Shown here: one piece after another, positions 1 to 64,000 of the stretch
Layout: each line of letters opens with the position of its first letter
Position numbering within the stretch: position 1 is the stretch's first letter
Assembly: GCF_008000815.1 (NCBI RefSeq)
Contig: NZ_CP042806.1
Span: 4,402,001-4,466,000, forward strand
Length of the DNA: 64,000 nucleotides
Source: Terriglobus albidus
GTDB lineage: Bacteria; Acidobacteriota; Terriglobia; Terriglobales; Acidobacteriaceae
Reading direction: 5' to 3'
Translations under genes and position numbers: made by a program
Notes under the pieces: generated by a model
Told to the model about the DNA's origin: nothing
The model's input: only the letters and a program-made list of their open reading frames with translations
Database searches by the model: none

Positions 1-1374
1 GTCTCCATCGGTGGCGGTTATCAAATCGGCCACCTTCGCATAGAAGATGCGACCGCTGGTGATATCGCCGAAGACCAGCGAGCCTTGCAGCGCCGGCCAC
101 TTCGTACCCCGATACACAAAGCCGCCGGCGATAGCGTTTCCTTCAACCGTGGTCTTATATGCCAGAGCCGAGTCTTGCATTGGTACGCGTTCGCTCAACA
201 CCACCGTATCGGTGATACGGAGCGGCAGGCTCTTATCTGCCGCGAGGGATCCGTATATCTTGTGTTCCGGCCGAAATTCTGGTCCTTCTCGCAGCGGATA
301 GCCGTAATTGGCACCCCGCCGAATGACATCGACGGTTTCATAACGTACCGGATTGCCACCGTTAGCCCCGATCACAAAAGCCAGAAGGTTGGCCTGATGG
401 GGCGACTCGATGTCCCAGGCCATTCGATGTGGATTGCGCATACCGTAGGCCCAGATCTCTTTGCGGGCGCCAGGTGTTGAGAAGAACGGATTGTCGTTTG
501 GGATGCGATATTGCCTGTTCTCGCTCACTTCGCTGCTGGAGACATGCTCCTTCAGGTCAGGTATGATCCGGATGATCTTGCCGCCGAAGTGATCGAGTCG
601 CTGCGGATTCAAACGCCGGACGTCGTCCGTCTCCCCCGTGCCGCCGTCCCCTGTCGAAACGTAGAGTACCCGCCAATCAGGATCGCCGCGTCGCGCCGTT
701 GGATTGAAGGTTAGATCGTCCATAGGGTGAATTCCGTTCAACAACTGAACCCGCATCACCTCTCGGGCAGTGCCCTCAAACTTCGTGTCTCCGATGTTCT
801 TATCAGTCCATTCGATGAGAACGGCTTCGCGCGTTATGGAATAGCTGCCAGCAGGGGTGACGACCGACTTGGTCGGAACGTACTTCGACACATCGAGACC
901 CGGAATGACGCCAGCCTTTGGAAGGGATGACGCCGTGGAAGCCGCGTCCTCCAGATGAATGGTGTAGAAGATACCATTGCGCTCATAGTCCGGATCGAAG
1001 GTGAATCCGAGCAGACCGCTCGCATAGCTCCCATCGGCAAGAAAGGTAGGAAAGAGGCCCTTTCCGCTTCCTGAGCCGTCGAAGTTGAGATAAACGGTTG
1101 GCTGATGGGTCTTCTTATCGAGGATATAAAGTGGACCGCTGGAATCGCTGACAAAAAGCCTGCCATGATTCGGTTCCTCGACGAGAAAATTGATCCGGGC
1201 CGGCTGAGAGCGCGTGTCCCGAACGCTGAAATTACCCGTCAGTGGCATCTCGACATAGTCTGTCAATCGAGCCGCAATGGGCTTCGGCGCGCTTTGGGCT
1301 GGCATTGCGGCGACAAGTGTGAGCGCCAGTGCTAAGCCGCAAACCGCTTTGATCGTCGAAGCTGCTTTGTTCAT
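1..1374 (-). CDS. PQQ-dependent sugar dehydrogenase (glucose/sorbosone dehydrogenase family), 3' end off the left edge
   Basis: An uninterrupted minus-strand frame of 458 codons runs from ATG at 1374 to the window edge, so the C-terminus is missing. A good ribosome site (GGGAGAAATC-ATG) fixes the start. Residues about 1-28 form a signal peptide (hydrophobic core VCGLALALTLVAA), so the product is exported. Family signatures of the GSDH six-bladed propeller are visible in order: LGFTFDPDYERNG, VLYVSTGDGG, GGKIIRI, YGMRNPHRMAWD and GANYGYPLREG. Such enzymes oxidise aldoses, aldehydes or alcohols with PQQ in the periplasm; the substrate here cannot be told. No partner cytochrome is in the window. 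Confidence 0.88.
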   Translation of the reverse strand, partial: MNKAASTIKAVCGLALALTLVAAMPAQSAPKPIAARLTDYVEMPLTGNFSVRDTRSQPARINFLVEEPNHGRLFVSDSSGPLYILDKKTHQPTVYLNFDGSGSGKGLFPTFLADGSYASGLLGFTFDPDYERNGIFYTIHLEDAASTASSLPKAGVIPGLDVSKYVPTKSVVTPAGSYSITREAVLIEWTDKNIGDTKFEGTAREVMRVQLLNGIHPMDDLTFNPTARRGDPDWRVLYVSTGDGGTGETDDVRRLNPQRLDHFGGKIIRIIPDLKEHVSSSEVSENRQYRIPNDNPFFSTPGARKEIWAYGMRNPHRMAWDIESPHQANLLAFVIGANGGNPVRYETVDVIRRGANYGYPLREGPEFRPEHKIYGSLAADKSLPLRITDTVVLSERVPMQDSALAYKTTVEGNAIAGGFVYRGTKWPALQGSLVFGDITSGRIFYAKVADLITATDGD

Positions 1375-1607
1375 GATTTCTCCCATTGTTTGCTCGAAGA
1401 GGTCGCTCTGAAGTCCGGTGTGGCGAAGCACTGCGGAAACTGAAATTCCAGACGCCTTCCGCCTCAGCAGAAGACGGACTCGAACACGGAAGTGTTTAGG
1501 CGTCTGTACTCGCTTCAAAGCTTAGCGAGAGGAGGACTTCAGCGCCATGCAAGGCACGACATACATACTCCCGATTCCGCCAATTTCAGCCCAGAAAGAT
1601 TCTTCGG

Positions 1608-4025
1608 CTAGGCCTTCATCATCTGCTTCACGTACTCGGGACGAAATGGGAGTTTGCGCGCGTGTTTTCCGGTTGCGTCGAAGATGGCGGCCGCGATCGC
1701 TGGCGATGCGAGAGCGTTAGGCGCTTCTGAGCCCTGTCCATAGATACCGGCTTCTGGATTGTGAATGAGCACAACTTTGACATCTGGAATCTCGTTCATC
1801 GTGAGGATGGGATACGAGTACCAGTTTTCTGACGTGATTCCGCTTTCGTTGAAGGCAACTTCTTCATGCAAGGCGATACTTACGCCCATGACCGCTCCGC
1901 CTTCAACCTGGCGCTTGAGTTGTTCTGGATTGATGACAATTCCAGGATCCGAAACGATGGTCATTCTTTCGACCTTAATGGCGCCAGTGTCAGGAGTAAC
2001 GGCGATCTGGCACGCGCAGGCCCAATAGGTGTTGGAACGAAGCATGACGGAGATGCCTTGTCCGCGGATGGGCGCGGAGCCAGTGGATGCAGCTGCCGGA
2101 CTTGGCGAAGGGCGTGATTCCCAGCCGTGCTCTTCACGCAAGCGGCGGAGGGTGTTCATCATACGCTGATCTTTGGCGTGATCGAGGCGGAACTGGATGG
2201 GATCAGCTCCGGCGAGGGCGGCAGCATCATTGATGGCGACTTCGCGAGGGAAGTTCTGTTGAAACTGGCCAGGGGTACGCATCGTGTGGTCGCGAAGACC
2301 TATGGCGAGTGGAGAAGCTTTCTGGCCAACCTGGTAGGTTCCATAGCAGAGTTCGGCAAGGTTTGGGACCTGATCATACATCCAGGGATCGGATGGACCG
2401 TTTGCCGTGTTGTTGAGAATTCCGCCCTTTTCACTGGGAGCGGGCATTGTGGGCAGACCAGCGAGGACGGCGCCGATGAGCCGATCATCTTGCCCGGCCG
2501 GCATGTAGTGCTCAATCTGATAGGACGAGATGCGATTGTTCGCATCGAGACCTATCTTGACATCGGCGTAGGCAGCGGGCGATTGCGTGGACCACTGCAT
2601 GTCATCGTTACGCATCCACTGCACTCGGACAGGTTTTCCAAGTTCCTTTGAGAGAATAACGGCCTCGTCTTCCGCGCCTGCGTTGCCACCGTTGGAGCGG
2701 CCGTAGTGGCCTGCACCGGGGTAGGTCTTGATGACAACTTTATCGACAGTCGTGCCAAGCATCATCGCAATCTGTCCGCGGAGGGCCTGTGCATTCTGAG
2801 TATGCCCATGAACAGTGACGGTTCCGTCTGGCCGATAGTCCGCAAGCGCCATCGTAGGTCCGATGGGAGCGTGCTTGAGAAACGGCATTGCGTAGGTAGC
2901 AGTGAGGGTCTTGGTAGAAGACTGAAGTACGGCTGCGGCGTCGCCGGTATTCTTTCTCCCCTTGGCGACCGGAGCCGACTTCCAGTCAGACTCGTTGCGG
3001 AGATGATCGTAGAGCTTTGCCGGCGTCGGCAGAGACTTCCACTCGGACCACTTGGTTTGTTCCGCGACTTGCGATGCGGCCTGAATTGCCTCCCACTCGT
3101 CGGGCGAAACTACTGCAACAAGATTGCCCTTCACGACGACCTGGGCGTTTGGGTACTTCTTCTTGTCAACGACACCTGCGGAGACAAGGGTAGAACCCAG
3201 AGTCGAGGGATGGACGACACGGGCATGAAGCATGCCTGGAAGCCTAACGTTGGTGACCCAGAGCTCTTTGCCGGTGACCTTGGTGGGGATGATGGAATTC
3301 TTGAAGGACTTGCCGACAACCTTATAGCTGCTGACGGGCTTCATCGGCGGATTGCCGGTGACATTAAGCCCGAAGATACTGGTGAGTTCACCAACAACCG
3401 GAATGGTGAGCTTAAGGTTCTGCCCTTTGACGAGTTCTCCGTACTTGATGCTTTTCCCTGCATTGGGAACGACGCCGCTCTCTGCAGTGACAGATACAAC
3501 ACCGCTTTCGACAGTGAGCTGCTCTTTAGGGACGCCAAGCTTTTCGGAGGCAAGCTGCATCAGGGCCTGGCGCGCGTAGGCTGCGGCCTTCTTGATGTTA
3601 GGGGTACCGCGACCGAGAAGATCGAAGGTGCCTCCGCCTTCGGGTGTGGTATCGGTGTCAGCCGTAAAGACGGTGGTAATGGATTCGAATGGGACGTCGA
3701 GTTCCTCGGCGACGATCTGGCGGTAAGCCGTGTAGACGGTGCCCTGGCCGAAATCACTCTTACCGGTGCGGAACGACACGGTGTTATCGGGATGAATCTC
3801 GATCCAGGTTTCGACAAGCGCTGCATCGAAAGCGCGGATGGTGGTGTTGTCAACGGCCTCTGCGCGGGCGATACCGGAGCGGATAAGGCTAAAGCCGACA
3901 GCGAGGGACCCGCCGGTTTTAAGGAAACCGCGGCGAGTGAGTTGAGCGCCGTAGATGCTTGTGGTGGTTTCCGCAATGGGCTGAGCCGGCGTGACTTCAG
4001 AGAGAGCTTCGATAACTTCAATCAC
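1608..4025 (-). CDS. Molybdopterin-binding large subunit, xanthine dehydrogenase/aldehyde oxidase family (isoquinoline 1-oxidoreductase beta-like)
   Basis: This 805-residue protein has a twin-arginine type leader (R31-R32 in LTRRGFLKTGG, then a hydrophobic stretch), as in IorB-like subunits, so folded export with the Mo cofactor is expected. The body shows molybdopterin-binding features: a GQGTVYTAYRQIVAEEL segment after the leader, and near the C-terminus GQGSEAPNALASPA, where the conserved catalytic Glu lies. It overlaps the upstream 2Fe-2S subunit gene by 4 bp (ATGA type), so the pair is translationally coupled. Family members hydroxylate N-heterocycles or aldehydes; the substrate is unknown. 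No XdhC-type cofactor chaperone or cytochrome is seen nearby. Confidence 0.9.
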   Translation of the reverse strand: MIEVIEALSEVTPAQPIAETTTSIYGAQLTRRGFLKTGGSLAVGFSLIRSGIARAEAVDNTTIRAFDAALVETWIEIHPDNTVSFRTGKSDFGQGTVYTAYRQIVAEELDVPFESITTVFTADTDTTPEGGGTFDLLGRGTPNIKKAAAYARQALMQLASEKLGVPKEQLTVESGVVSVTAESGVVPNAGKSIKYGELVKGQNLKLTIPVVGELTSIFGLNVTGNPPMKPVSSYKVVGKSFKNSIIPTKVTGKELWVTNVRLPGMLHARVVHPSTLGSTLVSAGVVDKKKYPNAQVVVKGNLVAVVSPDEWEAIQAASQVAEQTKWSEWKSLPTPAKLYDHLRNESDWKSAPVAKGRKNTGDAAAVLQSSTKTLTATYAMPFLKHAPIGPTMALADYRPDGTVTVHGHTQNAQALRGQIAMMLGTTVDKVVIKTYPGAGHYGRSNGGNAGAEDEAVILSKELGKPVRVQWMRNDDMQWSTQSPAAYADVKIGLDANNRISSYQIEHYMPAGQDDRLIGAVLAGLPTMPAPSEKGGILNNTANGPSDPWMYDQVPNLAELCYGTYQVGQKASPLAIGLRDHTMRTPGQFQQNFPREVAINDAAALAGADPIQFRLDHAKDQRMMNTLRRLREEHGWESRPSPSPAAASTGSAPIRGQGISVMLRSNTYWACACQIAVTPDTGAIKVERMTIVSDPGIVINPEQLKRQVEGGAVMGVSIALHEEVAFNESGITSENWYSYPILTMNEIPDVKVVLIHNPEAGIYGQGSEAPNALASPAIAAAIFDATGKHARKLPFRPEYVKQMMKA

Positions 4026-4549
4026 TGCGCGCCTCCTTTGGCCATCAGCGTTGACGCGAAGCGGACCGCATCAATAATGGCAATGTAACTACCGCAACGG
4101 CAAAGGCGGGGTGAAGGAGCGGAATTGGTAAAGGCGTCCTTGATCTGCTCCACAGACGGATTGGGATTGCTTTCCAAGAGCTCAGTCGCCTTGATCATCA
4201 TGCCGCTCTGGCAGATGCCGCAAAGAGGCGTCTGCTGTTCGATCCAGGCTTCCTGCACCGGGTGGAGCGTCTTTGCAGCTTGTGCGGGTGAGAGGTGCTT
4301 TTGCTGTGCCCAGCGGGCGGAGAGCCCTTCGATGGTGGTGATCTCTTTGCCGGCGGCCATCATCGCGGGAGTGATGCAGGAGCGGACCTCTTTCCCGTCA
4401 AGGAGGATGGAGCAGGCTCCGCACTGCGCCATACCGCAGCCGAACTGCGGGCTGTCGACGCCAAGTTCGTTGCGAAGGACATAGAGCAGCGGCGTTCCCT
4501 CAGGCGAACTGACCTGTCTTTTCTGTCCATTGACTGAGATTGTGAGCAT
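4022..4549 (-). CDS. (2Fe-2S)-binding small subunit of the molybdenum hydroxylase (IorA-like)
   Basis: This 175-residue electron-transfer subunit has the two-domain layout of the family. An N-terminal plant-type ferredoxin domain carries C38, C43, C46 and C58 (CGMAQCGAC spacing). A C-terminal four-helix domain carries C110, C113, C150 and C152 (CGIC ... CRCG). Both clusters are complete, so it should be functional. There is no separate FAD subunit, which is typical for the isoquinoline-oxidoreductase branch, where electrons pass to a membrane cytochrome. It is the first gene of the operon, downstream of the AraC operator pair at 4656-4690. Confidence 0.92.
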   Translation of the reverse strand: MLTISVNGQKRQVSSPEGTPLLYVLRNELGVDSPQFGCGMAQCGACSILLDGKEVRSCITPAMMAAGKEITTIEGLSARWAQQKHLSPAQAAKTLHPVQEAWIEQQTPLCGICQSGMMIKATELLESNPNPSVEQIKDAFTNSAPSPRLCRCGSYIAIIDAVRFASTLMAKGGAQ

Positions 4550-4655
4550 TCGTCACCCCTTCATGGGCCACACTAAGTGCACTGCTAAATACGTCGAGGA
4601 TTTGCGATACGAGGTTAGCGCATTCTCGCAAGAAGCGAACCTGCCTGATTCAATA

Positions 4656-4690
4656 TTGGCGCGATCAGCCTGAATGTTGGCGCGATCAGC
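4656..4690. promoter_or_regulatory. Putative AraC-type operator, two direct half-sites, in front of the hydroxylase operon
   Basis: The 14-mer TTGGCGCGATCAGC occurs exactly twice, at 4656 and 4677, 21 bp apart (two helical turns). This is the spacing expected for two subunits of an AraC-family regulator bound to direct repeats. The pair lies 107 bp upstream of the 2Fe-2S gene and just beyond the 3' end of the AraC gene. A related pair is at 5855-5889. Confidence 0.75.
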
Positions 4691-4746
4691 AGCGTCATGT
4701 TGTATCGATATCAGTGAGATGCGGAAGGCACGAAAATAGCGCGTCT

Positions 4747-5754
4747 TCAATTCGCTTTCCACGACCGATGCGTCTCTCTCCAATCGCGAGGAGCCATCCC
4801 TTCCCAGTTGCGAAATGCACGTCCGAAAGAGTTCGGGTCTTCGAAACCGAGTAAGTATGCAGCTTCATTCAATTCAAGGGCGGAGTTGCTGAGGTAGTAC
4901 CGGGCCATCTGATGACGCGCTTCATCTAGAACACGTTGGAAACTCGAACCCGAGTCCTGCAATTTGCGTTGCAATGTTCGTGAGCTCATATGCAGCACAT
5001 GAGAGATGGAATCAACGGATGGTCGTTGCCCTGTCAATCGGTCTTGAATAGCGCTGCGTACGAGCTCAATAAAGGAGTCCTCTTCTTTGTACTGCCGCAA
5101 CTGCTCCTCAAACTGAGGCGCTAAGAGGTCGAGTAGTTCGGCATTCCGTGTCACAAACGGCGCAGTGGCATCGGAGGCGCGGAATACGATCAGGTTACGA
5201 GCAGCTCCTCCCAAGACCGGGCAGCCGAGACTTCGCTCAGCGGCCCGAAGGTTGGCACGCCCATGAACATACTCGGCGCGTATAGGGTTTAGCCGGGTTC
5301 CAGTTCCGTGACGCGCGATCGTCACCATCCAGGAAAAACAATAGTCCGTTAGCACCTGAGGCTCGTCATCAACCGAAAGCAGCCAGCGAAAGCCGACGCG
5401 AAACTCCTCGCCCTCCAGTGTGTGGGTGATTTCTTCGGGTGCCGTCAGCTTCTTATACCGAGCCATATGCTCGACAGCAGCCACATAGTTCTGCGTGGAC
5501 AACGCCGCTATCGCCATTGGATGAAAGCGTTCGGTCTTGGTTTCGACGCCAAGTTTGAAACCGATCAACGGATCGGCACTCACACTTTCGATCGCACGCC
5601 AGAGCGCAAAGAGCTCGCCCGTAGAAACGAGAATGCGTACCTGATCGAACAAATCGCGAGGAAGGCCGGCACGACGGAGGACATCTGGAACGGAAACCCC
5701 CAGCTCTGTCAGCTTGAGAGCGAGCCGTCCGGGAATCCGGAAATGCTTCAGCAT
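4747..5754 (-). CDS. AraC-family transcriptional regulator (arabinose-binding-like N-domain type)
   Basis: This 335-residue regulator resembles the OruR/ArgR-type AraC proteins. Residues about 20-200 form the N-terminal effector domain (LGVSVPDVLRRAGLPRDLF start). The C-terminal 100 residues carry two helix-turn-helix units, seen in VDSISHVLHMSSRTLQRKL and in LNEAAYLLGFEDPNSFGRAF. It is transcribed toward the hydroxylase operon and divergently from the aldo/keto reductase group. Matched 21-bp-spaced repeats stand before both targets, which makes it their likely local activator. The inducer is probably the heterocyclic or aldehyde substrate, but nothing in the sequence shows which. Confidence 0.9.
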   Translation of the reverse strand: MLKHFRIPGRLALKLTELGVSVPDVLRRAGLPRDLFDQVRILVSTGELFALWRAIESVSADPLIGFKLGVETKTERFHPMAIAALSTQNYVAAVEHMARYKKLTAPEEITHTLEGEEFRVGFRWLLSVDDEPQVLTDYCFSWMVTIARHGTGTRLNPIRAEYVHGRANLRAAERSLGCPVLGGAARNLIVFRASDATAPFVTRNAELLDLLAPQFEEQLRQYKEEDSFIELVRSAIQDRLTGQRPSVDSISHVLHMSSRTLQRKLQDSGSSFQRVLDEARHQMARYYLSNSALELNEAAYLLGFEDPNSFGRAFRNWEGMAPRDWRETHRSWKAN

Positions 5755-5854
5755 GGATAGTTCCCTCTTATAGAGCCTACCGACCTTTTGCCAGCGCCAC
5801 CCTGCAGTCTACGCCATAGATCCAGCAGGCTGCGCCAAACTGGCCGCTGGTGAA

Positions 5855-5889
5855 TTGGCGTGATCTGAAACGATATTGGCGGGTTTTGC
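5855..5889. promoter_or_regulatory. Putative AraC-type operator in the AraC / aldo-keto reductase divergent region
   Basis: Half-sites TTGGCGTGATCTGA (5855) and TTGGCGGGTTTTGC (5876) are again 21 bp apart. They match the perfect pair at 4656-4690 best in the TTGGCG core. The 402-bp gap 5755-6156 contains no convincing gene, only this site and short shadow frames. The site could serve the rightward catabolic genes, autoregulation of the AraC gene, or both. Confidence 0.65.
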
Positions 5890-6138
5890 TGGGCAGCGCC
5901 CCTTGCTTCAGCCTACCTTGGAATCCACGGAAACTGGACCTTGCTCAAGATCCGGCGTCGGGTCACAACAGTACAAATGGGAAGGAACTTCATTAAGGAC
6001 TCTGAAGACCTTGCGCAGAGACGGAACAAGGGCCCCCAAGCGGCGTGTCTTCATTCGCACTGCAGGGGCAATGGCAGCAATAGCTATGATGGAATGCCTC
6101 TCCACCCTCGCTGTTGCCTTCAGCTTCGAATCGAATGA

Positions 6139-7149
<1,011 letters not shown>

Positions 7150-7387
7150 TCCATCGATAGTTGCTCTATGCAAGTTGAAGCGGTCGCCAAAGATCTTAAG
7201 GCTGGAAGGGCTCACCAGGGCGTGAAATTTAGGATCTCGCCCGGATACTCGAGCTCAACACTGATCGTTTTGCAAGATCTGCTCCAGATCTTCTCAAAGC
7301 TCGTCCTGACGTGACAGAATCAGCGGCCAATGGAGATCTTCACTCACTAGCCTTGCCGCAGTTCATAAAAACCAGGGGAGGAATACG

Positions 7388-8206
7388 ATGCAGATTCAAA
7401 TGGCGCTTTGTATCTCGCTTCTGATGGTCGCACCAACGATATACGCTCAAAGCTCCGCGACTAAAGATTCCATAGTTATCTGGCGTCGCGATTCACAACC
7501 CTCTCGCCAGGCTGGAGACGAACATTTCACCGGCACGGTGCGCGTAGATCGTCTCTTTGAGGCGAAAAGTCCTGCACGCGCATCAGCTTCGCTTGTCAAC
7601 TTCGATCCGAATGCACGCACCGCATGGCACACTCACCCGCTCGGCCAGGTTTTGATCGTGACCTCCGGCACCGGACGCGTTCAGCGATGGGGCGATCCAG
7701 TCGAAGAGATTCGCCAGGGAGACGTTGTCTGGATCCCACCCGGTCAGAAGCATTGGCACGGCGCTGGGCCTTCGGGAGCAATGGCACACATCGCCATTGT
7801 GGAACAGCTCGATGGCAGGTCTGTGGACTGGATGGAGAAGGTGAACGATTCACAGTACAACGCCCCGCCGGAGGACGCGAAAAGTGTGACTTCCAAGCCC
7901 AGGCCCTCCCAGGCTGCAATCGGAGACTTTGCACCCAAGCTGGCTCAGATTACCGACGACGTGCTGTACGGAGATGTCTGGGAGCGTCCAGAGCTATCGA
8001 AGCGAGATCGGAGCCTTATCACAGTATCGGCGTTGATCGCCATGAACCGGCCCGACCAGCTCCGCTCGCATCTCGTACGGGCACGAGAAAACGGGGTTAC
8101 ACAGGACGAGGTGGTTGAAACAATTACCCACCTTGCTTTCTATGCTGGATGGCCGAATGCCGTTTCCGCGCTGTCGGTTGCGAAGGAAGTCTTTGCCCAG
8201 AAGTAG
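7388..8206 (+). CDS. Exported cupin - carboxymuconolactone decarboxylase-like fusion protein
   Basis: This 272-residue protein has a strong ribosome site (GGGGAGGAATACG-ATG) and a signal peptide (about residues 1-20, ending YAQS). Residues about 60-150 form a cupin barrel with metal ligands in HTHPLGQ and KHWHG. Residues about 180-270 form a CMD/AhpD-like helical domain ([21 protein letters not shown]). The CMD part lacks the CxxC of AhpD peroxidases, so it is closer to PcaC-type decarboxylase relatives. Fusions of these two domains beside aldo/keto reductases are common in soil bacteria, but their reaction is not established. Export of the fusion is notable. Confidence 0.85.
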
Positions 8207-8245
8207 CGAACAGCTTCAGACTCAAACGATGGAGAATCACCACAC

Positions 8246-9331
8246 ATGTTTCGTAGCAGGTTCAACCGCACAGTAGCAGTCGTCGCTGTATCTACAGGCC
8301 TGGCGCTCTCCGCAAACGCGCAGACGTCGAACGGTAAGAATGCGCCCCTCATGATTCAGGAGCAAGGCAGCTTTGCTGTCGGTGGCAAGGTCATTACCAA
8401 TCCAGGGACTTTCAATCCGAAGCAGCCGACGCCTGATGGACAAACGCTACATGGTGACCACGCCTATGTTTCCTACGAGATTCCTGTCAACCGACGTAAA
8501 CTCCCGCTTGTTTTCCTTCACGGGACCGGACAATTTTCGAAGACATGGGAGACCACTCCGGACGGCAGAGAAGGTTTTCAGACGATCTTCCTTCGCCGTC
8601 GCTTTCCCGTCTATCTGATCGACCAACCGCGACGTGGCGATGCTGGACGCGGCACGGTCTCTGCGACGATCAACGCAACACCGGATGAGCAGATGTGGTT
8701 CGATACCTTCCGGGTCGGTATATGGCCTGACTATTTTCCCGGTGTGCAGTTCTCCAAAGATCCGGATGCTCTCAACCAATACTTCCGTCAGATGACACCG
8801 AATGTGGGGGCGTACGATCCTAAGGTTATCTCTGACGCGTGCGCGGCCCTATTCGACAAGATTGGGCCGGCCATTTTCGTGACTCACTCACAGGGCGGTG
8901 GTCTGGGATGGGCGACAACGCTGAAGACAGCGAACATCAAAGGTATCGTTGCCTATGAACCCGGCAGCGGTTTCCTATTCCCGGAAGGTGAGGTTCCTCC
9001 CCCTCTTCCAAGTGCTGGTGGAACCCTTGAGGCGATCGGAATTCCCAAGTCAGAATTCCTAAAGCTCACCAAGATTCCGATCATCATCTACTATGGCGAT
9101 TTCATCCCAGAAAAGCCCATTGACAACCCAGGGCAGGACGGCTGGCGAGTTCGGCTGGAGATGGCAAGAAAATGGAGAGACACCGTGAACCACTATGGTG
9201 GTCACGTCACGGTAATCCATCTACCCGAAGTTGGAATTCATGGGAATACACACTTCCCATTCTCTGATCTCAACAATCAACAAGTGGCGGACTTGATGTC
9301 GAAATTTCTCAAGGAGAACGCACTCGACTGA
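8246..9331 (+). CDS. Secreted alpha/beta-hydrolase
   Basis: This 361-residue protein has a signal peptide (about residues 1-26, cleaving after LSANAQ). The fold is seen from [15 protein letters not shown] (oxyanion-hole strand), the nucleophile elbow [10 protein letters not shown] (catalytic Ser), and a late acid/His region ending in [14 protein letters not shown] (likely catalytic His). It follows the cupin-CMD gene by 39 bp and is probably co-transcribed with it. It is likely a periplasmic esterase; the substrate is unknown. Confidence 0.87.
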
Positions 9332-9429
9332 TTTTTTTGCCGTACGTAGTGGCGGCATACCAAGCCATAGCTTCCCGAGCCGTCCTTACTGAGCGTCACG
9401 CTGTCTGTAAAAGAAACGCCATGGCATGA

Positions 9430-9640
9430 TCGGCGAAGTGCAAATTGGACCAGACGTGGCTGGTAGTTCACATTTGTAGAGGTTATGGGACCGAAGTTCG
9501 AAGCGGTGACGGTCATATTCGCATTGGCAAAGTTGGCCTGGTTTGCCACGTTGAACATCTCGGCACGAAATTGTGCCCGCACACGCCGGTTGGCGTCGAC
9601 TCGTGCAAAGTTCACCGTTCTTACTCGAGCCCAAATATCC
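9430..9640 (-). pseudogene. 3' fragment of a TonB-dependent receptor (acidobacterial type)
   Basis: Read on the minus strand, about 60 residues match the typical C-terminus of large acidobacterial TonB receptors: [16 protein letters not shown], then [12 protein letters not shown] and PRLVQFALR. In intact proteins an aromatic-ended final beta strand and a stop follow at once. Here the frame runs on into unrelated sequence, and no upstream barrel or plug is present. It is therefore an isolated remnant, placed immediately before the dispersed repeat at 9731. Confidence 0.7.
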
Positions 9641-9730
9641 CGTCCACCGCGCTACAAATCGATGTAAACCTTGTTTTATTGATGTTTTGAAGTTCTAAGT
9701 AGTGCGGGAAGGTGCGACGACGTGCGTCAT

Positions 9731-9997
9731 TGGTTGCCTCCCAGGGATTCACTTCTATTGAAAACAAAAGCGATAGGAGAGATTTCCACCACCGTACCCC
9801 GATTCGTACCCCTGAAAGAAAATTGGTGCAGGTAATCAATTCTGCAGGCCAAACGAAACCAACGGAGATCTTCGCCTCAGGACTCCCCTACACAAGCATT
9901 TTCAATAATTTAGAAGAAATTCTTTACTATAAGAATCAACACCCCACAACCGGCCAGGGGTAGACATAGTAAAAGCGTGGGCTGACTCAGCGAGATC
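9731..9997. repeat. Dispersed repeat, copy A (uninterrupted)
   Basis: This segment is about 80% identical by eye to two separated blocks at 53342-53443 and 53814-53958. Shared landmarks are CCAGGGATTCACTT, CGTACCCC-N-GA-TCGTACCCCT, AAGAAAATTGGTGCAG, GGCCAAACG, GATCTTCGCC and CATTTTCAATAA. In copy A the two blocks are separated by only about 15 bp. It has no coding capacity that I can defend. It could be a non-autonomous mobile element or the flank of a lost integrase. It sits between two gene fragments. Confidence 0.65.
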
Positions 9998-10192
9998 TGG
10001 ATCGAACGGGCCAAGAACCAAAGGAACCGTTGATCGAGATTCGTACTTTGATCGAGGATGCCCGCCGCAGACCGCTGTTAGCGTCAACATAGCGCTTTGT
10101 CAGGACTAATCGTAGAGAGGCGCCTGACCAGTTTTCGATGAGTGGATTGCCCTCATTTCGTGAAACATGTTCATATGGTGCGGAGTTGGAGC

Positions 10193-10345
10193 TTGGCAAA
10201 CCCAATTCGCAATATTTCGGATACTGCCCTGTGGGCAGCGGTGTACCGCGCGCAGGAGAGCGAGCGCGCCGACGCCGTTTTCCGCGACCCCTATGCGCGC
10301 AAGTTGGCCGGAGATCGGGGCATGCAAATGGCCGCCACGTCGGGA
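10193..10345 (+). pseudogene. 5' fragment of a SAM-dependent methyltransferase (leucine carboxyl methyltransferase-like, TIGR00027 type)
   Basis: About 50 residues match the N-terminus of this family closely: ANPIRNISDTALWAAVYRA, then ESERADAVFRDPYARKLAGD. After GMQMAA the similarity stops, and the frame runs into the terminator of the neighbouring TIGR03435 gene. The SAM-binding motifs are absent, so this is a truncated relic. Confidence 0.7.
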
Positions 10346-10390
10346 ACGTCCGTGAGCGTGATAGAGCCGCCTTGTACGCTTGTTGTCCCT

Positions 10391-10424
10391 GGAAAAAATG
10401 AACGCCGGCCTCGATGGCCGGCGT
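10391..10424 (-). terminator. Intrinsic terminator of the TIGR03435 gene
   Basis: A 9-bp perfect stem ACGCCGGCC / GGCCGGCGT with loop TCGAT lies at 10402-10424. Read on the minus strand it is followed by TCATTTTTTCC. It lies 20 bp past the stop codon of the minus-strand gene at 10444. Confidence 0.85.
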
Positions 10425-10443
10425 CTCTCTTTACAAAGCCTTC

Positions 10444-12078
10444 CTATTGCACGGGTGTCTCATCCACGTGATCCACTACCGTCACCGGTATCGTCCGCTT
10501 GCCCTTCACCAACTTCAATCCCAACTCCTTCTCCACCGCATCAAATACCGAAATGCCATTCCCGACGGACGGTTCTCCATTCGCAGTGGGTGGCAGCGGA
10601 GCCTCAAGCTGCGCCTTCGACGTCCAACCAACCAGAAAATCCCATCCACCCTCCAGGCCGGTGTCATCTATAACTGGATGATCGAGATACGCATTTGCCT
10701 GCTGTTGCAACAACTGCGCTAACTCGCCCATCGACGTGTTCTTGCACTCCACCATCATCACCACGCCAGGAGGCTTTGGCGCATTCGGATTCGGCCTGCA
10801 CCCAACACGTTGCGACTCATCCGCCTTCGTCAGCTTCGATTTTCCAATCGCTGATAACAGGTAGACCGGTACTTCACGTGTCTCCACATGGGTCTTCATC
10901 TCAAACTGGTCCATCAGCACGCCACGCATCATCTCCAGCGCAACAGACAGCGGCGGCGGGCGCAGCTGTCCATTTACTGTATTCACAGCGCCTTCACCAG
11001 TTGTCGGCATCTTGCCCACAATATCCCACACCCGCGTCGTCGCCGACTTGGGCAAACCAATGATAGTGTCAGCAGCAACATTGGGTGTGATCTGTAGCGA
11101 TAGCGCCAGCAGGAAGCTCAAGGTGCCTCCTGCGTGAATCGTGCTCCCACCCTGGTAAAGAATGCCGTTGAAGGGTTTCGCATCTGGATTAGCCAGCTTG
11201 ATGGTTGCCACTTCAAACCGTGCCGGTGGCAATGCCAGCGCTGTTGCAATGCCGGATGCATTCGATGTCGGCTTGCGATTAACGCTTATGATCGCCAACG
11301 ACTGCTGTGGGATGTCCTGTTTTGTCAGCTTCAATCCCAGCTGCTTGCTCACGGCGTCAAAGATGGAAATGCCATCATGGCCCTTGGCATCGAGAGCGCC
11401 TCGTGACGTCCATTCCAGATCGAAGTCATAGCTGCCTTCCAGCTTGGTCGCATCGATCACATTGTGATCAAGGTATCCACTAGCCATCATGTGCAGATTC
11501 TCTGCGATTGCCGCTGCCGTCAGATTGGTGCAGGTCACCTTGATATTCGGCTGCGAAGCGAGATCTGTAGGCGTCGGGCTCGGCGGTTGCGGCTGCGCCT
11601 TGCAGCCAGGCGTTGCAGATTCATTTGCGGCGGGCTTCAGCTTCGACCCACTACCAATCGTCATCACATAACGCGGAACCGGCCGATCCTCATTACGAAC
11701 CACCAGACCAAACCGCTCCGCCAGTAAGCCCCGCAGCATCAGGTCTGCGTCCGCCTTGGTCGTGCCCGCGGGAACTTTCGCGATCACGTCAAACATGTCC
11801 GCCCCCACCCAACCCGGGCCACCGGCAATGGTATCTTCTGCAACGCCATAAGCCTGTTCGATGAGGTTCAACATCGTCGCGTCCCGGTTGATGTAAAAGC
11901 CGTTGTTAACCAGACCACCAAAGCTCTGTCCAAACCCGCGCTGCGTTGAACTGGAATGTACATCTGCAATCTCAAACTTGGACGGCGATGTTGCGGTTGC
12001 AGAAGCAGGGGTAGCCAGCTTTGTCTGCGCAACCAAGACCGGACAAAATAACAGAGTGTATGCAAGTAAGCGCTTCAA
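10444..12078 (-). CDS. TIGR03435 family protein with two tandem domains
   Basis: This 544-residue protein has a signal peptide (MKRLLAYTLLFCPVLVAQ). The soil-acidobacterial TIGR03435 domain appears twice. Copy one (about 33-260) has FEIADVHSS, LLAERFGLVVRNEDRPVP and GISIFDAVSKQLGLKL. Copy two (about 285-535) has FEVATIKLA, LMDQFEMKTHVETREVP and GISVFDAVEKELGLKL. The role of the family is unknown; it is expanded in Acidobacteria and often found near BlaI/BlaR-like genes. A strong terminator follows the gene and an inverted-repeat operator cluster precedes it. Confidence 0.9.
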   Translation of the reverse strand: MKRLLAYTLLFCPVLVAQTKLATPASATATSPSKFEIADVHSSSTQRGFGQSFGGLVNNGFYINRDATMLNLIEQAYGVAEDTIAGGPGWVGADMFDVIAKVPAGTTKADADLMLRGLLAERFGLVVRNEDRPVPRYVMTIGSGSKLKPAANESATPGCKAQPQPPSPTPTDLASQPNIKVTCTNLTAAAIAENLHMMASGYLDHNVIDATKLEGSYDFDLEWTSRGALDAKGHDGISIFDAVSKQLGLKLTKQDIPQQSLAIISVNRKPTSNASGIATALALPPARFEVATIKLANPDAKPFNGILYQGGSTIHAGGTLSFLLALSLQITPNVAADTIIGLPKSATTRVWDIVGKMPTTGEGAVNTVNGQLRPPPLSVALEMMRGVLMDQFEMKTHVETREVPVYLLSAIGKSKLTKADESQRVGCRPNPNAPKPPGVVMMVECKNTSMGELAQLLQQQANAYLDHPVIDDTGLEGGWDFLVGWTSKAQLEAPLPPTANGEPSVGNGISVFDAVEKELGLKLVKGKRTIPVTVVDHVDETPVQ

Positions 12079-12150
12079 GACGTTCTCCTTCTCTGCGAAA
12101 GGTACTGCGAAGCCATTTCAGGAACTACTTATATAATGCTACGACCTTTA

Positions 12151-12185
12151 TACGATACAAATCGTAGAGTACGACATTAATCGTT
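12151..12185. promoter_or_regulatory. Tandem TACGA-N6-TCGTA operator upstream of the TIGR03435 gene
   Basis: Site 1 (12151-12166) is a perfect TACGA-N6-TCGTA inverted repeat. Site 2 (12170-12185) is TACGA-N6-TCGTT, 19 bp further. A third TACGA lies at 12140. They sit 73-107 bp upstream of the minus-strand start at 12078, in the divergent gap with the symporter gene. Dyads of this kind fit a small winged-helix repressor (BlaI/MecI-like is a guess). No such regulator gene is in the window. Confidence 0.65.
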
Positions 12186-12278
12186 GATGCCAGGTCGGTT
12201 TTCCCATTCGGTTACCTCGCTTGTCGTGCAACCGGTTGAATGGGAACATGTCACTATGCGGCAAGTGAGAGCGAACCT

Positions 12279-13796
12279 ATGGGCTTCCTAGCTTGGCTGG
12301 TTCTTGGAGCCTATTTCGCCCTGATGATCATTGTTGGTTATTGGGCCCGCAAAAAAGTTAAGAATGCCAGCGATTTTTTCACGGCCGGCGGCTCGATGCC
12401 GTGGTGGCTCTCCGGAATCTCACACCACATGTCCGGGTACAGTTCTGCGGTCTTTGTTGGCTACGCTGCGCTGGCCTATACCTCTGGCATCACCGTTTAC
12501 TTCTGGTGGGCTTCCTCTATTGCGCTCTCCTTGCTGCTGGGAATGGGAATCTTTCCGGCGAAGTGGGCTCGCATGAGGCAGCGTTTCAACGTTATCTCGC
12601 CGCTTGAATATCTGAAGATTCGCTACAACCTGCCGACCCAGCAACTGCTTGGATGGAGCGGCGCATTCCTGAAAGTCTTTGACGTCGGCGCCAAGTGGAG
12701 TGCATCAGCAATCCTTCTACACGCGTTCGCCGGCGTACCTTTTCTCTGGGGAGTCCTGCTGACCGGCGGTGTCACAGTGGTGTACTCCGTAATGGGAGGC
12801 CTCTGGGCTGACGCGCTTACCGACCTGAGTCAATTCGTGATTCAACTGATCGCAGGCATCTCCATGCTGGTGGCAGTGATAATCAGGCTGGGAGGCGTGA
12901 GCTCGCTTTGGCGAATGTGGAAGCTTTTGCCACCGGACCATGTGAAGCCGTTTCACGGCGAGTATACGGTCGTCTTCGCAGCAACATATTTCTTTGTAAA
13001 CATGCTCTCCTACAATGGTGGAACCTGGAGCCTGGCGCAGCGATTCCTTGCTTCAGCGACGCCGGCCGATGCTCGACGGTCGGCGATGCTTTCAGCGTTT
13101 CTTTACCTGGTATGGCCGCCGGTTTTGTTCTTTCCCATGTGGGCAGCGCCGCTCATCTTTCCGCACCTGCAGGATCCTTCGGAATCCTATGGACTGCTTA
13201 CCCAAACGCTGCTTCCCTCTGGGCTGATTGGATTGGTGCTTGCCGGTCTATTTGCGCATACCATGGCTATGACGTCATCCGATGCAAATGCAGTGTCAGC
13301 CGTAATCGTTCGAGATATCATTCCCGTTCTCCGAGGCAAACGAGCAAAGTTGCACGACTCTCCGCAGCTTTTGCTGGGTCGCATTGTGACCTTCTCGTTC
13401 CTCTTACTCAGCATGGTGCTCGCCTTGTTTGCCTCTCATTTTGGCGGTGTAGTCGGTATTGTTATTCTTTGGTATGGTGCCCTGAGCGGACCGATTGCAA
13501 TCCCGATCCTCCTCGGCCTTTTGCTTCCCTTCCGCCGAAGCGGATCTGCCGCGGCAATCGGATGCTGGGTTGCTGGTGGCGCGACGTTCGGTGCTCTAAA
13601 AATGTTTCCGCCGCAGAACTGGCTCTCCTTAAGTCCACGCTTTGCGAATGCCTTCACCGTGGGAGCGCCGATGTTTGCCGCACTGCTCACCTACATCGCG
13701 CTTGGGTTTATAGCGCCTGAACTACGCGAAAACTCTACCACCTTGCTGATGACCCTCGATTCCGATGTCGAAGAAACCGTCCTGCCACTTAGATAG
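12279..13796 (+). CDS. Sodium:solute symporter (SSS family), amino-sugar cluster
   Basis: This integral membrane protein has about 13 predicted helices and SSS signatures: SDFFTAGGSMPWWLSG near the start, and YSVMGGLWADALTDLSQFVIQ, shared with sugar and solute symporters. The frame opens at 12240, but the ATG at 12279 (MGFLAWLVLGAYFALM) is preferred because it starts just before helix 1 and GAGAGCG lies upstream of it. Its position 42 bp before nagB-like and nagA genes suggests it imports GlcNAc, glucosamine or a related amino sugar with Na+. Substrate assignment rests only on this context. Confidence 0.85.
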   Translation: MGFLAWLVLGAYFALMIIVGYWARKKVKNASDFFTAGGSMPWWLSGISHHMSGYSSAVFVGYAALAYTSGITVYFWWASSIALSLLLGMGIFPAKWARMRQRFNVISPLEYLKIRYNLPTQQLLGWSGAFLKVFDVGAKWSASAILLHAFAGVPFLWGVLLTGGVTVVYSVMGGLWADALTDLSQFVIQLIAGISMLVAVIIRLGGVSSLWRMWKLLPPDHVKPFHGEYTVVFAATYFFVNMLSYNGGTWSLAQRFLASATPADARRSAMLSAFLYLVWPPVLFFPMWAAPLIFPHLQDPSESYGLLTQTLLPSGLIGLVLAGLFAHTMAMTSSDANAVSAVIVRDIIPVLRGKRAKLHDSPQLLLGRIVTFSFLLLSMVLALFASHFGGVVGIVILWYGALSGPIAIPILLGLLLPFRRSGSAAAIGCWVAGGATFGALKMFPPQNWLSLSPRFANAFTVGAPMFAALLTYIALGFIAPELRENSTTLLMTLDSDVEETVLPLR

Positions 13797-13838
13797 CCCA
13801 GGAACCTTGCTTCCATAAATACAACTACACTGAGGAAC

Positions 13839-14576
13839 TTGATGGATATTCGCATTGCCAACACGCGCACAGAGATGGGCCGGCAGGCGGCGGCCGACAT
13901 TGCAGCCGAGATTCGCGACGGGCTTCAAAAGAAGTCTCATCTTCGCATCGTTCTGGCGGCCGCTCCCAGCCAGAGCGAGATGTTGTCTGCATTAATCGCC
14001 GAACCAGGTATCGACTGGCGCCGCATCACAGCCTTCCATATGGACGAGTACATCGGGCTGCCCTCCAATGCTCCTCAGCGGTTTGCCAACTGGTTGCGCG
14101 AAGCCTTTTTCAACCACGTTCCTCTGGCCGCCTGCCATCTGATTGAGCCTGGAGACGACGCAGAGGCAGCCTGCCATGAATACGCACGTAAGCTGGCCGA
14201 AGCCCCCATCGATTTTGTTCTCCTCGGAGTCGGGGCAAACGGGCACCTTGCGTTTAATGACCCTCCTGCAGACCTTGAGGATCCACTTGCAGTGAAGGTG
14301 GTGGAACTGGACGAAGTCTGCCGGCAACAGCAAGTGGACGACGCTTGCTTTGCAACGCTCGACGAAGTGCCGCGCACAGCGATCTCGCTGACGGTGCCAA
14401 CGCTGCTAAGCGGAAGGAGGCTCTTCTGCTGCGTTCCAGGAGCGAATAAAAGCGCGGCTGTTCAAGCTATGGTTGAATATCCCATCAGTGGTGAATGGCC
14501 GGCGACTGCACTGCGAACGCATCCGCGCTGCACTGTATATCTCGATCGCGATTCAAGTGCCCGGCTTGATCGATAA
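13839..14576 (+). CDS. Glucosamine-6-phosphate deaminase family protein (NagB-like)
   Basis: This 245-residue protein would convert glucosamine-6-P to fructose-6-P and ammonia. Family motifs are present: FHMDEYIGLP (catalytic Asp) and LLGVGANGHLAFNDPP (active-site loop with the ring-opening His). Relative to E. coli NagB, the loop has Asn in place of Asp141 and Asp in place of Glu148. Asn is common in other NagB groups; the conservative Glu-to-Asp change marks a NagB-like subfamily. It is followed 20 bp later by nagA, consistent with one GlcNAc degradation operon with the upstream symporter. Confidence 0.85.
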   Translation: MMDIRIANTRTEMGRQAAADIAAEIRDGLQKKSHLRIVLAAAPSQSEMLSALIAEPGIDWRRITAFHMDEYIGLPSNAPQRFANWLREAFFNHVPLAACHLIEPGDDAEAACHEYARKLAEAPIDFVLLGVGANGHLAFNDPPADLEDPLAVKVVELDEVCRQQQVDDACFATLDEVPRTAISLTVPTLLSGRRLFCCVPGANKSAAVQAMVEYPISGEWPATALRTHPRCTVYLDRDSSARLDR

Positions 14577-14596
14577 ACTTCGCGGGAGAAGACGCT

Positions 14597-15742
14597 TTGA
14601 GCGGAACACCTATCCTCGGCCGTGATCCCAGCACCGGTCAATGCATCCGAGTGCTGGTAGAAAATGGAACAATTGCTTCTGTTGAAGAGTGCGAGCAAAC
14701 CACTGACCTCTGGATTTCCGCAGGCTTGATTGATCTGCAGGTAAATGGCTATGCGGGTCTCGATGTCAATGGCGAAGATGTCATTCCAAACACTGTCATC
14801 GACCTGGTACAAGCAATGCTTGCTACGGGCGTCACCTGTTTTGCGCCGACTATCATTACTGCGCCTGAAGCCACGATCCTTCGCAATCTGCGCGCAATTG
14901 CAGACGCACGCAAAAGTGATTCGCATTCCGCCGCGTGCATACCGTTTATTCATGTCGAAGGACCTCATATCTCGCTGGTCGACGGATACAGAGGCGCACA
15001 CTCCAGGGAGTTTGTTCGTCCTCCATCACTCGGTGAGTTCGAGCGCTGGCAAGCGGCAAGCGGCGGCCTTGTTGGGCTCGTCACTCTTTCACCGCATTTT
15101 GACCAATCGGATGAATACATCTCCGCGCTCGTTTCACGCGGAGTCCATGTAGCAATTGGCCATACCCATGCCTCACCCGAACAGATTCGGAGCGCTGTCG
15201 ATGCCGGTGCGCGCCTGTCGACGCATCTGGGAAATGGGGTCGCCCAGCAAATTGCACGGCATCCGAATCCTATCTGGAGCCAGCTTGCGAACGATCGGCT
15301 TTCTGCGTCCTTCATCGCCGATAGCCATCATTTGCCCGCCGAAACCCTCAAAGCAATGGTGCGCGCAAAAGGTCTGGAGCGGTCCTTGCTTGTCTCTGAC
15401 ACCGTGGCCCTTGCCGGCATGCCCCCAGGAATCTACACAGCGCCCGTAGGAGGCCGCGTGGAGCTCAGTCCCAGTGGACGACTTTCAATGGAAGGAACAA
15501 CGACACTGGCAGGCGCTGCAATCCCGCTTGTCCACTGTATCGGCGAGGCTGTCCGAATGACCGGCTTTTCACTTCCCGAAGTGCTTTCCATGGCTACCGC
15601 AAATCCCGGACGCTTTGCCCGTGGACGAGGACTGCTCCAGGAAGGAGCACGTGCGGACCTCATTCGATTCCGCTGGACACGCGAAATTGCCATCCATGAT
15701 GTATGGCTGGCAGGCGAGCTGGTGCATCAGGAATCGGCCTGA
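14597..15742 (+). CDS. nagA: N-acetylglucosamine-6-phosphate deacetylase
   Basis: This 381-residue amidohydrolase-fold enzyme removes the acetyl group from GlcNAc-6-P. It shows a metal-binding Glu in FIHVEGPHIS, His in AIGHTHASPEQI and in LSTHLGNGV, and the catalytic Asp in LLVSDTVALAGMPPG. The start is TTG with GGGAGAAGACGC upstream. It lies 20 bp after the nagB-like gene. The DLWISAGLIDLQVNGYAG N-terminal signature is typical of NagA. No hexokinase or phosphotransferase gene for making the phosphorylated substrate is visible here. Confidence 0.92.
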   Translation: MSGTPILGRDPSTGQCIRVLVENGTIASVEECEQTTDLWISAGLIDLQVNGYAGLDVNGEDVIPNTVIDLVQAMLATGVTCFAPTIITAPEATILRNLRAIADARKSDSHSAACIPFIHVEGPHISLVDGYRGAHSREFVRPPSLGEFERWQAASGGLVGLVTLSPHFDQSDEYISALVSRGVHVAIGHTHASPEQIRSAVDAGARLSTHLGNGVAQQIARHPNPIWSQLANDRLSASFIADSHHLPAETLKAMVRAKGLERSLLVSDTVALAGMPPGIYTAPVGGRVELSPSGRLSMEGTTTLAGAAIPLVHCIGEAVRMTGFSLPEVLSMATANPGRFARGRGLLQEGARADLIRFRWTREIAIHDVWLAGELVHQESA

Positions 15743-15770
15743 CCGCATTTCTGATGCGACACCCGACCAG

Positions 15771-16080
15771 CTAGACCGCAGAGTACTTTTTGCAGAGCCG
15801 CTGGATCTCTGCAATCTGTGCAGGCACTCCGGTAAGACTCTTCTCTTCCCCCTTCTACGACATATAGCCCTTATACCCCGCATCGGCAAACATCGTCCAC
15901 ACGCGGTTCATGTCGATCAACGTGCCATCATCGAATGTATTGCGGATATGCGTATGTGTCGCATACGGGATACAAGCGGCAATCTGAGCGTATGAGTCCT
16001 GGGCAGGCGTCGGTACAAAGTGCGAGATGTCGATATTAACTCCGGCGCATTGAGAGTTGACCCGATGCATAATCTCCGAC
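15771..16080 (-). pseudogene. C-terminal relic of a sugar phosphate isomerase/epimerase (AP-endonuclease-2 type TIM barrel)
   Basis: The minus strand reads VNIDISHFVPTPAQDSYAQI and then THTHIRNTFDDGTLIDMNRV, which carries the His/Asp metal ligands typical of these TIM barrels. An in-frame TAG (15857-15855) interrupts after AGYKGYMS. The same frame then continues with GVPAQIAEIQRLCKKYSAV to a natural-looking stop at 15771. The N-terminal two thirds are missing. With a nonsense codon and a truncation, it is a dead fragment. Confidence 0.75.
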
Positions 16081-16222
16081 ACACGTCCGCACTCTGTGAC
16101 ACGCCAACATGGTCTGGGGCAGCGCCCCTTAGCGAGGCTTGTCTTGCATATTCGCATGCGTCAGCGTGCAAATTTTCGAGGGGCAGCGTTTGCAGGCACG
16201 AACGAGACTTTACGAGTTCTTT

Positions 16223-16420
16223 TTACGGTGGGGCCAGAATTACTGACGCGAAGCCGCGCCAAGTGCTACCACATACGCTGGTGCTACACCGATGCTGTTC
16301 TTCGGCGGCTGAAAGTGATTGTCCCTTCTTGGGGACCACAGAAAGGAAGCACCGCATACAAATGGATTGTTCCGGCCCGCCCGGTACCAACTTTGGGAAG
16401 AATTTCGTTCCGGAGTCCAT
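16223..16420 (-). CDS. Small CxxC...HxC putative zinc-binding protein
   Basis: This 65-residue ORF has a near-perfect ribosome site (GGGGAGGTGAGC-ATG). The sequence holds SICMRCFLSVV followed about 20 residues later by AEEQHRC. That CxxC ... HxC pattern looks like a small zinc knuckle. I believe similar short proteins with a CMRCF core recur in Acidobacteria, but no function is known to me. The C-terminal 15 residues look less conserved and may extend past the natural domain. It lies among relics but has its own translation signal. Confidence 0.6.
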   Translation of the reverse strand: MDSGTKFFPKLVPGGPEQSICMRCFLSVVPKKGQSLSAAEEQHRCSTSVCGSTWRGFASVILAPP

Positions 16421-16559
16421 GCTCACCTCCCCAGATGGACAAGGCCGGATGCAAGAACTCAAATCTCTACAAGGCAATCCTCTTCCCGCGAAGGCCAAAC
16501 TGATTGCCCTCAACGCGCTTCATTATCTTCACTCTGGAATCATTTTTTTGGGAGCACTA

Positions 16560-16787
16560 CTAACGTGAGGCGTGGATCTTGCTCCGCAGAGATGCAACTT
16601 CGGCATGCAGATGTCTCACCTGCTCGACGTGAGCTTCCACAATTGCCTTCTTATAGAGAAGCTGCTGAGCAAGCATTTCTTCCAGCATGGCGATACGGGT
16701 TTTGGCCTTCTCTCGATTTTTCATGAAGGAGAAGATTCCAGTGTCAGAAATGCCAATGATCTTACCAATGGTTAGTTGCTTAAACAT
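16560..16787 (-). CDS. Small coiled-coil protein, hypothetical
   Basis: This 75-residue ORF has a clear ribosome site (TGGAGAGAAATT-ATG). Residues about 25-72 are a continuous predicted amphipathic helix rich in Lys, Glu, Ala and Leu (AMLEEMLAQQLLYKKAIVEA), suggesting a dimeric coiled coil. The N-terminus is short and hydrophobic (LTIGKIIGISDTGIFSF). No family is recognised. It is transcribed in the same direction as the small genes on either side. Confidence 0.55.
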   Translation of the reverse strand: MFKQLTIGKIIGISDTGIFSFMKNREKAKTRIAMLEEMLAQQLLYKKAIVEAHVEQVRHLHAEVASLRSKIHASR

Positions 16788-16922
16788 AATTTCTCTCCAG
16801 ATCGTCCGCCCCGGGACACACCGAAGTTAGATCTCAACATTGGGCAGGATATTCAAGAGAATTATGCCGTTGTCCAGCTGGCGATCATATAACACTTCCG
16901 TGCTAAGACATCCAGCGAGGGG

Positions 16923-17207
16923 CTACAGAACTGCCCACTCCGTAATCTGGGCAACAAACACGGATACGGCCTTCCACACTCGATCAGCTATTTGGACAGA
17001 CAGGCTAGCCGCCAACTCCTCGCATGAAGAGTCTTCGTCGCCAAGATAGACCAGGGGAGGCAGGTGAATTGTCTCCAGCGTTTCGTTTGGAACGCTCTGT
17101 CCAACGATCTCCTTATAGAACCCGTTTTTATGCATGAGATCATCAAGCCGGACAAACTCTTCCGGTCCGGGAAATCCGGACAAATGCACACACACGATAA
17201 AGCGCAC
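16923..17207 (-). CDS. Small hypothetical protein, possible ferredoxin-like fold
   Basis: This 94-residue ORF starts with GTG, supported by AAGGAGCAGACAGC just upstream. It begins with a beta strand (RFIVCVHLSGF), then a helix (PEEFVRLDDLMHKNGFYKEI), more strand (HLPPLVYLGD) and a helix (LAASLSVQIADRVWKAVSVF). That beta-alpha-beta-beta-alpha order resembles small ferredoxin-like or Cas2/GhoS-like folds. No nuclease or catalytic signature is visible and no partner toxin or antitoxin gene is obvious. Function is unknown. Confidence 0.55.
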   Translation of the reverse strand: MRFIVCVHLSGFPGPEEFVRLDDLMHKNGFYKEIVGQSVPNETLETIHLPPLVYLGDEDSSCEELAASLSVQIADRVWKAVSVFVAQITEWAVL

Positions 17208-17785
17208 GCTGTCTGCTCCTTCGTGACGCTACCACTCAACCGGGAAATTTAGAGAATTTTACGCGAAGAGACCGAACCTGCCACGAGAAAAACTTCCTAT
17301 GCGTGCACTCTCACTTTTGCAGGGTGAAAATTACGGTTTTCATGGCGTTTTGCTCGTAAATATCGAATCGGCCCGCAAAACTCCGGCAACAGGTGGGGAG
17401 AAGCCGGCCCAGCCTGACTGGGTTTCTGGACACGCACGCAAGCTGCATATGGGCGATATTGAGACGTAATGTAGTAGCGCCTGTTGAAGAGCGCCGTTTA
17501 GATTGCCGCACTTCGTACCGTTTGCAGATGTTGCGCATCCATCATCAGGTCTTCGGTCTGAACCAACGGCTGGTTTACGAGATATCCGACAACATCAACT
17601 TGATCTCCCATGGCATACACGCCAGGATGTGTTGGCGGAAAATCCTGCTACATGCCTGGCTACTTCGACCATTTGAGGCATCTCAGCCGGCTCCCATTGC
17701 AGGGTGAACCTCTTCAAGCATGAAGGCGCTGCAACCAACCCAGCCACATAGATGTTCCGAAGCGCGACCGATATTCTGGATAAAC
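17208..17785. other. 578 bp without a convincing gene
   Basis: Overlapping short frames exist on both strands, but none has a good ribosome site or recognisable family. On the minus strand near 17660-17510 there is one open stretch of about 50 codons with VYAMGDQVDVVGYLVNQPL, which looks protein-like but starts after a stop and cannot be assigned. It may be a gene relic. Confidence 0.35.
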
Positions 17786-20530
17786 CTACTCTTGTCCTGC
17801 ACGGGGCCCATTGATCTCAAAAGATACCGGCTTCGCTGCAATTTTTCCAAGTGTTGCAGTTACCGTTCCCGCGCCATGGACGCCTGAAGGCAGGTCCGGT
17901 GTAAAGGCGTTGTTGGCATGAAACTGCAATTGCGCGTTACTAGCCTTGAAAGCGGCCTGCGGACCGCAGTCAGTAGTAAGACCATCGGAGTAGTAGCAAA
18001 CCAGATGGATTGGCCTCGGCGTATAGTAAGGGCTCCTGAGGGTCATCAACATCAACTTCGATTCTGGAGTCACCTCCATCGAGACAAGCTCTGGTTTGTT
18101 TCCTGACTCAACCGCACCGATCGTCTCCGATTTTTCACGAAGCTGTAAAAATGCCTTTTCCACGTTGTATTGAAATCGCACTGGCATCAGGCCGATCATC
18201 GGATCCGCAATTAGAGTACCGGCATTCACAGCGCCCCCCTCTTCGACGGGTGCAAAGGTGACTGGATTGTAAGGTTGCAGATTCGTACACGGCGTCGACA
18301 AAAACTCGGAGTCCGTAATCCCGTATTGATGCGCGTCAATAGGAATATCGAGGGGATATTGAAATGTGTCGGTATAACTATCCCATCCGTGCACCGAGGC
18401 CAAGTCTGTCGATTTCTCGCCTAGGATGGGTCTATTGATGGTGAACGTATCCTTATTCATCAGATTCGTATGCCATATTCCGATAAAGCTGGCATTGCGC
18501 GCAAAGGCGAAGATGCTGATCGATCCCGTTCTCGCTTTATAGAAGATGTTGTTCGCAGCCAATATGCGAGGTTTCATGAACTGCTGCAAGGGCTCGGAGC
18601 CATTGTTTGTTCCAGAAAGGGTTCCAAATACGGCAAGCCCAGGCTGGTCGACCGTGTTGTTATAGAAGTAGGTAATCCCCAGATGATCTGCCATTTCACT
18701 CTGGTTGGCGAAGTTATATCCATAGCCGCCGCCCGAGTCGGCCAATTTCAAATTGGCCAACGAGACGCTTCTGCCGGAGTAGATGTTGCCGTACATGAAG
18801 CTTTTCTCCAGGCCTTCCTGATATGCGGCGATATGGTCGGCAGGAACAGCCTCGTCATAGTCGCAATACGGATTTTCGCATTTATGTTTCCCTGTGGCAC
18901 CCAAATACGCTTCAAATGCCACGTAGGGCTGCGAATCGGTTTCCGATTCGATTCCCACCAGATATCCCGCATTTTGGGTGTGCACAAAGTTGTAACGATG
19001 AATAATCTCCAAGCCCCGGTCCTTAATCGCATCCCCGCCGCCAATACCGCGAAGCTGCTCAAACCGGTTTCCCTCGACGACGCTGTACCATGCATTGGAG
19101 TAAAGATGGTGTTTCCCCGCATCGCCTGCAACTCCGTTCTCATGAAAACGGTTCCCCCGGATCGTATGAAACTGAGTCACCTGAGAAAAGCCGGCAGCAG
19201 AATTGTTGGCGATAAACAGACCATTTCCGCAGTCGTGCAGATCATTCCCAGCGGTTAGGATGTATGTTCCGGAACGGATGTTGATGCACGACGCGAAGTC
19301 ATTGAACTTCCTGACAGTTCGATCTTCCGACGAAACGAAATTGTGAACTCCATTCGCGTTTCGTACCTCGAATCCGGAAACCACAACATAGTCGGGTCCC
19401 GCAGAACCATCTTTGTATTTCCCGTTGTAGACACTTCTTCCCCAAACGGAAATCGCGCCATACTCCTGCGTTGCATTCCTATTCACTGGATCGGATGTTG
19501 AATCCTCAGCATCGATCGCTGGAAGGGTGCCTGTGGCATCAGGCACTCCACAGAAGAGAATTGGCTGCCCAGGACGCCCGCCCTTCGTAATTCGGACCGT
19601 TTCGTGATACGTCGTCGGATTCTTACCGGTGACATCTGTATTGTGAACACGCACAATGGAGCCGGGAGCCAGTTGATCGAACGGGACGCTCCTCAAAGAG
19701 GGATATCTGAGCCCGGGGCCAACCTCATATACTTCCCCTGTAAGCATGGGGTCTGGATAACACTCGATTGATTGCGCCAGATTCTTTGTCGCAAGGCCAT
19801 ATCCAGGAATCTCGTTCGGCGATACATAGACCACCGCCGAAGCGCGCACTGAAGGGTCAGCCGCACTGGTGAAGATCAGCGTATAGCGACCAGACGCTGT
19901 AGCGGAAAATACAGCATCCCGTTTGTCGAATTCCTTCAGCGCTCCATCTCCGCCAGATGGCCCGGACGCAATAGACCACCGTCCCGCTTCGTTAGTATTT
20001 CCAATGATGTAGCTTTGTAGCTCGACCAACTGACTTTTGTAGGCCTGTTGATAGGCAGGTGCGACCGCTGCCCGGGTTGAATTGGCGCAAACGTTGAAGA
20101 GGAAATATGCCGCTTGAGAGCGGTCTTCTGTGGACTGCGCCCGAACAGTGATGGTCACCGGCGACGAGACAGTATAACTACCCAACTGCCCAGAGATTTC
20201 ACACTTTCCTGCTATCTGTCCGATGGTGACCTTCACCGTTCCAATGGAGTTTCTGCCGCGGTCAAGTGCAGCCGTCGCACCTCCGGTTGTTTTGGCAATC
20301 TCCCAATCGACCGTTCTTGTCTTTCCGCCAATCATGCTGACGCTGATCTGACGCTCGGAGCCGGCTAGAACCTGAAAGTTATACTGCGGAGCATTTGCCT
20401 GGAGCTTGATGAAAGTCTGCCCGGTTGCCGGCTCCACAAGAAGTACGAAGCATAACAGTGCCTTGCAGGCGAATCTCACTTCAGCATCCCTCCAGTGCCG
20501 ATTGAATACAGCAATCATGCTTCCACTCAA
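17786..20530 (-). CDS. Large secreted right-handed beta-helix protein
   Basis: This 914-residue protein has a signal sequence near residues 20-40 (KALLCFVLLVEPATGQ); an internal ATG at 20518 may be the real start. Residues about 45-250 contain two Ig/cadherin-like beta domains (GSYTVSSPVTITVRAQ; SGRYTLIFTSAADPSVRASA). Residues about 290-780 show the irregular repeats of a parallel beta helix (YVVVSGFEVRNANGVH; FHTIRGNRFHENGV; VVEGNRFEQL; NNTVDQPGLAVF), the fold of pectate lyases and alginate epimerases. A final beta domain follows. It lies at the edge of the exopolysaccharide region, so a role in binding or trimming that polymer is plausible. Catalytic residues could not be identified. Confidence 0.75.
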   Translation of the reverse strand: MSGSMIAVFNRHWRDAEVRFACKALLCFVLLVEPATGQTFIKLQANAPQYNFQVLAGSERQISVSMIGGKTRTVDWEIAKTTGGATAALDRGRNSIGTVKVTIGQIAGKCEISGQLGSYTVSSPVTITVRAQSTEDRSQAAYFLFNVCANSTRAAVAPAYQQAYKSQLVELQSYIIGNTNEAGRWSIASGPSGGDGALKEFDKRDAVFSATASGRYTLIFTSAADPSVRASAVVYVSPNEIPGYGLATKNLAQSIECYPDPMLTGEVYEVGPGLRYPSLRSVPFDQLAPGSIVRVHNTDVTGKNPTTYHETVRITKGGRPGQPILFCGVPDATGTLPAIDAEDSTSDPVNRNATQEYGAISVWGRSVYNGKYKDGSAGPDYVVVSGFEVRNANGVHNFVSSEDRTVRKFNDFASCINIRSGTYILTAGNDLHDCGNGLFIANNSAAGFSQVTQFHTIRGNRFHENGVAGDAGKHHLYSNAWYSVVEGNRFEQLRGIGGGDAIKDRGLEIIHRYNFVHTQNAGYLVGIESETDSQPYVAFEAYLGATGKHKCENPYCDYDEAVPADHIAAYQEGLEKSFMYGNIYSGRSVSLANLKLADSGGGYGYNFANQSEMADHLGITYFYNNTVDQPGLAVFGTLSGTNNGSEPLQQFMKPRILAANNIFYKARTGSISIFAFARNASFIGIWHTNLMNKDTFTINRPILGEKSTDLASVHGWDSYTDTFQYPLDIPIDAHQYGITDSEFLSTPCTNLQPYNPVTFAPVEEGGAVNAGTLIADPMIGLMPVRFQYNVEKAFLQLREKSETIGAVESGNKPELVSMEVTPESKLMLMTLRSPYYTPRPIHLVCYYSDGLTTDCGPQAAFKASNAQLQFHANNAFTPDLPSGVHGAGTVTATLGKIAAKPVSFEINGPRAGQE

Positions 20531-20762
20531 GCGGAAACATGGCCCTTTGCATGCATACTTTCTTGCTGGTTGCGCGAAATAGAAAATGCAGCAGCCGGGG
20601 ACTATTCCGGTGAAGAATTTGCGCGTATTGCAACAAACCCAGGAATAGCGATGGGCATTCTTTTTCTCAGGTAGTGGAAGAACAGTTCACACTAACCGCC
20701 ATCAGAGCCGGAATAAGCCGGTCAACAATAGAACACCGTGCGACTTTATAGGATCTCTTTCA

Positions 20763-22643
20763 GTGAACTTTATCGATCAGCTAAAACTTCATCGTCTTAG
20801 GCAGTTTGAAGAAGAGACAGCTCGCTATGAGAGCGCAGTTGATCTGAGACTGCGGATTCTTGAAACCGTTGTCGAAGCATCACGGGATAGTGTCGTCATC
20901 ACGGACGCCGCCAGCGACTGTCCCCGCGTTCAATATGTCAATCCCGCATTCACTGCAGCCAGTCAGTACTCTACGGCAGAAATCATCGGGAAACCGATAG
21001 CTTGCCTGTGGAGTCTGCCCGCCAACAGCGAAGCCCTGACCTCCATACAAACGGCTTATCAGTCCGCTCATCCTGGCAATCTGGAGATTCAGTGCAAGCG
21101 TAGTGACGGTACTCCATTCTGGGTCGATCTGAAATTCTCTCCCCTCGGAGACGAAAATGGCTCTATCCACCATTGGATCCATACTTTGCGAGACATCGGG
21201 GACCAGAAGGCGTATGAAGAAACGTTCGTGCGAGCGAAGCTGGCGGAGGAGCAGAACGAGAAACTGCTCTTAGAGATCATGGGCCACAAAGAGCTTGAAA
21301 GAAAGCTTCTACACACAGCTTTCTACGACTCTTTGACCGGCCTGAAAAATAGAGCATTCTTTATGGAGCATCTCGAACGGAGCCTCCAGCATACCCATAG
21401 CCGCAGTAAATATCGTTGCACGCTGCTCTATCTCGACCTTGACGGTTTCAAACCGGTGAACGACCTACATGGTCATCAGATCGGCGATGCCTTACTTGTC
21501 GAGTTCTCGCGCACGTTGAAATCCTGCTGCCGCCCCCAGGATTTCGTTTGCCGTATGGGCGGTGATGAGTTCACCGTGCTGCTCGACGATATCAAAACGA
21601 GTGAAAGCGCTCATTCAGTCGCGAAGCGCATTCTCGATCAGCTCCGGACCTCCTTTTTGATTGGCGGAGTTTCGCTGGATATCAGCGTAAGTATCGGGAT
21701 ATGCGAGCTCAACCCACGTCATAAGGTTGTCGACGATGTAATTCGGGAAGCCGATATGGCGATGTATCGTGCAAAACGGGGTGGAGGAAATCAATACGTC
21801 TCTTCAGATGGTCCCATCGATATAACTGATGGCCTCCCCATGGGGGACTCGGTAAAGAAAGAGAGAGAGGCACTCTCATTTGCCATCGAGCAAGGAGAGC
21901 TAGAGTTGTTTTACCAGCCTGTCGTCGACATCAACTCCCTCCGGGTCGTACAGGTCGAAACCTTGGTTCGTTGGCAGCACCCGGAACGCGGCTTGCTCAA
22001 ACCATCGCAATTCTTGCCTCTGGCAGAGAAGAGTGGCCTCATTGTTCCACTTGGACAACTCGTCATACGAGCTGCCTGTCTTCAGCTGAAGGAATGGCAA
22101 CACTTGATTGAATTCCGGGATACGGTATTGAGCATCAATCTTAGCTATACCGAACTGGCAGATGAGCTTTTCTTCGAAAACATTATCGACCTGCTGGCGG
22201 ACACACTCACCGGACCAGGCAATTTGCAGTTTGAGCTCCCTCCGGACCTGCTGGATTTATCCTATGCCGGCCAGTTCACCGAACGTCTGAGAAAGATAGG
22301 AGTCCGCATTGCGCTCTCCCATCCGAGTGAAGGAAACGCTCTGCTGGATGTGATCTCGCATCATCCTGTTGACATGCTCAAGCTCGTATATGAGCCTCGC
22401 CGAGCGAAATATCAGCCCATGCTTCCGCCGGAGATCATTGCCCGCACTCAAGGCTCACTTCCTTCATTGGATATCTGTATTGAACGGGTTGAAACAATCG
22501 AACACCACTTGAGCCTTATCCGTCAGGGGATAAAACTGGCGCAAGGTAACCTTTACAGCCCGCCGTTGCCAGCCGATGAGGTCATTCATACGCTGGTCTA
22601 TGGAGTACGGCCGTCGGCACTGAAACTGTCGGCCTGCGGCTGA
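20763..22643 (+). CDS. PAS - GGDEF - degenerate EAL protein (likely diguanylate cyclase)
   Basis: This 626-residue cytoplasmic c-di-GMP protein starts with GTG after AGGATC. Residues about 35-150 form a PAS/PAC sensor (SVVITDA ... LKFSPLGDENGSIHHWIHTLRDI). A short coiled linker follows. The GGDEF domain (about 185-345) has an intact GGDEF at 266-270 and an upstream RPQD inhibitory I-site five residues before it, so cyclase activity with feedback is expected. The EAL domain (about 370-610) has lost its catalytic set: ETL for EAL, LPPDL for the ELTES-type region, LSHPSEG for DDFGTG, and KLV for KLD. It should not hydrolyse c-di-GMP and may instead bind it. Its position fits control of exopolysaccharide. 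Confidence 0.9.
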   Translation: MNFIDQLKLHRLRQFEEETARYESAVDLRLRILETVVEASRDSVVITDAASDCPRVQYVNPAFTAASQYSTAEIIGKPIACLWSLPANSEALTSIQTAYQSAHPGNLEIQCKRSDGTPFWVDLKFSPLGDENGSIHHWIHTLRDIGDQKAYEETFVRAKLAEEQNEKLLLEIMGHKELERKLLHTAFYDSLTGLKNRAFFMEHLERSLQHTHSRSKYRCTLLYLDLDGFKPVNDLHGHQIGDALLVEFSRTLKSCCRPQDFVCRMGGDEFTVLLDDIKTSESAHSVAKRILDQLRTSFLIGGVSLDISVSIGICELNPRHKVVDDVIREADMAMYRAKRGGGNQYVSSDGPIDITDGLPMGDSVKKEREALSFAIEQGELELFYQPVVDINSLRVVQVETLVRWQHPERGLLKPSQFLPLAEKSGLIVPLGQLVIRAACLQLKEWQHLIEFRDTVLSINLSYTELADELFFENIIDLLADTLTGPGNLQFELPPDLLDLSYAGQFTERLRKIGVRIALSHPSEGNALLDVISHHPVDMLKLVYEPRRAKYQPMLPPEIIARTQGSLPSLDICIERVETIEHHLSLIRQGIKLAQGNLYSPPLPADEVIHTLVYGVRPSALKLSACG

Positions 22644-23071
22644 TATTCCTGCCGGGAAGGCTCCACAGAGGCAACACGATCCGATCCTAGCTCCGTGAGC
22701 GCCGTCAGCATGCGGGGGTCGATCGAAGACGCATCGTTCGTGGTGAGCATATCGCCGCGCAAATACGTCGTACGATCGTAGAGAGTGGTGTCTGCCACAA
22801 CCCGCAGCAAAGCTTTAGGATCGTTGCGGGAAAACTCGCTATATTCTGCCCAATTCGACTCTCCGCATACAAGGACGAAGTGCCAATTGTCCACGTGGGA
22901 ATACCTTGCCACGAGCGTACGCGCAACTCGCATCTGCTCTGCGCAGCTTTTCCTCTCGGAGGCCGTAAAATGGCTGGTTTCGCCGCCCAGGCAGAAACGG
23001 TTTTCCGCATTGCAGTGCAAGGCGGCCATGGCAGTGAGTGCAAAGACAACAAAACTACGATAGTTCCGCAT
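22598..23071 (-). CDS. Small exported hypothetical protein
   Basis: The minus-strand frame opens at 23119, but ATG 23071 has a good ribosome site (GGAAGGTGGATC-ATG) and begins directly with a signal peptide (RNYRSFVVFALTAMAALHCNA). The mature part has about 135 residues. It contains two cysteines early (FCLGGETS ... RKSCAEQM) and one later (LVCGESNW), and no catalytic motif I recognise. It overlaps the 3' end of the GGDEF gene convergently by 46 bp. Several inverted repeats stand upstream. Confidence 0.65.
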   Translation of the reverse strand: MRNYRSFVVFALTAMAALHCNAENRFCLGGETSHFTASERKSCAEQMRVARTLVARYSHVDNWHFVLVCGESNWAEYSEFSRNDPKALLRVVADTTLYDRTTYLRGDMLTTNDASSIDPRMLTALTELGSDRVASVEPSRQEYQPQADSFSADGRTP

Positions 23072-23108
23072 GATCCACCTTCCAGAGGTCACAGCAACAA
23101 ACGCTGGA

Positions 23109-23219
23109 GACATCGGCATAGTCCGATGTCCTCAACTTAGCATCGAAAGTGGACAATCTTTAGAACTTTGTGGAAGTAAATTCCACAACTTTTGGGGAGT
23201 CATGTGCAATTTTTTGCAC
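23109..23219. promoter_or_regulatory. Cluster of three inverted repeats
   Basis: GACATCGG-N6-CCGATGTC lies at 23109-23130, TTGTGGAA-N5-TTCCACAA at 23168-23188, and GTGCAA-N4-TTGCAC at 23204-23219. They fill the gap between the ligase stop (23229) and the start of the small exported protein (23071). The first could form a 5' leader hairpin. The second and third look like operators or weak terminators without a T-run. Confidence 0.5.
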
Positions 23220-23228
23220 TTGCTCTTA

Positions 23229-24635
23229 TTAGCGGACCCGAAGGATCACGTAAACAATCACTAATAAACTCGCCGCAGCGACCGCAGACATACGCAATAG
23301 CCGGGACGACGAATCAATCTTGTAGGAGCCCCCCTGGGCCTGTCCCATCTGCAATGCCGACTGCATCATGCCGCCATAGATGAAGAGCCACATGACATAG
23401 GCTCGCGACAGAAACCAGCCCGCGACAAGAAAGCCCGCCAGTGCTATCAGAATGAACCCGGCAAGTCTCCTGATCTCAGGCTCGGAGACATCGAAAGCCA
23501 TTCGCTCGGGACCAGGGGATTCCAAAACCGTCATTGCTCGAGAACGGGGAGCATTGGCAAGCGAAGGCGAAGGCCCTCTCTGCAGAGACGCCATCCAATA
23601 GGGGGTTGGCTCGGTAACCGGCGGCTCCGCAGGTTCTATGGAGCCGCGGCTAACACTGAGACCCCGGCGAACGCTGGTAACCAGAAAGAGCACCCAGAAA
23701 TAGAACCCAATGATTCCGAGCTCCGCAGCGCATACCACGATGGAATTGTGCGCGGTGATGTAGTTGTAGTCGGTAAAGCGCTTGAATCCCACTCCGAAAA
23801 GAGGATGCGACTTGAAGAGCTCGAGGCCGGTGGCCCACGCATCCATGCGATCGGCGCCGGCTTCCATCGAAATTTGACGTCCCCCCGACCAGCTCAACGC
23901 AGTAGCCGCGGCAAACGCTCCACCACCTAGAATGGCCGCCGGAATCGTCCCGATCTTGCGGCGAAAAGCCAGCACCATGACCGCGACCAGAGCCAACATG
24001 GCTCCTCTTGAGTGAGTGAGATATAGGCCTGCGATCAAAATAGCAATCGTCGGCACAAGAATGATCATGTTCCGAGACCGCCGCCCCGGACACGCGAAGA
24101 AAAACATACAGGGCACCAGACTCACAAGAACCTGCGCAAAATCATTAGGGTCTCCAATGATCGAGAGCCCGCGGATCCTCAGAATATAGTCTTCATTACC
24201 AATGCCCTGACTATATATATAAGGGCTGTGCGCGTCGTGCGCACGAACGGCCAATGCGCCTTGAACGATGACGTAACAACTGGCGAGGAAGAGGGTAAGC
24301 GTTACGAACTGCAGGCTTCGTTTGCTGCGGCAGTGCGTCACGATCAGGACATACACAAAAACATCTGGCAGGAACTCCATAACGCCGCGCGGCGCAGACC
24401 CAAGCCACCCAGTAAAAAGCCGCGACATGAAAACAGCAAACAGCATGCCCGTAATTGCAAGCATCTGTGGCTGTTTAAAAAGATCACGCGAAAAAGAAGG
24501 TATGGAGACGAGAAGAGCGATTGCCGCCAAAATGAACTCGAGATGAAAAGCTGCAAGCGGACCAAAAACCGTGGGAGGGCTGAGATAAGCGGTCAAAATG
24601 TAGAGCAACGTTACGATTAGGCCCATGGCTTGCAA
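23229..24635 (-). CDS. O-antigen ligase / Wzy-type polymerase family membrane protein
   Basis: This 468-residue polytopic protein has about 10-11 hydrophobic segments. The Wzy_C/WaaL signature region is present: YLTHSRGAMLALVAVMVLAF, then a periplasmic loop, and ITAHNSIVVCAAELGIIGFY with the conserved His. A cytoplasmic-looking insert (about 345-395) is unusual. The TTG start at 24635 has AAGGAG five bases upstream; ATG 24626 is the alternative. It likely polymerises or ligates the exopolysaccharide repeat unit made by this region. Confidence 0.85.
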   Translation of the reverse strand: MQAMGLIVTLLYILTAYLSPPTVFGPLAAFHLEFILAAIALLVSIPSFSRDLFKQPQMLAITGMLFAVFMSRLFTGWLGSAPRGVMEFLPDVFVYVLIVTHCRSKRSLQFVTLTLFLASCYVIVQGALAVRAHDAHSPYIYSQGIGNEDYILRIRGLSIIGDPNDFAQVLVSLVPCMFFFACPGRRSRNMIILVPTIAILIAGLYLTHSRGAMLALVAVMVLAFRRKIGTIPAAILGGGAFAAATALSWSGGRQISMEAGADRMDAWATGLELFKSHPLFGVGFKRFTDYNYITAHNSIVVCAAELGIIGFYFWVLFLVTSVRRGLSVSRGSIEPAEPPVTEPTPYWMASLQRGPSPSLANAPRSRAMTVLESPGPERMAFDVSEPEIRRLAGFILIALAGFLVAGWFLSRAYVMWLFIYGGMMQSALQMGQAQGGSYKIDSSSRLLRMSAVAAASLLVIVYVILRVR

Positions 24636-24650
24636 TACTGCTCCTTAGTT

Positions 24651-26228
24651 ATGCTACTGCATGATCGCGCAAGCTCCTTCTCCAATGCTGAGTCTTACCA
24701 TTTATTTACCAATACGGTGCTTCAGACGGAAACAGCTGCAGTTGCCCGGTCGGCCCCTTTCGCATTTATCCGGCGGCTGAGGCCCCGTTGGATGCTATTG
24801 ATCGTTTGCGCTCTCTTCGTTCTTCAAGTGCTTCCTTATTTGTCCTATCGCTGGGTCACGGATGAAAGCTGGTATGCAGGGCCAGGCTTGTCTCTTGCAC
24901 TTGGAGAAGGCCTGAAAGATCCGGCGATTGGTCCGAACGATATTGAAAACCATATTGATGCCCGTCCTCCTGGCACGGCGCTTGTAATCGCTGCGGCATT
25001 TAAAACGTTGGGCATTGGCCAGGTTGCGGCGCGCCTGGGATCTGTCCTTGCGGGACTTTTCACCGTCCTTCTGACCTATCTCCTTGCCCGCCGATGGCTC
25101 GGAGAGCATATTGCGCTCTTCGCTGGTCTTCTTATTGGCACGGATAACCTTCTCATTCTCAGCTCGCGTACAGCGAGACCTGAGGCGTTCACCATTCTGT
25201 TCGTCCTGCTCTCGCTCCTCCTGGTTGATCGCTATTACCAATCCTCGCTGTCCGTTCTTGCTGCCGCCGCGGGTCTCGGAGCTGCCATCGGGACAATGTT
25301 CCACATCACTCTGCTGGGCTATATTGTTTCCTCCGTTCTTTTGCTCTTTTGGATCGACTATTCAAACGGCAAATTCCCTCTGCGGGGAGTGGCCCTTTAC
25401 TCCGCCGGTTTTGCATGTGGCCTCGTGCCTTATGCCGTATGGGTGTTCACCACGCCTCGTGGAGTGGAGGGCTTTCGCGCTGAGTTTCTAAGCCGTGCTG
25501 CAACGGCCTCGCTGCTGGCAAAGTTTTTACAAGAGGGACGGCGTTACTCGGATGTTTTAGGATTACATCTTCTGCCTGGACATCTTTTAGGCTCTCTGCC
25601 CATTCGGCTTCCCATTCCGCTCTTCCTTTTGTTTTCGGGATGGGTTCTCTGGAGGCTTCGCGCGCGCTGGTTCTATCTTGCGCTGGTGTTGACTGTTCCT
25701 TCTCTTCTTTGGTTTATTTATACGGTAAACAAGTCTTCCCGCTATTTCACGCTCTTAAGTCCCGTTACCGCACTTGTTGTCGCGGCGGCTATAGCCGCAA
25801 CGCTGCATCATCGGCAATTACATCGACTCATGATGGTGGGCGCGTTGATGGTAATTATTGCCCAATTCGCTGCGAATATCACTCTTCTTGCGGCCGCACG
25901 GAAAGCAAACTACAACGTACTTGCGTCAGAGTTGCTCAACACAGTGCCCGATGGAGAAGCAGTTTACGGAACAATTACTTTTTGGCTCGCATTCCACGAC
26001 CGCCCTTATATTTCATATGAGCGGACATGGCCGCTCGATGCAGAGAAGCAGTTTCACGTCCGCTACTTCATTGCGGGCGATCGCATGATGCGGCTCGGCG
26101 ATGATCGAGACAGCTTCTATGAGGAGCTAAACCAGCAGATGAAGGATATCGAAGCTCGAAGCGATGTTGTACGCAACATCGAAGATCCGTATTACGGAAA
26201 TCTTAGCGTCTATCGTGTGCACCGATGA
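24651..26228 (+). CDS. Glycosyltransferase family 39 (PMT/ArnT-like) membrane protein
   Basis: This GT-C fold protein of about 525 residues (frame opens at TTG 24630; ATG 24651 taken) has about 11 membrane segments. The first periplasmic loop carries the catalytic acidic motif after TM1 (YRWVTDESWYAGPGLSLALG: Asp-Glu) and then IDARPPGTALVIAAA, the typical PMT_2 layout. Such enzymes move sugars from polyprenyl-phosphate carriers to lipid, glycan or protein in the periplasm. It diverges from the ligase gene with almost no gap. Confidence 0.85.
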   Translation: MLLHDRASSFSNAESYHLFTNTVLQTETAAVARSAPFAFIRRLRPRWMLLIVCALFVLQVLPYLSYRWVTDESWYAGPGLSLALGEGLKDPAIGPNDIENHIDARPPGTALVIAAAFKTLGIGQVAARLGSVLAGLFTVLLTYLLARRWLGEHIALFAGLLIGTDNLLILSSRTARPEAFTILFVLLSLLLVDRYYQSSLSVLAAAAGLGAAIGTMFHITLLGYIVSSVLLLFWIDYSNGKFPLRGVALYSAGFACGLVPYAVWVFTTPRGVEGFRAEFLSRAATASLLAKFLQEGRRYSDVLGLHLLPGHLLGSLPIRLPIPLFLLFSGWVLWRLRARWFYLALVLTVPSLLWFIYTVNKSSRYFTLLSPVTALVVAAAIAATLHHRQLHRLMMVGALMVIIAQFAANITLLAAARKANYNVLASELLNTVPDGEAVYGTITFWLAFHDRPYISYERTWPLDAEKQFHVRYFIAGDRMMRLGDDRDSFYEELNQQMKDIEARSDVVRNIEDPYYGNLSVYRVHR

Positions 26229-26327
26229 GTGGCAATCATTTTCCGAAGTGGAATTCCTTTTCTCTTTCCATACGGCGGAGTGTGCACAATCCGCACAGCT
26301 TTCAGATTTGGCGAGAGGATTGCACAC

Positions 26328-26984
26328 ATGCATTCGAATCGACTTTCAGCTCTGGGGTTCCCTCGAATGCGCCGTACGATCCTCGCGTTGCTCATCTTCA
26401 CCACCATCACTTGCGGAATGGTTAAGACCGTATCCGCATCTCCAGATTGTTCTAAATGGATCGCCGACTATCGCCAAAAGCTTGAGGCTGACCGTAAAGT
26501 ACAGCGCCTGATTCGTGCAAAGAAGCGGATGCATGCCTACCTAAAAACAAAGCTCCACAAGGAACAGAAGCCGAAGCCAGTGCTGGTTCGTACAGTTGCG
26601 CGTCCCCGCCCGCGCCGTCCCCGTCTCACACCTGAAGAGGCCCTTCGTCGCTTCAAGATCGAATGCGGAGATCTTCCAACGGAAACCCCGAATGGGCCCC
26701 TGCTTCCATACGATCCCACGCCGGCATTCACACTAGCGCGCAACTTTTCGCCTGTCGAGAGTGGAGATACACCTCCCGCCTATCCGCCGTTATCGCCACA
26801 GATTCCCTCAAGCCCAAATACTCCTATTCTCCCTATCAATCCATCTCCCCCAGGGCCTCCGCTCATTCCACCTCCAGGACCACCTGTCACTCCTCCTGTT
26901 CCCGAGCCGAGTTCGATTGTTCTGGTCGCAAGTGGATTGGCCGGTATGGCGGAGATAGTACGCCGTCGTCGCGAGAACAGATAA
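26328..26984 (+). CDS. PEP-CTERM protein with proline-rich tail region
   Basis: The frame opens with GTG 26229 exactly behind the previous stop, but ATG 26328 has AGAGGA upstream and leads directly into a signal peptide (MRRTILALLIFTTITCGMV). The mature protein is basic at first (many Lys/Arg), then very Pro-rich (about residues 140-195). It ends with a textbook exosortase signal: VPEPSSIVLVASGLAG followed by an Arg cluster (RRRREN). It is a predicted substrate of the exosortase encoded at 33695-34630. No enzymatic domain is seen, so a surface or matrix structural role is likely. Confidence 0.85.
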   Translation: MHSNRLSALGFPRMRRTILALLIFTTITCGMVKTVSASPDCSKWIADYRQKLEADRKVQRLIRAKKRMHAYLKTKLHKEQKPKPVLVRTVARPRPRRPRLTPEEALRRFKIECGDLPTETPNGPLLPYDPTPAFTLARNFSPVESGDTPPAYPPLSPQIPSSPNTPILPINPSPPGPPLIPPPGPPVTPPVPEPSSIVLVASGLAGMAEIVRRRRENR

Positions 26985-27064
26985 GATATGCACTTTTTTG
27001 CGGCCAATCGCCCGTAATGGTTATCAGGCGAGAACATTCTTCCGTTCAATTCGCAGAAACATGT

Positions 27065-27135
27065 CTTGAGAGAAATTTTTTCTCAAGCAAAGAGTCTGCA
27101 CTGCAAAAGTTTGCGCATGCTTCTAAAGCATGCGC
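27065..27135. promoter_or_regulatory. Two inverted repeats upstream of the second PEP-CTERM gene (candidate activator sites)
   Basis: CTTGAGA-N9-TCTCAAG (27065-27087) and the perfect GCGCATGCTT-N3-AAGCATGCGC (27113-27135) lie 30-100 bp upstream of a -24/-12 element at 27166. That is a usual distance for sigma-54 enhancer sites. Either could alternatively be a termination or attenuation hairpin after the previous gene; neither has a T-run. Confidence 0.5.
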
Positions 27136-27165
27136 TATAAACCGCTGATTCATTTAGCTGGTTTT

Positions 27166-27181
27166 TGGAACAGCACATGCA
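27166..27181 (+). promoter_or_regulatory. Sigma-54-like promoter for the PEP-CTERM gene at 27292
   Basis: TGGAACAGCACATGCA matches the -24/-12 consensus (TGG-C-AC-G-N4-TTGCA) at the invariant GG and GC with exact 10-bp spacing, and at most flanking positions. It leaves a leader of about 100 nt before the start codon. Confidence 0.55.
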
Positions 27182-27291
27182 TCGTTCTACCGCGCAGCAC
27201 AATCGTGCAAGTTGGCCAGTAGTCTTCGGCACACGAGCGCACCTATGTTTCACAGCCTGAATCATCACAAAGTTCTCTAGGAGACCCTCTA

Positions 27292-27852
27292 ATGAAACGC
27301 ATGCTTCTCAAGGTACTGACCATCAGCGCAGTACTTCTTGGATCGGTAGGGATTGCCTCAGCCGACTCGATCGGTGGCAAGATCTCGATCACCGGTGGAG
27401 ACACCTATAACAACACCTCGGTGACATTCAACGGCCCAAGCAGCGTCACGCAGGGCACGACCACCGGCACATTCAGCGTTTTTGATAGTGCCGCGACCGT
27501 CACCATGAGCAGCTTTACCTATAACCCTTTCACGCCGAATACGCAGATCCTGCAAATTATTGAAAACGGCATCACTCTCAACGTCATTCTCCAGAGCATC
27601 TCTCTTATCGACAATGCTGGTGGCGCTCTTACGCTGATGGGACAGGCGCTTCTGCAGCAAACGGGATACTCGGATACATTGGGCAGCTTTGTGCTGAGCA
27701 CGCAAGGTGGCGCGAACAGCAATGTTTCGTTCTCCGCAACCGCAGTTGCACCCACGCCGGAACCGAGCACGTTATTCCTTCTCGGAACAGGGCTGGTTGG
27801 ATCTGCAACGGCGCTCTACCGCCGGCGCAGATCTGCTAGCGTTGCTGTCTAA
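27292..27852 (+). CDS. PEP-CTERM sorting-domain protein
   Basis: This 186-residue protein has a ribosome site (GGAGACCCTCT-ATG) and a signal peptide cleaving after IASA. The body is low in charge, Ser/Thr/Gly/Asn-rich and beta-strand-like (SSVTQGTTTGTFSVFDSA), typical of PEP-CTERM structural proteins. The C-terminus is TPEPSTLFLLGTGLVGSA then YRRRR, a complete exosortase recognition signal. It has its own -24/-12 promoter candidate and a terminator-like hairpin after it, so it is probably monocistronic and highly expressed. Confidence 0.9.
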   Translation: MKRMLLKVLTISAVLLGSVGIASADSIGGKISITGGDTYNNTSVTFNGPSSVTQGTTTGTFSVFDSAATVTMSSFTYNPFTPNTQILQIIENGITLNVILQSISLIDNAGGALTLMGQALLQQTGYSDTLGSFVLSTQGGANSNVSFSATAVAPTPEPSTLFLLGTGLVGSATALYRRRRSASVAV

Positions 27853-27864
27853 CCTTTCGAACTC

Positions 27865-27894
27865 CCGGGAGACATCGTCTCTGATGTCTCCCGG
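27865..27894 (+). terminator. Hairpin after the PEP-CTERM gene
   Basis: A 12-bp perfect stem CCGGGAGACATC / GATGTCTCCCGG with a 6-nt loop starts 12 bp past the stop codon. No long T-run follows (ATTACGTTGT), so it may act as a weak terminator or an mRNA 3' stabiliser. Confidence 0.65.
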
Positions 27895-27956
27895 ATTACG
27901 TTGTAGTAATTGTCGCGGCAACGAGATACACCATCGCCGCTCATAAATATGTTATT

Positions 27957-29171
27957 TTGCACTACCTTATTTCGCCGGTGCTATTCCCTTCTTCCAAACG
28001 AAAATGCGTGATGTATGTGCTTGGCCTCTCCCCATGCAGGATTGGGGGAATGGAACGCTTCCTGAAGGCGATCTCCCTGGAGATGACACAGTCCGGGTGG
28101 AACTGCGTTTTTTGTTTCGATGGAGAGATTTCCGACGTGTTTCGCGAGTACATCTCGCAACCCGGAGTCTATCTCGAACGAGTGGACTCCCAGGGTAATT
28201 TAGGATTCAGAGCAGCCTTTCGCCTGTTCTCTGTATTGAGAAAATATCGCCCGTCGGTATTCGTCTATGCCTTTCACGGAATAATGCGATGCTTCCCCTG
28301 GATTGCCTACCTAAATGGATGCGACTCCATTTATTTCAATGATCACTCGTCACGCGCCCCAGGCTTCGTAGCGCGTCCGCTGAGCTCTCCAAAGCGCGCT
28401 ATCGGAAGACTTCTTACATGGCCGCTCACCGGCACTCTCAGTGTTTCACACTTCACAAAAATTTCCGGCCACGCGCTAGGCTTATCGAAAGCACCAGGAA
28501 TTGTTATTCCGAACGGAGTTGAAGCAAGAGAGACAAGCGCTGAGCTCAGCGCGGCTTTCCGACGGGAAAAACATATTCCTTCGGATTGCACTCTAATTTC
28601 GCTTGCAGCCTGGATGGTTCCAGTTAAAGGCATCGATGCGGCTTTACGTGCAGCGCAGATCGTTCTAAATAGATCTTCGAATACGCACTTTCTGTTTGCT
28701 GGCGATGGCACGCATCTCAGATCCTTTCAATACACGGTCACTGAGCTCGGGATTGAGCACGGCGTTACATTTTCCGGCCCTATAGCGAACCCAATGGAGC
28801 AGGGGCTTTTCGATGCCACCGACATCTACATGCAGCCCTCTCTCTGGCAAGAGGCGGCTCCACTCGCTATTTTGGAAGCAATGTCGCTCGGCCTACCGGT
28901 CGTGGCCAGTCACATCGGCGGCGTCCCTGAACTAGTGATTGACGGCAAAACCGGTTTCCTCGTACCTCCAGGCGATTCAAACGCCTTGGCAGAATGCATT
29001 TTGAGACTCACCGAAGATGGAGACCTCCGTCGAAGCATGGGCTTGCAAGGAAAGCTGATGGTGCAGATGCGGCATCAGCTCCATCAGACCGCATCGCAAT
29101 ACGCCGCTGTCTTTCTACGGAAAATTCCTATATCAGGGGTTCCTGCTGTGGAACAGCCTTATCCTGCATAG
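27957..29171 (+). CDS. Glycosyltransferase family 4 (GT-B)
   Basis: This protein of about 404 residues has a TTG start at 27957; ATG 28011 is an alternative that begins at the first strand (MYVLGLSPC). The N-terminal acceptor domain has the glycine-rich loop RIGGMERFLKAIS. The C-terminal donor domain has IVIPNGVEA, LISLAAWMVPVKGID, FLFAGDGTH and the EX7E-like element EAAPLAILEAMSLGLPVVAS. It ends convergently with the flippase gene (44 bp overlap). It probably adds one sugar to the exopolysaccharide repeat unit at the cytoplasmic face. Confidence 0.88.
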   Translation: MHYLISPVLFPSSKRKCVMYVLGLSPCRIGGMERFLKAISLEMTQSGWNCVFCFDGEISDVFREYISQPGVYLERVDSQGNLGFRAAFRLFSVLRKYRPSVFVYAFHGIMRCFPWIAYLNGCDSIYFNDHSSRAPGFVARPLSSPKRAIGRLLTWPLTGTLSVSHFTKISGHALGLSKAPGIVIPNGVEARETSAELSAAFRREKHIPSDCTLISLAAWMVPVKGIDAALRAAQIVLNRSSNTHFLFAGDGTHLRSFQYTVTELGIEHGVTFSGPIANPMEQGLFDATDIYMQPSLWQEAAPLAILEAMSLGLPVVASHIGGVPELVIDGKTGFLVPPGDSNALAECILRLTEDGDLRRSMGLQGKLMVQMRHQLHQTASQYAAVFLRKIPISGVPAVEQPYPA

Positions 29172-30687
29172 GAAGCCCCATCAACGATAAGGCTCCCCTC
29201 ACCGGCGCAACCATGATTGGGGGGCAGCTGCCAAGCACAACCGCAAAGCGTTCCCAATCCTCTCGCTCGAGCACGCCCAAAACCCGGATCAAGACAAGGC
29301 ATGCCACAATCGCAGTGATTCCGCCTGTAAATAGTCCTGCTGCTGCGCTCAGATGCGACGTAATCAAATATGCCGCAAGCGACGCCGCAACGCTGGCTGC
29401 GACGATCTTCTGCACGAACCTCCAAGGCACCGGAATCTGATACTTTTTGATGCCGATCATCCAGAGAATACCGATTGCAACAGTTTGAGCGGCACCGCTG
29501 CCAATGCACGCTCCCAGCGCCCCATAATGTGGAATAAGCGCCCACGCTATACCAACATCAATGAACGAGGCGAAGACCGTTGCCCAGATGAAATATCTCT
29601 GTTCTTCCGAGGCCTCGAATAGATTCTGGATCGGAGCCAGGAATGCCTTTGGAAGACATAGAAGCGGTGCGGCCATGGCAACAGCAACTGCTCCAGCATA
29701 CTGCCGCCCGTAGAGAAAGAGCACGGCTGGCCCTGCCAAGGGGATTGCAATGGCATAGAGAGGTATCGAAGAAAGGGTCAGGTACCGGATGGATGCTGCA
29801 ACCATCACCGGAACTCTTGTGCGGTCACGTCCATGCTGCACAAACATACTTGCCCCAGCTGCTCCAGCAAAAACATTCGGAAAAATCAGAAGCCGCTCGG
29901 CAAGATTAAATGCCACTGAATAAAAAGCGATCTGCCGGATATCTGCCGACAGGTGCTTTAGCAGAAAGAGCTCGGAGCGGTCCCAAACAATGAGTGTCAG
30001 TACCATGCTCGCGAGACTTTGAAGAGCAAACGTTGCCATGCGCTTGTAAAGATGTTCGGGGATGCTCTTATTCTCAGGATTCCATTTGAGAATTGTACGA
30101 GCGGTAGGAAGAACACGCACCGCGAAATCAACAAAGCGCATGCAGAACATCGCAGAGGCCACACCCACCACACCCCAGTGACGAAACACAGCCAGCAGAA
30201 TGACGATGAGAAAAACAAGCATCGATGCAAGAGAGGCCGGCAGGTTGGCCGACAGCTGCTCGGCTGCAACGTTCGCCTGGGCCGAAACGAAGTTTAGCAT
30301 CGCTGGCCATATGCTTAAGAGCAGGATGACAGAAGCACTTCGGAAAGCCGGAGGAGCATGATGCAGTACCCACAGGAGACTGACAGCTGTTGCGATAGTA
30401 GCTAGCATCGCCTGCACCATAAAGGTGCGAAGATAAATGAACCGCGCTGTGGCGCGATCGTCCGCCCCCAGATACTCCGCCATATATTTCCGCGTGGTTA
30501 CCGGGATTCCAATACTGCCGAACGAGCTGGCAATGTTTGCAATCCAGATCACATAGATGATGTATCCCATCTGCGAAGGACCAAGCTCCCTCGCAATGGC
30601 AACGGATGTAATAAATGAAGAGCCAATACTGATAAGGTTCTCAAGACCGTACCAAACCGTATTATTCAAGATTCTCTTGCTATTCAA
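29128..30687 (-). CDS. Wzx-type polysaccharide flippase
   Basis: This MATE/MVF-like lipid-linked oligosaccharide flippase has about 12-14 membrane segments (e.g. LENLISIGSSFITSVAIARE at the N-terminus, then LGPSQMGYIIYVIWIANI). The open frame reaches 30804, but that overlaps the end of the TPR gene. TTG 30687, starting MNSKRILNNTVWYGLENL, lies 26 bp after the TPR stop and matches where the family begins, so about 519 residues. It is the last gene of the exosortase operon and would move undecaprenyl-linked repeat units to the periplasm. Confidence 0.85.
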   Translation of the reverse strand: MNSKRILNNTVWYGLENLISIGSSFITSVAIARELGPSQMGYIIYVIWIANIASSFGSIGIPVTTRKYMAEYLGADDRATARFIYLRTFMVQAMLATIATAVSLLWVLHHAPPAFRSASVILLLSIWPAMLNFVSAQANVAAEQLSANLPASLASMLVFLIVILLAVFRHWGVVGVASAMFCMRFVDFAVRVLPTARTILKWNPENKSIPEHLYKRMATFALQSLASMVLTLIVWDRSELFLLKHLSADIRQIAFYSVAFNLAERLLIFPNVFAGAAGASMFVQHGRDRTRVPVMVAASIRYLTLSSIPLYAIAIPLAGPAVLFLYGRQYAGAVAVAMAAPLLCLPKAFLAPIQNLFEASEEQRYFIWATVFASFIDVGIAWALIPHYGALGACIGSGAAQTVAIGILWMIGIKKYQIPVPWRFVQKIVAASVAASLAAYLITSHLSAAAGLFTGGITAIVACLVLIRVLGVLEREDWERFAVVLGSCPPIMVAPVRGALSLMGLPMQDKAVPQQEPLI

Positions 30688-30712
30688 CCGGCACCACCAT
30701 TTAAGCCAGATA

Positions 30713-32998
30713 CTATCCGAGTCGCTGCAGTTCTTGTGTTGCAGCCGACATAGTCTGCGTGTTCGGGGCCAGAGAAACTGCTTTTTGTAAGTGTGTGCGG
30801 GCATCAGCTTTCTGGTTGAGCCGGCTATAAGTCATGCCCAGGTGATATTGAATCGAAGCATTCTTCGGGTCTTTCGCGGCCGCATCTTCAAGCAGATCTC
30901 GAGCCATATCGTATGCGCCTTTATGGAAATAGACCCACGCGAGGGTATCGGCAGTACTGGGAGAATTCGGCAGACCACGATGTGCTGTCTGCGCGAGCGA
31001 CAAAGCAACATCCAGATTCATGTCATTCTCTACCATCAGATATGCCAGATTATTTGATGCCATAGGCTGATCCGGTTGGATCTCAAGAGCGTTTTTGTAA
31101 TAGTCCATCGCCTTACTGTGATCTCCGGAAGCCTCTTCCAGCATCCCCAGAATTGACAAACCCTGAGCATCTTTAGGGTGCGATGCAGACCATTGCTGCC
31201 ATCTGGAGATCGCAGCGGGAGTATTTCCTAAGGCGAGTTGCGTTTCGGTATAGATCTTTACCGCTGCAGAATCCGAAGGATCAAGGTGCATCGCTCGCTC
31301 AGCAGAAGTTGCCGCGCCAGCTAAGTCTTTCCGCTCCAGCTGCAGCAATGCAAGCTCGTTGTTGAGTGCGGCACTCTGCGGGAACCGCCCGGCCTGCTCC
31401 CGAACGCGATTGAGAGCTTTGTCTGCCTGCTTCGATTGCAGGTCAGAAAGAACAAGCAGATGAAGTGCCTGCGGATTTCCATTTACCTCCACGGCACGCT
31501 CCAGAAGGGCTCTTGCCTCCGGAACGTGACGCTGGGTAAGTCGGACCTGTGCAAGCTCCAGCATCGCCGTCGAGTTTTTGGGATCGGCCTTGAGTGCACG
31601 CTGAAAGTCATCCGCGGCCTTTTCAAACTGCTTATCATTTGCTTCCGCGGTGCCCAGCCAAAGAAAACCATCCCCACTTGCGGGATATGCTTTGACCGTC
31701 GATGTAGCTATCTGCCTCAGCAGGTCCATATCGCCTTTTGCACTGGCCAACTCGGCCGTGCCTTGAAGCGCGCTGAAATTAGAAGGCTCCGCTATCAGAA
31801 CTTTCTTGAAGCTCTGCTGTGCTAATGGGAAGTCGCCCTTGGTACGGGCTGCGACGCCCAGCCAAAGCGACACTTCGATATTGTCAGGAGAATTTTTCGC
31901 CGCGTCCTGCAACAGCTTATACGCGTCGTCCGCTCGCTTTTGATTGAGAAGGATCATCCCTTTGAGTACCGCCAGGCGGGGATCGCTTTCCCTCAGCCTT
32001 CCTGCTTCATCGGCGATCGTCTGCGCTTGCGTGATTTTATTCTGTGCCACGAGAATGTTTGCATAAGCCAGCTTGAGCGAGACGCTGTCTGGATGACGCT
32101 GGCTCATTGCCGCATAGGCAGACTCAGCCTGATCCAGCTGACTATTCCGAATATAGTAATCCTTCAGAAGGCCGACGGCCTGCGGTGAATCCCTTAGCTC
32201 TTCAGACGCCTTCTGCAATATTGCTTCAGCTTTCGCATGTTCGCCTTGTTGGATATATAAGGCTGCCAAACTCACCCTTGCCTGTAGATTTCCAGGCGAT
32301 GAGGATACGGCCGCAGCAAATTCCCGTTCAGCACCGGATGGGTTATTTTGCCCTTGCAGCATAAACGCGAGTGCAAGATGAGCCGTTGCATCTTTCGGAT
32401 CAAGCTCAATCGCTTTCTTCAGTTCGGCCTGGGCTGTACCACCCGGATTTGCCCCCCCACTCTGCAGCATTCCCAACAGGGTATGGAAGCGTGCGCGGTT
32501 CGGATCTATAGACAAAGCCTTTTTAATTTCATCCATCGCAGCGGCCGTATCTCCGTTCTCCGCTTTAGCTTTTGCAAGCATTGCATGAGCGTCGGCATTA
32601 TTCGGCTGAATCGATAGAATTGCGGATGCTTGATCTTCCGTGATGCCGTACTGTTTACCCGCAAGCGCAAGATCCCCTAAATCCATTCTCGCGGCGATAT
32701 TATCCGGCGCCAGATCCACGGTTCTTTGAAGCTCATTGAATGCAGCCTGCGCCATGTTCATCTGGATATAGGTCTTCGCAAGCTCATAGTGAGCGTCGCC
32801 GAAGTTCTTGTCCGCCTTCAATGCGTTGGCGAACTGAATAGCTGCTTCCTGGTACTTCCCTTCCCGCTCATACCGCCTTCCGCTTTCAAGGTATTTCACA
32901 CGCTGAACTTTCGGATCTCGAAAACAACCTGTAGCCGAGACACAAAAGATTGCGAGGATCATTATTCCAACACGATCTGGCTTTAGCTTCGTCATCAT
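30713..32998 (-). CDS. PrsT-like TPR lipoprotein of the PEP-CTERM/exosortase system
   Basis: This 761-residue protein has a lipoprotein signal peptide with lipobox SATG-C25. The rest is about 18-20 tetratricopeptide repeats, for example YQEAAIQFANALKADKNFGD, then DAHYELAKTYIQMN and DALKADPKNST-type units to the end (IQYHLGMTYSRLNQKADART). Length and architecture match TIGR02917 (PrsT). The family is found only with exosortase and polysaccharide loci; its exact task is unknown, with assembly scaffold as the usual proposal. It lies between EpsI and the flippase in one operon. Confidence 0.88.
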   Translation of the reverse strand: MMTKLKPDRVGIMILAIFCVSATGCFRDPKVQRVKYLESGRRYEREGKYQEAAIQFANALKADKNFGDAHYELAKTYIQMNMAQAAFNELQRTVDLAPDNIAARMDLGDLALAGKQYGITEDQASAILSIQPNNADAHAMLAKAKAENGDTAAAMDEIKKALSIDPNRARFHTLLGMLQSGGANPGGTAQAELKKAIELDPKDATAHLALAFMLQGQNNPSGAEREFAAAVSSSPGNLQARVSLAALYIQQGEHAKAEAILQKASEELRDSPQAVGLLKDYYIRNSQLDQAESAYAAMSQRHPDSVSLKLAYANILVAQNKITQAQTIADEAGRLRESDPRLAVLKGMILLNQKRADDAYKLLQDAAKNSPDNIEVSLWLGVAARTKGDFPLAQQSFKKVLIAEPSNFSALQGTAELASAKGDMDLLRQIATSTVKAYPASGDGFLWLGTAEANDKQFEKAADDFQRALKADPKNSTAMLELAQVRLTQRHVPEARALLERAVEVNGNPQALHLLVLSDLQSKQADKALNRVREQAGRFPQSAALNNELALLQLERKDLAGAATSAERAMHLDPSDSAAVKIYTETQLALGNTPAAISRWQQWSASHPKDAQGLSILGMLEEASGDHSKAMDYYKNALEIQPDQPMASNNLAYLMVENDMNLDVALSLAQTAHRGLPNSPSTADTLAWVYFHKGAYDMARDLLEDAAAKDPKNASIQYHLGMTYSRLNQKADARTHLQKAVSLAPNTQTMSAATQELQRLG

Positions 32999-33047
32999 TC
33001 TTTACTTTGTTCCTTCATAAGGAGCGATAGCTGCTCGATGAATCTGG

Positions 33048-33698
33048 CTAGTCTGGGAGAAACCTTGGAAGCACAGGCGCAAGAGCCGATGCAAACCTGG
33101 TTGCCCTTTCATGTGCACTTTGATACTGCTCTTTCGGATCAATAGGGGTGATGATGCGGATCAGTGCACCATCTGTGCGTCCGTAACGAATCGCATCCAG
33201 CATCATGTATGCCTTTGCGGTGTAGTCATTCGCAATGCTCTTACCGTGTGCGTGATACCAATAAAGCACCAACTGCTTCATGATTCCATTTGTGATCACA
33301 TACTCGCCTACATCACCCTTCATATCGGCTACGACAATTCTTCGAGATGACACGAAACTCCAACCGGCACCGGGCAGGCAGTTCTGCGGGGAATGAATCG
33401 CCTGTCCTGAACGCTGAGTTGGGAAATATGCAATAAACAGGCCGACTGTATCAAAATCTGCACCGCTACCGGCCGTTGCCGCCGATTGGTAGACGCGGTT
33501 TAGAAAATACCCGTCGCCTAGTAACTTCAAAATGCCGGCATCAATTGGAATATCCATGCTTACCCGCGAATCAACTTGTTCCGGCAATTGAGATAAAGGT
33601 GCGCGGAAAGGCACACGATCCGCATCAGAACGGCTATGGATAATCAGCACTGCTGCTATCAGGGATGTAACAATCACGGCAAAACGAGACTTGCTCAT
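33048..33698 (-). CDS. epsI: EpsI-family exosortase-associated protein
   Basis: This 216-residue protein has an N-terminal membrane anchor (FAVIVTSLIAAVLIIHS). Family landmarks are visible: DGYFLNRVYQ, VGLFIAYFPTQRSGQAIHSP, QNCLPGAGW (conserved Cys and Pro), GIMKQLVLYWYHAHGK and RTDGALIRI. EpsI domains occur either fused to exosortases or encoded next to them; here they are separate genes overlapping by 4 bp. It is thought to help exosortase function or polysaccharide processing. Confidence 0.9.
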   Translation of the reverse strand: MSKSRFAVIVTSLIAAVLIIHSRSDADRVPFRAPLSQLPEQVDSRVSMDIPIDAGILKLLGDGYFLNRVYQSAATAGSGADFDTVGLFIAYFPTQRSGQAIHSPQNCLPGAGWSFVSSRRIVVADMKGDVGEYVITNGIMKQLVLYWYHAHGKSIANDYTAKAYMMLDAIRYGRTDGALIRIITPIDPKEQYQSAHERATRFASALAPVLPRFLPD

Positions 33699-34630
33699 CG
33701 GCTCACCTCGGAGCCTTGGGAAAAGACATCCATCATTCTATGAACGCAATAGAGGCACCCTAAAGAGAGCACAAACATTAGCCAGCCTGAGAATTCATGA
33801 AAGAAACCAATCGCCTTATCCGGATTCCAATACTGCACACAGAGTCCTGTCCCAACAATCCTTAGGGAGTTTGCTACCACCGCGATAGGCACACTGGCTA
33901 ACGCCAGCAGAATTCGCTTGCCAGTGCTTCGTTCTAAAAAATATCCATAAAGAATTGCGATCGTGAGAAGACTAAGCAGCGAGCGGATTCCACTACAAGC
34001 CTCAGCAACTTCCAGCTGGATGGAAGGTAGTTGAATTACATTGCCTTCACGCAACACGGGGACACCGAACAGGGGCAGCAATAAACTGGCCGTCCTGGAA
34101 GCTAGAAGCTGAAGCGGAAAAGTAATCTGATTGAAGATTACTGCGGGCAGCGGTATCGCCAGAAGCAGAATGCCCAACGGGAACTTCAACGCCCGCAGAA
34201 TGTGCGCGCCTAATAGCGTCCATACGACTCCCGCGAGCAATACCACGAGAGACACCCGTGAGAGAAAAATCTCAGCTCCAAAGGTTCCCAGCATCAGCAG
34301 GATCAGACCGAAGGAAAAGAGAGCCATCCCCTTCCACGTTTGATTGATGTCAACGTTCCACAAAACGTCTCGCCGTTCCCAGATAAGGTAGGCCACAAAG
34401 AACGGGACCAGGAAGCCATGTGAGAAGTCGGGGAGAACATACCAGTCGGAGATCAGCTTCCCCATGGTCCGTCCATAGAGAAGAGCCACGAGTACTGCGA
34501 TGATTGCGAGTTGCACGGACGTGGCCGCAGTTATTCTCGAAAACCATGTTTTGCCGCTAAGGCTGTCCGGCATCTGAGGTACTGGACTTGGAGATGACAA
34601 CACGTCAACCGTTCCACGCACTTCGCTCAT
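33695..34630 (-). CDS. Exosortase (PEP-CTERM sorting transpeptidase)
   Basis: This inner-membrane Cys protease/transpeptidase has 8 or so helices and all catalytic positions: Cys in VAEACSGIRSLLSL, Arg in VANSLRIVGTG, and His in FFHEFSGW. The open frame begins at 34747, but the -24/-12 element at 34661-34676 lies inside that extension, so ATG 34630 (MSEVRG), about 20 nt after the predicted transcription start, is chosen (311 residues). The product would cleave the VPEPSS/TPEPST proteins encoded at 26328 and 27292. It heads the operon exosortase-epsI-prsT-flippase. Likely XrtA/EpsH group by its gene neighbours. Confidence 0.92.
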   Translation of the reverse strand: MSEVRGTVDVLSSPSPVPQMPDSLSGKTWFSRITAATSVQLAIIAVLVALLYGRTMGKLISDWYVLPDFSHGFLVPFFVAYLIWERRDVLWNVDINQTWKGMALFSFGLILLMLGTFGAEIFLSRVSLVVLLAGVVWTLLGAHILRALKFPLGILLLAIPLPAVIFNQITFPLQLLASRTASLLLPLFGVPVLREGNVIQLPSIQLEVAEACSGIRSLLSLLTIAILYGYFLERSTGKRILLALASVPIAVVANSLRIVGTGLCVQYWNPDKAIGFFHEFSGWLMFVLSLGCLYCVHRMMDVFSQGSEVSR

Positions 34631-34660
34631 CGACTGTTCACGCATCACAGTTTTCACACA

Positions 34661-34676
34661 AGCAATTGACCTGCCA
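34661..34676 (-). promoter_or_regulatory. Sigma-54 promoter of the exosortase operon
   Basis: On the minus strand TGGCAGGTCAATTGCT matches 11 of 12 positions of the -24/-12 consensus (TGGCACG-N4-TTGCW), including TGGCA and TTGCT with correct spacing. The predicted transcription start is near 34650. Confidence 0.75.
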
Positions 34677-34737
34677 TGAGAATCAACCGTCTTACCAAGG
34701 ACAGGCCTCCCCACAAGCCCTCTTTTGCAGTGCCCAT

Positions 34738-34777
34738 GGGAAAACATTTTCCACTTTCAAGGGAAAACATTTTTCCC
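34738..34777. promoter_or_regulatory. Tandem palindromes, candidate enhancer sites for a sigma-54 activator
   Basis: Two near-identical elements, GGGAAAACATTTTCC at 34738 and GGGAAAACATTTTTCCC at 34761, are 23 bp apart. The second is a perfect GGGAAAA-N3-TTTTCCC dyad. They sit between the two divergent -24/-12 elements, 62-101 bp from the minus promoter and 113-152 bp from the plus promoter. That is the classic position for Fis-type activator binding. Confidence 0.7.
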
Positions 34778-34889
34778 ATTACCCTGCAAAATTCTTCACA
34801 TTGCGACTCAGCCGCCATGCGCGCACTCAAAAGCCTAAATATAGGGCTGATACCGGTATGTTGCGTTCAATCTGACCACAGAACACGTT

Positions 34890-34905
34890 TGGCCCTTTCT
34901 GTGCA
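34890..34905 (+). promoter_or_regulatory. Sigma-54 promoter of the export/assembly operon
   Basis: TGGCCCTTTCTGTGCA has TGGC, the C at the sixth position and TGCA with exact spacing (9 of 12 consensus positions). It lies 75 bp upstream of the ATG at 34980. Confidence 0.65.
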
Positions 34906-34979
34906 TTATCCGATGTTGTAACGCATAGCACCCGTCAAGGGTCTCACCAGCTTCACACTTTACTTTGAATCAAGAACGC

Positions 34980-35606
34980 ATGAAATCACTCGCGGCATCT
35001 CTCATCGCACTTTTTTTGCTGGACTTGGTATCTGCAGGAGCTCAAACGGCGAAGCCCCTCATCAGTCCAACTTCCGAACCGCATCGTTCTCGTGCCGCCC
35101 AGCCAACTTCCGGTCCAGCAGCCGTAGACGGCAACTATATTATTGGCGCCGACGATGTGCTGCAGATTACCGTATGGAAAGAGGCCAGCATGTCGGGCAG
35201 CCTACCTGTCCGTCCTGACGGAATGATCTCCATGGTGCTCATCGGCGATCTTCCCGCAGCCGGAAAAACCCCGATGCAGCTGGCCAGCGACGTCGAGGGT
35301 CGGCTGAAGAAGTATGTGCAGGACCCCAACGTCACAGTCGTCGTTTCGGCGGTAAACAGTCATCGGGTGTTTGTGGTTGGAGAGGTACAGCACGTCGGCC
35401 CCATTACATTGAGCGCCGGCATGACTGCGCTGCAGGCAATTGCCGCAGCCGGAGGGTTGACTCCCTACGCGAATCAGAAACACATCTACATTCTTCGCAG
35501 AGTAAAGGGCCAACAACAGAAGGTGCTTTTTAACTACAAAGGCGCTATCAGGGGAGATTCAATGGGACCCGATCTCGAGACTGGCGACACAATCGTGGTG
35601 CCCTGA
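34980..35606 (+). CDS. Wza-type polysaccharide export protein (exosortase locus type)
   Basis: This protein of about 208 residues starts at ATG 34980 (the frame also opens at TTG 34965) with a signal peptide (KSLAASLIALFLLDLVSAG). A Poly_export domain follows (YIIGADDVLQITVWKEASMS ... VRPDGMISMVLIGD) and then a SLBB-like domain (HRVFVVGEVQHVGPITLSAG). It is short compared with E. coli Wza and matches the PEP-CTERM-locus subfamily TIGR03027. No lipobox Cys is evident. It is the first gene of a seven-gene operon and would form or gate the outer-membrane export channel. Confidence 0.9.
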   Translation: MKSLAASLIALFLLDLVSAGAQTAKPLISPTSEPHRSRAAQPTSGPAAVDGNYIIGADDVLQITVWKEASMSGSLPVRPDGMISMVLIGDLPAAGKTPMQLASDVEGRLKKYVQDPNVTVVVSAVNSHRVFVVGEVQHVGPITLSAGMTALQAIAAAGGLTPYANQKHIYILRRVKGQQQKVLFNYKGAIRGDSMGPDLETGDTIVVP

Positions 35607-36904
35607 TGAATAGATCTTTATACAAGTCCGCCATCTCTTTGATCTTCCTTTCGGGTCCCCTTGCGGCCATTGGCCAAGCTGTACCGGCTGCCACTGCAAA
35701 TGTAACCTCCAACGTCCCGAGTTATGGAATCCAGCAGGGCGGAACGCTGAATTATTCTCTCGGCGCATCGGAGACCATCATTACCGGATACAACGGCAAT
35801 GGTGGTACTGCGAACAGCACTAATATATTTGGCCGGGCTTCGCTCGTTACCTCCAACGAGACAAGGCCAACCAGTCTTATTTATTCGGGGGGGTACATCT
35901 TTTCTGAGATCCCCGGCCAGCCATCCTCGACCTTTCACAATCTTGGTCTCTCACAAGTTCTCGCGACAAAGCACTGGAACTTCGTTCTGTCCGACCTGGT
36001 AAGTTATCTCCCTTCCTCGCAAACAACGGGCATCTCTGGAATTGCAGGTACAGGAGACGTTGGCACGTCCGCCACCGGCCCCGTCCTTGGTCAAGGTGTT
36101 CTCACGTATTACGCGACTCGTATTGTGAACACTGCCAGCGGAAGCGTCGAAGGCAAGATTACCTCCAGCACCGCAATTGAAACATCCGTCTCCTACGGAA
36201 TCCAAAGGTTCATCAACAGCCAGGGCATCGATAACTCGCAGTACACAGGGACAATCGGTCCACAACACCGGATTAACGAACGAAATTCGATTGGCGCAAA
36301 CTATACCTATTCGCGCTTTAGCTATGGTTCCAATCCATACACGACCACTAGCAAATTTGATTTCGTTGCGCAGGGTGGCAATCTAACGTATGAACACCTG
36401 TTCTCCCGCCGGCTCTCGACAAACGTCTCCATTGGACCGCAATGGACCCGCAGCAGCAATGGTTCTTCTCTGCCTTCTCACCTGAGCTTTGCAGCAAACA
36501 CTTCGCTGAACTATCTCGGAAAACTCTCTCATGCAGCCCTGGTGTACTACCGGGGCACCGATGCCGGCTCTGGAGTTTTACTCGGCGCTGTCTCCGACGA
36601 CGTAGGCCTTCTATATCAGCAGACACTTGACCCCAACTGGAGTGTAGGGCTTTCCGGGAACTATGCCCGAACCTCGGGAGTGCTGGCTTACAACACCGGC
36701 AAATCGAAGAGCAATACATTCTACGGCGGCATTCAGCTGACGCGAAAGCTTGGCCACGATTTCGCCGTCTATGGCAGCTATAACGCGCAAAATCAGAGGA
36801 TCAACAATATCGCCGGATTTCAGAATGCGTTCAACGGCCTTACGCAGATATTCGGCTTTGGCATCATCTATTCTCCCCAATCCATCCGCATCGGACGGCA
36901 TTAG
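35606..36904 (+). CDS. Outer-membrane beta-barrel protein of the exopolysaccharide locus
   Basis: This 432-residue protein overlaps the Wza-like gene by 1 bp and has a signal peptide (SAISLIFLSGPLAAIGQ). The body is a long run of alternating, Tyr/Ser/Asn-rich amphipathic strands (RISLIYSGGYIF-like; NSIGANYTYSRFSYGSNPY; SNTFYGGIQLTRKLG) and it ends FGFGIIYSPQSIRIGRH. It is probably the barrel partner (TIGR03016-like) that exports the polymer. Sequence conservation in this group is low, so family assignment rests on position and beta-barrel character. Confidence 0.75.
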   Translation: MNRSLYKSAISLIFLSGPLAAIGQAVPAATANVTSNVPSYGIQQGGTLNYSLGASETIITGYNGNGGTANSTNIFGRASLVTSNETRPTSLIYSGGYIFSEIPGQPSSTFHNLGLSQVLATKHWNFVLSDLVSYLPSSQTTGISGIAGTGDVGTSATGPVLGQGVLTYYATRIVNTASGSVEGKITSSTAIETSVSYGIQRFINSQGIDNSQYTGTIGPQHRINERNSIGANYTYSRFSYGSNPYTTTSKFDFVAQGGNLTYEHLFSRRLSTNVSIGPQWTRSSNGSSLPSHLSFAANTSLNYLGKLSHAALVYYRGTDAGSGVLLGAVSDDVGLLYQQTLDPNWSVGLSGNYARTSGVLAYNTGKSKSNTFYGGIQLTRKLGHDFAVYGSYNAQNQRINNIAGFQNAFNGLTQIFGFGIIYSPQSIRIGRH

Positions 36905-36916
36905 AAGGGTTTCTTC

Positions 36917-38431
36917 ATGCTTGGACATCGCTCCTTACGATTTCAGGATTATCTCGATATTTTGAAGCGACATTGCTGGGTCATTCTGATCCCGAGCATT
37001 CTGCTGCCCATCGCCGGCGTTGTGATCACATTCTTCATTCAACCGAAATTTCTTTCTCAGACGCTGGTATTAATCGAACAGCAAAAAGTTCCGGATGACT
37101 ACGTTAAGCCTGTAGTGACATCAGATCTGGATGACCGATTGGCATCCATGAAAGAGCAGATCCTTAGCCGCTCCAGACTGCAACCGATCATTGAACGTTT
37201 CAGTCTTTATCCTGGAGCGCAGATGGAAGACCGCGTGAACGCGGCTCGCAAAAATATAGATGTCAAGCCGATTCACTCTGAGATTGCTCGTTCAGGAGGC
37301 CTTCCTGGTTTCTTTATCACTTTCAAAGCCGGCGATCCAAGAACGGCCCAGGCAGTCTGCGGAGAGATCACCTCTCTCTTCGTGAATGAAAACTTACGCG
37401 ACCGTGAACAATCAGCTGTTGGTACAACAGATTTCTTGAAAGGTCAGCTCGCCGACGCGAAACGAAAACTCGACGAACAAGACGCTCGGCTCGCCGAGTT
37501 TCAGCGGAAATACATTGGCAAGCTCCCGGATCAACAGTCTCCGAATGTAAACATGCTGACCAGTCTGAACACACAGCTAGAAGCTATTACGCAGCAGCTG
37601 TCCCGCGTGGAACAAGACAAAACTTATGCCGAGTCCATGCTTGCACAACAGCTTCGTGAAGTGCCTGTATCTTCCACCTCAGGCACTTCGCTCTCCGCGC
37701 AGCAGGCGGAACTAGAACAGCTTGTCTCGCAAGAGACTGACTTGGCGAATCGTTACACACCCGACTATCCGGACCTGAAAGCCGTGCGCCGAAAGATCGC
37801 TGAACTTCGGGCAAAGATGAATCAGGCGCCCTCTTCCACTCCCGCAATTACCCCTGCCCTGCCTCATGCTGAACCCATTGGCATGCAGCAGCTGCGAGCG
37901 CAAATTCGCGCCGCCGAACAAGGAATACAGGCGAAGCGTCATGAGCAGGTACAAATACAGGATGAAATCCGTGTCTATCAAGGGCGGATTCAAGCCAGCC
38001 CGTTAGTCGAAGAAGAATACAAGGAAGTTACTCGTGACAACGAAACAGCTCAGAAATTTTATGAGACGCTACTTTCGAAGATGAACCAGTCGAAGATGGC
38101 GACCGATCTGGAGCGTAGAAATCAAGGGGAGCAATTTCGCGTTATGGATGAACCGAATTTACCTGACGCTCCCGTTTTTCCCAAGCGTCTTTATTTTGCA
38201 GGCGGTGGCTTTGCTCTTGGCCTACTACTCGGCATAGGAATTGTCGTTCTGCTCGAACACAAGGACCAATCACTTCGTACAGAAGACGACATCTGGCAGC
38301 TCACGAAGCTTCCTACGCTCGCCGTTATCTCGCTCATTGATCTTGCCCTGCCTGATGCTCGTATTGAGAATTTGCCGAAGCAAGATGCCTTCCTAGGGAG
38401 AGCAGAAATTACTCCGGGGGCGCAAAGATAG
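36917..38431 (+). CDS. Wzz-type chain-length determinant (PEP-CTERM locus type)
   Basis: This 504-residue inner-membrane protein has a TM at about residues 20-42 (HCWVILIPSILLPIAGVVI), a Wzz fold behind it, and a long periplasmic coiled coil (about 160-390; Gln/Glu-rich, QLADAKRKLDEQDARLAEFQ). A second TM lies at about 425-447 (YFAGGGFALGLLLGIGIVV) just after a PxxP motif (PNLPDAPVFPKRL). It fits TIGR03007. It lacks a fused kinase; the tyrosine kinase is encoded two genes downstream, the usual proteobacterial-type split. Confidence 0.9.
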   Translation: MLGHRSLRFQDYLDILKRHCWVILIPSILLPIAGVVITFFIQPKFLSQTLVLIEQQKVPDDYVKPVVTSDLDDRLASMKEQILSRSRLQPIIERFSLYPGAQMEDRVNAARKNIDVKPIHSEIARSGGLPGFFITFKAGDPRTAQAVCGEITSLFVNENLRDREQSAVGTTDFLKGQLADAKRKLDEQDARLAEFQRKYIGKLPDQQSPNVNMLTSLNTQLEAITQQLSRVEQDKTYAESMLAQQLREVPVSSTSGTSLSAQQAELEQLVSQETDLANRYTPDYPDLKAVRRKIAELRAKMNQAPSSTPAITPALPHAEPIGMQQLRAQIRAAEQGIQAKRHEQVQIQDEIRVYQGRIQASPLVEEEYKEVTRDNETAQKFYETLLSKMNQSKMATDLERRNQGEQFRVMDEPNLPDAPVFPKRLYFAGGGFALGLLLGIGIVVLLEHKDQSLRTEDDIWQLTKLPTLAVISLIDLALPDARIENLPKQDAFLGRAEITPGAQR

Positions 38432-38433
38432 CA

Positions 38434-39318
38434 ATGTATAAATCGTTCTACGGACTCAACAGTAATCCATTTGGCCTTAGTCCCGACCCCAGGTATCTTT
38501 ACGCAACGCCAGCTACAAGAGAGGCGCTTGCCTGCCTGCAATATGGAATCAGCAGTAGAAAAGGGTTCATCGTTCTCACGGGTGAGGTTGGGACAGGTAA
38601 GACGACCCTTCTACGAAGCGCGCTCGAATCTGTTCGAGCAAATAACATTCACACTTCGTTCGTCTTCAATCCGCGTCTTGAAGCCGCCGACTTTCTTGAG
38701 TTCGTAATGACCGACTTCGGTATCGCATGCGCCTCAAGAAGCAAGTCGGCGATGCTGATGGCGCTCAACAAATGGTTGATTGATCGGTTTTCCCGGAAGG
38801 AAATCTGCGTCCTCATCATCGACGAAGCCCATTCCCTTTCCGCCGACATGCTCGAGGAAATTCGTCTGCTCACCAACCTTGAAACTTCATCCGAGAAGCT
38901 TCTGCAGATCGTTTTGTCGGGACAGCCTGAATTGGAAGAACGTCTTCGCATGACTGCATTGCGACAGTTGCGCCAACGAATCGCGCTTTACTCACGAACA
39001 TTTGTTTTCGATGAGCAGCAGACCGCAGCGTACATACAGCACCGTCTTTATGTCTCCGGCACCGACAAACCAATTTTTCCCGGTTCTGTTCTGAAATTGA
39101 TCCATCGCTTCAGCCGTGGCATTCCACGGGTCATCAATCTCATTTGCGAACATGCCCTCGTCTTTGGATTTGTAGACCAGACGCCACAGATTGAAGAGAT
39201 GGTTATCTACGATGTAGTTCATGACCTCGGCCTTGTAGAGACGAGCATGCTGAATACGTCTGAACCCGGTAATCCCTCAGAAGATCTCATCACCTCTCAA
39301 AAAGAAAGGTCGGCGTAA
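38434..39318 (+). CDS. AAA ATPase, ExeA/GspA-like, exosortase-locus type
   Basis: This 294-residue protein opens with MYKSFYGLNSNPFGLSPDP, the hallmark of the TIGR03015 (XrtA-associated) ATPases. Walker A is GEVGTGKTTLL and Walker B is VLIIDEAHSLS. Sensor and arginine residues are in LRQRIALYSRTF. It lies 2 bp after the wzz stop. It probably powers or organises assembly of the export complex; the family role is not settled. Confidence 0.9.
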   Translation: MYKSFYGLNSNPFGLSPDPRYLYATPATREALACLQYGISSRKGFIVLTGEVGTGKTTLLRSALESVRANNIHTSFVFNPRLEAADFLEFVMTDFGIACASRSKSAMLMALNKWLIDRFSRKEICVLIIDEAHSLSADMLEEIRLLTNLETSSEKLLQIVLSGQPELEERLRMTALRQLRQRIALYSRTFVFDEQQTAAYIQHRLYVSGTDKPIFPGSVLKLIHRFSRGIPRVINLICEHALVFGFVDQTPQIEEMVIYDVVHDLGLVETSMLNTSEPGNPSEDLITSQKERSA

Positions 39319-40247
39319 TGAGCAAGATTTATGAGGCTCTGCTCAGAGCGGAACTGGACCGGCTTTCCGTCGGCTTAGAAGATCAACAGCCTGAAGACAT
39401 TGCGGCCAGGACATCTGCGACAGAATTGAAGATCGCTCGTCCTGAGGAAGTGGATGCTGTTCCTGCAGCACATGGTCTCAAAGAGGATTTGACGTACTCG
39501 ATTTTTTCTCCTCGAGGCGCCATCAGCAGAAGGAATTGGAATCCAGATACCTCACACCTTCCCGCGCTCGACCGCAGAGGGACGCTGGTTGAGCAATTCA
39601 GGAGTCTGCGCTCAAGGCTCTATGAACTGCGTTCGCATCAGCCGCTGAAATCTATTTTGATCAGTAGTGCAATGCCACAGGAAGGCAAGAGCTTCATCGC
39701 CGCCAATCTCGCCATGTGCCTTGCAATGCATCAGAACAGCAAGGTTTTGTTGATCGATGGAGATATGCGCCGTTACACGCTTCACAAGATCATTGGCTGC
39801 AGCTCACAGCCCGGCTTAGCGAGCTATCTATCAGGCGATACCCAGATGCTTGACATCATGCAGCAATACTCCGGTACCAATGACCCCAATTTGCGGCGTC
39901 TGGAAGCCCTGACCTTCATTGGTGGCGGCAATGCGAGCGAGAAAGCGGGCGATCTAGCCGCAAATGGGAACTTCAGCAAATTGATCCAGACACTGTCGTC
40001 GCTCTTCGATTGGATCATCATCGATTCTTCCCCTGTCTGCCTGGTGTCGGACGCAACCGCTTTGGCGCGCTCAAGTGACGGCGTGTTGCTGGTGGCTCGC
40101 GAAGGTGTCACCCAGGCTGCGGATGCACAGCGAGCGGCCAGCGAATTCAGATCGGCAAATCTTCTCGGGTTTGTACTCAACGGAAGCCGGAAAACCATCA
40201 AAGACGACTACTACGGCTATGACGGCCCTTATGACAAACAGGAGTAG
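39318..40247 (+). CDS. Tyrosine autokinase, BY-kinase/CpsD-like
   Basis: This 309-residue protein overlaps the preceding stop by 1 bp. The BY-kinase motifs are Walker A SAMPQEGKSFIAANLA, Walker A' VLLIDGDMRRYTL and Walker B FDWIIIDSSP. A C-terminal tyrosine cluster (YYGYDGPY) provides the autophosphorylation sites. The N-terminal 90 residues are a variable tail. It corresponds to TIGR03018. It would phosphorylate itself in trans and cycle with the Wzz protein to control polymer length and export. Confidence 0.92.
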   Translation: MSKIYEALLRAELDRLSVGLEDQQPEDIAARTSATELKIARPEEVDAVPAAHGLKEDLTYSIFSPRGAISRRNWNPDTSHLPALDRRGTLVEQFRSLRSRLYELRSHQPLKSILISSAMPQEGKSFIAANLAMCLAMHQNSKVLLIDGDMRRYTLHKIIGCSSQPGLASYLSGDTQMLDIMQQYSGTNDPNLRRLEALTFIGGGNASEKAGDLAANGNFSKLIQTLSSLFDWIIIDSSPVCLVSDATALARSSDGVLLVAREGVTQAADAQRAASEFRSANLLGFVLNGSRKTIKDDYYGYDGPYDKQE

Positions 40248-40249
40248 TA

Positions 40250-41626
40250 ATGATTCGCGTTTTGAATGTTTACTATCCCACTCGGACCGTATTTCTTCTT
40301 TTGGGAGAAGCGATTATTACTGTCGGTTGCTTTCTCATGGCAACGGTTCTTGTCCTTGGATCTGATGCATACATCGCCCTGAATTACGAATACGGCTTGC
40401 CGAAGCTGGCTTGCCTTACTCTGCTGACAATTCTGTTTTCCTACTACTTCGATCTCTACGAACCCCAGCTTCTGCTCGACCGCCGTGAGATCTATTTCCG
40501 AGTTCTTTTCGTAGTAGGACTGTTATGCTTGGCGACCTCTGGGTTGATTTTTCTCCTTCCTAATGTGGGGATGGCCCCCAACATATTCCCTCTCGGCTTT
40601 TTGTTTCTTACCATCGCACTTCTTTTGTGGCGCCGCACGTTCGATTGGGTTCTCTCAAAGAAGGTCTTCTGCGAGCGCGTTTATGTACTTGGCGGGGGAG
40701 ATTACGCACTCTCGGTAGCTCAGGTCATCAGCGAACGGAAAGACCTCGGGATGAGGATCATCGGGGGAGATGGATTGTCCTCGGAGAAAAATGCACGAAG
40801 AAGAAATGCAATTGACGCGTTGTCCAAATTTGATCTCTTTCAGCCCTCGGTTGACCGCGTGATCATTGCAATGGAAGATCGCCGTGGCGAGCTTCCGGTG
40901 CAGGAACTGCTTGCATTGCGTTTCAAGGGCGTTGCGATTGAAGAAGCGGGCGGCTTTCTCGAACGTCTGTCGGGAAAAATTCAGCTTGATGGATTGCGCC
41001 CCAGTAGCTTCCTGTTTACTGAGGGATTTCGTGTGCGGCCGTCGCAACAGCTTACTCGCCGCATTGCATCTTTTCTCGTAGCCGCTTTGGGCCTTCTACT
41101 CTTTCTTCCGTTCTTTCCATTCGTAGCTCTCGCTGTCCGGCTCTCTTCCAGCGGCCCTCTATTCTTCAGACAAACACGCATTGGCATGAATGGAAAAACC
41201 TTCTCCGTTTATAAATTTCGCTCCATGGTTCAGGATGCGGAAGCCAGTGGAGCAAAATGGGCCACGCGCAATGATCCAAGAATCACATCCTTCGGTCATT
41301 TCATGCGAAAAACCCGCATCGACGAGATCCCTCAGTTATGGAACGTATTACGAGGCGATATGGGCCTTGTCGGTCCTCGTCCTGAAAGACCAGAGTTTGT
41401 TCCATGGCTCGCGGAACAACTGCCATTTTACGATCTCCGACACATGATTCGCCCTGGCCTTACTGGATGGGCACAGGTCCGATTCAAATATGGAGCGACG
41501 CTTGAAGATAGCCGCGAAAAACTTGAGTATGACCTCTATTACATAAAACATATGTCTCTAGGGCTCGACCTGATGATCATGTTCGAGACGATCAAGACCA
41601 TCGTTCGCAGAAGAGGCGCACAGTGA
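40250..41626 (+). CDS. Undecaprenyl-phosphate sugar-1-phosphate transferase (initiating enzyme)
   Basis: This 458-residue protein has four N-terminal membrane helices, a central Rossmann-like domain (RVYVLGGGDYALSVAQVISE), a fifth hydrophobic hairpin (FLVAALGLLLFLPFFPFVAL), and the catalytic PglC/WbaP domain: VYKFRSMVQDAE, KTRIDEIPQLWNVLRGDM, GLVGPRPERPEF and PGLTGWAQV. This is the polyprenyl glycosylphosphotransferase family; the exosortase-locus variant is TIGR03013. It loads the first sugar-phosphate onto the lipid carrier. The start is 2 bp after the kinase stop. Confidence 0.93.
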   Translation: MIRVLNVYYPTRTVFLLLGEAIITVGCFLMATVLVLGSDAYIALNYEYGLPKLACLTLLTILFSYYFDLYEPQLLLDRREIYFRVLFVVGLLCLATSGLIFLLPNVGMAPNIFPLGFLFLTIALLLWRRTFDWVLSKKVFCERVYVLGGGDYALSVAQVISERKDLGMRIIGGDGLSSEKNARRRNAIDALSKFDLFQPSVDRVIIAMEDRRGELPVQELLALRFKGVAIEEAGGFLERLSGKIQLDGLRPSSFLFTEGFRVRPSQQLTRRIASFLVAALGLLLFLPFFPFVALAVRLSSSGPLFFRQTRIGMNGKTFSVYKFRSMVQDAEASGAKWATRNDPRITSFGHFMRKTRIDEIPQLWNVLRGDMGLVGPRPERPEFVPWLAEQLPFYDLRHMIRPGLTGWAQVRFKYGATLEDSREKLEYDLYYIKHMSLGLDLMIMFETIKTIVRRRGAQ

Positions 41627-42789
41627 TCGATATGTTTTTCATTTCGCTGGCTGCGCTTATCTATACGTATATCGTTTATCCACTCTTCATGTTTTTGATG
41701 GCGCAGCTTTATCCAAAGCGATGGGAGAAAGCGCCATATCCCGCATCGGTGAGCGCCATCATGGCGGTGTCTAACGCTGAACACCTTGTGGAGCATCAGC
41801 TCCAACGGCTTACATCATTGCCTGCTTCCCAGGTCCAGCAGATCATCGTGGTCTCTGACGGTTCCACCGATCGAACCAATTGCATATTGCAGGGAAGCAG
41901 CGATCCTCGCTTATATCTAGTCCTTCTGTCGGAGCACCACGGAAAAGCCTCCGCACTGAATCGGGGGATCTCAATGGCAACCGGAGAAATTCTCTTCTTC
42001 GTGGATGTACGTCCTCAGTTCGAGGTGCATTCTGTATCGCACCTTATAGAAAATTTTGCGGATCCGTCTGTCGGATGCGTAACCGGTGAACTGGAACTTC
42101 GCAAAACGACACATGACGGAGCAGCTTCCGCGGTAAGCGGGCTGTACTGGCGATACGAACAATGGATCCGGATGAATGAAGCCGCATGGGACTCTCCGCT
42201 AGGTGTCTATGGCGGATTTTATGCGGCGCGCAAGTCGCTCGTCGATGAATTTCCAGACGGCCTTCTCCTTGACGATATGTTTCAACCACTGATGATTATG
42301 AGCAAGGGTTATCGATGCGTCATTGACAAAGCCGCACGTGCCGTCGACATCTGGCCATCGGAGATCCGAGATGAGTTTCTACGAAAGGTACGGACGCTTG
42401 CAGGAAACTTCCAGCTTATCGCACATTCTCCCTGGTTGCTGACTCCCCGGAATAGGCTGTTTCTTCAGTTCTTTTCGCATAAGATAGCGCGTCTGATTGC
42501 TCCTTATTTTCTTATTTGCGCGCTCGTCACCTCAACGATGCTTGCGTTCTCCAGGCATCATTGGCTGGTGCTCGCGTTACTTCAGTGGGGCTTCTGGATA
42601 CTCGCAGCTGCGGCACTCCGCCATAGAGTCCCTGTAGTTCACCGCCTCGCATCATCGGCATCCGCTTTCCTGGTGCTGAACTGCGCGGCTGTAATGGCGC
42701 TATACAAATTTCTTTTTACGCAGGGCCCGCTGCATAAAATTTGGGTCAATGCTCCAGGCTCGTCCGCGCAATTGCAGGAAAAAGGCTGA
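41623..42789 (+). CDS. Glycosyltransferase family 2 with C-terminal membrane helices
   Basis: This 388-residue protein starts with GTG overlapping the previous stop by 4 bp. One N-terminal helix is followed by a GT-A domain with the VSAIMAVSNAEHLVE start, IIVVSDGSTDRTNC nucleotide site and LFFVDVRPQ, where the usual DxD region has become DVR. It also has EEFPDGLLLDDMFQPLMIM-like acceptor elements. Three C-terminal helices (LIAPYFLICALVTS and on) resemble processive BcsA/NDP-glucose synthases. The altered DxD should be noted; activity is probable but unproven. It is the last gene of the export operon. Confidence 0.85.
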   Translation: MIDMFFISLAALIYTYIVYPLFMFLMAQLYPKRWEKAPYPASVSAIMAVSNAEHLVEHQLQRLTSLPASQVQQIIVVSDGSTDRTNCILQGSSDPRLYLVLLSEHHGKASALNRGISMATGEILFFVDVRPQFEVHSVSHLIENFADPSVGCVTGELELRKTTHDGAASAVSGLYWRYEQWIRMNEAAWDSPLGVYGGFYAARKSLVDEFPDGLLLDDMFQPLMIMSKGYRCVIDKAARAVDIWPSEIRDEFLRKVRTLAGNFQLIAHSPWLLTPRNRLFLQFFSHKIARLIAPYFLICALVTSTMLAFSRHHWLVLALLQWGFWILAAAALRHRVPVVHRLASSASAFLVLNCAAVMALYKFLFTQGPLHKIWVNAPGSSAQLQEKG

Positions 42790-42824
42790 TGATGCTCTTT
42801 GCGAATACATCTCCGCGCAATTAT

Positions 42825-43886
42825 TCATGCCCTATACAGCTCCATATAGCTGCGGCTCATAGCCTCCAGGGTAAAGTTCTGCTGATAGCAGAAACGAGCC
42901 TTTTCCGAGCACTGTCTTCGAAGATCCCGGCTCAGGGCGAATCTTTCGATCGATCGGGCCATTGCGGCGGAATCCTTCACCGGACTCAACAAGCCGCCTT
43001 CGGAGAAGCGAACAACTTCCGCCATCCCTCCGACATCCGTCGCAACTATTGGAACTCCGGAAGACATCGCCTGCAGCATGGACATCGGCAAGCCCTCCGA
43101 TACAGAAGACATGGCAAACACATCCGCTTCGGAAAAGAAGCGTGCCGTGTCGAGATGTTGCCCCCAGAACGTGACACAGTCGTCGATCGCAAGATCACGG
43201 GTAAATTGTTCCAAGCCCTTTCGCGCGGGGCCGTCGCCCACAATAGACAGTCGCAGACCAGGGACCCGTTTACGAGCGATAGCAACGGCTCTCAGCAAAG
43301 TAGGAAGATCCTTGATCTCCGCAAGTCGTCCGACAAACAACAATCGAAGCTCCGCCGCCTGCGGAAGATTGTCCACAATCCTAACGATTGGCGCCGAACC
43401 GTTGTAAACGCGCACAATTTTGTTCACCTGCGCAGAAGGTATGCCGCGCAGGTTTTCACACGTGGTCTCGCACACTCCAACGATCCAGTCGCAGCTTCGG
43501 GCCATGAGTTTGTACTTTTTCTCTTCCTTCATATCGTACGGAGGAGCAACCAGGCTATGCCGCGTAGAGAGAATACATCGGGCTCCAGCCAGGCGAGCTG
43601 GAAACGCCGCCTGAAGCGTAGGCGCAGGGTTGTGACAGTGCACCACATCCGGCTTGATGCGGCGGAAGTAATGCAAATACCTCCACATCGTCTTCAGTGG
43701 ATGCCCCTCTCCGGGTACAAAAATCTCGAAGCCTTCGGATCGCAATGCCTCTCCTACGCTGCCAAGCTTGCTGTAAGCGCACACGCTCACTTCGTGGCCT
43801 TCCGCTTTTTGTTGCCGGCAAAGCTGCGCAACAAGAACCTCTGCTCCACCCATCTCAAGGCTGTAAACAGCGTGACAAATCTTCAT
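42825..43886 (-). CDS. Glycosyltransferase family 4 (GT-B)
   Basis: This 353-residue protein begins MKICHAVYSLEMGGAEVLVAQ (Gly-rich acceptor loop). The donor domain has LRLLFVGRLAEIKDLPTLL, LRLSIVGDGPARKGLEQ and EGLPMSMLQAMSSGVPIVAT (EX7E-type). It faces opposite to the two operons around it and has its own -24/-12 candidate 60 bp upstream. Role: addition of one sugar in the repeat unit. Confidence 0.9.
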   Translation of the reverse strand: MKICHAVYSLEMGGAEVLVAQLCRQQKAEGHEVSVCAYSKLGSVGEALRSEGFEIFVPGEGHPLKTMWRYLHYFRRIKPDVVHCHNPAPTLQAAFPARLAGARCILSTRHSLVAPPYDMKEEKKYKLMARSCDWIVGVCETTCENLRGIPSAQVNKIVRVYNGSAPIVRIVDNLPQAAELRLLFVGRLAEIKDLPTLLRAVAIARKRVPGLRLSIVGDGPARKGLEQFTRDLAIDDCVTFWGQHLDTARFFSEADVFAMSSVSEGLPMSMLQAMSSGVPIVATDVGGMAEVVRFSEGGLLSPVKDSAAMARSIERFALSRDLRRQCSEKARFCYQQNFTLEAMSRSYMELYRA

Positions 43887-43945
43887 TATTCAATTTTCTT
43901 ACGAATCCTGATGTTTACTTTGAAATCTTCTCTGCAAAACTTAGA

Positions 43946-43961
43946 TGCAATTTGCTCGCCT
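43946..43961 (-). promoter_or_regulatory. Sigma-54-like promoter of the GT4 gene
   Basis: On the minus strand AGGCGAGCAAATTGCA keeps GGC, G at the seventh position and a perfect TTGCA with correct spacing; only the first T of TGG and two inner bases differ. It is 60 bp upstream of the GT4 start at 43886. Confidence 0.5.
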
Positions 43962-43996
43962 TTTTACAGCGAGCTCCTGCCTATAGAGGAGGCCTC

Positions 43997-45079
43997 TTGC
44001 ATCTAAAAAACCTTCATTTGTGGCTCTCGGCATATCTGCGCAATCGTATGCGGCACATAACATGCGCGTCGAAACCGAAGCGTCTATGGATTACGCTAGC
44101 CGATCACTTTGAACCGCTTGGCGGGCGAGTTCCCATGGAAATCGCAACAAAACGCGTGCTCTCATGGCAAGCACGTTGGCCCATGATTGCCGACATGGCA
44201 CCGAAAGACGCCGCAGGCCAGCGTCCGTGCTACACCTTCTTTTATCCGCAGGAGGAATATGATCGCCGCCTGCTTCAGCAGATTGAACCGCTTGTGCAAG
44301 CAGAAATTGTAGATGTGGAGGTTCACATTCATCATGATCGTGATACAGCCCGTTCACTCCGAAACAAATTGGTTGAATTCTGCTATCGTCTGCACCAGCA
44401 GCATAACTTCCTTCGCGTTCAAAATGGCCGCATCGTCTTTGGGTTCATCCACGGAAACTGGGCATTAGATAACTCGCGCCGCGACGGAAGATGGTGCGGG
44501 GTAACGGGAGAAGCGCAGCTTCTGCATGATCTTGGGTGCTATGCGGACATGACCATGCCGTCTTTCCCCTCTGAGACACAGAGCAGAATCATCAACCAGA
44601 TCTATTGGGCCACGGGCGATCCATGCCGTCCTCGGGCATTCGACCGGGGGATAGAAGTAAAACCCGGTGAGGGCATCAGGAACTCGTTGCTTATGATTCC
44701 GGGGCCACTTGGCTTCCGTTTTAAAGATAGGCGCCTGCCTCGTATCGAGACAGGCGAGCTAGCAATCTACGACCCGCCCACTCCCTATCGTGTGGGTCGC
44801 TGGATCGATCTTGCGCCGCGTATTGGCGATGACATCTTTGTAAAGCTTCATTCCCATGCAGCCAGAGAGGATAATGCTGGCGCCCTTCTAGGCACTACGC
44901 CATCTTCTGGGGCTCTCGCGTCTATGTTTCGCTGGGTGCATGAGATCGCGCGGGAACGGGGGCTCGAGCTTCATTGGGCAAGTGCCTACCAGATGTACCA
45001 AGCGATCGATAAGCTCCTGCTGCTCCCCCCGGCAGGCGCGGCGGCAAAAGCACCAGACATCGAGGTAGCTGCCTCGTGA
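43997..45079 (+). CDS. Uncharacterised protein of exopolysaccharide loci, polysaccharide-deacetylase-like
   Basis: The open frame begins at 43697 inside the opposite-strand GT4 gene. TTG 43997, with AGAGGAGG just upstream, gives a 360-residue protein beginning LHLKNLHLWL. His/Asp clusters suggest a metal site: WITLADHFEPLGG, VDVEVHIHHDRDT and GFIHGNWALDNSR. Next come CYADMTMPSFPSETQSR and FVKLHSHAARED. This pattern resembles NodB-type deacetylases at low similarity, but the exact motifs (TFDD, HxxxH) are not present. No signal peptide. It starts a three-gene run with two glycosyltransferases, so it may modify a nucleotide sugar or lipid-linked intermediate. Confidence 0.65.
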   Translation: MHLKNLHLWLSAYLRNRMRHITCASKPKRLWITLADHFEPLGGRVPMEIATKRVLSWQARWPMIADMAPKDAAGQRPCYTFFYPQEEYDRRLLQQIEPLVQAEIVDVEVHIHHDRDTARSLRNKLVEFCYRLHQQHNFLRVQNGRIVFGFIHGNWALDNSRRDGRWCGVTGEAQLLHDLGCYADMTMPSFPSETQSRIINQIYWATGDPCRPRAFDRGIEVKPGEGIRNSLLMIPGPLGFRFKDRRLPRIETGELAIYDPPTPYRVGRWIDLAPRIGDDIFVKLHSHAAREDNAGALLGTTPSSGALASMFRWVHEIARERGLELHWASAYQMYQAIDKLLLLPPAGAAAKAPDIEVAAS

Positions 45080-46404
45080 GGGTTCTTCTGGTTACATTCT
45101 CTTTCCCACCGGCGGGTGGCGTCGGTGTTCTTCGCGCGCTGAGTCTGGCAAAATACCTCCCGGAAAATGGTATTGAGGTAGAGGTCCTGACAGCACGGAA
45201 CGCTCCTGCTGTGCAACGGGACGATACTCTCGCCAGCCAGGTGCCATTCTCGGTTATCGTACATCGTTGCTGGACGCTTGACCTTCCGTTCGGAGTGCGT
45301 AAAGCCATTAAGCGAATTCTTTCGGAAACCTCTGATGCGACTTCGGCCACAGTTGCGGAAGGTGGCCGTGTGTCCAAGCCGCGGCTGTTGAAAAAAATCT
45401 TCGCAGATATGCTTCTGCCTGATCCACAGATCGGCTGGCTGCCTTTGGCTGTGCCTGCAGCGGCAAGACTGATACGCAAAAAACAAATTGACTTGGTGTT
45501 GATCACTGTGCCTCCCTTCTCTTCATCCCGCATGGTTTCGTTCTTGAGAAGGAAGTTTCCAGTACTCCCAATCGTTCTTGAGTTTCGTGACGAGTGGCTG
45601 AATACCACCATCGACCTGGTCAGTTACAGCAATAGCCCACGTGCGAAGCAAATCGCTGCTCGCACAGAAAAAGAAGCTGTCCACGATGCGACATTGGTAG
45701 TCGCAGTCACCGATGCTGCCGAACGAACTATCCGGCAGCGCTATCCACAAGAGCCGTCCTCCAAGTTCGTGTGTGTGCCAAACGGTTATGACAGCCAGCC
45801 AAGCCTCACGATGCCATCAATGCCTGCTCTTGACACGGTGACGCTGACATTCATCGGGACAGTCTACCGGTCCAGCGATCCCTCTTCGTTTATCGAGGCG
45901 GTCCATGCATTGCCCGAGATCATTAAAAGCCGTTTGCGCATTCGTTTCATCGGACATATTGAGAGTCCGCATTATCGGCATGCCCTTATGTCTCTCGGGA
46001 GCATCATCGACCTTCAAGGCGTCTTACCCCAGGCAGAGGCATTGCAAGCAATAAAGACAACGGATTACCTCCTTCTGATATCTCACGATCCGATTAATGT
46101 AGCGGCTAAAGTATATGACTATCTCGGTGGCGGCAGGCCGATCATCGCCGCCATCCATCCTGATGGTGATATCCGGCGCATTCTGGAGGAGACCGAAGCA
46201 GGCATATGGGCCGATGTACGAGACGCCAACTCCATCCGTCAGTTGCTGGCGCAGATTATCGAGGCAACGGCTACATCGCAATGCTCCTTTCGTCCAAGAG
46301 CTGATGTCATTGCTCGCTATCACCGCAGATCGATTACACGCCGCTATGCTTCTCTCTTGCAGAAACTTGTCGGCGGCACTTCGCAACGAGAGGTTACCCG
46401 ATGA
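45076..46404 (+). CDS. Glycosyltransferase family 4
   Basis: This 442-residue protein starts with GTG overlapping the previous stop by 4 bp. The N-terminal acceptor domain begins RVLLVTFSFPPAGGVGVLRAL; the donor domain includes VTLTFIGTVYRSSDPSSF, IRFIGHIESPHYRH and AAKVYDYLGGGRPIIAAI. This is the WbuB/WsaF-like branch that often lacks a strict EX7E. It probably extends the exopolysaccharide repeat unit. Confidence 0.85.
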   Translation: MRVLLVTFSFPPAGGVGVLRALSLAKYLPENGIEVEVLTARNAPAVQRDDTLASQVPFSVIVHRCWTLDLPFGVRKAIKRILSETSDATSATVAEGGRVSKPRLLKKIFADMLLPDPQIGWLPLAVPAAARLIRKKQIDLVLITVPPFSSSRMVSFLRRKFPVLPIVLEFRDEWLNTTIDLVSYSNSPRAKQIAARTEKEAVHDATLVVAVTDAAERTIRQRYPQEPSSKFVCVPNGYDSQPSLTMPSMPALDTVTLTFIGTVYRSSDPSSFIEAVHALPEIIKSRLRIRFIGHIESPHYRHALMSLGSIIDLQGVLPQAEALQAIKTTDYLLLISHDPINVAAKVYDYLGGGRPIIAAIHPDGDIRRILEETEAGIWADVRDANSIRQLLAQIIEATATSQCSFRPRADVIARYHRRSITRRYASLLQKLVGGTSQREVTR

Positions 46405-47582
46405 GAGTTGCTGTCGTTACGCAGTATTTTCCGATCTCTTTTCAGCCGTGGGCCGGTCATTCCGCATACCAGACGCTCCGGCACCTTGCCCAACAATGCG
46501 ATCTAAAGGTGTTTTATCCGCATGCGGTTGACGCAGCGGGCATCAGGCCTGCCAGCCGCAGGCAACGATTGCCTGTCGATCGTGATTATCGACCGCGAGG
46601 AGTGGACGTGGAATATGTTCCCTATCCCGTGGTTCCAGTGCTCTCGCGTCCTTTTAATGGGTGGATGGCGGCGGCGAAGCTTTTACCGCATGTAATGCGC
46701 TATCGGCCCGACGTCATTCTTAATTATGTCGTCTATCCTGATGGGCTGGCAGCAACGACCATCGCGCAAAAGCTCAAAGTCCCTGTAGTGCTCACCGCAA
46801 TCGGCTCTGACCTGAACCGCATGAGCGATCCCATCTGTGCAAGTCTGACGCGATCGACCCTGCGGCGAGCGGATATCACAATCACTGTCAGCCGTGACCT
46901 ACTGAAGACCGCGCTACGCCTCGGCTCTGCTCCCGAGCGCAGCCATGCAATCCTGAATGGATGCGACACCGCCGTGTTCCGCGTCCGCGACATGGCGGAT
47001 GCGAGGAATCAGATTGGGATGTCTCATGACGTAGAAGCCGTCGTCTATGTGGGACGATTTGATGTCAGGAAAGGCTTGATAGAGCTGCTTCGCGCCGCGG
47101 CAGATCTACGCATGAGGCGCCCTGGCCTGAATCTATATCTCATCGGTGACGGACCGGATAAGCCCGAGCTCCTGGAAGAGATCCAGAAATATCAGGCGTC
47201 CGGATGGATTCATCTTATTCCCCCTTGCACAAGCGCTCTTGTTGCCCTTTGGATGTCTGCCGCGAATCTGGTGACACTGCCCAGCTATAAAGAGGGATGC
47301 CCAAATGTAGTGATTGAAGCGCTAGCCGCGGGCCGGCCCGTGGTAGCGACTGAAGTCGGAGGCATTCCGGAGTTGATGAATGAGTCCTGCGGACGACTTG
47401 TAGCGCCACAAAATGTCCAGGAGCTTGAGCTGGCATTGGATCAGACGTTGAGCGCCCGCTGGAATCCTGATGAAATTTCCAGGCGGCATAACCGGAGCTG
47501 GAAAGCAGTCGCTTCCGACGTATACGACTGCCTTTTCCAGGCAATACAGACACGCGCCGCAAATAAACTAAGGGCGCCGTAG
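46401..47582 (+). CDS. Glycosyltransferase family 4
   Basis: This 393-residue protein overlaps the preceding gene by 4 bp. It starts MRVAVVTQYFPISFQPWAGH. Donor-domain motifs are VVYVGRFDVRKGLIELLRA, LNLYLIGDGPDKPELLE and EGCPNVVIEALAAGRPVVAT (complete EX7E). It is the third gene of the run and ends in a 15-bp convergent overlap with the sigma-54 regulator gene. Confidence 0.9.
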   Translation: MRVAVVTQYFPISFQPWAGHSAYQTLRHLAQQCDLKVFYPHAVDAAGIRPASRRQRLPVDRDYRPRGVDVEYVPYPVVPVLSRPFNGWMAAAKLLPHVMRYRPDVILNYVVYPDGLAATTIAQKLKVPVVLTAIGSDLNRMSDPICASLTRSTLRRADITITVSRDLLKTALRLGSAPERSHAILNGCDTAVFRVRDMADARNQIGMSHDVEAVVYVGRFDVRKGLIELLRAAADLRMRRPGLNLYLIGDGPDKPELLEEIQKYQASGWIHLIPPCTSALVALWMSAANLVTLPSYKEGCPNVVIEALAAGRPVVATEVGGIPELMNESCGRLVAPQNVQELELALDQTLSARWNPDEISRRHNRSWKAVASDVYDCLFQAIQTRAANKLRAP

Positions 47583-48707
47583 CAACTGCGTTGAGTTTGC
47601 CTGGGTATTGATATCGAGGCTCTCTACACTTCGAAATCCGTCAGGAGAGGGGAGGACGGAGTCGGACTCCTGATCCTCATCCAGATGCTCATGAATCCCC
47701 ACTTCATTCAGCTTATAGAGCAGTGAGCGATAGCTAATATCGAGCCACTTCGCCGTCTTCTGCCGATTCCAGCCATTGGCATGGAGCACTTTCAGAATGA
47801 TCTGCTTTTCCAGATCCCTCGTTGCATTCTTGGTGATCTGTTTCAGTGAGAATGGCTTCGAGAGGTCAATCTCGGCCGTGACCTGATCGCTCCTCATCGA
47901 CCTCGGGGTTACCTCCGACAAAATGAGGTCCTCATCCCCGATTAGGCTATAGCTGCGAATCAAGTTGTCCAGCTGCCGGATATTGCCAGGCCACTCGTAC
48001 GCTTGCATGATCTGGACTACTTCTTTCGAAATGGGCTTCGGCGAAACCCGAAAGCTGCCTGCGTGCACCTTTGAGAAGTGATCTACAAGTAAGGGGATAT
48101 CCGCACGGCGCCGTCTCAGCGGCACCAGATTGATCGTAACCGCGTTGATCCGGTAGAGTAGATCCAGTCGGAATGTTCCGGCCGCAACCTGGTCCCGCAG
48201 GTCATTGTTGGCAATTGAAATGATCCGCGTAGAGATGGATATCGGGTCGTGTCCCCCAACTCTTGTAAATGTGCCGTCTTGAAGCAACTGAAGCAACTTC
48301 GCCTGGGCTGCAACATCCAGACTTCCCACCTCATCCAAGACCAGGGTGCCTCCATCGGCCTGCTCGACCCGACCACGCTTTCCAGCGTTCGCCCCCGTGA
48401 AAGCTCCCTTCTCGTATCCGAATATCTCCGTTTCCAACAGAGAGTGAGGAATCGCGGGGCAGCTTACCTTAATAAAGGAATTGCGATGCCGTGCAGAAAA
48501 GGCGTGAACCAATTGAGCGCAAAGATCCTTGCCTGTACCGCTTTCCCCCTGCAATAAGACAGGCACATCTGAACCGGACACGAGCTCGATACGGCGCCGT
48601 ACATCCAGCATGGCCTGAGTTGTTCCAAAAATTACATCGAAGGGCGGAAACGGGGCTGGGGCTCCCCCGAAACGTAACGAAGAACTTAATGGCCGAACGT
48701 ATGTCAT
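47568..48707 (-). CDS. Sigma-54-dependent transcriptional activator without a sensory domain
   Basis: This regulator of about 379 residues is taken from ATG 48707 (GCAGGGAAA upstream); the frame also opens at 48767. The AAA+ domain follows a short N-terminus: Walker A GESGTGKDLCAQLVH, sigma-54 contact loop GAFTGA (in GYEKGAFTGANAGK), Walker B GGTLVLDEVGSLD and an Arg finger region DLLYRINAVTINLVPLR. The C-terminal Fis-type helix-turn-helix is WNRQKTAKWLDISYRSLLYK. With no receiver or GAF domain, activity is probably set by expression level or a partner protein. It is divergent from the second activator. Confidence 0.9.
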   Translation of the reverse strand: MTYVRPLSSSLRFGGAPAPFPPFDVIFGTTQAMLDVRRRIELVSGSDVPVLLQGESGTGKDLCAQLVHAFSARHRNSFIKVSCPAIPHSLLETEIFGYEKGAFTGANAGKRGRVEQADGGTLVLDEVGSLDVAAQAKLLQLLQDGTFTRVGGHDPISISTRIISIANNDLRDQVAAGTFRLDLLYRINAVTINLVPLRRRRADIPLLVDHFSKVHAGSFRVSPKPISKEVVQIMQAYEWPGNIRQLDNLIRSYSLIGDEDLILSEVTPRSMRSDQVTAEIDLSKPFSLKQITKNATRDLEKQIILKVLHANGWNRQKTAKWLDISYRSLLYKLNEVGIHEHLDEDQESDSVLPSPDGFRSVESLDINTQANSTQLLRRP

Positions 48708-49014
48708 TTTCCCTGCGTCGCCGATTGCTAATGTGCGGCAACAATGTAGCAGCACATCAATAACCATCCTGATAATTCGACCAAAGTACCGTACTCTTCC
48801 CTGTTACTTTAGATCGCCATAGTCCGCCCAGAAGGCCATATTCATTTTTACAAGCAACATTTGCCGGCGATTTGCGTCTTTTCGTTAGAGAACATTTTTA
48901 CCCAATGGATGGAAATGAATTTCTCTCTTAGATTCCCCAAAACTTCATCAGCCGACATCGTAGGCATTTTTTTGCGCAATTTGGCCCGGAAAACGGAAGA
49001 TGTGTACCCATGTT

Positions 49015-49030
49015 TGGCCGCGAAGTTGCA
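49015..49030 (+). promoter_or_regulatory. Sigma-54-like promoter before the receiver-type activator
   Basis: TGGCCGCGAAGTTGCA has perfect TGGC and TTGCA with exact spacing; three inner positions differ. It lies 108 bp upstream of the activator gene. The 430-bp gap 48708-49137 is otherwise non-coding; a weak match to the tandem palindromes (GAGAACATTTTTACCC) is near 48888. Confidence 0.55.
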
Positions 49031-49137
49031 TCTACCTTGTGTATGTGACTTCAACGTTTGAACACTGCTACTCACTTCAAATAGCGGATGAGCGGGCCGC
49101 CTGTTGAAGCACACAATTAGAGATCGCAAAACCTGTT

Positions 49138-50562
49138 TTGGAGCTATTGATGGCTTTTTCCCATTCCTCCGCAGCATTTATGCGTACCGCCAAACGAACG
49201 GTTTATATCCAGGAAGATAACCAGCCGCTCGCCAATTACATTGCCGACAAGCTCGACCCCAGATATGCGCTGCGCTTTTTCACAGAAGGCGAGGCTCTAT
49301 TGAAGGCTTTACAGGCCGCGCCTGCGCCGGATGCCATCGTGATGGCATGGGAGAATGCAGAGAAGTCGGGTCCGCTGCTCTCTAAAACCCTCAGCCGTGC
49401 CGACGCATCGGTCGTCTTCGTCGCATCCAGTTCTGCAAATGTAGATGAGCTTTCCCTCGCCACCCGCCTCGGCGCAAGCGGTTTGCTGCGTAAGCCTTAC
49501 TCTGCAGAAGACATCGAGGAGGCTATCGAACGGCAGTTCCAACCCATCGCCTCCTCAGTAAAAGGCTCAGAAGAGCCCGTTGAGACTCCGCTTGGCGACA
49601 ACACATCCTTTGTGCGTTCGAGCAAGCGCATGCGAGAGATCGAGACTCAGGTTGGTCTTGTGGCTCGATCGGATATACCCGTCCTCATCCTGGGCGAGAG
49701 CGGTACGGGCAAAGAGGTTCTCGCAAAATTCACACATGCGATGTCAAATCGCGCCAGCAAAATGTTTCTGAAGGTCAATTGCGCCGCAATGCCTACAGAA
49801 CTTTTGGAAAGCGAACTCTTTGGATACGAACAAGGTGCATTTACAGGCGCCGTAAAAACCAAGCCTGGCAAATTTGAAATCTGCAACGGCGGTACCATCT
49901 TCCTCGATGAGATCGGCGAGATGCCCGCTCTTCTGCAAGCAAAGCTGCTTCATGTACTGCAGGACGGAACGTTCTCGCGCCTTGGAAGCCGGGCGCCCAT
50001 GAAGGCAGACGTTCGCGTGATTGCAGCGACAAATATCGACATGAAAACCGCCATCGCGCAGAAGACCTTCCGTCAGGATCTGTATTACCGCCTCAATGGC
50101 TTTTCGTTCACCCTGCCCCCGCTCCGTGAACGTCGAGAAGAAATCAGTACGTTCGCTAAATTCTTTATGCAAAAGTCTGCTTCGCGATATGGCCGGGATC
50201 CCCTGCCCATCTCGTCCACACTGATGACAACTCTCATTCAATATCCGTGGCCGGGAAACCTCCGCGAGCTTGAAAATGTCATAAGCAGGTTCCTTGTAAT
50301 CGGCGATGAGCATGCCATCATCTCCGAGTTGAGCGCAAGGCAACCAACTGCACCTACCGCCGCCATCGGGGACACATCCAACGCATTAGGACTGAAGCAA
50401 CTTGTACGCAGCCTTAAAGGCGACGCCGAGGCGGCAGCTATTGCAAGTGCTCTTGAGGAGACGAAGTGGAATCGCAAAGCAGCAGCAAGCAAGATGAAAA
50501 TCAGCTACAAGGCTCTTCTTTACAAGATCAAGGAGTACGAGCTGACCGAGAAGAAGATATAA
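49138..50562 (+). CDS. PrsR-like sigma-54 activator with a pseudo-receiver domain
   Basis: This 474-residue protein has at residues about 18-135 a CheY-like receiver fold (TVYIQEDNQPLANYIADKL ... GLLRKPYSAEDIEEAIE). The acidic E-D pair and the conserved Lys remain, but the phosphoacceptor Asp in the PDxxxxD segment is Ala (PDAIVMAWENAE). The AAA+ domain is complete: GESGTGKEVLAKFTH, GAFTGA, GGTIFLDEIGEMPA and DLYYRLNGFSFTLPPLRERR. The C-terminus has a Fis-type HTH (WNRKAAASKMKISYKALLYK). PrsR of exosortase systems normally pairs with the kinase PrsK; no prsK is in the window, which fits loss of phosphorylation control. Confidence 0.88.
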   Translation: MELLMAFSHSSAAFMRTAKRTVYIQEDNQPLANYIADKLDPRYALRFFTEGEALLKALQAAPAPDAIVMAWENAEKSGPLLSKTLSRADASVVFVASSSANVDELSLATRLGASGLLRKPYSAEDIEEAIERQFQPIASSVKGSEEPVETPLGDNTSFVRSSKRMREIETQVGLVARSDIPVLILGESGTGKEVLAKFTHAMSNRASKMFLKVNCAAMPTELLESELFGYEQGAFTGAVKTKPGKFEICNGGTIFLDEIGEMPALLQAKLLHVLQDGTFSRLGSRAPMKADVRVIAATNIDMKTAIAQKTFRQDLYYRLNGFSFTLPPLRERREEISTFAKFFMQKSASRYGRDPLPISSTLMTTLIQYPWPGNLRELENVISRFLVIGDEHAIISELSARQPTAPTAAIGDTSNALGLKQLVRSLKGDAEAAAIASALEETKWNRKAAASKMKISYKALLYKIKEYELTEKKI

Positions 50563-51023
50563 GGCCCGGCCAGAATCTCGCGGGGCTTGAGCGCGCAGTT
50601 CTTCGTTACACCAAACATCTAATCAAAGGTTATATCGATCGGTCGCACCTTGAAGAAATCGCAAGCAGGCAAGAGCCTCCGGTGCTTGAAGGCAGCATTT
50701 CGCTTGTCGATGAAGCCGATCGTGCCTCCAGAGATCATCCGCTCTCGGAAGCAAAGGCCATCTTCTTCGTCCGTGACTTCGAAGGAGATCGTGAGCGACG
50801 AGATATTCTCTTTCACGACGGAGCAGAGCTGCTGCAGAATCTATGGGTGCGTGTGACCTTCCCGGATGGAGAAGCTCTCGAAGGATTCGTGCAAAACGAT
50901 GCGGCCTATCTGCACGCGCAGGGCTTCTTCCTCACACCCACAGACCCTACGAGCAATAACGTTCTCGTATACATCATCAAGAGTCAGATCAAGGAATTTC
51001 AGGTCCTGGGATTGCGCCCCTAA
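50466..51023 (+). CDS. Conserved hypothetical protein, two similar beta-domains
   Basis: The only standard start in frame is ATG 50466, which overlaps the end of the sigma-54 gene by 97 bp in another frame. The protein-like part begins about residue 40 (GLERAVLRYTKHLIKGYI), so the true start may be non-standard and later. Two related halves are visible: VLRYTKHLIKGYIDRSHLEE and VRVTFPDGEALEGFVQNDAA, each 'R(V/Y)xxGxxxxGxx'. The linker is KAIFFVRDFEGDRE. This resembles a small domain family common in Acidobacteria that may be PilZ- or Sm-like; I cannot name it with certainty. Linkage to the activator suggests regulation of the same locus. Confidence 0.6.
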   Translation: MESQSSSKQDENQLQGSSLQDQGVRADREEDIRPGQNLAGLERAVLRYTKHLIKGYIDRSHLEEIASRQEPPVLEGSISLVDEADRASRDHPLSEAKAIFFVRDFEGDRERRDILFHDGAELLQNLWVRVTFPDGEALEGFVQNDAAYLHAQGFFLTPTDPTSNNVLVYIIKSQIKEFQVLGLRP

Positions 51024-51034
51024 GGCGCAATCCC
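51008..51034. terminator. Bidirectional hairpin overlapping a stop codon
   Basis: An 11-bp perfect stem GGGATTGCGCC / GGCGCAATCCC with a 5-nt loop lies between two convergent genes whose ends are 12 bp apart. The TAA stop of the plus-strand gene is inside the loop. There is no clear T-run on either side. Confidence 0.6.
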
Positions 51035-51991
51035 TCAATTCGCAAGCGCAAGCGGCATGCTAACTTTGTACCAGTCAATCGTCTTTCTGACTCCCGTCGC
51101 AAAATCCGTAACCACGTTGTAGCCCAGCAAAGCCCGTGCAGAAGAAATATCCGCCACTGAATGTTTGATATCTCCTTCACGCTCCGGCTTCCATCGGAGG
51201 TCGCCGTCATAGTTCACCAAGCTGCGAATCTGTTGATACGCTGAGAACAGAGTAGTAGCCTGCCCTATCCCTACATTGAATATCTTTCCGGAAACGCATG
51301 AAGGGGCTTTGGCTGCCAGCAGATTCGCGCTAACCACGTTGTCGATATAGGTGAAATCGCGGCTAGTGGTTCCATCTCCGAAGATAGTGGGCGCTTCCCC
51401 TTCTAACATCTGAGAGATAAAACGAGCCAGCACACCAGAGTATTGCGATGTAGGGTCTTGTCTTGGCCCAAAAATATTGAAATAACGCAGCGCCACTGTT
51501 TGCAAACCATACACCCGGGCGTAACTCGCAAGATAATACTCGCCAGCCACCTTCTGCACGGCATAAGGAGAGATCGGCGCAGGTGCCATGGATTCTCGCT
51601 TTGGCAAATCTAACGAGTCTCCGTATGCAGCCGAAGAAGCTGCATAAATGAACCGCTTCACGCCGGCTCTGCGAGCCGCCTCCAGGACACAGAGTGTTCC
51701 CGTGAGATTCGGCGCGTTTGTCCCGAGCGGATCGGCAACCGAAACCGGAACCGATGGAATAGCCGCCTGGTGGAAAACATAGTCCACTTCTCGGAAAGCA
51801 TTTTCCATTTCATGGGCATCCGTCACATCGGCAAACCGGAAATCAATCGAACTCCGGATATCTTCGATGTTTTCTTCTTTCCCTGTGCTGAGATTGTCTA
51901 TGCCTCGCACAGTTCCATTCTCTTTCAGTACGCCTCTCGCAATGCTAGAGCCTATAAAACCCGCAATTCCAGTGATTAAAACCTTCGCCAT
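51035..51991 (-). CDS. NAD-dependent nucleotide-sugar epimerase (GalE/WbpP-like SDR)
   Basis: This 318-residue extended SDR has an N-terminal NAD motif GIAGFIGS in VLITGIAGFIGSSIARGV, DNLSTGKEENI after strand 2, the catalytic AASSAAYG (Ser) and SPYAVQKVAGEYYL (Tyr-x3-Lys), and RYFNIFGPRQDP. It resembles UDP-GlcNAc/UDP-Glc 4-epimerases or uronate epimerases of polysaccharide loci. It supplies a sugar donor for the glycosyltransferases. It is transcribed from a near-consensus sigma-54 element 47 bp upstream. Confidence 0.9.
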   Translation of the reverse strand: MAKVLITGIAGFIGSSIARGVLKENGTVRGIDNLSTGKEENIEDIRSSIDFRFADVTDAHEMENAFREVDYVFHQAAIPSVPVSVADPLGTNAPNLTGTLCVLEAARRAGVKRFIYAASSAAYGDSLDLPKRESMAPAPISPYAVQKVAGEYYLASYARVYGLQTVALRYFNIFGPRQDPTSQYSGVLARFISQMLEGEAPTIFGDGTTSRDFTYIDNVVSANLLAAKAPSCVSGKIFNVGIGQATTLFSAYQQIRSLVNYDGDLRWKPEREGDIKHSVADISSARALLGYNVVTDFATGVRKTIDWYKVSMPLALAN

Positions 51992-52012
51992 TCTTAGCCC
52001 CTGATCCCGTGT

Positions 52013-52028
52013 GGAGATACATTTGCAT
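52013..52028 (+). promoter_or_regulatory. Sigma-54-like promoter of the GT2 gene
   Basis: TGGAGATACATTTGCA keeps TGG and a perfect TTGCA at correct spacing. It is 54 bp upstream of the GT2 start at 52082 and overlaps no gene. Confidence 0.45.
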
Positions 52029-52037
52029 ACTGTTTTT

Positions 52038-52053
52038 GCAACCCACGGGCCAA
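52038..52053 (-). promoter_or_regulatory. Sigma-54 promoter of the epimerase gene
   Basis: On the minus strand TGGCCCGTGGGTTGCA matches 11 of 12 consensus positions of TGGCACG-N4-TTGCA. It is one of the two best matches in the window. The predicted leader is about 36 nt before the ATG at 51991. Confidence 0.75.
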
Positions 52054-52081
52054 TCGCGACCTGGGAGAAAACTGAGGTTCT

Positions 52082-52972
52082 ATGTCATTTTCTGTTGTCA
52101 TTCCGGCCTTCAACGCAGCCCCATATATAAGCCGTGCCATCGAAAGCGCGTTGGCTCAGACCATTACGCCAAACGACATTCTGGTCATTGATGACGGTTC
52201 GACTGATCACACGGCAGACATCGTCAGATCGTACGGCAACGCAGTAAAACTTATTTCCCAAGCCAATCAAGGTGTCTCAGCGGCCAGAAATACAGGGGTT
52301 GCACAGACGGGAAGTGATTACATCGCCTTCCTGGATGCTGACGATTTTTGGCATGCAGAGAAGTCAGAGCAGCAACTAGAGGCTCTCACCTCATCCCCAG
52401 AAGCAGCGTTTTCATACACCGCACTTCGCGAGCTAAAATCTGACGGCTCCGTACATGGAACCTCATTCGTCCAGCCAGATAAATTAAAAGATCTGCTGCG
52501 TATCTGCAACCCGGGGATCTCTCCTTCGTGTGCGATGATTCGGCGAACCTCCTTTCAGGCCACGGGAGGCTTCAATACTGCATTACGCGGCTGCGAAGAT
52601 TGGGATTTGTGGATACGTTTGCTGCGCCACGGTGGGCACTGTGCACTTCCTCAACCGCTCACAAATTATCAGCTTCACCCAGGAAGTCTGAGTTCAGATG
52701 CCGCGCTCATGTTCACAAATTTTCTTGAGCTACTGCATGGCTCATTACTTGACGGTTTGGAAGGGTGGCAAAAGAAGCTCTGGACCCGAAGAGCGCTAAG
52801 CTACCAATGCTATAAAGCCGCACTTACTGCGCGAGCTTCCGGGCAAAGGCCGGAAGAGCTTCGTTACTTTTTCAGATCGATTAGCGTATGGCCATCTCCT
52901 CTATGGCATGCGCTTCGGTATAAATCCTTCGCGGTCAGCTGCGCGAAGTGGATCCAGGGACACCGTCCGTAA
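52082..52972 (+). CDS. Glycosyltransferase family 2 (GT-A)
   Basis: This 296-residue protein starts SFSVVIPAFNAAPYISRAIE with donor motifs ILVIDDGSTDHTADIV, GVSAARNTGVAQTGSDYIAF and LDADDFW (the DxD metal site). A later WDLWIRLLRHGG element is the acceptor/base region. No membrane segments. It diverges from the epimerase gene across a 90-bp gap that holds both -24/-12 candidates. Confidence 0.9.
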   Translation: MSFSVVIPAFNAAPYISRAIESALAQTITPNDILVIDDGSTDHTADIVRSYGNAVKLISQANQGVSAARNTGVAQTGSDYIAFLDADDFWHAEKSEQQLEALTSSPEAAFSYTALRELKSDGSVHGTSFVQPDKLKDLLRICNPGISPSCAMIRRTSFQATGGFNTALRGCEDWDLWIRLLRHGGHCALPQPLTNYQLHPGSLSSDAALMFTNFLELLHGSLLDGLEGWQKKLWTRRALSYQCYKAALTARASGQRPEELRYFFRSISVWPSPLWHALRYKSFAVSCAKWIQGHRP

Positions 52973-52974
52973 GA

Positions 52975-53225
52975 AGTGGTCTCCGGAGCGGAAACTTTTA
53001 AGGTACCAGTCCGGTTTTAGAGTTATCGAATGGTTACGGCAAACTTTTCTTCGCAACGAGTTCGTCGGCGAAACACCTTTCTAAAAATGTCCTCGACCTC
53101 CGCCTCTTTGCAGACACTACATTTAGGAGCCAGCTACAGCTCGTGCTCCCCAAAGAGACTACCAATTCCAGTCTGCGGGCATTCGTACGATCCCGGCATT
53201 GTTGAATTCAATTCTGAATAGCGTG
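52975..53225 (+). pseudogene. Possible decayed coding remnant
   Basis: Protein-like text is scattered over two plus frames: RYQSGFRVIEWLRQTFLRNE then a stop, then NVLDLRLFADTTFRSQLQL in another frame, then IRTIPALLNSILNSVR. The order suggests one former gene broken by frameshifts and stops. The family is not recognised. Confidence 0.35.
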
Positions 53226-53341
53226 AGGCCATGATCTCACTTGCACCCACGATAGATTCTGCTGGGCGCTTTGATTTTGTGATAATTCAGGGATTCGAAC
53301 TGACCGCTGCATCTACATGATTACAAATGACTTAACTATTA

Positions 53342-53443
53342 CTGGTTGGGCCCCAGGGATTCACTTTTGTTGGAAATAAAAGAGATAAACATGATTTCCA
53401 CTGCCGTACCCCGAGTCGTACCCCTAAAAGAAAATTGGTGCAG
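53342..53443. repeat. Dispersed repeat, copy B, first block
   Basis: About 80% identical to 9731-9831 of copy A, ending at the shared AAGAAAATTGGTGCAG. The second block of the repeat resumes only at 53814; the 370 bp between them holds a foreign glycosyltransferase fragment. Confidence 0.65.
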
Positions 53444-53451
53444 ACAATCCT

Positions 53452-53803
53452 TCGTGAAGGATAAAGGGGACTCGCTTCCAGGACCGCCTCCATCTGCTGG
53501 GCCAAGGCATCAACCTGAAACAAAGGAGAGAGAACTTCGTGGCGTCCTTCCATCGCAAAATGATTCGCCCGCGCCATCTGATCGTCGAAACCTCTCTCGG
53601 CCGCTATACAAATCGACCTTACTCCTAACGCCATGATTTCAAGCAAGGTATTGTACCCCCCTGAGAAATTACGAGATCCGCGGTCGCCATGTAGCTTAAG
53701 ACATTGCTAACAAAAGGGACCACGCGAACACCGTCATAAAGACGTAAGTCGAGCCAATGGTTAAATAAAGGGCCTGGAATGACTACGCAATTTGCGTTTG
53801 GAT
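53452..53803 (-). pseudogene. C-terminal fragment of a GT28-type glycosyltransferase, frameshifted
   Basis: The minus strand reads VVIPGPLFNHWLDLRLYDGV, then FVSNVLSYMATADLVISQGG. After a frameshift at a run of six G (near 53655) it continues YNTLLEIMALGVRSICIAAE and RANHFAMEGRHEVLSPLFQ. The SQGGYNT motif and layout match the donor-binding half of MurG/GT28-like enzymes. The N-terminal half is absent. It lies inside repeat copy B. Confidence 0.7.
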
Positions 53804-53813
53804 GTCATTCCGT

Positions 53814-53958
53814 GGGCCAAACGGAACCATCGGCGATCTTCGCCCAAAAGAGCCATTTGCGCACGCATTTTCAATAACTTAAATGAAATTCTTCACCACA
53901 AGAATCAATAATCTACAGCTGGCCAGAGTAATGACCCAGTGGGTAGTCATAGCGAGAT
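53814..53958. repeat. Dispersed repeat, copy B, second block
   Basis: This block aligns with 9847-9997 of copy A, sharing GGGCCAAACG, GATCTTCGCC, GCATTTTCAATAA, TTCTT-AC-A-AAGAATCAA, GGCCAG and the final AGCGAGATC. No coding function is visible. Confidence 0.6.
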
Positions 53959-54050
53959 CCCCGTGGCGACCGAATGTCGTGGCGGCGTCGCGACAAAGCT
54001 GGGAGGCCACCCCGGCGAGGCTTTAGGCGGAAACCCTCACTACTACCTAG

Positions 54051-54218
54051 GCCGCAGTCGCTGCCGGTATTTCCCTGCCCCAGATCCACAGTGTCATCGA
54101 AGAGAGAATCTTCGATCCATTCTTCAACTTCATGCATCGGAACTTTGCCTCTATTGCCGACATCTACAATGAGCAAGGGTTTTACCTCAAGAGGCTTTCC
54201 CATTCCTCTACGAATTGA
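54051..54218 (+). pseudogene. Possible 3' remnant of an unrecognised gene
   Basis: A 55-codon open stretch begins right after an in-frame TAG and has no start codon of its own. It reads protein-like (LPQIHSVIEERIFDPFFNF, MHRNFASIADIYNEQGFYL) and ends at TGA. It overlaps the end of the opposite-strand immunity gene by 37 bp. The family is unknown. Confidence 0.3.
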
Positions 54219-54748
54219 CGTGCCCATTCATTCAAGACGTCGTCGTAATAGACCTTGGAGTCTAGCCAAGCTTCGGATACGTCGCCAATCTCTGAAAATT
54301 GAAGGCCCGAATTTCGAAATCCGATCAAACGAACTTCTCTATCGACATCCATCTGCAGGACGATGCTTCCGTCATCAAACGCAGCGTCTCCATCGGGAGC
54401 CCAAACCAATCTCGCATTCTCAATCTCGTTGAGAACCGCTTCGGTCGGCTGTCCTAACAGTTGCGATAGCGGGATGCCCTCCGCATAAAGAACAGCGTGT
54501 GCCGCAACGGCAATTTCTTGCGCGCTGTAGCTGCGCGAGAAATTCGCAATGTGCTTTCCTCTTCCTGAGATTCGACGGCCAACCTCATCAAAGGAGTTCG
54601 CAAGCATCGTCGCAGATCTCGTACGAACACCAAATTCGAAACCACTAATGTGTATAAAAAAATACCCAAGGCGCCGGAGCCCTTGATCCTCAGACACCTT
54701 TGAAATTATAGATTCAATAGCAAATATTGAGGGATCCCCAATGATCAT
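54182..54748 (-). CDS. Imm42-like immunity protein (orphan)
   Basis: The frame opens at 54940, but ATG 54748 is supported by AAGGA ten bases upstream and begins MIIGDPSIFAIESIISK. This matches the M-I-x-G-D-P-x-x-F-A-I opening of the Imm42 family of polymorphic-toxin immunity proteins. It is 188 residues and cytoplasmic. The second half alternates strands and helices (DGSIVLQMDVDREVRLIGFR; WARQFVEEWESLL). No toxin gene is next to it, so it is either an orphan protecting against toxins of relatives or the survivor of a lost cassette. It stands 5 kb from a contractile-tail baseplate cluster. Confidence 0.65.
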   Translation of the reverse strand: MIIGDPSIFAIESIISKVSEDQGLRRLGYFFIHISGFEFGVRTRSATMLANSFDEVGRRISGRGKHIANFSRSYSAQEIAVAAHAVLYAEGIPLSQLLGQPTEAVLNEIENARLVWAPDGDAAFDDGSIVLQMDVDREVRLIGFRNSGLQFSEIGDVSEAWLDSKVYYDDVLNEWARQFVEEWESLLR

Positions 54749-54872
54749 CTGAGTTGCTTCCTTACGTTGCTCGGGATATTGTTCATCTTTATGCCTTCCT
54801 TCCCTGCCGTTGAGCCATTCCAGTGGGATTCGCCATTGCTCGGGTCGGGCTGAGAACATTTTTCTACCGCGA

Positions 54873-55295
54873 TCAGTCAGACGGAGGACGATGACGTTCC
54901 GGAATGATGATTTCAACGCGGTCGAATAGACGCGCGTCAACCGAAAATGCGCCAGGCCCAGTCAACGCAAGTGCAAAGGAGATGATAGTCAGGTAGGTAG
55001 CCATGAGTGCCGAGGTAGGTTTAGGCGCTCCATTGCCTACAACGAGTGAAACTGCATCTATGAGGTAGCCGAGTGCGAGAGTCGTTCCGACAATCGGGGT
55101 CATAAATCCGACGAGGAAAGCAAATCCCGCGACAACTGCGAATAAGCCCACAATCGGAGAAACAGATGCAGTGGTGCCCGATACCGTGAGAATCCGGATG
55201 CCATGGGCGATCGCGTCCGCTGCTGCTGCAATCCGTAAGATTACGAGACCAACGCCAGGCCACCCATCCGGAAAGATAGAGAAGAGTCTTTGCAG
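54873..55295 (-). CDS. DoxX-family membrane protein, apparent CTG start
   Basis: The open reading frame is longer than its first ATG (55151) suggests. In-frame codons continue upstream as LQRLFSIFPDGWPGVGLVIL and RIAAAADAIAHGIRILTV, the usual DoxX N-terminal helix. They reach CTG 55295, which sits 6 nt after a perfect AGGAGG (55302-55307). That gives 140 residues and four helices, ending in GPGAFSVDARLFDRVEIIIP, the standard DoxX tail. DoxX proteins are membrane redox-associated proteins of uncertain role. Confidence 0.75.
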   Translation of the reverse strand: MQRLFSIFPDGWPGVGLVILRIAAAADAIAHGIRILTVSGTTASVSPIVGLFAVVAGFAFLVGFMTPIVGTTLALGYLIDAVSLVVGNGAPKPTSALMATYLTIISFALALTGPGAFSVDARLFDRVEIIIPERHRPPSD

Positions 55296-55421
55296 CGCAC
55301 ACCTCCTCGTGGCAATAAGCCATCACCTCCGAAGAGACTAGCCTCATTCGAAGCGATTTGAACCCCTAGATTGAGTGCCTTTGAGGAAGCCGGTGTCGGC
55401 CTTCAATCCTCAACAAGGAAT

Positions 55422-56051
55422 CTAAAGCTGGATGATTCCCCGTCGCACTCCGATAGCAACCGCCTCTGTGCGGTCGCTCGCTCCTAGCTTCCCCATGATG
55501 TGCTTGATGTGCCCCTTGACTGTCTCCTCTGAAATAAAGAGAAGCTCTGCGATGTCGCAGTTTCGGTTACCTTTCGATATCTGTTGTAGGACTTCAATTT
55601 CGCGCCTGCTCAACGCTTCATGACCGAGATGCTCGGCAAGGTGAGCCAGCACTTCCGGCGGAATATACCTCTTGCCCGCGTGCACTTTTCAAATCAGTTC
55701 TACGAGCTGTTTACGCGGCATACTCTTGAGCATGTAGCCTTGGGCACCTGCCTCTAGCGCTCTCTGAATCTCAGCATCACCCTCGAAGGTTGTAAGCATA
55801 ACGACACGCGCATTCGGGAACTCGGATCGGATGGCGATCATCGCGTCTATGCCGCTAATGTCCGGAAGTCTGAGGTCCATGAGAGTCACGTCAGGCCGAT
55901 GCTCTCTAAAATGGAGGATTGCTTCGCGGCCGTTCGATGCCTCGCCAACGAGAAGCATATCGGGTTCATTGCGGACGATGGCAGCAATGCCCTCCCGCAT
56001 CAGCGGGTGGTCGTCGACGCAGAGGATCTTCATGGGGTCGGTCACAGTCAT
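55422..56051 (-). pseudogene. NarL/FixJ-type response regulator interrupted by one TGA codon
   Basis: The receiver (ILCVDDHPLMREGIAAIV, phosphoacceptor Asp in TLMDLRLP, conserved Lys in YMLKSMP) and the LuxR-type HTH (LSRREIEVLQQISKGNRN, IAELLFISEETVKGHIKHI) lie in the same frame. TGA at 55691-55689 separates them between VELI and KVHAGKRYIPPEV. Relatives typically have Arg there, so a single CGA-to-TGA change explains it. Everything else is intact: 209 codons, normal length. Either recently dead, or a sequencing error, or rare readthrough. Confidence 0.85.
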
Positions 56052-56665
56052 GGGAGGTTGGAACTCCTTCCGTTGTCGCTGGATATTATTGAATGGTCAC
56101 GCAGGCGCCGGGGCCACCAGAACAATTTCGGGAGTTTATGTGGATTCCGGAATGCGATTCTAGCCGGCAAGGTCAATTCCAATTCTGTTCCAGAGCCAAT
56201 GCGGCTTCGCAGCTTCAGTCGGGCACCAATCGACTTTGAACGTTCACGCATACCTGCAAGGCCCCAATGACCCTTCTTTGCCTTTGCTCACGGTTTTTGG
56301 GTCTATGCCACAGCCGTCGTCGCTTATGAGCAAACGAAAAGAGCGACTGGCGTACGATATCTCCACATGCACAGCCTTGGGTTGAGCGTGGATGAATGCG
56401 TTATGTACCGCTTCACGCGCTATTTAGGTAAACCTCGTTGCGGATGTCTAGATGTAATGGGCGCGGGGTGCCTCGCGCTACGACGCGGAATCGACAATCT
56501 CACCAGTTGGGCATTCCACCGCCAATTTTGAAAGCGCATTTGCAAGATCCTCACTGTCTGTATCGCTGAGACGGAGATGTTGAAGTGCGTTCCTGCCCTC
56601 TTCCGTGACTTGCCGCATCATTTGCAGGATTCGTTGTACGAGTGCCTTGGTCGAAGATCTGTCTC
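56048..56665 (-). pseudogene. C-terminal remnant of a two-component sensor kinase (HisKA_3/HATPase, Y_Y_Y sensor type)
   Basis: Reading downstream on the minus strand: LVQRILQMMRQVTEEGRNAL and SDTDSEDLANALSKLAVEC (dimerisation region), then in another frame REAVHNAFIHAQPKAVHVEI (N box), RLLISDDGCGIDPKTVSKGK (G1 box), a further frameshift near a GGG run at about 56272, and GMRERSKSIGARLKLRSRIG SGTE (G2 end). There are at least two frameshifts and the sensor and phospho-His regions are missing. It overlaps the response regulator start by 4 bp, so they were once an operon. Confidence 0.75.
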
Positions 56666-56990
56666 GCAGCCGAAGGCATTTGATGCTGCACATAAAAAGA
56701 CATCACGCCAAATACCGATCGAGCTACATCTTGAGGTAAGATGCGTGCATGCGAGAAGTAACGTGACATAGGAAAGCCAGGAGACTGCAAGGAGCGATTC
56801 GTACGAAGCCCCGAAGTCAGGAAATTGGTACTCAACTTGGGCAGTGGGCGAGGCTCCTGAGGCTTGGGCACCCGCCGCCGATGTCGCTCCAAGCATGCGC
56901 GGGATTCGATAAACGGCAACCGGGCGAGTTACCAATTGACCTAGTGGATAAATTCACGGTGTGGTGCATCGTTATAAATGGAGCGGAGTG
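56666..56990. other. 325 bp without a supportable gene
   Basis: This lies between the kinase remnant and the lectin gene. Short frames on the minus strand show no recognisable kinase sensor or signal sequence. It presumably contains the promoter of the plus-strand OB-TM-ricin gene and decayed kinase DNA. Confidence 0.4.
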
Positions 56991-57833
56991 ATGAACCTCG
57001 AAGGCGTGGTTTCGGAACTGGTGACTGGAACAGTCTCTATCTTTACGCTGCGCACGAAGGAGGGAGCGCAGACGCATGTGCAGGCAGAGCATGTTCCCCC
57101 GGGATTGAAGAACGGCGACACAGTCCGTATCACTGGTCACAACCCACCTGATCCACCTTTTGTGGCCGACTCCGTGGTGCGGCTGACAGTGCCCTCAAGC
57201 AGTAAATGGAAATGGATTACGGCGGGGGCCGCTGTTTGCCTGGTGGTCGCGCTGATGTTGCTGCTACGAGCGCCCGAGCAGAGCAGAAGGCAGGTACCAG
57301 ATGACACGGTGATTTCAACCCAGCCAGTCGTTCCACCTCAGGAAGTTAAGCATGCTGTTCCTGCTCCCTCCCCGAGTGATCCGGTTGCCGTCCCGACGCC
57401 GCTAACACCACCAGCCGGCATAGCTAGCATTATGAATGTCAACAGCACACTCTGCCTAAGCCCTGCCGGCGGTACGAATAACCTGAACGAACAGGTTGTT
57501 CAGTTCGTCTGTGATAAAGACGCGGCGCGGGTCTGGCGATTTTCCATCATCGACGGCGACATCGTAAAAATTATTAACGGGAAAAGCGGTCTTTGCCTGA
57601 CCATCGCTGGAGGCAGAGCGGATATAAATGCTCCGGCGGTGCAATACACCTGCGACGGTGATCCTTCACGCCGCTGGCGTTTTGCCGCTATCGATGCAAA
57701 GACATTCCGTTTGGTCAACCTGCATAGTAACCTCTGCCTTACCATCGCAGGAGGCGATAGCTCCCTGAACATGACAGCGGTTCAATACGCTTGCGATGCA
57801 GATCCCTCGCGCACGTGGCGCATCGCACCGTAG
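56991..57833 (+). CDS. Membrane-anchored protein: OB-like domain - TM - ricin-type lectin
   Basis: ATG 56991 has GGAG upstream (AATGGAGCGGAGTG) and gives 280 residues; the frame also opens at 56961. Residues about 1-65 form a small beta barrel with an OB-like pattern (NGDTVRITGHNPPDPPFVAD). A single TM is at about 74-92 (WITAGAAVCLVVALMLLL). A Pro-rich linker follows. Residues about 145-280 are a beta-trefoil of three ricin repeats, each with LCL-x-AGG, VQ(F/Y)xCD and a terminal (V/R/T)WR(F/I): STLCLSPAGG, SGLCLTIAGG and SNLCLTIAGG. It should bind carbohydrate. It shares its N-half with the frameshifted neighbour and lies next to the contractile-tail baseplate genes. Confidence 0.82.
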   Translation: MNLEGVVSELVTGTVSIFTLRTKEGAQTHVQAEHVPPGLKNGDTVRITGHNPPDPPFVADSVVRLTVPSSSKWKWITAGAAVCLVVALMLLLRAPEQSRRQVPDDTVISTQPVVPPQEVKHAVPAPSPSDPVAVPTPLTPPAGIASIMNVNSTLCLSPAGGTNNLNEQVVQFVCDKDAARVWRFSIIDGDIVKIINGKSGLCLTIAGGRADINAPAVQYTCDGDPSRRWRFAAIDAKTFRLVNLHSNLCLTIAGGDSSLNMTAVQYACDADPSRTWRIAP

Positions 57834-57912
57834 GTGGGATTTAAGAACATTGCCTTACCTGGGCCTCATACTGTCATCGAACGAGCTGTTACCAAGTCCT
57901 TGGTACCATCTG

Positions 57913-58725
57913 CTACGGCTTTTGTGTTCCTGAATTATTCAGCTTCACACTCTGTTTCAGCTTGAATTCCTTCAGGACAATGGGAAGCGGCTTGAAGATG
58001 ATGGGTGGTAGGAAGCCGGGACACGGTTGAATCCGGGTGCCAAGTTGTGAAGGCTGATTGACGTGCGTGCCATCGATTGTTGCCGCCGCTACAGGGGCGG
58101 CAGCGACATTCGCGCTACGGGCGCTATAGCTACCCGGTGGCAGATTGTAAAAGTTCAACCAGCCGTTCGCATCGCTTGTTCCCTCTCGTGTCTGATTGTT
58201 CCCCATAACCTCAACAGCGGCATTTGCGACGGGTTGATTGCAGTTGCCAACGCGGATCGACCACGCATACGGCGAAGTAACCTCAATCGTCTCTGCCTCC
58301 TTCGAGCCGCCCCAATTAATACTTTGAATAGATGCGGCGGTGGGATTCGGATAATTCCAGCGCGTACGAACCGTTGGGTACATTCTTAAAAGACACGATC
58401 CCCTTGGCATCGGTCTGCCCTGCCATCTTGAGAATCCCATTCTCATCCAGTAGATGGATTGGCAGCTTCGCTTGTGGCACCGGAGGTGTACCCTGGACAG
58501 CCAGCGCCGTCAGTGTGGTTCTTTACCGGCCATAGAAACCAGGCCGCGATAAGCAACAAGAAGGCACCGGCTACAGCAAACCAAGGCCAAAGCACTTTTT
58601 TCTTTTCCACCTTGATGATCGCGATGGAGTCGGCCAGGAACGGCGGGTCTGGTGGCATGCTCCCCGTGACCCGAACACGATCTCCACTTGCACCTCCTGG
58701 TCTGGTTTCATATTGTTGAGCTACG
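57913..58725 (-). pseudogene. Paralogous OB-like - TM protein with carboxypeptidase-regulatory-like domain, two frameshifts
   Basis: The minus strand starts in one frame with GDRVRVTGSMPPDPPFLAD (the same OB-like end as the lectin protein) and a TM (WPWFAVAGAFLLLIAAWFLW). After a shift near 58487-58500 it continues QAKLPIHLLDENGILKMAGQ and KGIVSFKNVPNGSYALELS. After another shift near 58320-58345 it reads SPYAWSIRVGNCNQPVANAA and GTSDANGWLNFYNLPPGSYS to the stop at 57913. Both C-terminal pieces look like CarboxypepD_reg-type beta sandwiches. The N-terminal start is also missing. It is dead unless these are sequencing errors. Confidence 0.75.
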
Positions 58726-58730
58726 AGTCG

Positions 58731-59729
58731 CTACTTCAACGAGAACTCAAACTCTGCCGCGATCAACGAGATACTACAGTCGCCTATGGCTTCCACGTAA
58801 AGGGCAATGCAGTGGTTGCCAGCATCAAGCTGCTTGTTGATTGCGAAACTCTGGTAGAAGGGCGCTGCGGGCGCTACCGTAGCGCTAAGCAGCGTCGTTT
58901 TCTCATGGCTGTTCCGCGTCGCATCCCATCCGGAACGATCCAATTCCAATTGAATTCCAGCCGCGTTGCGCTCGCCCGCGATCACGAAGGTCTTCAGGCG
59001 ATCAGCCATCATTGGCACGGGGATCGAGATCGTTCCCTTCGCGCCGCGTTGGTCGCAATAAGTCTTGGTCACCCCAACATAAAAGTCCTGCGCCGTCTTG
59101 GAGGGCTCCACAAAGCTGCTTGGCTTGAATGCCATGCGGACCCATCCGCTGCGCAGCTCTGGCCGTAGTTTCGCGAGCGTGACGCTGGCTGCTGCCAATT
59201 CGTTACCGCCAACGGAGCCCGGAGCCAGGCGTGCGCCGGCAAGCGGACGGGCGGAGATGTCGATTGCGGAGATCCGGCCGCCGGCAAACTGCACGCGTCC
59301 AAGCAGCAGTTCCGGGCTGTCCAGTCGCGGCGCCTCGATCGCTTCGCTGATTACGCAGAGTTCAGCATGTCGCGTGTAACTTCCTGCGTTGTCCTTGGCC
59401 GCATCACTTTCCTGAAACTCTTCAGCATAGGCGAGTGTGACGAAGCTTGTGGCGTTGCCGTTTGCAGGCTGAAGCGAGAGTTTTTGCGCGGCCGGAAGCA
59501 TCAGTGAATTGCCCTTGGCATCGATCGCCGCACCGGGTGTGATGGCCACAGTTACATCGTCGATTCGCAGCAGTTCCAGCCCGGAAAGGATGCCAGGAGT
59601 GTGCAGCGTTGCGCCGTGGTTTTTCTGCAGGGCAAGATGGTAAGCCTGTTCATCCTGAAAATCCTGCTGATCCAGTAACTGACCGGTGAAGTAGTTCGGC
59701 CGGGAGCCGCTGCGTACGCGAAGTGGCAT
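58731..59729 (-). CDS. Tail/baseplate-associated protein (RPNYFTGQLL type), putative fibre or adaptor
   Basis: This 332-residue protein opens RSGSRPNYFTGQLLDQQDFQ then EQAYHLALQKNHGATLHTPG and GILSGLEL. That opening is shared by proteins encoded directly after tail protein I in phage-tail-like injection clusters of Actinobacteria and Acidobacteria. A beta-rich middle (VTVAITPGAAIDAKGNSL) is followed by a C-terminal domain (SGWVRMAFKPSSF to the end) that looks like a jelly-roll receptor-binding tip. It follows the tail protein I gene by 3 bp. Likely role: baseplate-distal fibre or spike adaptor. Confidence 0.65.
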   Translation of the reverse strand: MPLRVRSGSRPNYFTGQLLDQQDFQDEQAYHLALQKNHGATLHTPGILSGLELLRIDDVTVAITPGAAIDAKGNSLMLPAAQKLSLQPANGNATSFVTLAYAEEFQESDAAKDNAGSYTRHAELCVISEAIEAPRLDSPELLLGRVQFAGGRISAIDISARPLAGARLAPGSVGGNELAAASVTLAKLRPELRSGWVRMAFKPSSFVEPSKTAQDFYVGVTKTYCDQRGAKGTISIPVPMMADRLKTFVIAGERNAAGIQLELDRSGWDATRNSHEKTTLLSATVAPAAPFYQSFAINKQLDAGNHCIALYVEAIGDCSISLIAAEFEFSLK

Positions 59730-59732
59730 ACC

Positions 59733-60365
59733 TCAAGCTCCTATCTGCTTCGGCAAATCTGCCGAAGGTGTTTCGGGCACAAACGTGACCTCTAGCTTGT
59801 ACCGGGTGTGTGCTGGTTTCGCAAGATCGATCATGGATTGCAGACCAGCCTCCAATTGCTCCGTCTCTGCTGCCGCTGTTTTTTTCCCCGGCAGCGTGAG
59901 TGTGACCTCGAAGTAAAAGGGTAGATCGCGTCCCAGATAGGTGCTGACGCCCACCACCGACTGCCTGCCCACAGTCAGCGTGACAATCTCCGGCTCGCGG
60001 ACTATTGCCGTCCCGCCCGTCACAATCTCCAGTAGCTCCGTCAATCCCTTCCGGGTGCCTCGGTAGGCAAACAGCTGACCGGCACGGGCGATGAGCATGC
60101 GTGCTCGGTTGCTCGGTAGATGGTCGGGTAACACCACAGCAAGCCAACCGGCCAGCCACGGCAAAAACTCGTCGGGCGTGCGGTGCGGATCGATCTTTTG
60201 CGGCAGGCTTTGAATGATCTCCCGCAAACCCGGCCCTTCCGTGGGCAATGCAGCCGTGTCCCCTAGCAGCATGGCTTCGAGAGGCCGCAGAAACGCGTTC
60301 AGTTGCGCATTGTCGTGAAAGATCTCCGGCAGGTTCTGAAGAAAACGCTCTGGCTGTGCAGTCAT
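59733..60365 (-). CDS. Phage-tail protein I family protein (TIGR02242-like), contractile injection baseplate
   Basis: This 210-residue protein starts RFLQNLPEIFHDNAQLNAFL RPLE and continues HRTPDEFLPWLAGWLAVVLP. It then has RARMLIARAGQLFAYRGTRK and GLTELLEIVTGG, the characteristic TIGR02242 sequence run. It overlaps the upstream J-like gene by 4 bp. In contractile tails this protein forms part of the wedge that connects baseplate and fibres. Confidence 0.88.
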   Translation of the reverse strand: MTAQPERFLQNLPEIFHDNAQLNAFLRPLEAMLLGDTAALPTEGPGLREIIQSLPQKIDPHRTPDEFLPWLAGWLAVVLPDHLPSNRARMLIARAGQLFAYRGTRKGLTELLEIVTGGTAIVREPEIVTLTVGRQSVVGVSTYLGRDLPFYFEVTLTLPGKKTAAAETEQLEAGLQSMIDLAKPAHTRYKLEVTFVPETPSADLPKQIGA

Positions 60366-61339
60366 AGGACGGACCTGCCTGGGGTACCTGCGGCGGATGG
60401 CGATTCTGTGAGCAAGATGGTCACGTCGCCGGGTAATTCATCCGGCTCCATCGCATACGAGATCAACTCTCCGCGCGGGTTGCGTTGGAGCCGATCGAGT
60501 TCCCCGTTGTCCGGAACAAGCTCCTCGAGCTCGCGGCCGGATGGCACTTCGACCTCACGCTGGGCATGCCGTATCTCGGGCTGCGATGTCAGCACACGGT
60601 ACAGATCGGAGATAAAGACAGCGCGACCCATTGGCCAACCCTTGCCGTCCACACCGCCACGCACCGGGTCCAGGAACCGAAGCAGGGCACGACGCCCCGC
60701 CTGCACGGCGGACTCGCCTGGAACACCGCTGACCGCACTGATCTGAACGCGAATCGTGAAGCTGGAGATGCGCGCCGCTGTGACATGGACACGCGTCGTC
60801 AAGATTCGCCGCTCGTCTAAGAAGGCGCTTACTACCCTCAGGATTTCCGGCATTTCCGTCTCCGCAACACCCTCCGCCGGCAGCAGCGCAACGCTGACAT
60901 GCCCGACACGCCTCGCCATCCGTGCCATCGCAGAGCTCTCTGCAAAGTTGACTTGCGGCCGACAGATCGCACGTCCCACCCGCTTGTCGGCGCGGCAGCT
61001 CAGCAGCTCGAAATCCTGCGCGGTCACAGCCCGTTCAGGGGTGCGTTGTTGCAGAACGGCCGCCGCCAGCGCCGCTTCCAGCGCCTCACCACCCAGCTCC
61101 GGCACGTCGTATTCGCCACGCATCAGCCGCAGAAAGCCAAGCCGATCCGCGTCTGTCAGCTGCCCCGTCTGAAAGATCAGGATCTCCGTGAAGTACGCCA
61201 GTAATTCCAACAGCGTGATGCCTGGGTCGGCTGCATTGTGATTGGTCCATTCGGGCGCGGCAGAGGGCAGCAGGCCGATTGCCTCATCGACAAGTTCGCG
61301 ATAGCTCCATGTGTCCAGCGTTTGCGTCTGTGAAGCCAC
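60362..61339 (-). CDS. Baseplate J-like protein, second copy
   Basis: The frame opens far upstream at 61540 inside the neighbouring gene. GTG 61339 has a perfect ribosome site (AAAGGAGGTTCC) and gives 325 residues starting VASQTQTLDTWSYRELVDEA. Then WTNHNAADPGITLLELLAYF TEIL and the RTPERAVTAQDFELLSCRAD segment typical of gpJ-like wedge proteins are visible, followed by GKGWPMGRAVFISDLYRVL. It is probably one of the two wedge subunits of the baseplate. It is translationally linked to tail protein I downstream. Confidence 0.85.
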   Translation of the reverse strand: MASQTQTLDTWSYRELVDEAIGLLPSAAPEWTNHNAADPGITLLELLAYFTEILIFQTGQLTDADRLGFLRLMRGEYDVPELGGEALEAALAAAVLQQRTPERAVTAQDFELLSCRADKRVGRAICRPQVNFAESSAMARMARRVGHVSVALLPAEGVAETEMPEILRVVSAFLDERRILTTRVHVTAARISSFTIRVQISAVSGVPGESAVQAGRRALLRFLDPVRGGVDGKGWPMGRAVFISDLYRVLTSQPEIRHAQREVEVPSGRELEELVPDNGELDRLQRNPRGELISYAMEPDELPGDVTILLTESPSAAGTPGRSVL

Positions 61340-61353
61340 GGAACCTCCTTTCT

Positions 61354-64000
61354 TTAGGCTGGAATCAGCGTGAAAGTGACAGTGATGTCGCCTGGGCAAA
61401 TGATGAAATGACTGGTTTGAGCCGCGCCAGCGCGAAGTTCCCTTGGAGTGATGTCCAGGGTGCGCACGTGGTCCACGTCGGGCGCGGTGGACACCAGCGC
61501 CAGAATGTCCGAACGGTACGGCTGTCGTCCGAACTCCCATCCCTGGCCATCGAAGCCGCCCGTAAGCGGATGGGAAAACGCGGCCACTCGGCTGCGAAGC
61601 AGGAATTCTGTTTCCACAATGCGGTCCAGGCGGGTTATCGCCACCTCGATGGCTACATCGATTGCAAGGTAGTCTGGCCCTACCACGACCAGACTCACCG
61701 TCGGACTCTGCCGCTCCATCAGGTAAGTCTGTACGGTGTGCAGTAGATCCGCATCCGGATGGGGTCGAGGATCGACGCTACCAGGCACGATCAGAATGCT
61801 CACCACGCCCGGTGCCCCCTGCCGTGCGCCTGCATCGGCAGCAAGGTCCACACCTGGAACGCAATGGGCACGGGCCACAGCTGGCGAGGCCAGCAGAGCT
61901 AGATCGGCATAGTCCTCTACTGTGACTGCGCGGCACCTGTGTCGAAATTGACGTGGCGCCCGATCCAGCAGTCCGCCTGGTGATTCCGCGTCCGCACCGC
62001 CTGAGGCTTCCACCATATTGGTTACGGAACGCACGTACGGGATCGTAGTCTTCATCTGCACGATGCGCTGCCGACCTCGATTGCCTGCGGTCCCGCCACC
62101 GGTGCGGTAGATCGCCATGCGCAGATTATTGCTGCCGCTCGGTGTCAGCCTGCCGTGCACTCCGTCACCAAAGACGATTTCGCCCGTGATGCGGTCCAGC
62201 GTGTAATGCCGATCCTCCGGACCCGAGCTGCGCAGATCTGGCACGCGCTCGTACGGTACCCAATGTTCGGCACGCCCGGAGCTGACGGAGTGCGAGAGTT
62301 CGCGAACCTCCAGGCGCTCCCCTGGTAGAACGGGGCTGCGCGCCGTCTTGACTCGCTGCCCTGGCAGCGCGTTCCCAGAGCCCAGGATCTCGTGTGTGCT
62401 GGTCACGGCCTGCGTGGCGGACACCGTATTCAGCAGCACCATACGGAGAGCCGCCGTAAGGTCCGCACCGCCCGCACGCCACGGCACGCGTAACCAGTGA
62501 CGCCGCAGCCCGAATAAGGTGCTGGCCTGCGCGGCTGCCGGTGCAAGCAGCGTGACCGCGCCGGAATAAGAGAAGGCAGCAGTTTCATCCACGACACCGA
62601 AGTCCTGCCACGCCGAACCGTTCCAGCACTGCCAGGCGATGCGCTGCGAGGTTCCTTCCGCGAGCTGCCCTGCGCGCTGGCGGCTGCTGTCAAAGACGAA
62701 GTAAAGCGTCATGGGCAGCGTCGGCAGACCAAGCCCCGGGAGGGATTGAAAGCCGCAGTAGAGCGCCGGCTCAACCTCTGCCGATCGCCGGAACAACAGG
62801 ACGCCGCTGCCGGGCGTGCGCAGACTTTCCGATACATTTTCCGTCTGCCACGCATGCGTTACCAGCACGGTCGCCGACCTCGACGCTGCCTGGTGCAGGC
62901 TATAGCTACCAAGCACGCTATGCAGAATCGGCGCGGATACGGTCGCGGGTTGATAGACGTACTCCGGCACGCCGGGTTTCGACTCCCGTACAGCGTAGCC
63001 AGCATCCTCGCCGTAGCTGTTCGCAGCCAGCCGGGCGCGCAGCCAAAGCGCTGTCACGCCGCCAACGGTCGATGCGCGAAGCTCAGCTGGCACCACAAAG
63101 GTCACCTCGCCTGACGCGGTAAAGGCACGCGTGCTGTCGCTGAAGCCATTGCCGGAGTCCGGAGTAGCGGCCGAGGTCGTCATCATCCCCAGCAGCTGCC
63201 ATACCGCGCCGTCCCAGAACTCCCACGCGACCCTGGCATTACCCGCCGCATTCACGCGGGGCACCGGTACATCTCCTTCGCCGACGGCCGGATTGGTCAC
63301 ATGGACCTGGAGCTTCACCTGCGTTGCCGCAACGCCAAACAGTTCAGGCTGCGCCAGGTACAACGTGTCGCCGAACCTTGGCCGGTCGCCGAACGGGAAG
63401 AAGTCCTTGTCGAGTTCGAGCGTGCGGCTGCCCGACGACGCCTGAACCAGACGAACACCATCGCCGCTCAGCGTGCGCTCCAGCGTCAGGGAGCGGGCAT
63501 GAACCGCCGCGGCCAGAGGGCTCAGCAGCCGGCAGCGCAGCCAGTAAGCTGTCTCGCCTTCGACTGTAGTTTCAGGAAATGCCGGCATGTCCTGAAAGAC
63601 AACATCACCGCTCTGGGTCATGGCGTTGGTGCCATCGCTTGTGGGCGTAAGCGTCAGCGCCTCTGAGCCGTTCCATATCTCCCATGCAACGACAGGCTGC
63701 GTCGCGGAGAAGACTTCTTCAAGGTCGAAGCTGAGCACAAGCTGCCGCAGCGCCTGCTTGCCGAAAAAGGCGGTGTCGCCGACCCAAAAGGCATGCTCCA
63801 TCGGCGAGTTGCCGGTAAATATCGGGACGGGCTGCTCTGCGGGATCGGAAAGCAGCGACGACAGATCGGTATAGCGGTCGGTCTCCGGCACCTGCACCAT
63901 CAGGCGATCCAGTTGCGCGGTGGACACGACCACTTCGCGATCTGTCTCAAAGATCACAGGTTTGCTCTCGCCCGGACTCGGCGCAGAGGCCACCTGTACG
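61354..64000 (-). CDS. Putative baseplate assembly protein (TIGR02243-like, gp6/gpJ), 5' end beyond the right edge
   Basis: At least 879 residues are visible. The frame contains GTG 63993, but it stays open to the window edge and family members have more sequence before ESKPVIFETDREVVVSTAQL, so the gene most likely begins outside. Landmarks are TDRYTDLSSL, the repeated beta modules (WEIWNGSEALTLTPTSDGTN; WEFWDGAVWQLLGMMTTSAA; WQCWNGSAWQDFGVVDETAA), RITGEIVFGDGVHGRLTPSG, and the J-like end GTAGNRGRQRIVQMKTTIPY, RAVTVEDYADLALLASPAVA and GFDGQGWEFGRQPYRSDILA. It is the main wedge scaffold of a contractile injection system. Confidence 0.87.
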   Translation of the reverse strand, partial: VQVASAPSPGESKPVIFETDREVVVSTAQLDRLMVQVPETDRYTDLSSLLSDPAEQPVPIFTGNSPMEHAFWVGDTAFFGKQALRQLVLSFDLEEVFSATQPVVAWEIWNGSEALTLTPTSDGTNAMTQSGDVVFQDMPAFPETTVEGETAYWLRCRLLSPLAAAVHARSLTLERTLSGDGVRLVQASSGSRTLELDKDFFPFGDRPRFGDTLYLAQPELFGVAATQVKLQVHVTNPAVGEGDVPVPRVNAAGNARVAWEFWDGAVWQLLGMMTTSAATPDSGNGFSDSTRAFTASGEVTFVVPAELRASTVGGVTALWLRARLAANSYGEDAGYAVRESKPGVPEYVYQPATVSAPILHSVLGSYSLHQAASRSATVLVTHAWQTENVSESLRTPGSGVLLFRRSAEVEPALYCGFQSLPGLGLPTLPMTLYFVFDSSRQRAGQLAEGTSQRIAWQCWNGSAWQDFGVVDETAAFSYSGAVTLLAPAAAQASTLFGLRRHWLRVPWRAGGADLTAALRMVLLNTVSATQAVTSTHEILGSGNALPGQRVKTARSPVLPGERLEVRELSHSVSSGRAEHWVPYERVPDLRSSGPEDRHYTLDRITGEIVFGDGVHGRLTPSGSNNLRMAIYRTGGGTAGNRGRQRIVQMKTTIPYVRSVTNMVEASGGADAESPGGLLDRAPRQFRHRCRAVTVEDYADLALLASPAVARAHCVPGVDLAADAGARQGAPGVVSILIVPGSVDPRPHPDADLLHTVQTYLMERQSPTVSLVVVGPDYLAIDVAIEVAITRLDRIVETEFLLRSRVAAFSHPLTGGFDGQGWEFGRQPYRSDILALVSTAPDVDHVRTLDITPRELRAGAAQTSHFIICPGDITVTFTLIPA

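Follow-up and report, generated by a model that had tools for sequence, protein, structure and literature searches.

The gap of about 335 bp that separates an exosortase operon from a Wza-led polysaccharide export operon in Terriglobus albidus is, in our assessment, probably a divergent sigma-54 control region, in which a shared palindromic enhancer would allow an activator pair to open both promoters as part of a regulon that includes an exosortase substrate. This hub occupies positions 34640-34980 of the 64,000-nucleotide stretch of contig NZ_CP042806.1 that was analysed, hereafter the window, with the exosortase operon on the minus strand and the export operon on the plus strand. Acidobacteria are abundant soil bacteria that are said to make much extracellular matrix, and we know of little work on how that matrix is controlled; our search of the open-licence literature found no report of an acidobacterial exosortase together with exopolysaccharide, nor of a sigma-54 enhancer and activator regulon for such a system. 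The prediction from sequence places an exporter and a sorting enzyme under one switch and names two activators for the regulon, along with an enhancer consensus and the expected transcription starts, all of which are testable in cultured Edaphobacter or Granulicella.

A -24/-12 element faces each operon, as the initial annotation had proposed. Sequence reading, a pattern scan, and comparison with relatives all point to TGGCAGG-N4-TTGCT on the exosortase side (TGGCAGGTCAATTGCT, 34676-34661, minus strand) and to TTTGGCCCTTTCTGTGCA on the Wza side (34888..34905, plus strand), the core of the latter being TGGCCCTTTCTGTGCA at 34890-34905. Both elements have the GG at -24, the GC at -12, and the fixed spacing of sigma-54 promoters, and the transcription starts predicted from them are at about 34650 (minus, exosortase) and about 34916 (plus, Wza). 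The pattern YGGCA-N6-TTGCW has a single match on the two strands of the whole window, which is the exosortase-side element (shuffle mean 0.89); with about one match expected per window this box is unremarkable window-wide, yet it falls in the right gap and in the right orientation. TTTGGC-N7-GTGCW, the Wza element with a TT prefix, likewise has a single match in the window (shuffle mean 0.11), and the score of the Wza box taken alone is modest (0.84, shuffle p 0.07). A scan of 34000-36000 returned no sigma-70-like promoter. The genome encodes RpoN (PF04552, 195.4 bits), as did all 15 of the genomes tested; because some of these are without the two activators described below, RpoN is not specific to the system. 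The predicted promoter also favours the earlier view that the longest-frame start of the exosortase (34747) is wrong, in that a gene beginning there would contain the -24/-12 box as well as part of palindrome copy 1; an ATG at 34645 or 34630 fits better. We similarly judge the ATG at 34980 to be a better start for Wza than the TTG frame start at 34965.

The exosortase gene (33695..34645, minus strand, from the ATG at 34645; Exosortase_EpsH domain) is followed by genes for an EpsI-family exosortase partner (33048..33698, minus; TIGR02914, 124.6 bits, cut-off 42.8) and a PrsT-type TPR lipoprotein (30713..32998, minus; TIGR02917, 378.9 bits, cut-off 312.2). The exosortase passes the XrtA profile TIGR03109 narrowly (212.1 against a cut-off of 208 bits), and its scores for XrtD (235.1) and XrtW (217.6) exceed the XrtA score yet lie below their own cut-offs of 400 and 425; its closest named relatives are mostly from Granulicella, Edaphobacter, and other Acidobacteriaceae. 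The export operon opens with the Wza-type polysaccharide export protein (34980..35606, plus; Poly_export and SLBB domains) and continues with genes resembling a chain-length determinant, an XrtA-associated ATPase, and a tyrosine autokinase (36917..40247, plus), for which the best profile matches, TIGR03007, TIGR03015, and TIGR03018, are all under their curated cut-offs, while the kinase-like gene passes TIGR01007 (121 versus 108.05 bits).

Two putative enhancer palindromes lie between the promoters, the first (GGGAAAACATTTTCC, 34738-34752) identified by a motif match and by a relaxed site in relatives and the second (GGGAAAACATTTTTCCC, 34761-34777) by a motif match and by being of the same type as the AAGTGGGAAANNTTTTTCCC conserved in relatives; neither is assigned to a strand. 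The tandem arrangement claimed in the initial annotation held, with two copies of GGGAAAACATTTT spaced 23 bp from start to start, and needed one small correction, namely that their centres differ (2 nt in copy 1 and 3 nt in copy 2). With up to one mismatch allowed, GGGAAAACATTTT has two matches in the window against 0.09 expected, and the tandem palindrome is thus well beyond chance there; in the 6.4-Mb single-contig genome the two hub copies are the only perfect ones. A plasmid collection gave no match. The palindrome is unlikely to be a genome-wide regulon site in this organism: among 18 near matches in the genome, several of them overlapping, 10 loci were inspected, of which eight lie inside open frames of more than 300 aa and one has a box of at least 0.87 within 500 nt. 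The window alone would not settle the case, and relatives were left to decide it.

The activators that had been named as candidates are divergent neighbours about 13 kb from the hub, and their domains confirm that both are Fis-type sigma-54 activators, each with an AAA+ domain, a GAFTGA loop, and a Fis-type helix-turn-helix. Domain profiles and alignment show activator B (47568..48767, minus strand) to be without a receiver domain, and activator A (49138..50562, plus strand) has a weak receiver match (Response_reg, 27.3 bits, cut-off 30.2). At the position that we take, from general knowledge of receiver domains, to be that of the phosphoacceptor aspartate, A or P is found in 13 of 13 aligned sequences of activator A, which thus seems to be without this residue; among 11 aligned activator B sequences there was no receiver. 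In six of the ten relatives aligned, the region between the two genes contains sites that resemble AGTGGTAAAC, continue into TCTCT, and amount to a degenerate version of the palindrome; looser forms occur in some other relatives. Autoregulation is only suggested by these sites, because a stricter dyad pattern qualifies in just 1 of 11 (0.3 expected). The window also has a box of sigma-54 type ahead of activator A (49015), which was not seen in 12 relatives and was judged to be a chance match. In one relative (L133) a single box (0.97) points towards activator B near its start, and the activator B ortholog of a same-genus genome (G006, L131) has GAFNGA rather than GAFTGA as its sigma-54 contact loop.

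Conservation was assessed in 108 exosortase loci (28 of 30 fetched plus 80 kept of 309), 65 of which have a divergent Wza gene no more than 1500 nt away, the other 43 including contigs that end too early. Removal of four near-duplicates left 61 loci with a divergent Wza gene. Orthologs of activators A and B, with 50% identity or more, are adjacent and divergent in 39 of these 61 genomes, being neighbours on opposite strands of one contig; the rest comprise four with A and without a B ortholog, 16 with neither at the E-value cut-offs used, and two that are ambiguous. The 39 loci with both orthologs, all from Acidobacteriaceae, formed the main test set. To avoid favouring boxes that fit at -24, only the -12 element was used to select sites, in the form ATTGCW that the relatives had supplied. 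This word is present in 34 of the 39 loci, and 32 of the 36 sites have GG at -24, against a background of 5.5%. With scoring relaxed so that C was allowed for T, an exosortase-side box of at least 0.85 is found in 31/39 loci with both activators, 1/4 with A only, and 1/16 with neither, and a Wza-side box in 29/39, 3/4, and 3/16; the exosortase box is thus missing at this score in eight loci that have both activators. The association between activators and boxes was not significant after phylogenetic correction, as the tree of 59 loci offered only four independent pairs with starred support and none of the pairwise tests can reach significance with so few; pairs running the same way and the opposite way numbered 1.6 and 0 for the exosortase box, 1.2 and 0.2 for the Wza box, and 0.9 and 1.2 for the palindrome.

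An alignment of 22 of the loci, chosen for their mutual similarity, has few conserved blocks, namely GTATGCAGATTAGCAG, AAGTGGGAAANNTTTTTCCC, CTACCACTTT, CGGCAYGNAAATTGCTTACA, and GTGAAGTATAACGTC, against a poorly conserved background. In the same-genus genome G006 the exosortase box is strong, the Wza box reaches only 0.81, and the palindrome is degenerate. One locus scored as being without both activators (L099) has an exosortase box and a palindrome, and belongs to a 2.9-Mb metagenome-assembled genome that may be incomplete. The GTGAAGTATAACGTC block follows the -12 element on the exosortase side of many relatives (e.g., L063, L057, and L059) and is absent from the window; possible readings of it are a leader, a GTG start that is nearly leaderless, and a sigma-70 -10 element, and by eye a coding role is disfavoured by stops or frameshifts after the block in L096 and L053. 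Two records, titled Verrucomicrobia (L091) and Rhodanobacteraceae (L104), carry an acidobacterial-type locus, which suggests mislabelled or mixed metagenome bins.

The palindrome is likewise enriched in the relatives, with the qualification that its word, like the -12 word, was selected after inspecting them. Where both activators are present, 23 of the 39 hubs have it in relaxed form (at least 13 of 16 positions), compared with 1.1 in shuffled sequence, and the other 16 do not; it also occurs in two of the four hubs with A only (0.0 expected) and in 4 of the 16 with neither (0.3 expected), so that its presence follows that of the activators only imperfectly. In 31 genomes GTGGRAANNNTTTTYCC has 11 matches, seven in the hub, one between the activator genes (G069), and three elsewhere, compared with four matches for the reversed control word. 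The strongest evidence for the enhancer candidate is its spacing, which could be measured in the 28 of 39 loci that allowed both the exosortase box and the palindrome to be located; the palindrome cut used here, at least 12 of 16 positions (31/39 hubs versus 8.2 expected by shuffling), is looser than that used for enrichment. The distance from the palindrome centre to the Wza -24 box is 121-182 nt in 25 of the 28 loci, and that to the -24 box of the exosortase is 56-104 nt in 22. Conservation among relatives, which had been set beforehand as one of two tests on which the proposal could fail, was therefore found for the boxes and, through this tight spacing in most of the 28 loci, for the palindromes. 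Four Granulicella loci (L119, L051, L066, and L067) had appeared palindrome-free when the vicinity of the exosortase was inspected, and alignment located their palindrome on the Wza side, 168-170 nt from the Wza box and 492-617 nt from the exosortase box; the group constitutes a natural test of enhancer range. Among ten same-genus loci with a divergent Wza gene, the strict palindrome is present only in the window's own, one other (L027) has GGAAAGCAGTTTCC, and the remaining eight gave no match to the palindrome patterns used. Our confidence in the preferred explanation is slightly tempered because the spacing relies on the looser cut and because the nearest members of the genus are mostly without the palindrome.

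The same type of promoter precedes a PEP-CTERM gene in the window, which encodes a likely exosortase substrate (26367..26984, plus strand; profile match, with the start at 26367 being our choice). Scans located a sigma-54-like box upstream of it (TGGCGAGAGGATTGCA, 26309..26324, plus), matched by boxes in its homologs, and an enhancer-like site (AGTGGAATTCCTTTTCTCT, 26247..26265, plus). At E 0.001 the entire genome yielded only two PEP-CTERM proteins, both of them in the window (26367-26984 and 27292-27852), and the substrates of the exosortase may be very few; the second gene (27292) has only a weak box (0.81), leaving one of the two genes, together with its homologs, preceded by a sigma-54 box. 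Homologs of the first gene are present in 35 of 46 genomes. Thirty loci were fetched for their upstream regions, one of which had no match upon re-alignment, and the remaining 29, whose homologs are 29-64% identical, were examined with the window for a total of 30. ATTGCW is present at -150 to -20 in 26 of the 30 regions, 24 of its 29 sites have GG at -24, and a palindrome-like site is present in 14 of the 30 versus 0.5 expected, for a pattern chosen after looking. In five genomes (G063, G069, G071, G074, and G075) the PEP-CTERM gene lies on the same contig as the hub and 0.8-1.4 Mb away from it, and proximity to the hub therefore does not account for the shared elements; all five have a GG/GC box, three of them at 0.84 or more. 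Since homologs of the window's gene carry -24/-12 boxes, the regulon probably covers sorting enzyme, exporter, and substrate. A further sigma-54-like box (TGGCCCGTGGGTTGCA, 0.94) was observed at 52037-52052 (minus strand), in the gap upstream of an epimerase-like frame (51035-51991).

We propose that RNA polymerase with RpoN would wait inactive at the -24/-12 promoter of each operon until a Fis-type activator of the 47568/49138 pair binds the palindromic enhancer between them, whose general form is AGTGGGAAA-N-TTTCCC. DNA looping would then open both promoters, such that the exosortase, EpsI, and PrsT would be made together with the polysaccharide export operon, and the like promoter, often with a like site, before the PEP-CTERM gene would bring the substrate into the regulon. 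The degenerate site between the activator genes of relatives suggests that the activators may also regulate themselves. An ordinary kinase is probably not what controls the system, for which the amount of activator, a ligand, or a partner protein is more likely, because activator A seems to be without the phosphoacceptor aspartate and activator B is without a receiver. The broader proposition, that throughout the Acidobacteriaceae the enzyme, the exporter, dispersed PEP-CTERM genes, and the activators would form one sigma-54 regulon acting via GGG(A/T)AA-N-TT(T)CCC, with a divergent activator pair that is not phosphorylatable in the usual way and that is separate from PrsK/PrsR, is one that we regard as evenly balanced.

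Other explanations of the same region differ in which part of it they dispute. The rival to which we give most room, while still doubting it, divides the region into two adjacent switches, with activator A serving Wza and activator B serving the exosortase under separate control. Two genomes (G004 and G011) that have A, no B ortholog at the cut-off, a Wza-side box of 0.95, and no exosortase box speak for such a division, but the two are sisters on the tree and come close to representing one event, a third genome with A only (G005) has neither box, and in most of the loci that could be measured the palindrome keeps a constrained distance to each of the two boxes. It is unlikely that the palindrome is instead the site of an unrelated repressor or activator (e.g., a one-component regulator), with the sigma-54 activators binding elsewhere, such as at the conserved TGCAG-N-CAG or CTACCACTTT. 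Other conserved blocks do sit beside the palindrome, which is weak or absent in 16/39 loci with both activators and present in 4/16 with neither; against this, the position of the palindrome is nearly fixed relative to both promoters and is one that is usual for sigma-54 enhancers, and like sites occur upstream of PEP-CTERM genes and, in degenerate form, between the activator genes.

That the exosortase operon has an ordinary sigma-70 promoter, with TTGCTT as the -35, TATAAC 17-18 nt on as the -10, and an incidental GG at -24, is very improbable. The GTGAAGTATAACGTC block after the box in many Edaphobacter-type relatives would suit such a promoter, as would the fact that 15 of the 36 sites have TATAAC or TATATC 18-19 nt past the box, yet the window, G006, and the four Granulicella are without TATAAC and keep the GG/GC, and in L053 the elements are separated by about 12 additional bases. 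TTGCTT is moreover a poor sigma-70 -35 by consensus, and retention of the -24 GG at 32 of 36 sites and the scan of 34000-36000, in which there was no sigma-70-like site, argue in the same direction. We attach almost no weight to the inverted repeat acting as RNA, in the form of an attenuator or leader hairpin: folding of the strand is favourable (-24.3 kcal/mol, z -4.96), as a nested palindrome would lead one to expect in any case, but both predicted starts lie downstream of the repeat, aligned relatives do not show evident outer arms, and the sole Rfam match up to E 1 is the TP53TG1 lncRNA family, far under threshold.

Overall, the hub resembles, in acidobacterial form, a switch for matrix genes that is known from other bacteria. 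The divergent sigma-54 promoters of hyc/hyp in Escherichia coli share FhlA activator sites; the hub resembles them in its two predicted divergent sigma-54 promoters with putative shared activator sites and differs in that both the genes and the activator are unrelated. SypG of Vibrio fischeri (PMC10162802), a sigma-54 activator of the syp polysaccharide locus, is similar in presiding over a polysaccharide locus, but it needs phosphorylation of a conserved aspartate, and the portion of that paper available here makes no mention of an exosortase. In Desulfovibrio vulgaris (PMC3333781), the response regulator DVUA0057 is encoded in an exopolysaccharide-related operon, and a binding assay enriched five predicted PEP-CTERM targets for it; sites confirmed in that study were mostly palindromic, while DVUA0057 belongs to a two-component set and is given there without a validated binding motif. 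The PEP-CTERM gene pepA of Aquincola tertiaricarbonis has a mapped start behind a -24/-12 promoter and is RpoN-dependent (PMC9850573), and unlike the present case it is a single substrate gene in an organism that has PrsK/PrsR.

The closest parallel is the PrsK/PrsR regulon of Proteobacteria, in which sigma-54 boxes and an upstream activator site precede PEP-CTERM genes, the motifs lying 62.8 nt apart on average (Haft et al. 2006, PMC1569441). The likeness lies in the sigma-54 boxes before PEP-CTERM genes, the Fis-type activator, and the presence of PrsT here too. By the curated cut-offs the system in the window is not PrsK/PrsR: when the two window activators were scanned as PrsR (TIGR02915) they scored 303.4 (A) and 256.2 (B) against a cut-off of 502.6 bits, and PrsK (TIGR02916) was over its cut-off in 0 of 15 genomes, the best score in the window's genome being 105.8 versus 300 bits among the 40 of 66 candidates scored there. 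The 17-nt motif 1 of Haft et al. ends in TTTACA, a word that is absent from the window's hub, occurs eight times in the 39 hubs of relatives (in seven hubs) versus 12 times for the reversed word, and was found in the 30 PEP-CTERM upstream regions zero times forward and once in reverse. The systems differ further in that the exosortase and export operons themselves would here share one divergent control region. The 2006 paper found its motifs in Proteobacteria alone, and the hub would extend sigma-54 control of exosortase systems beyond that phylum.
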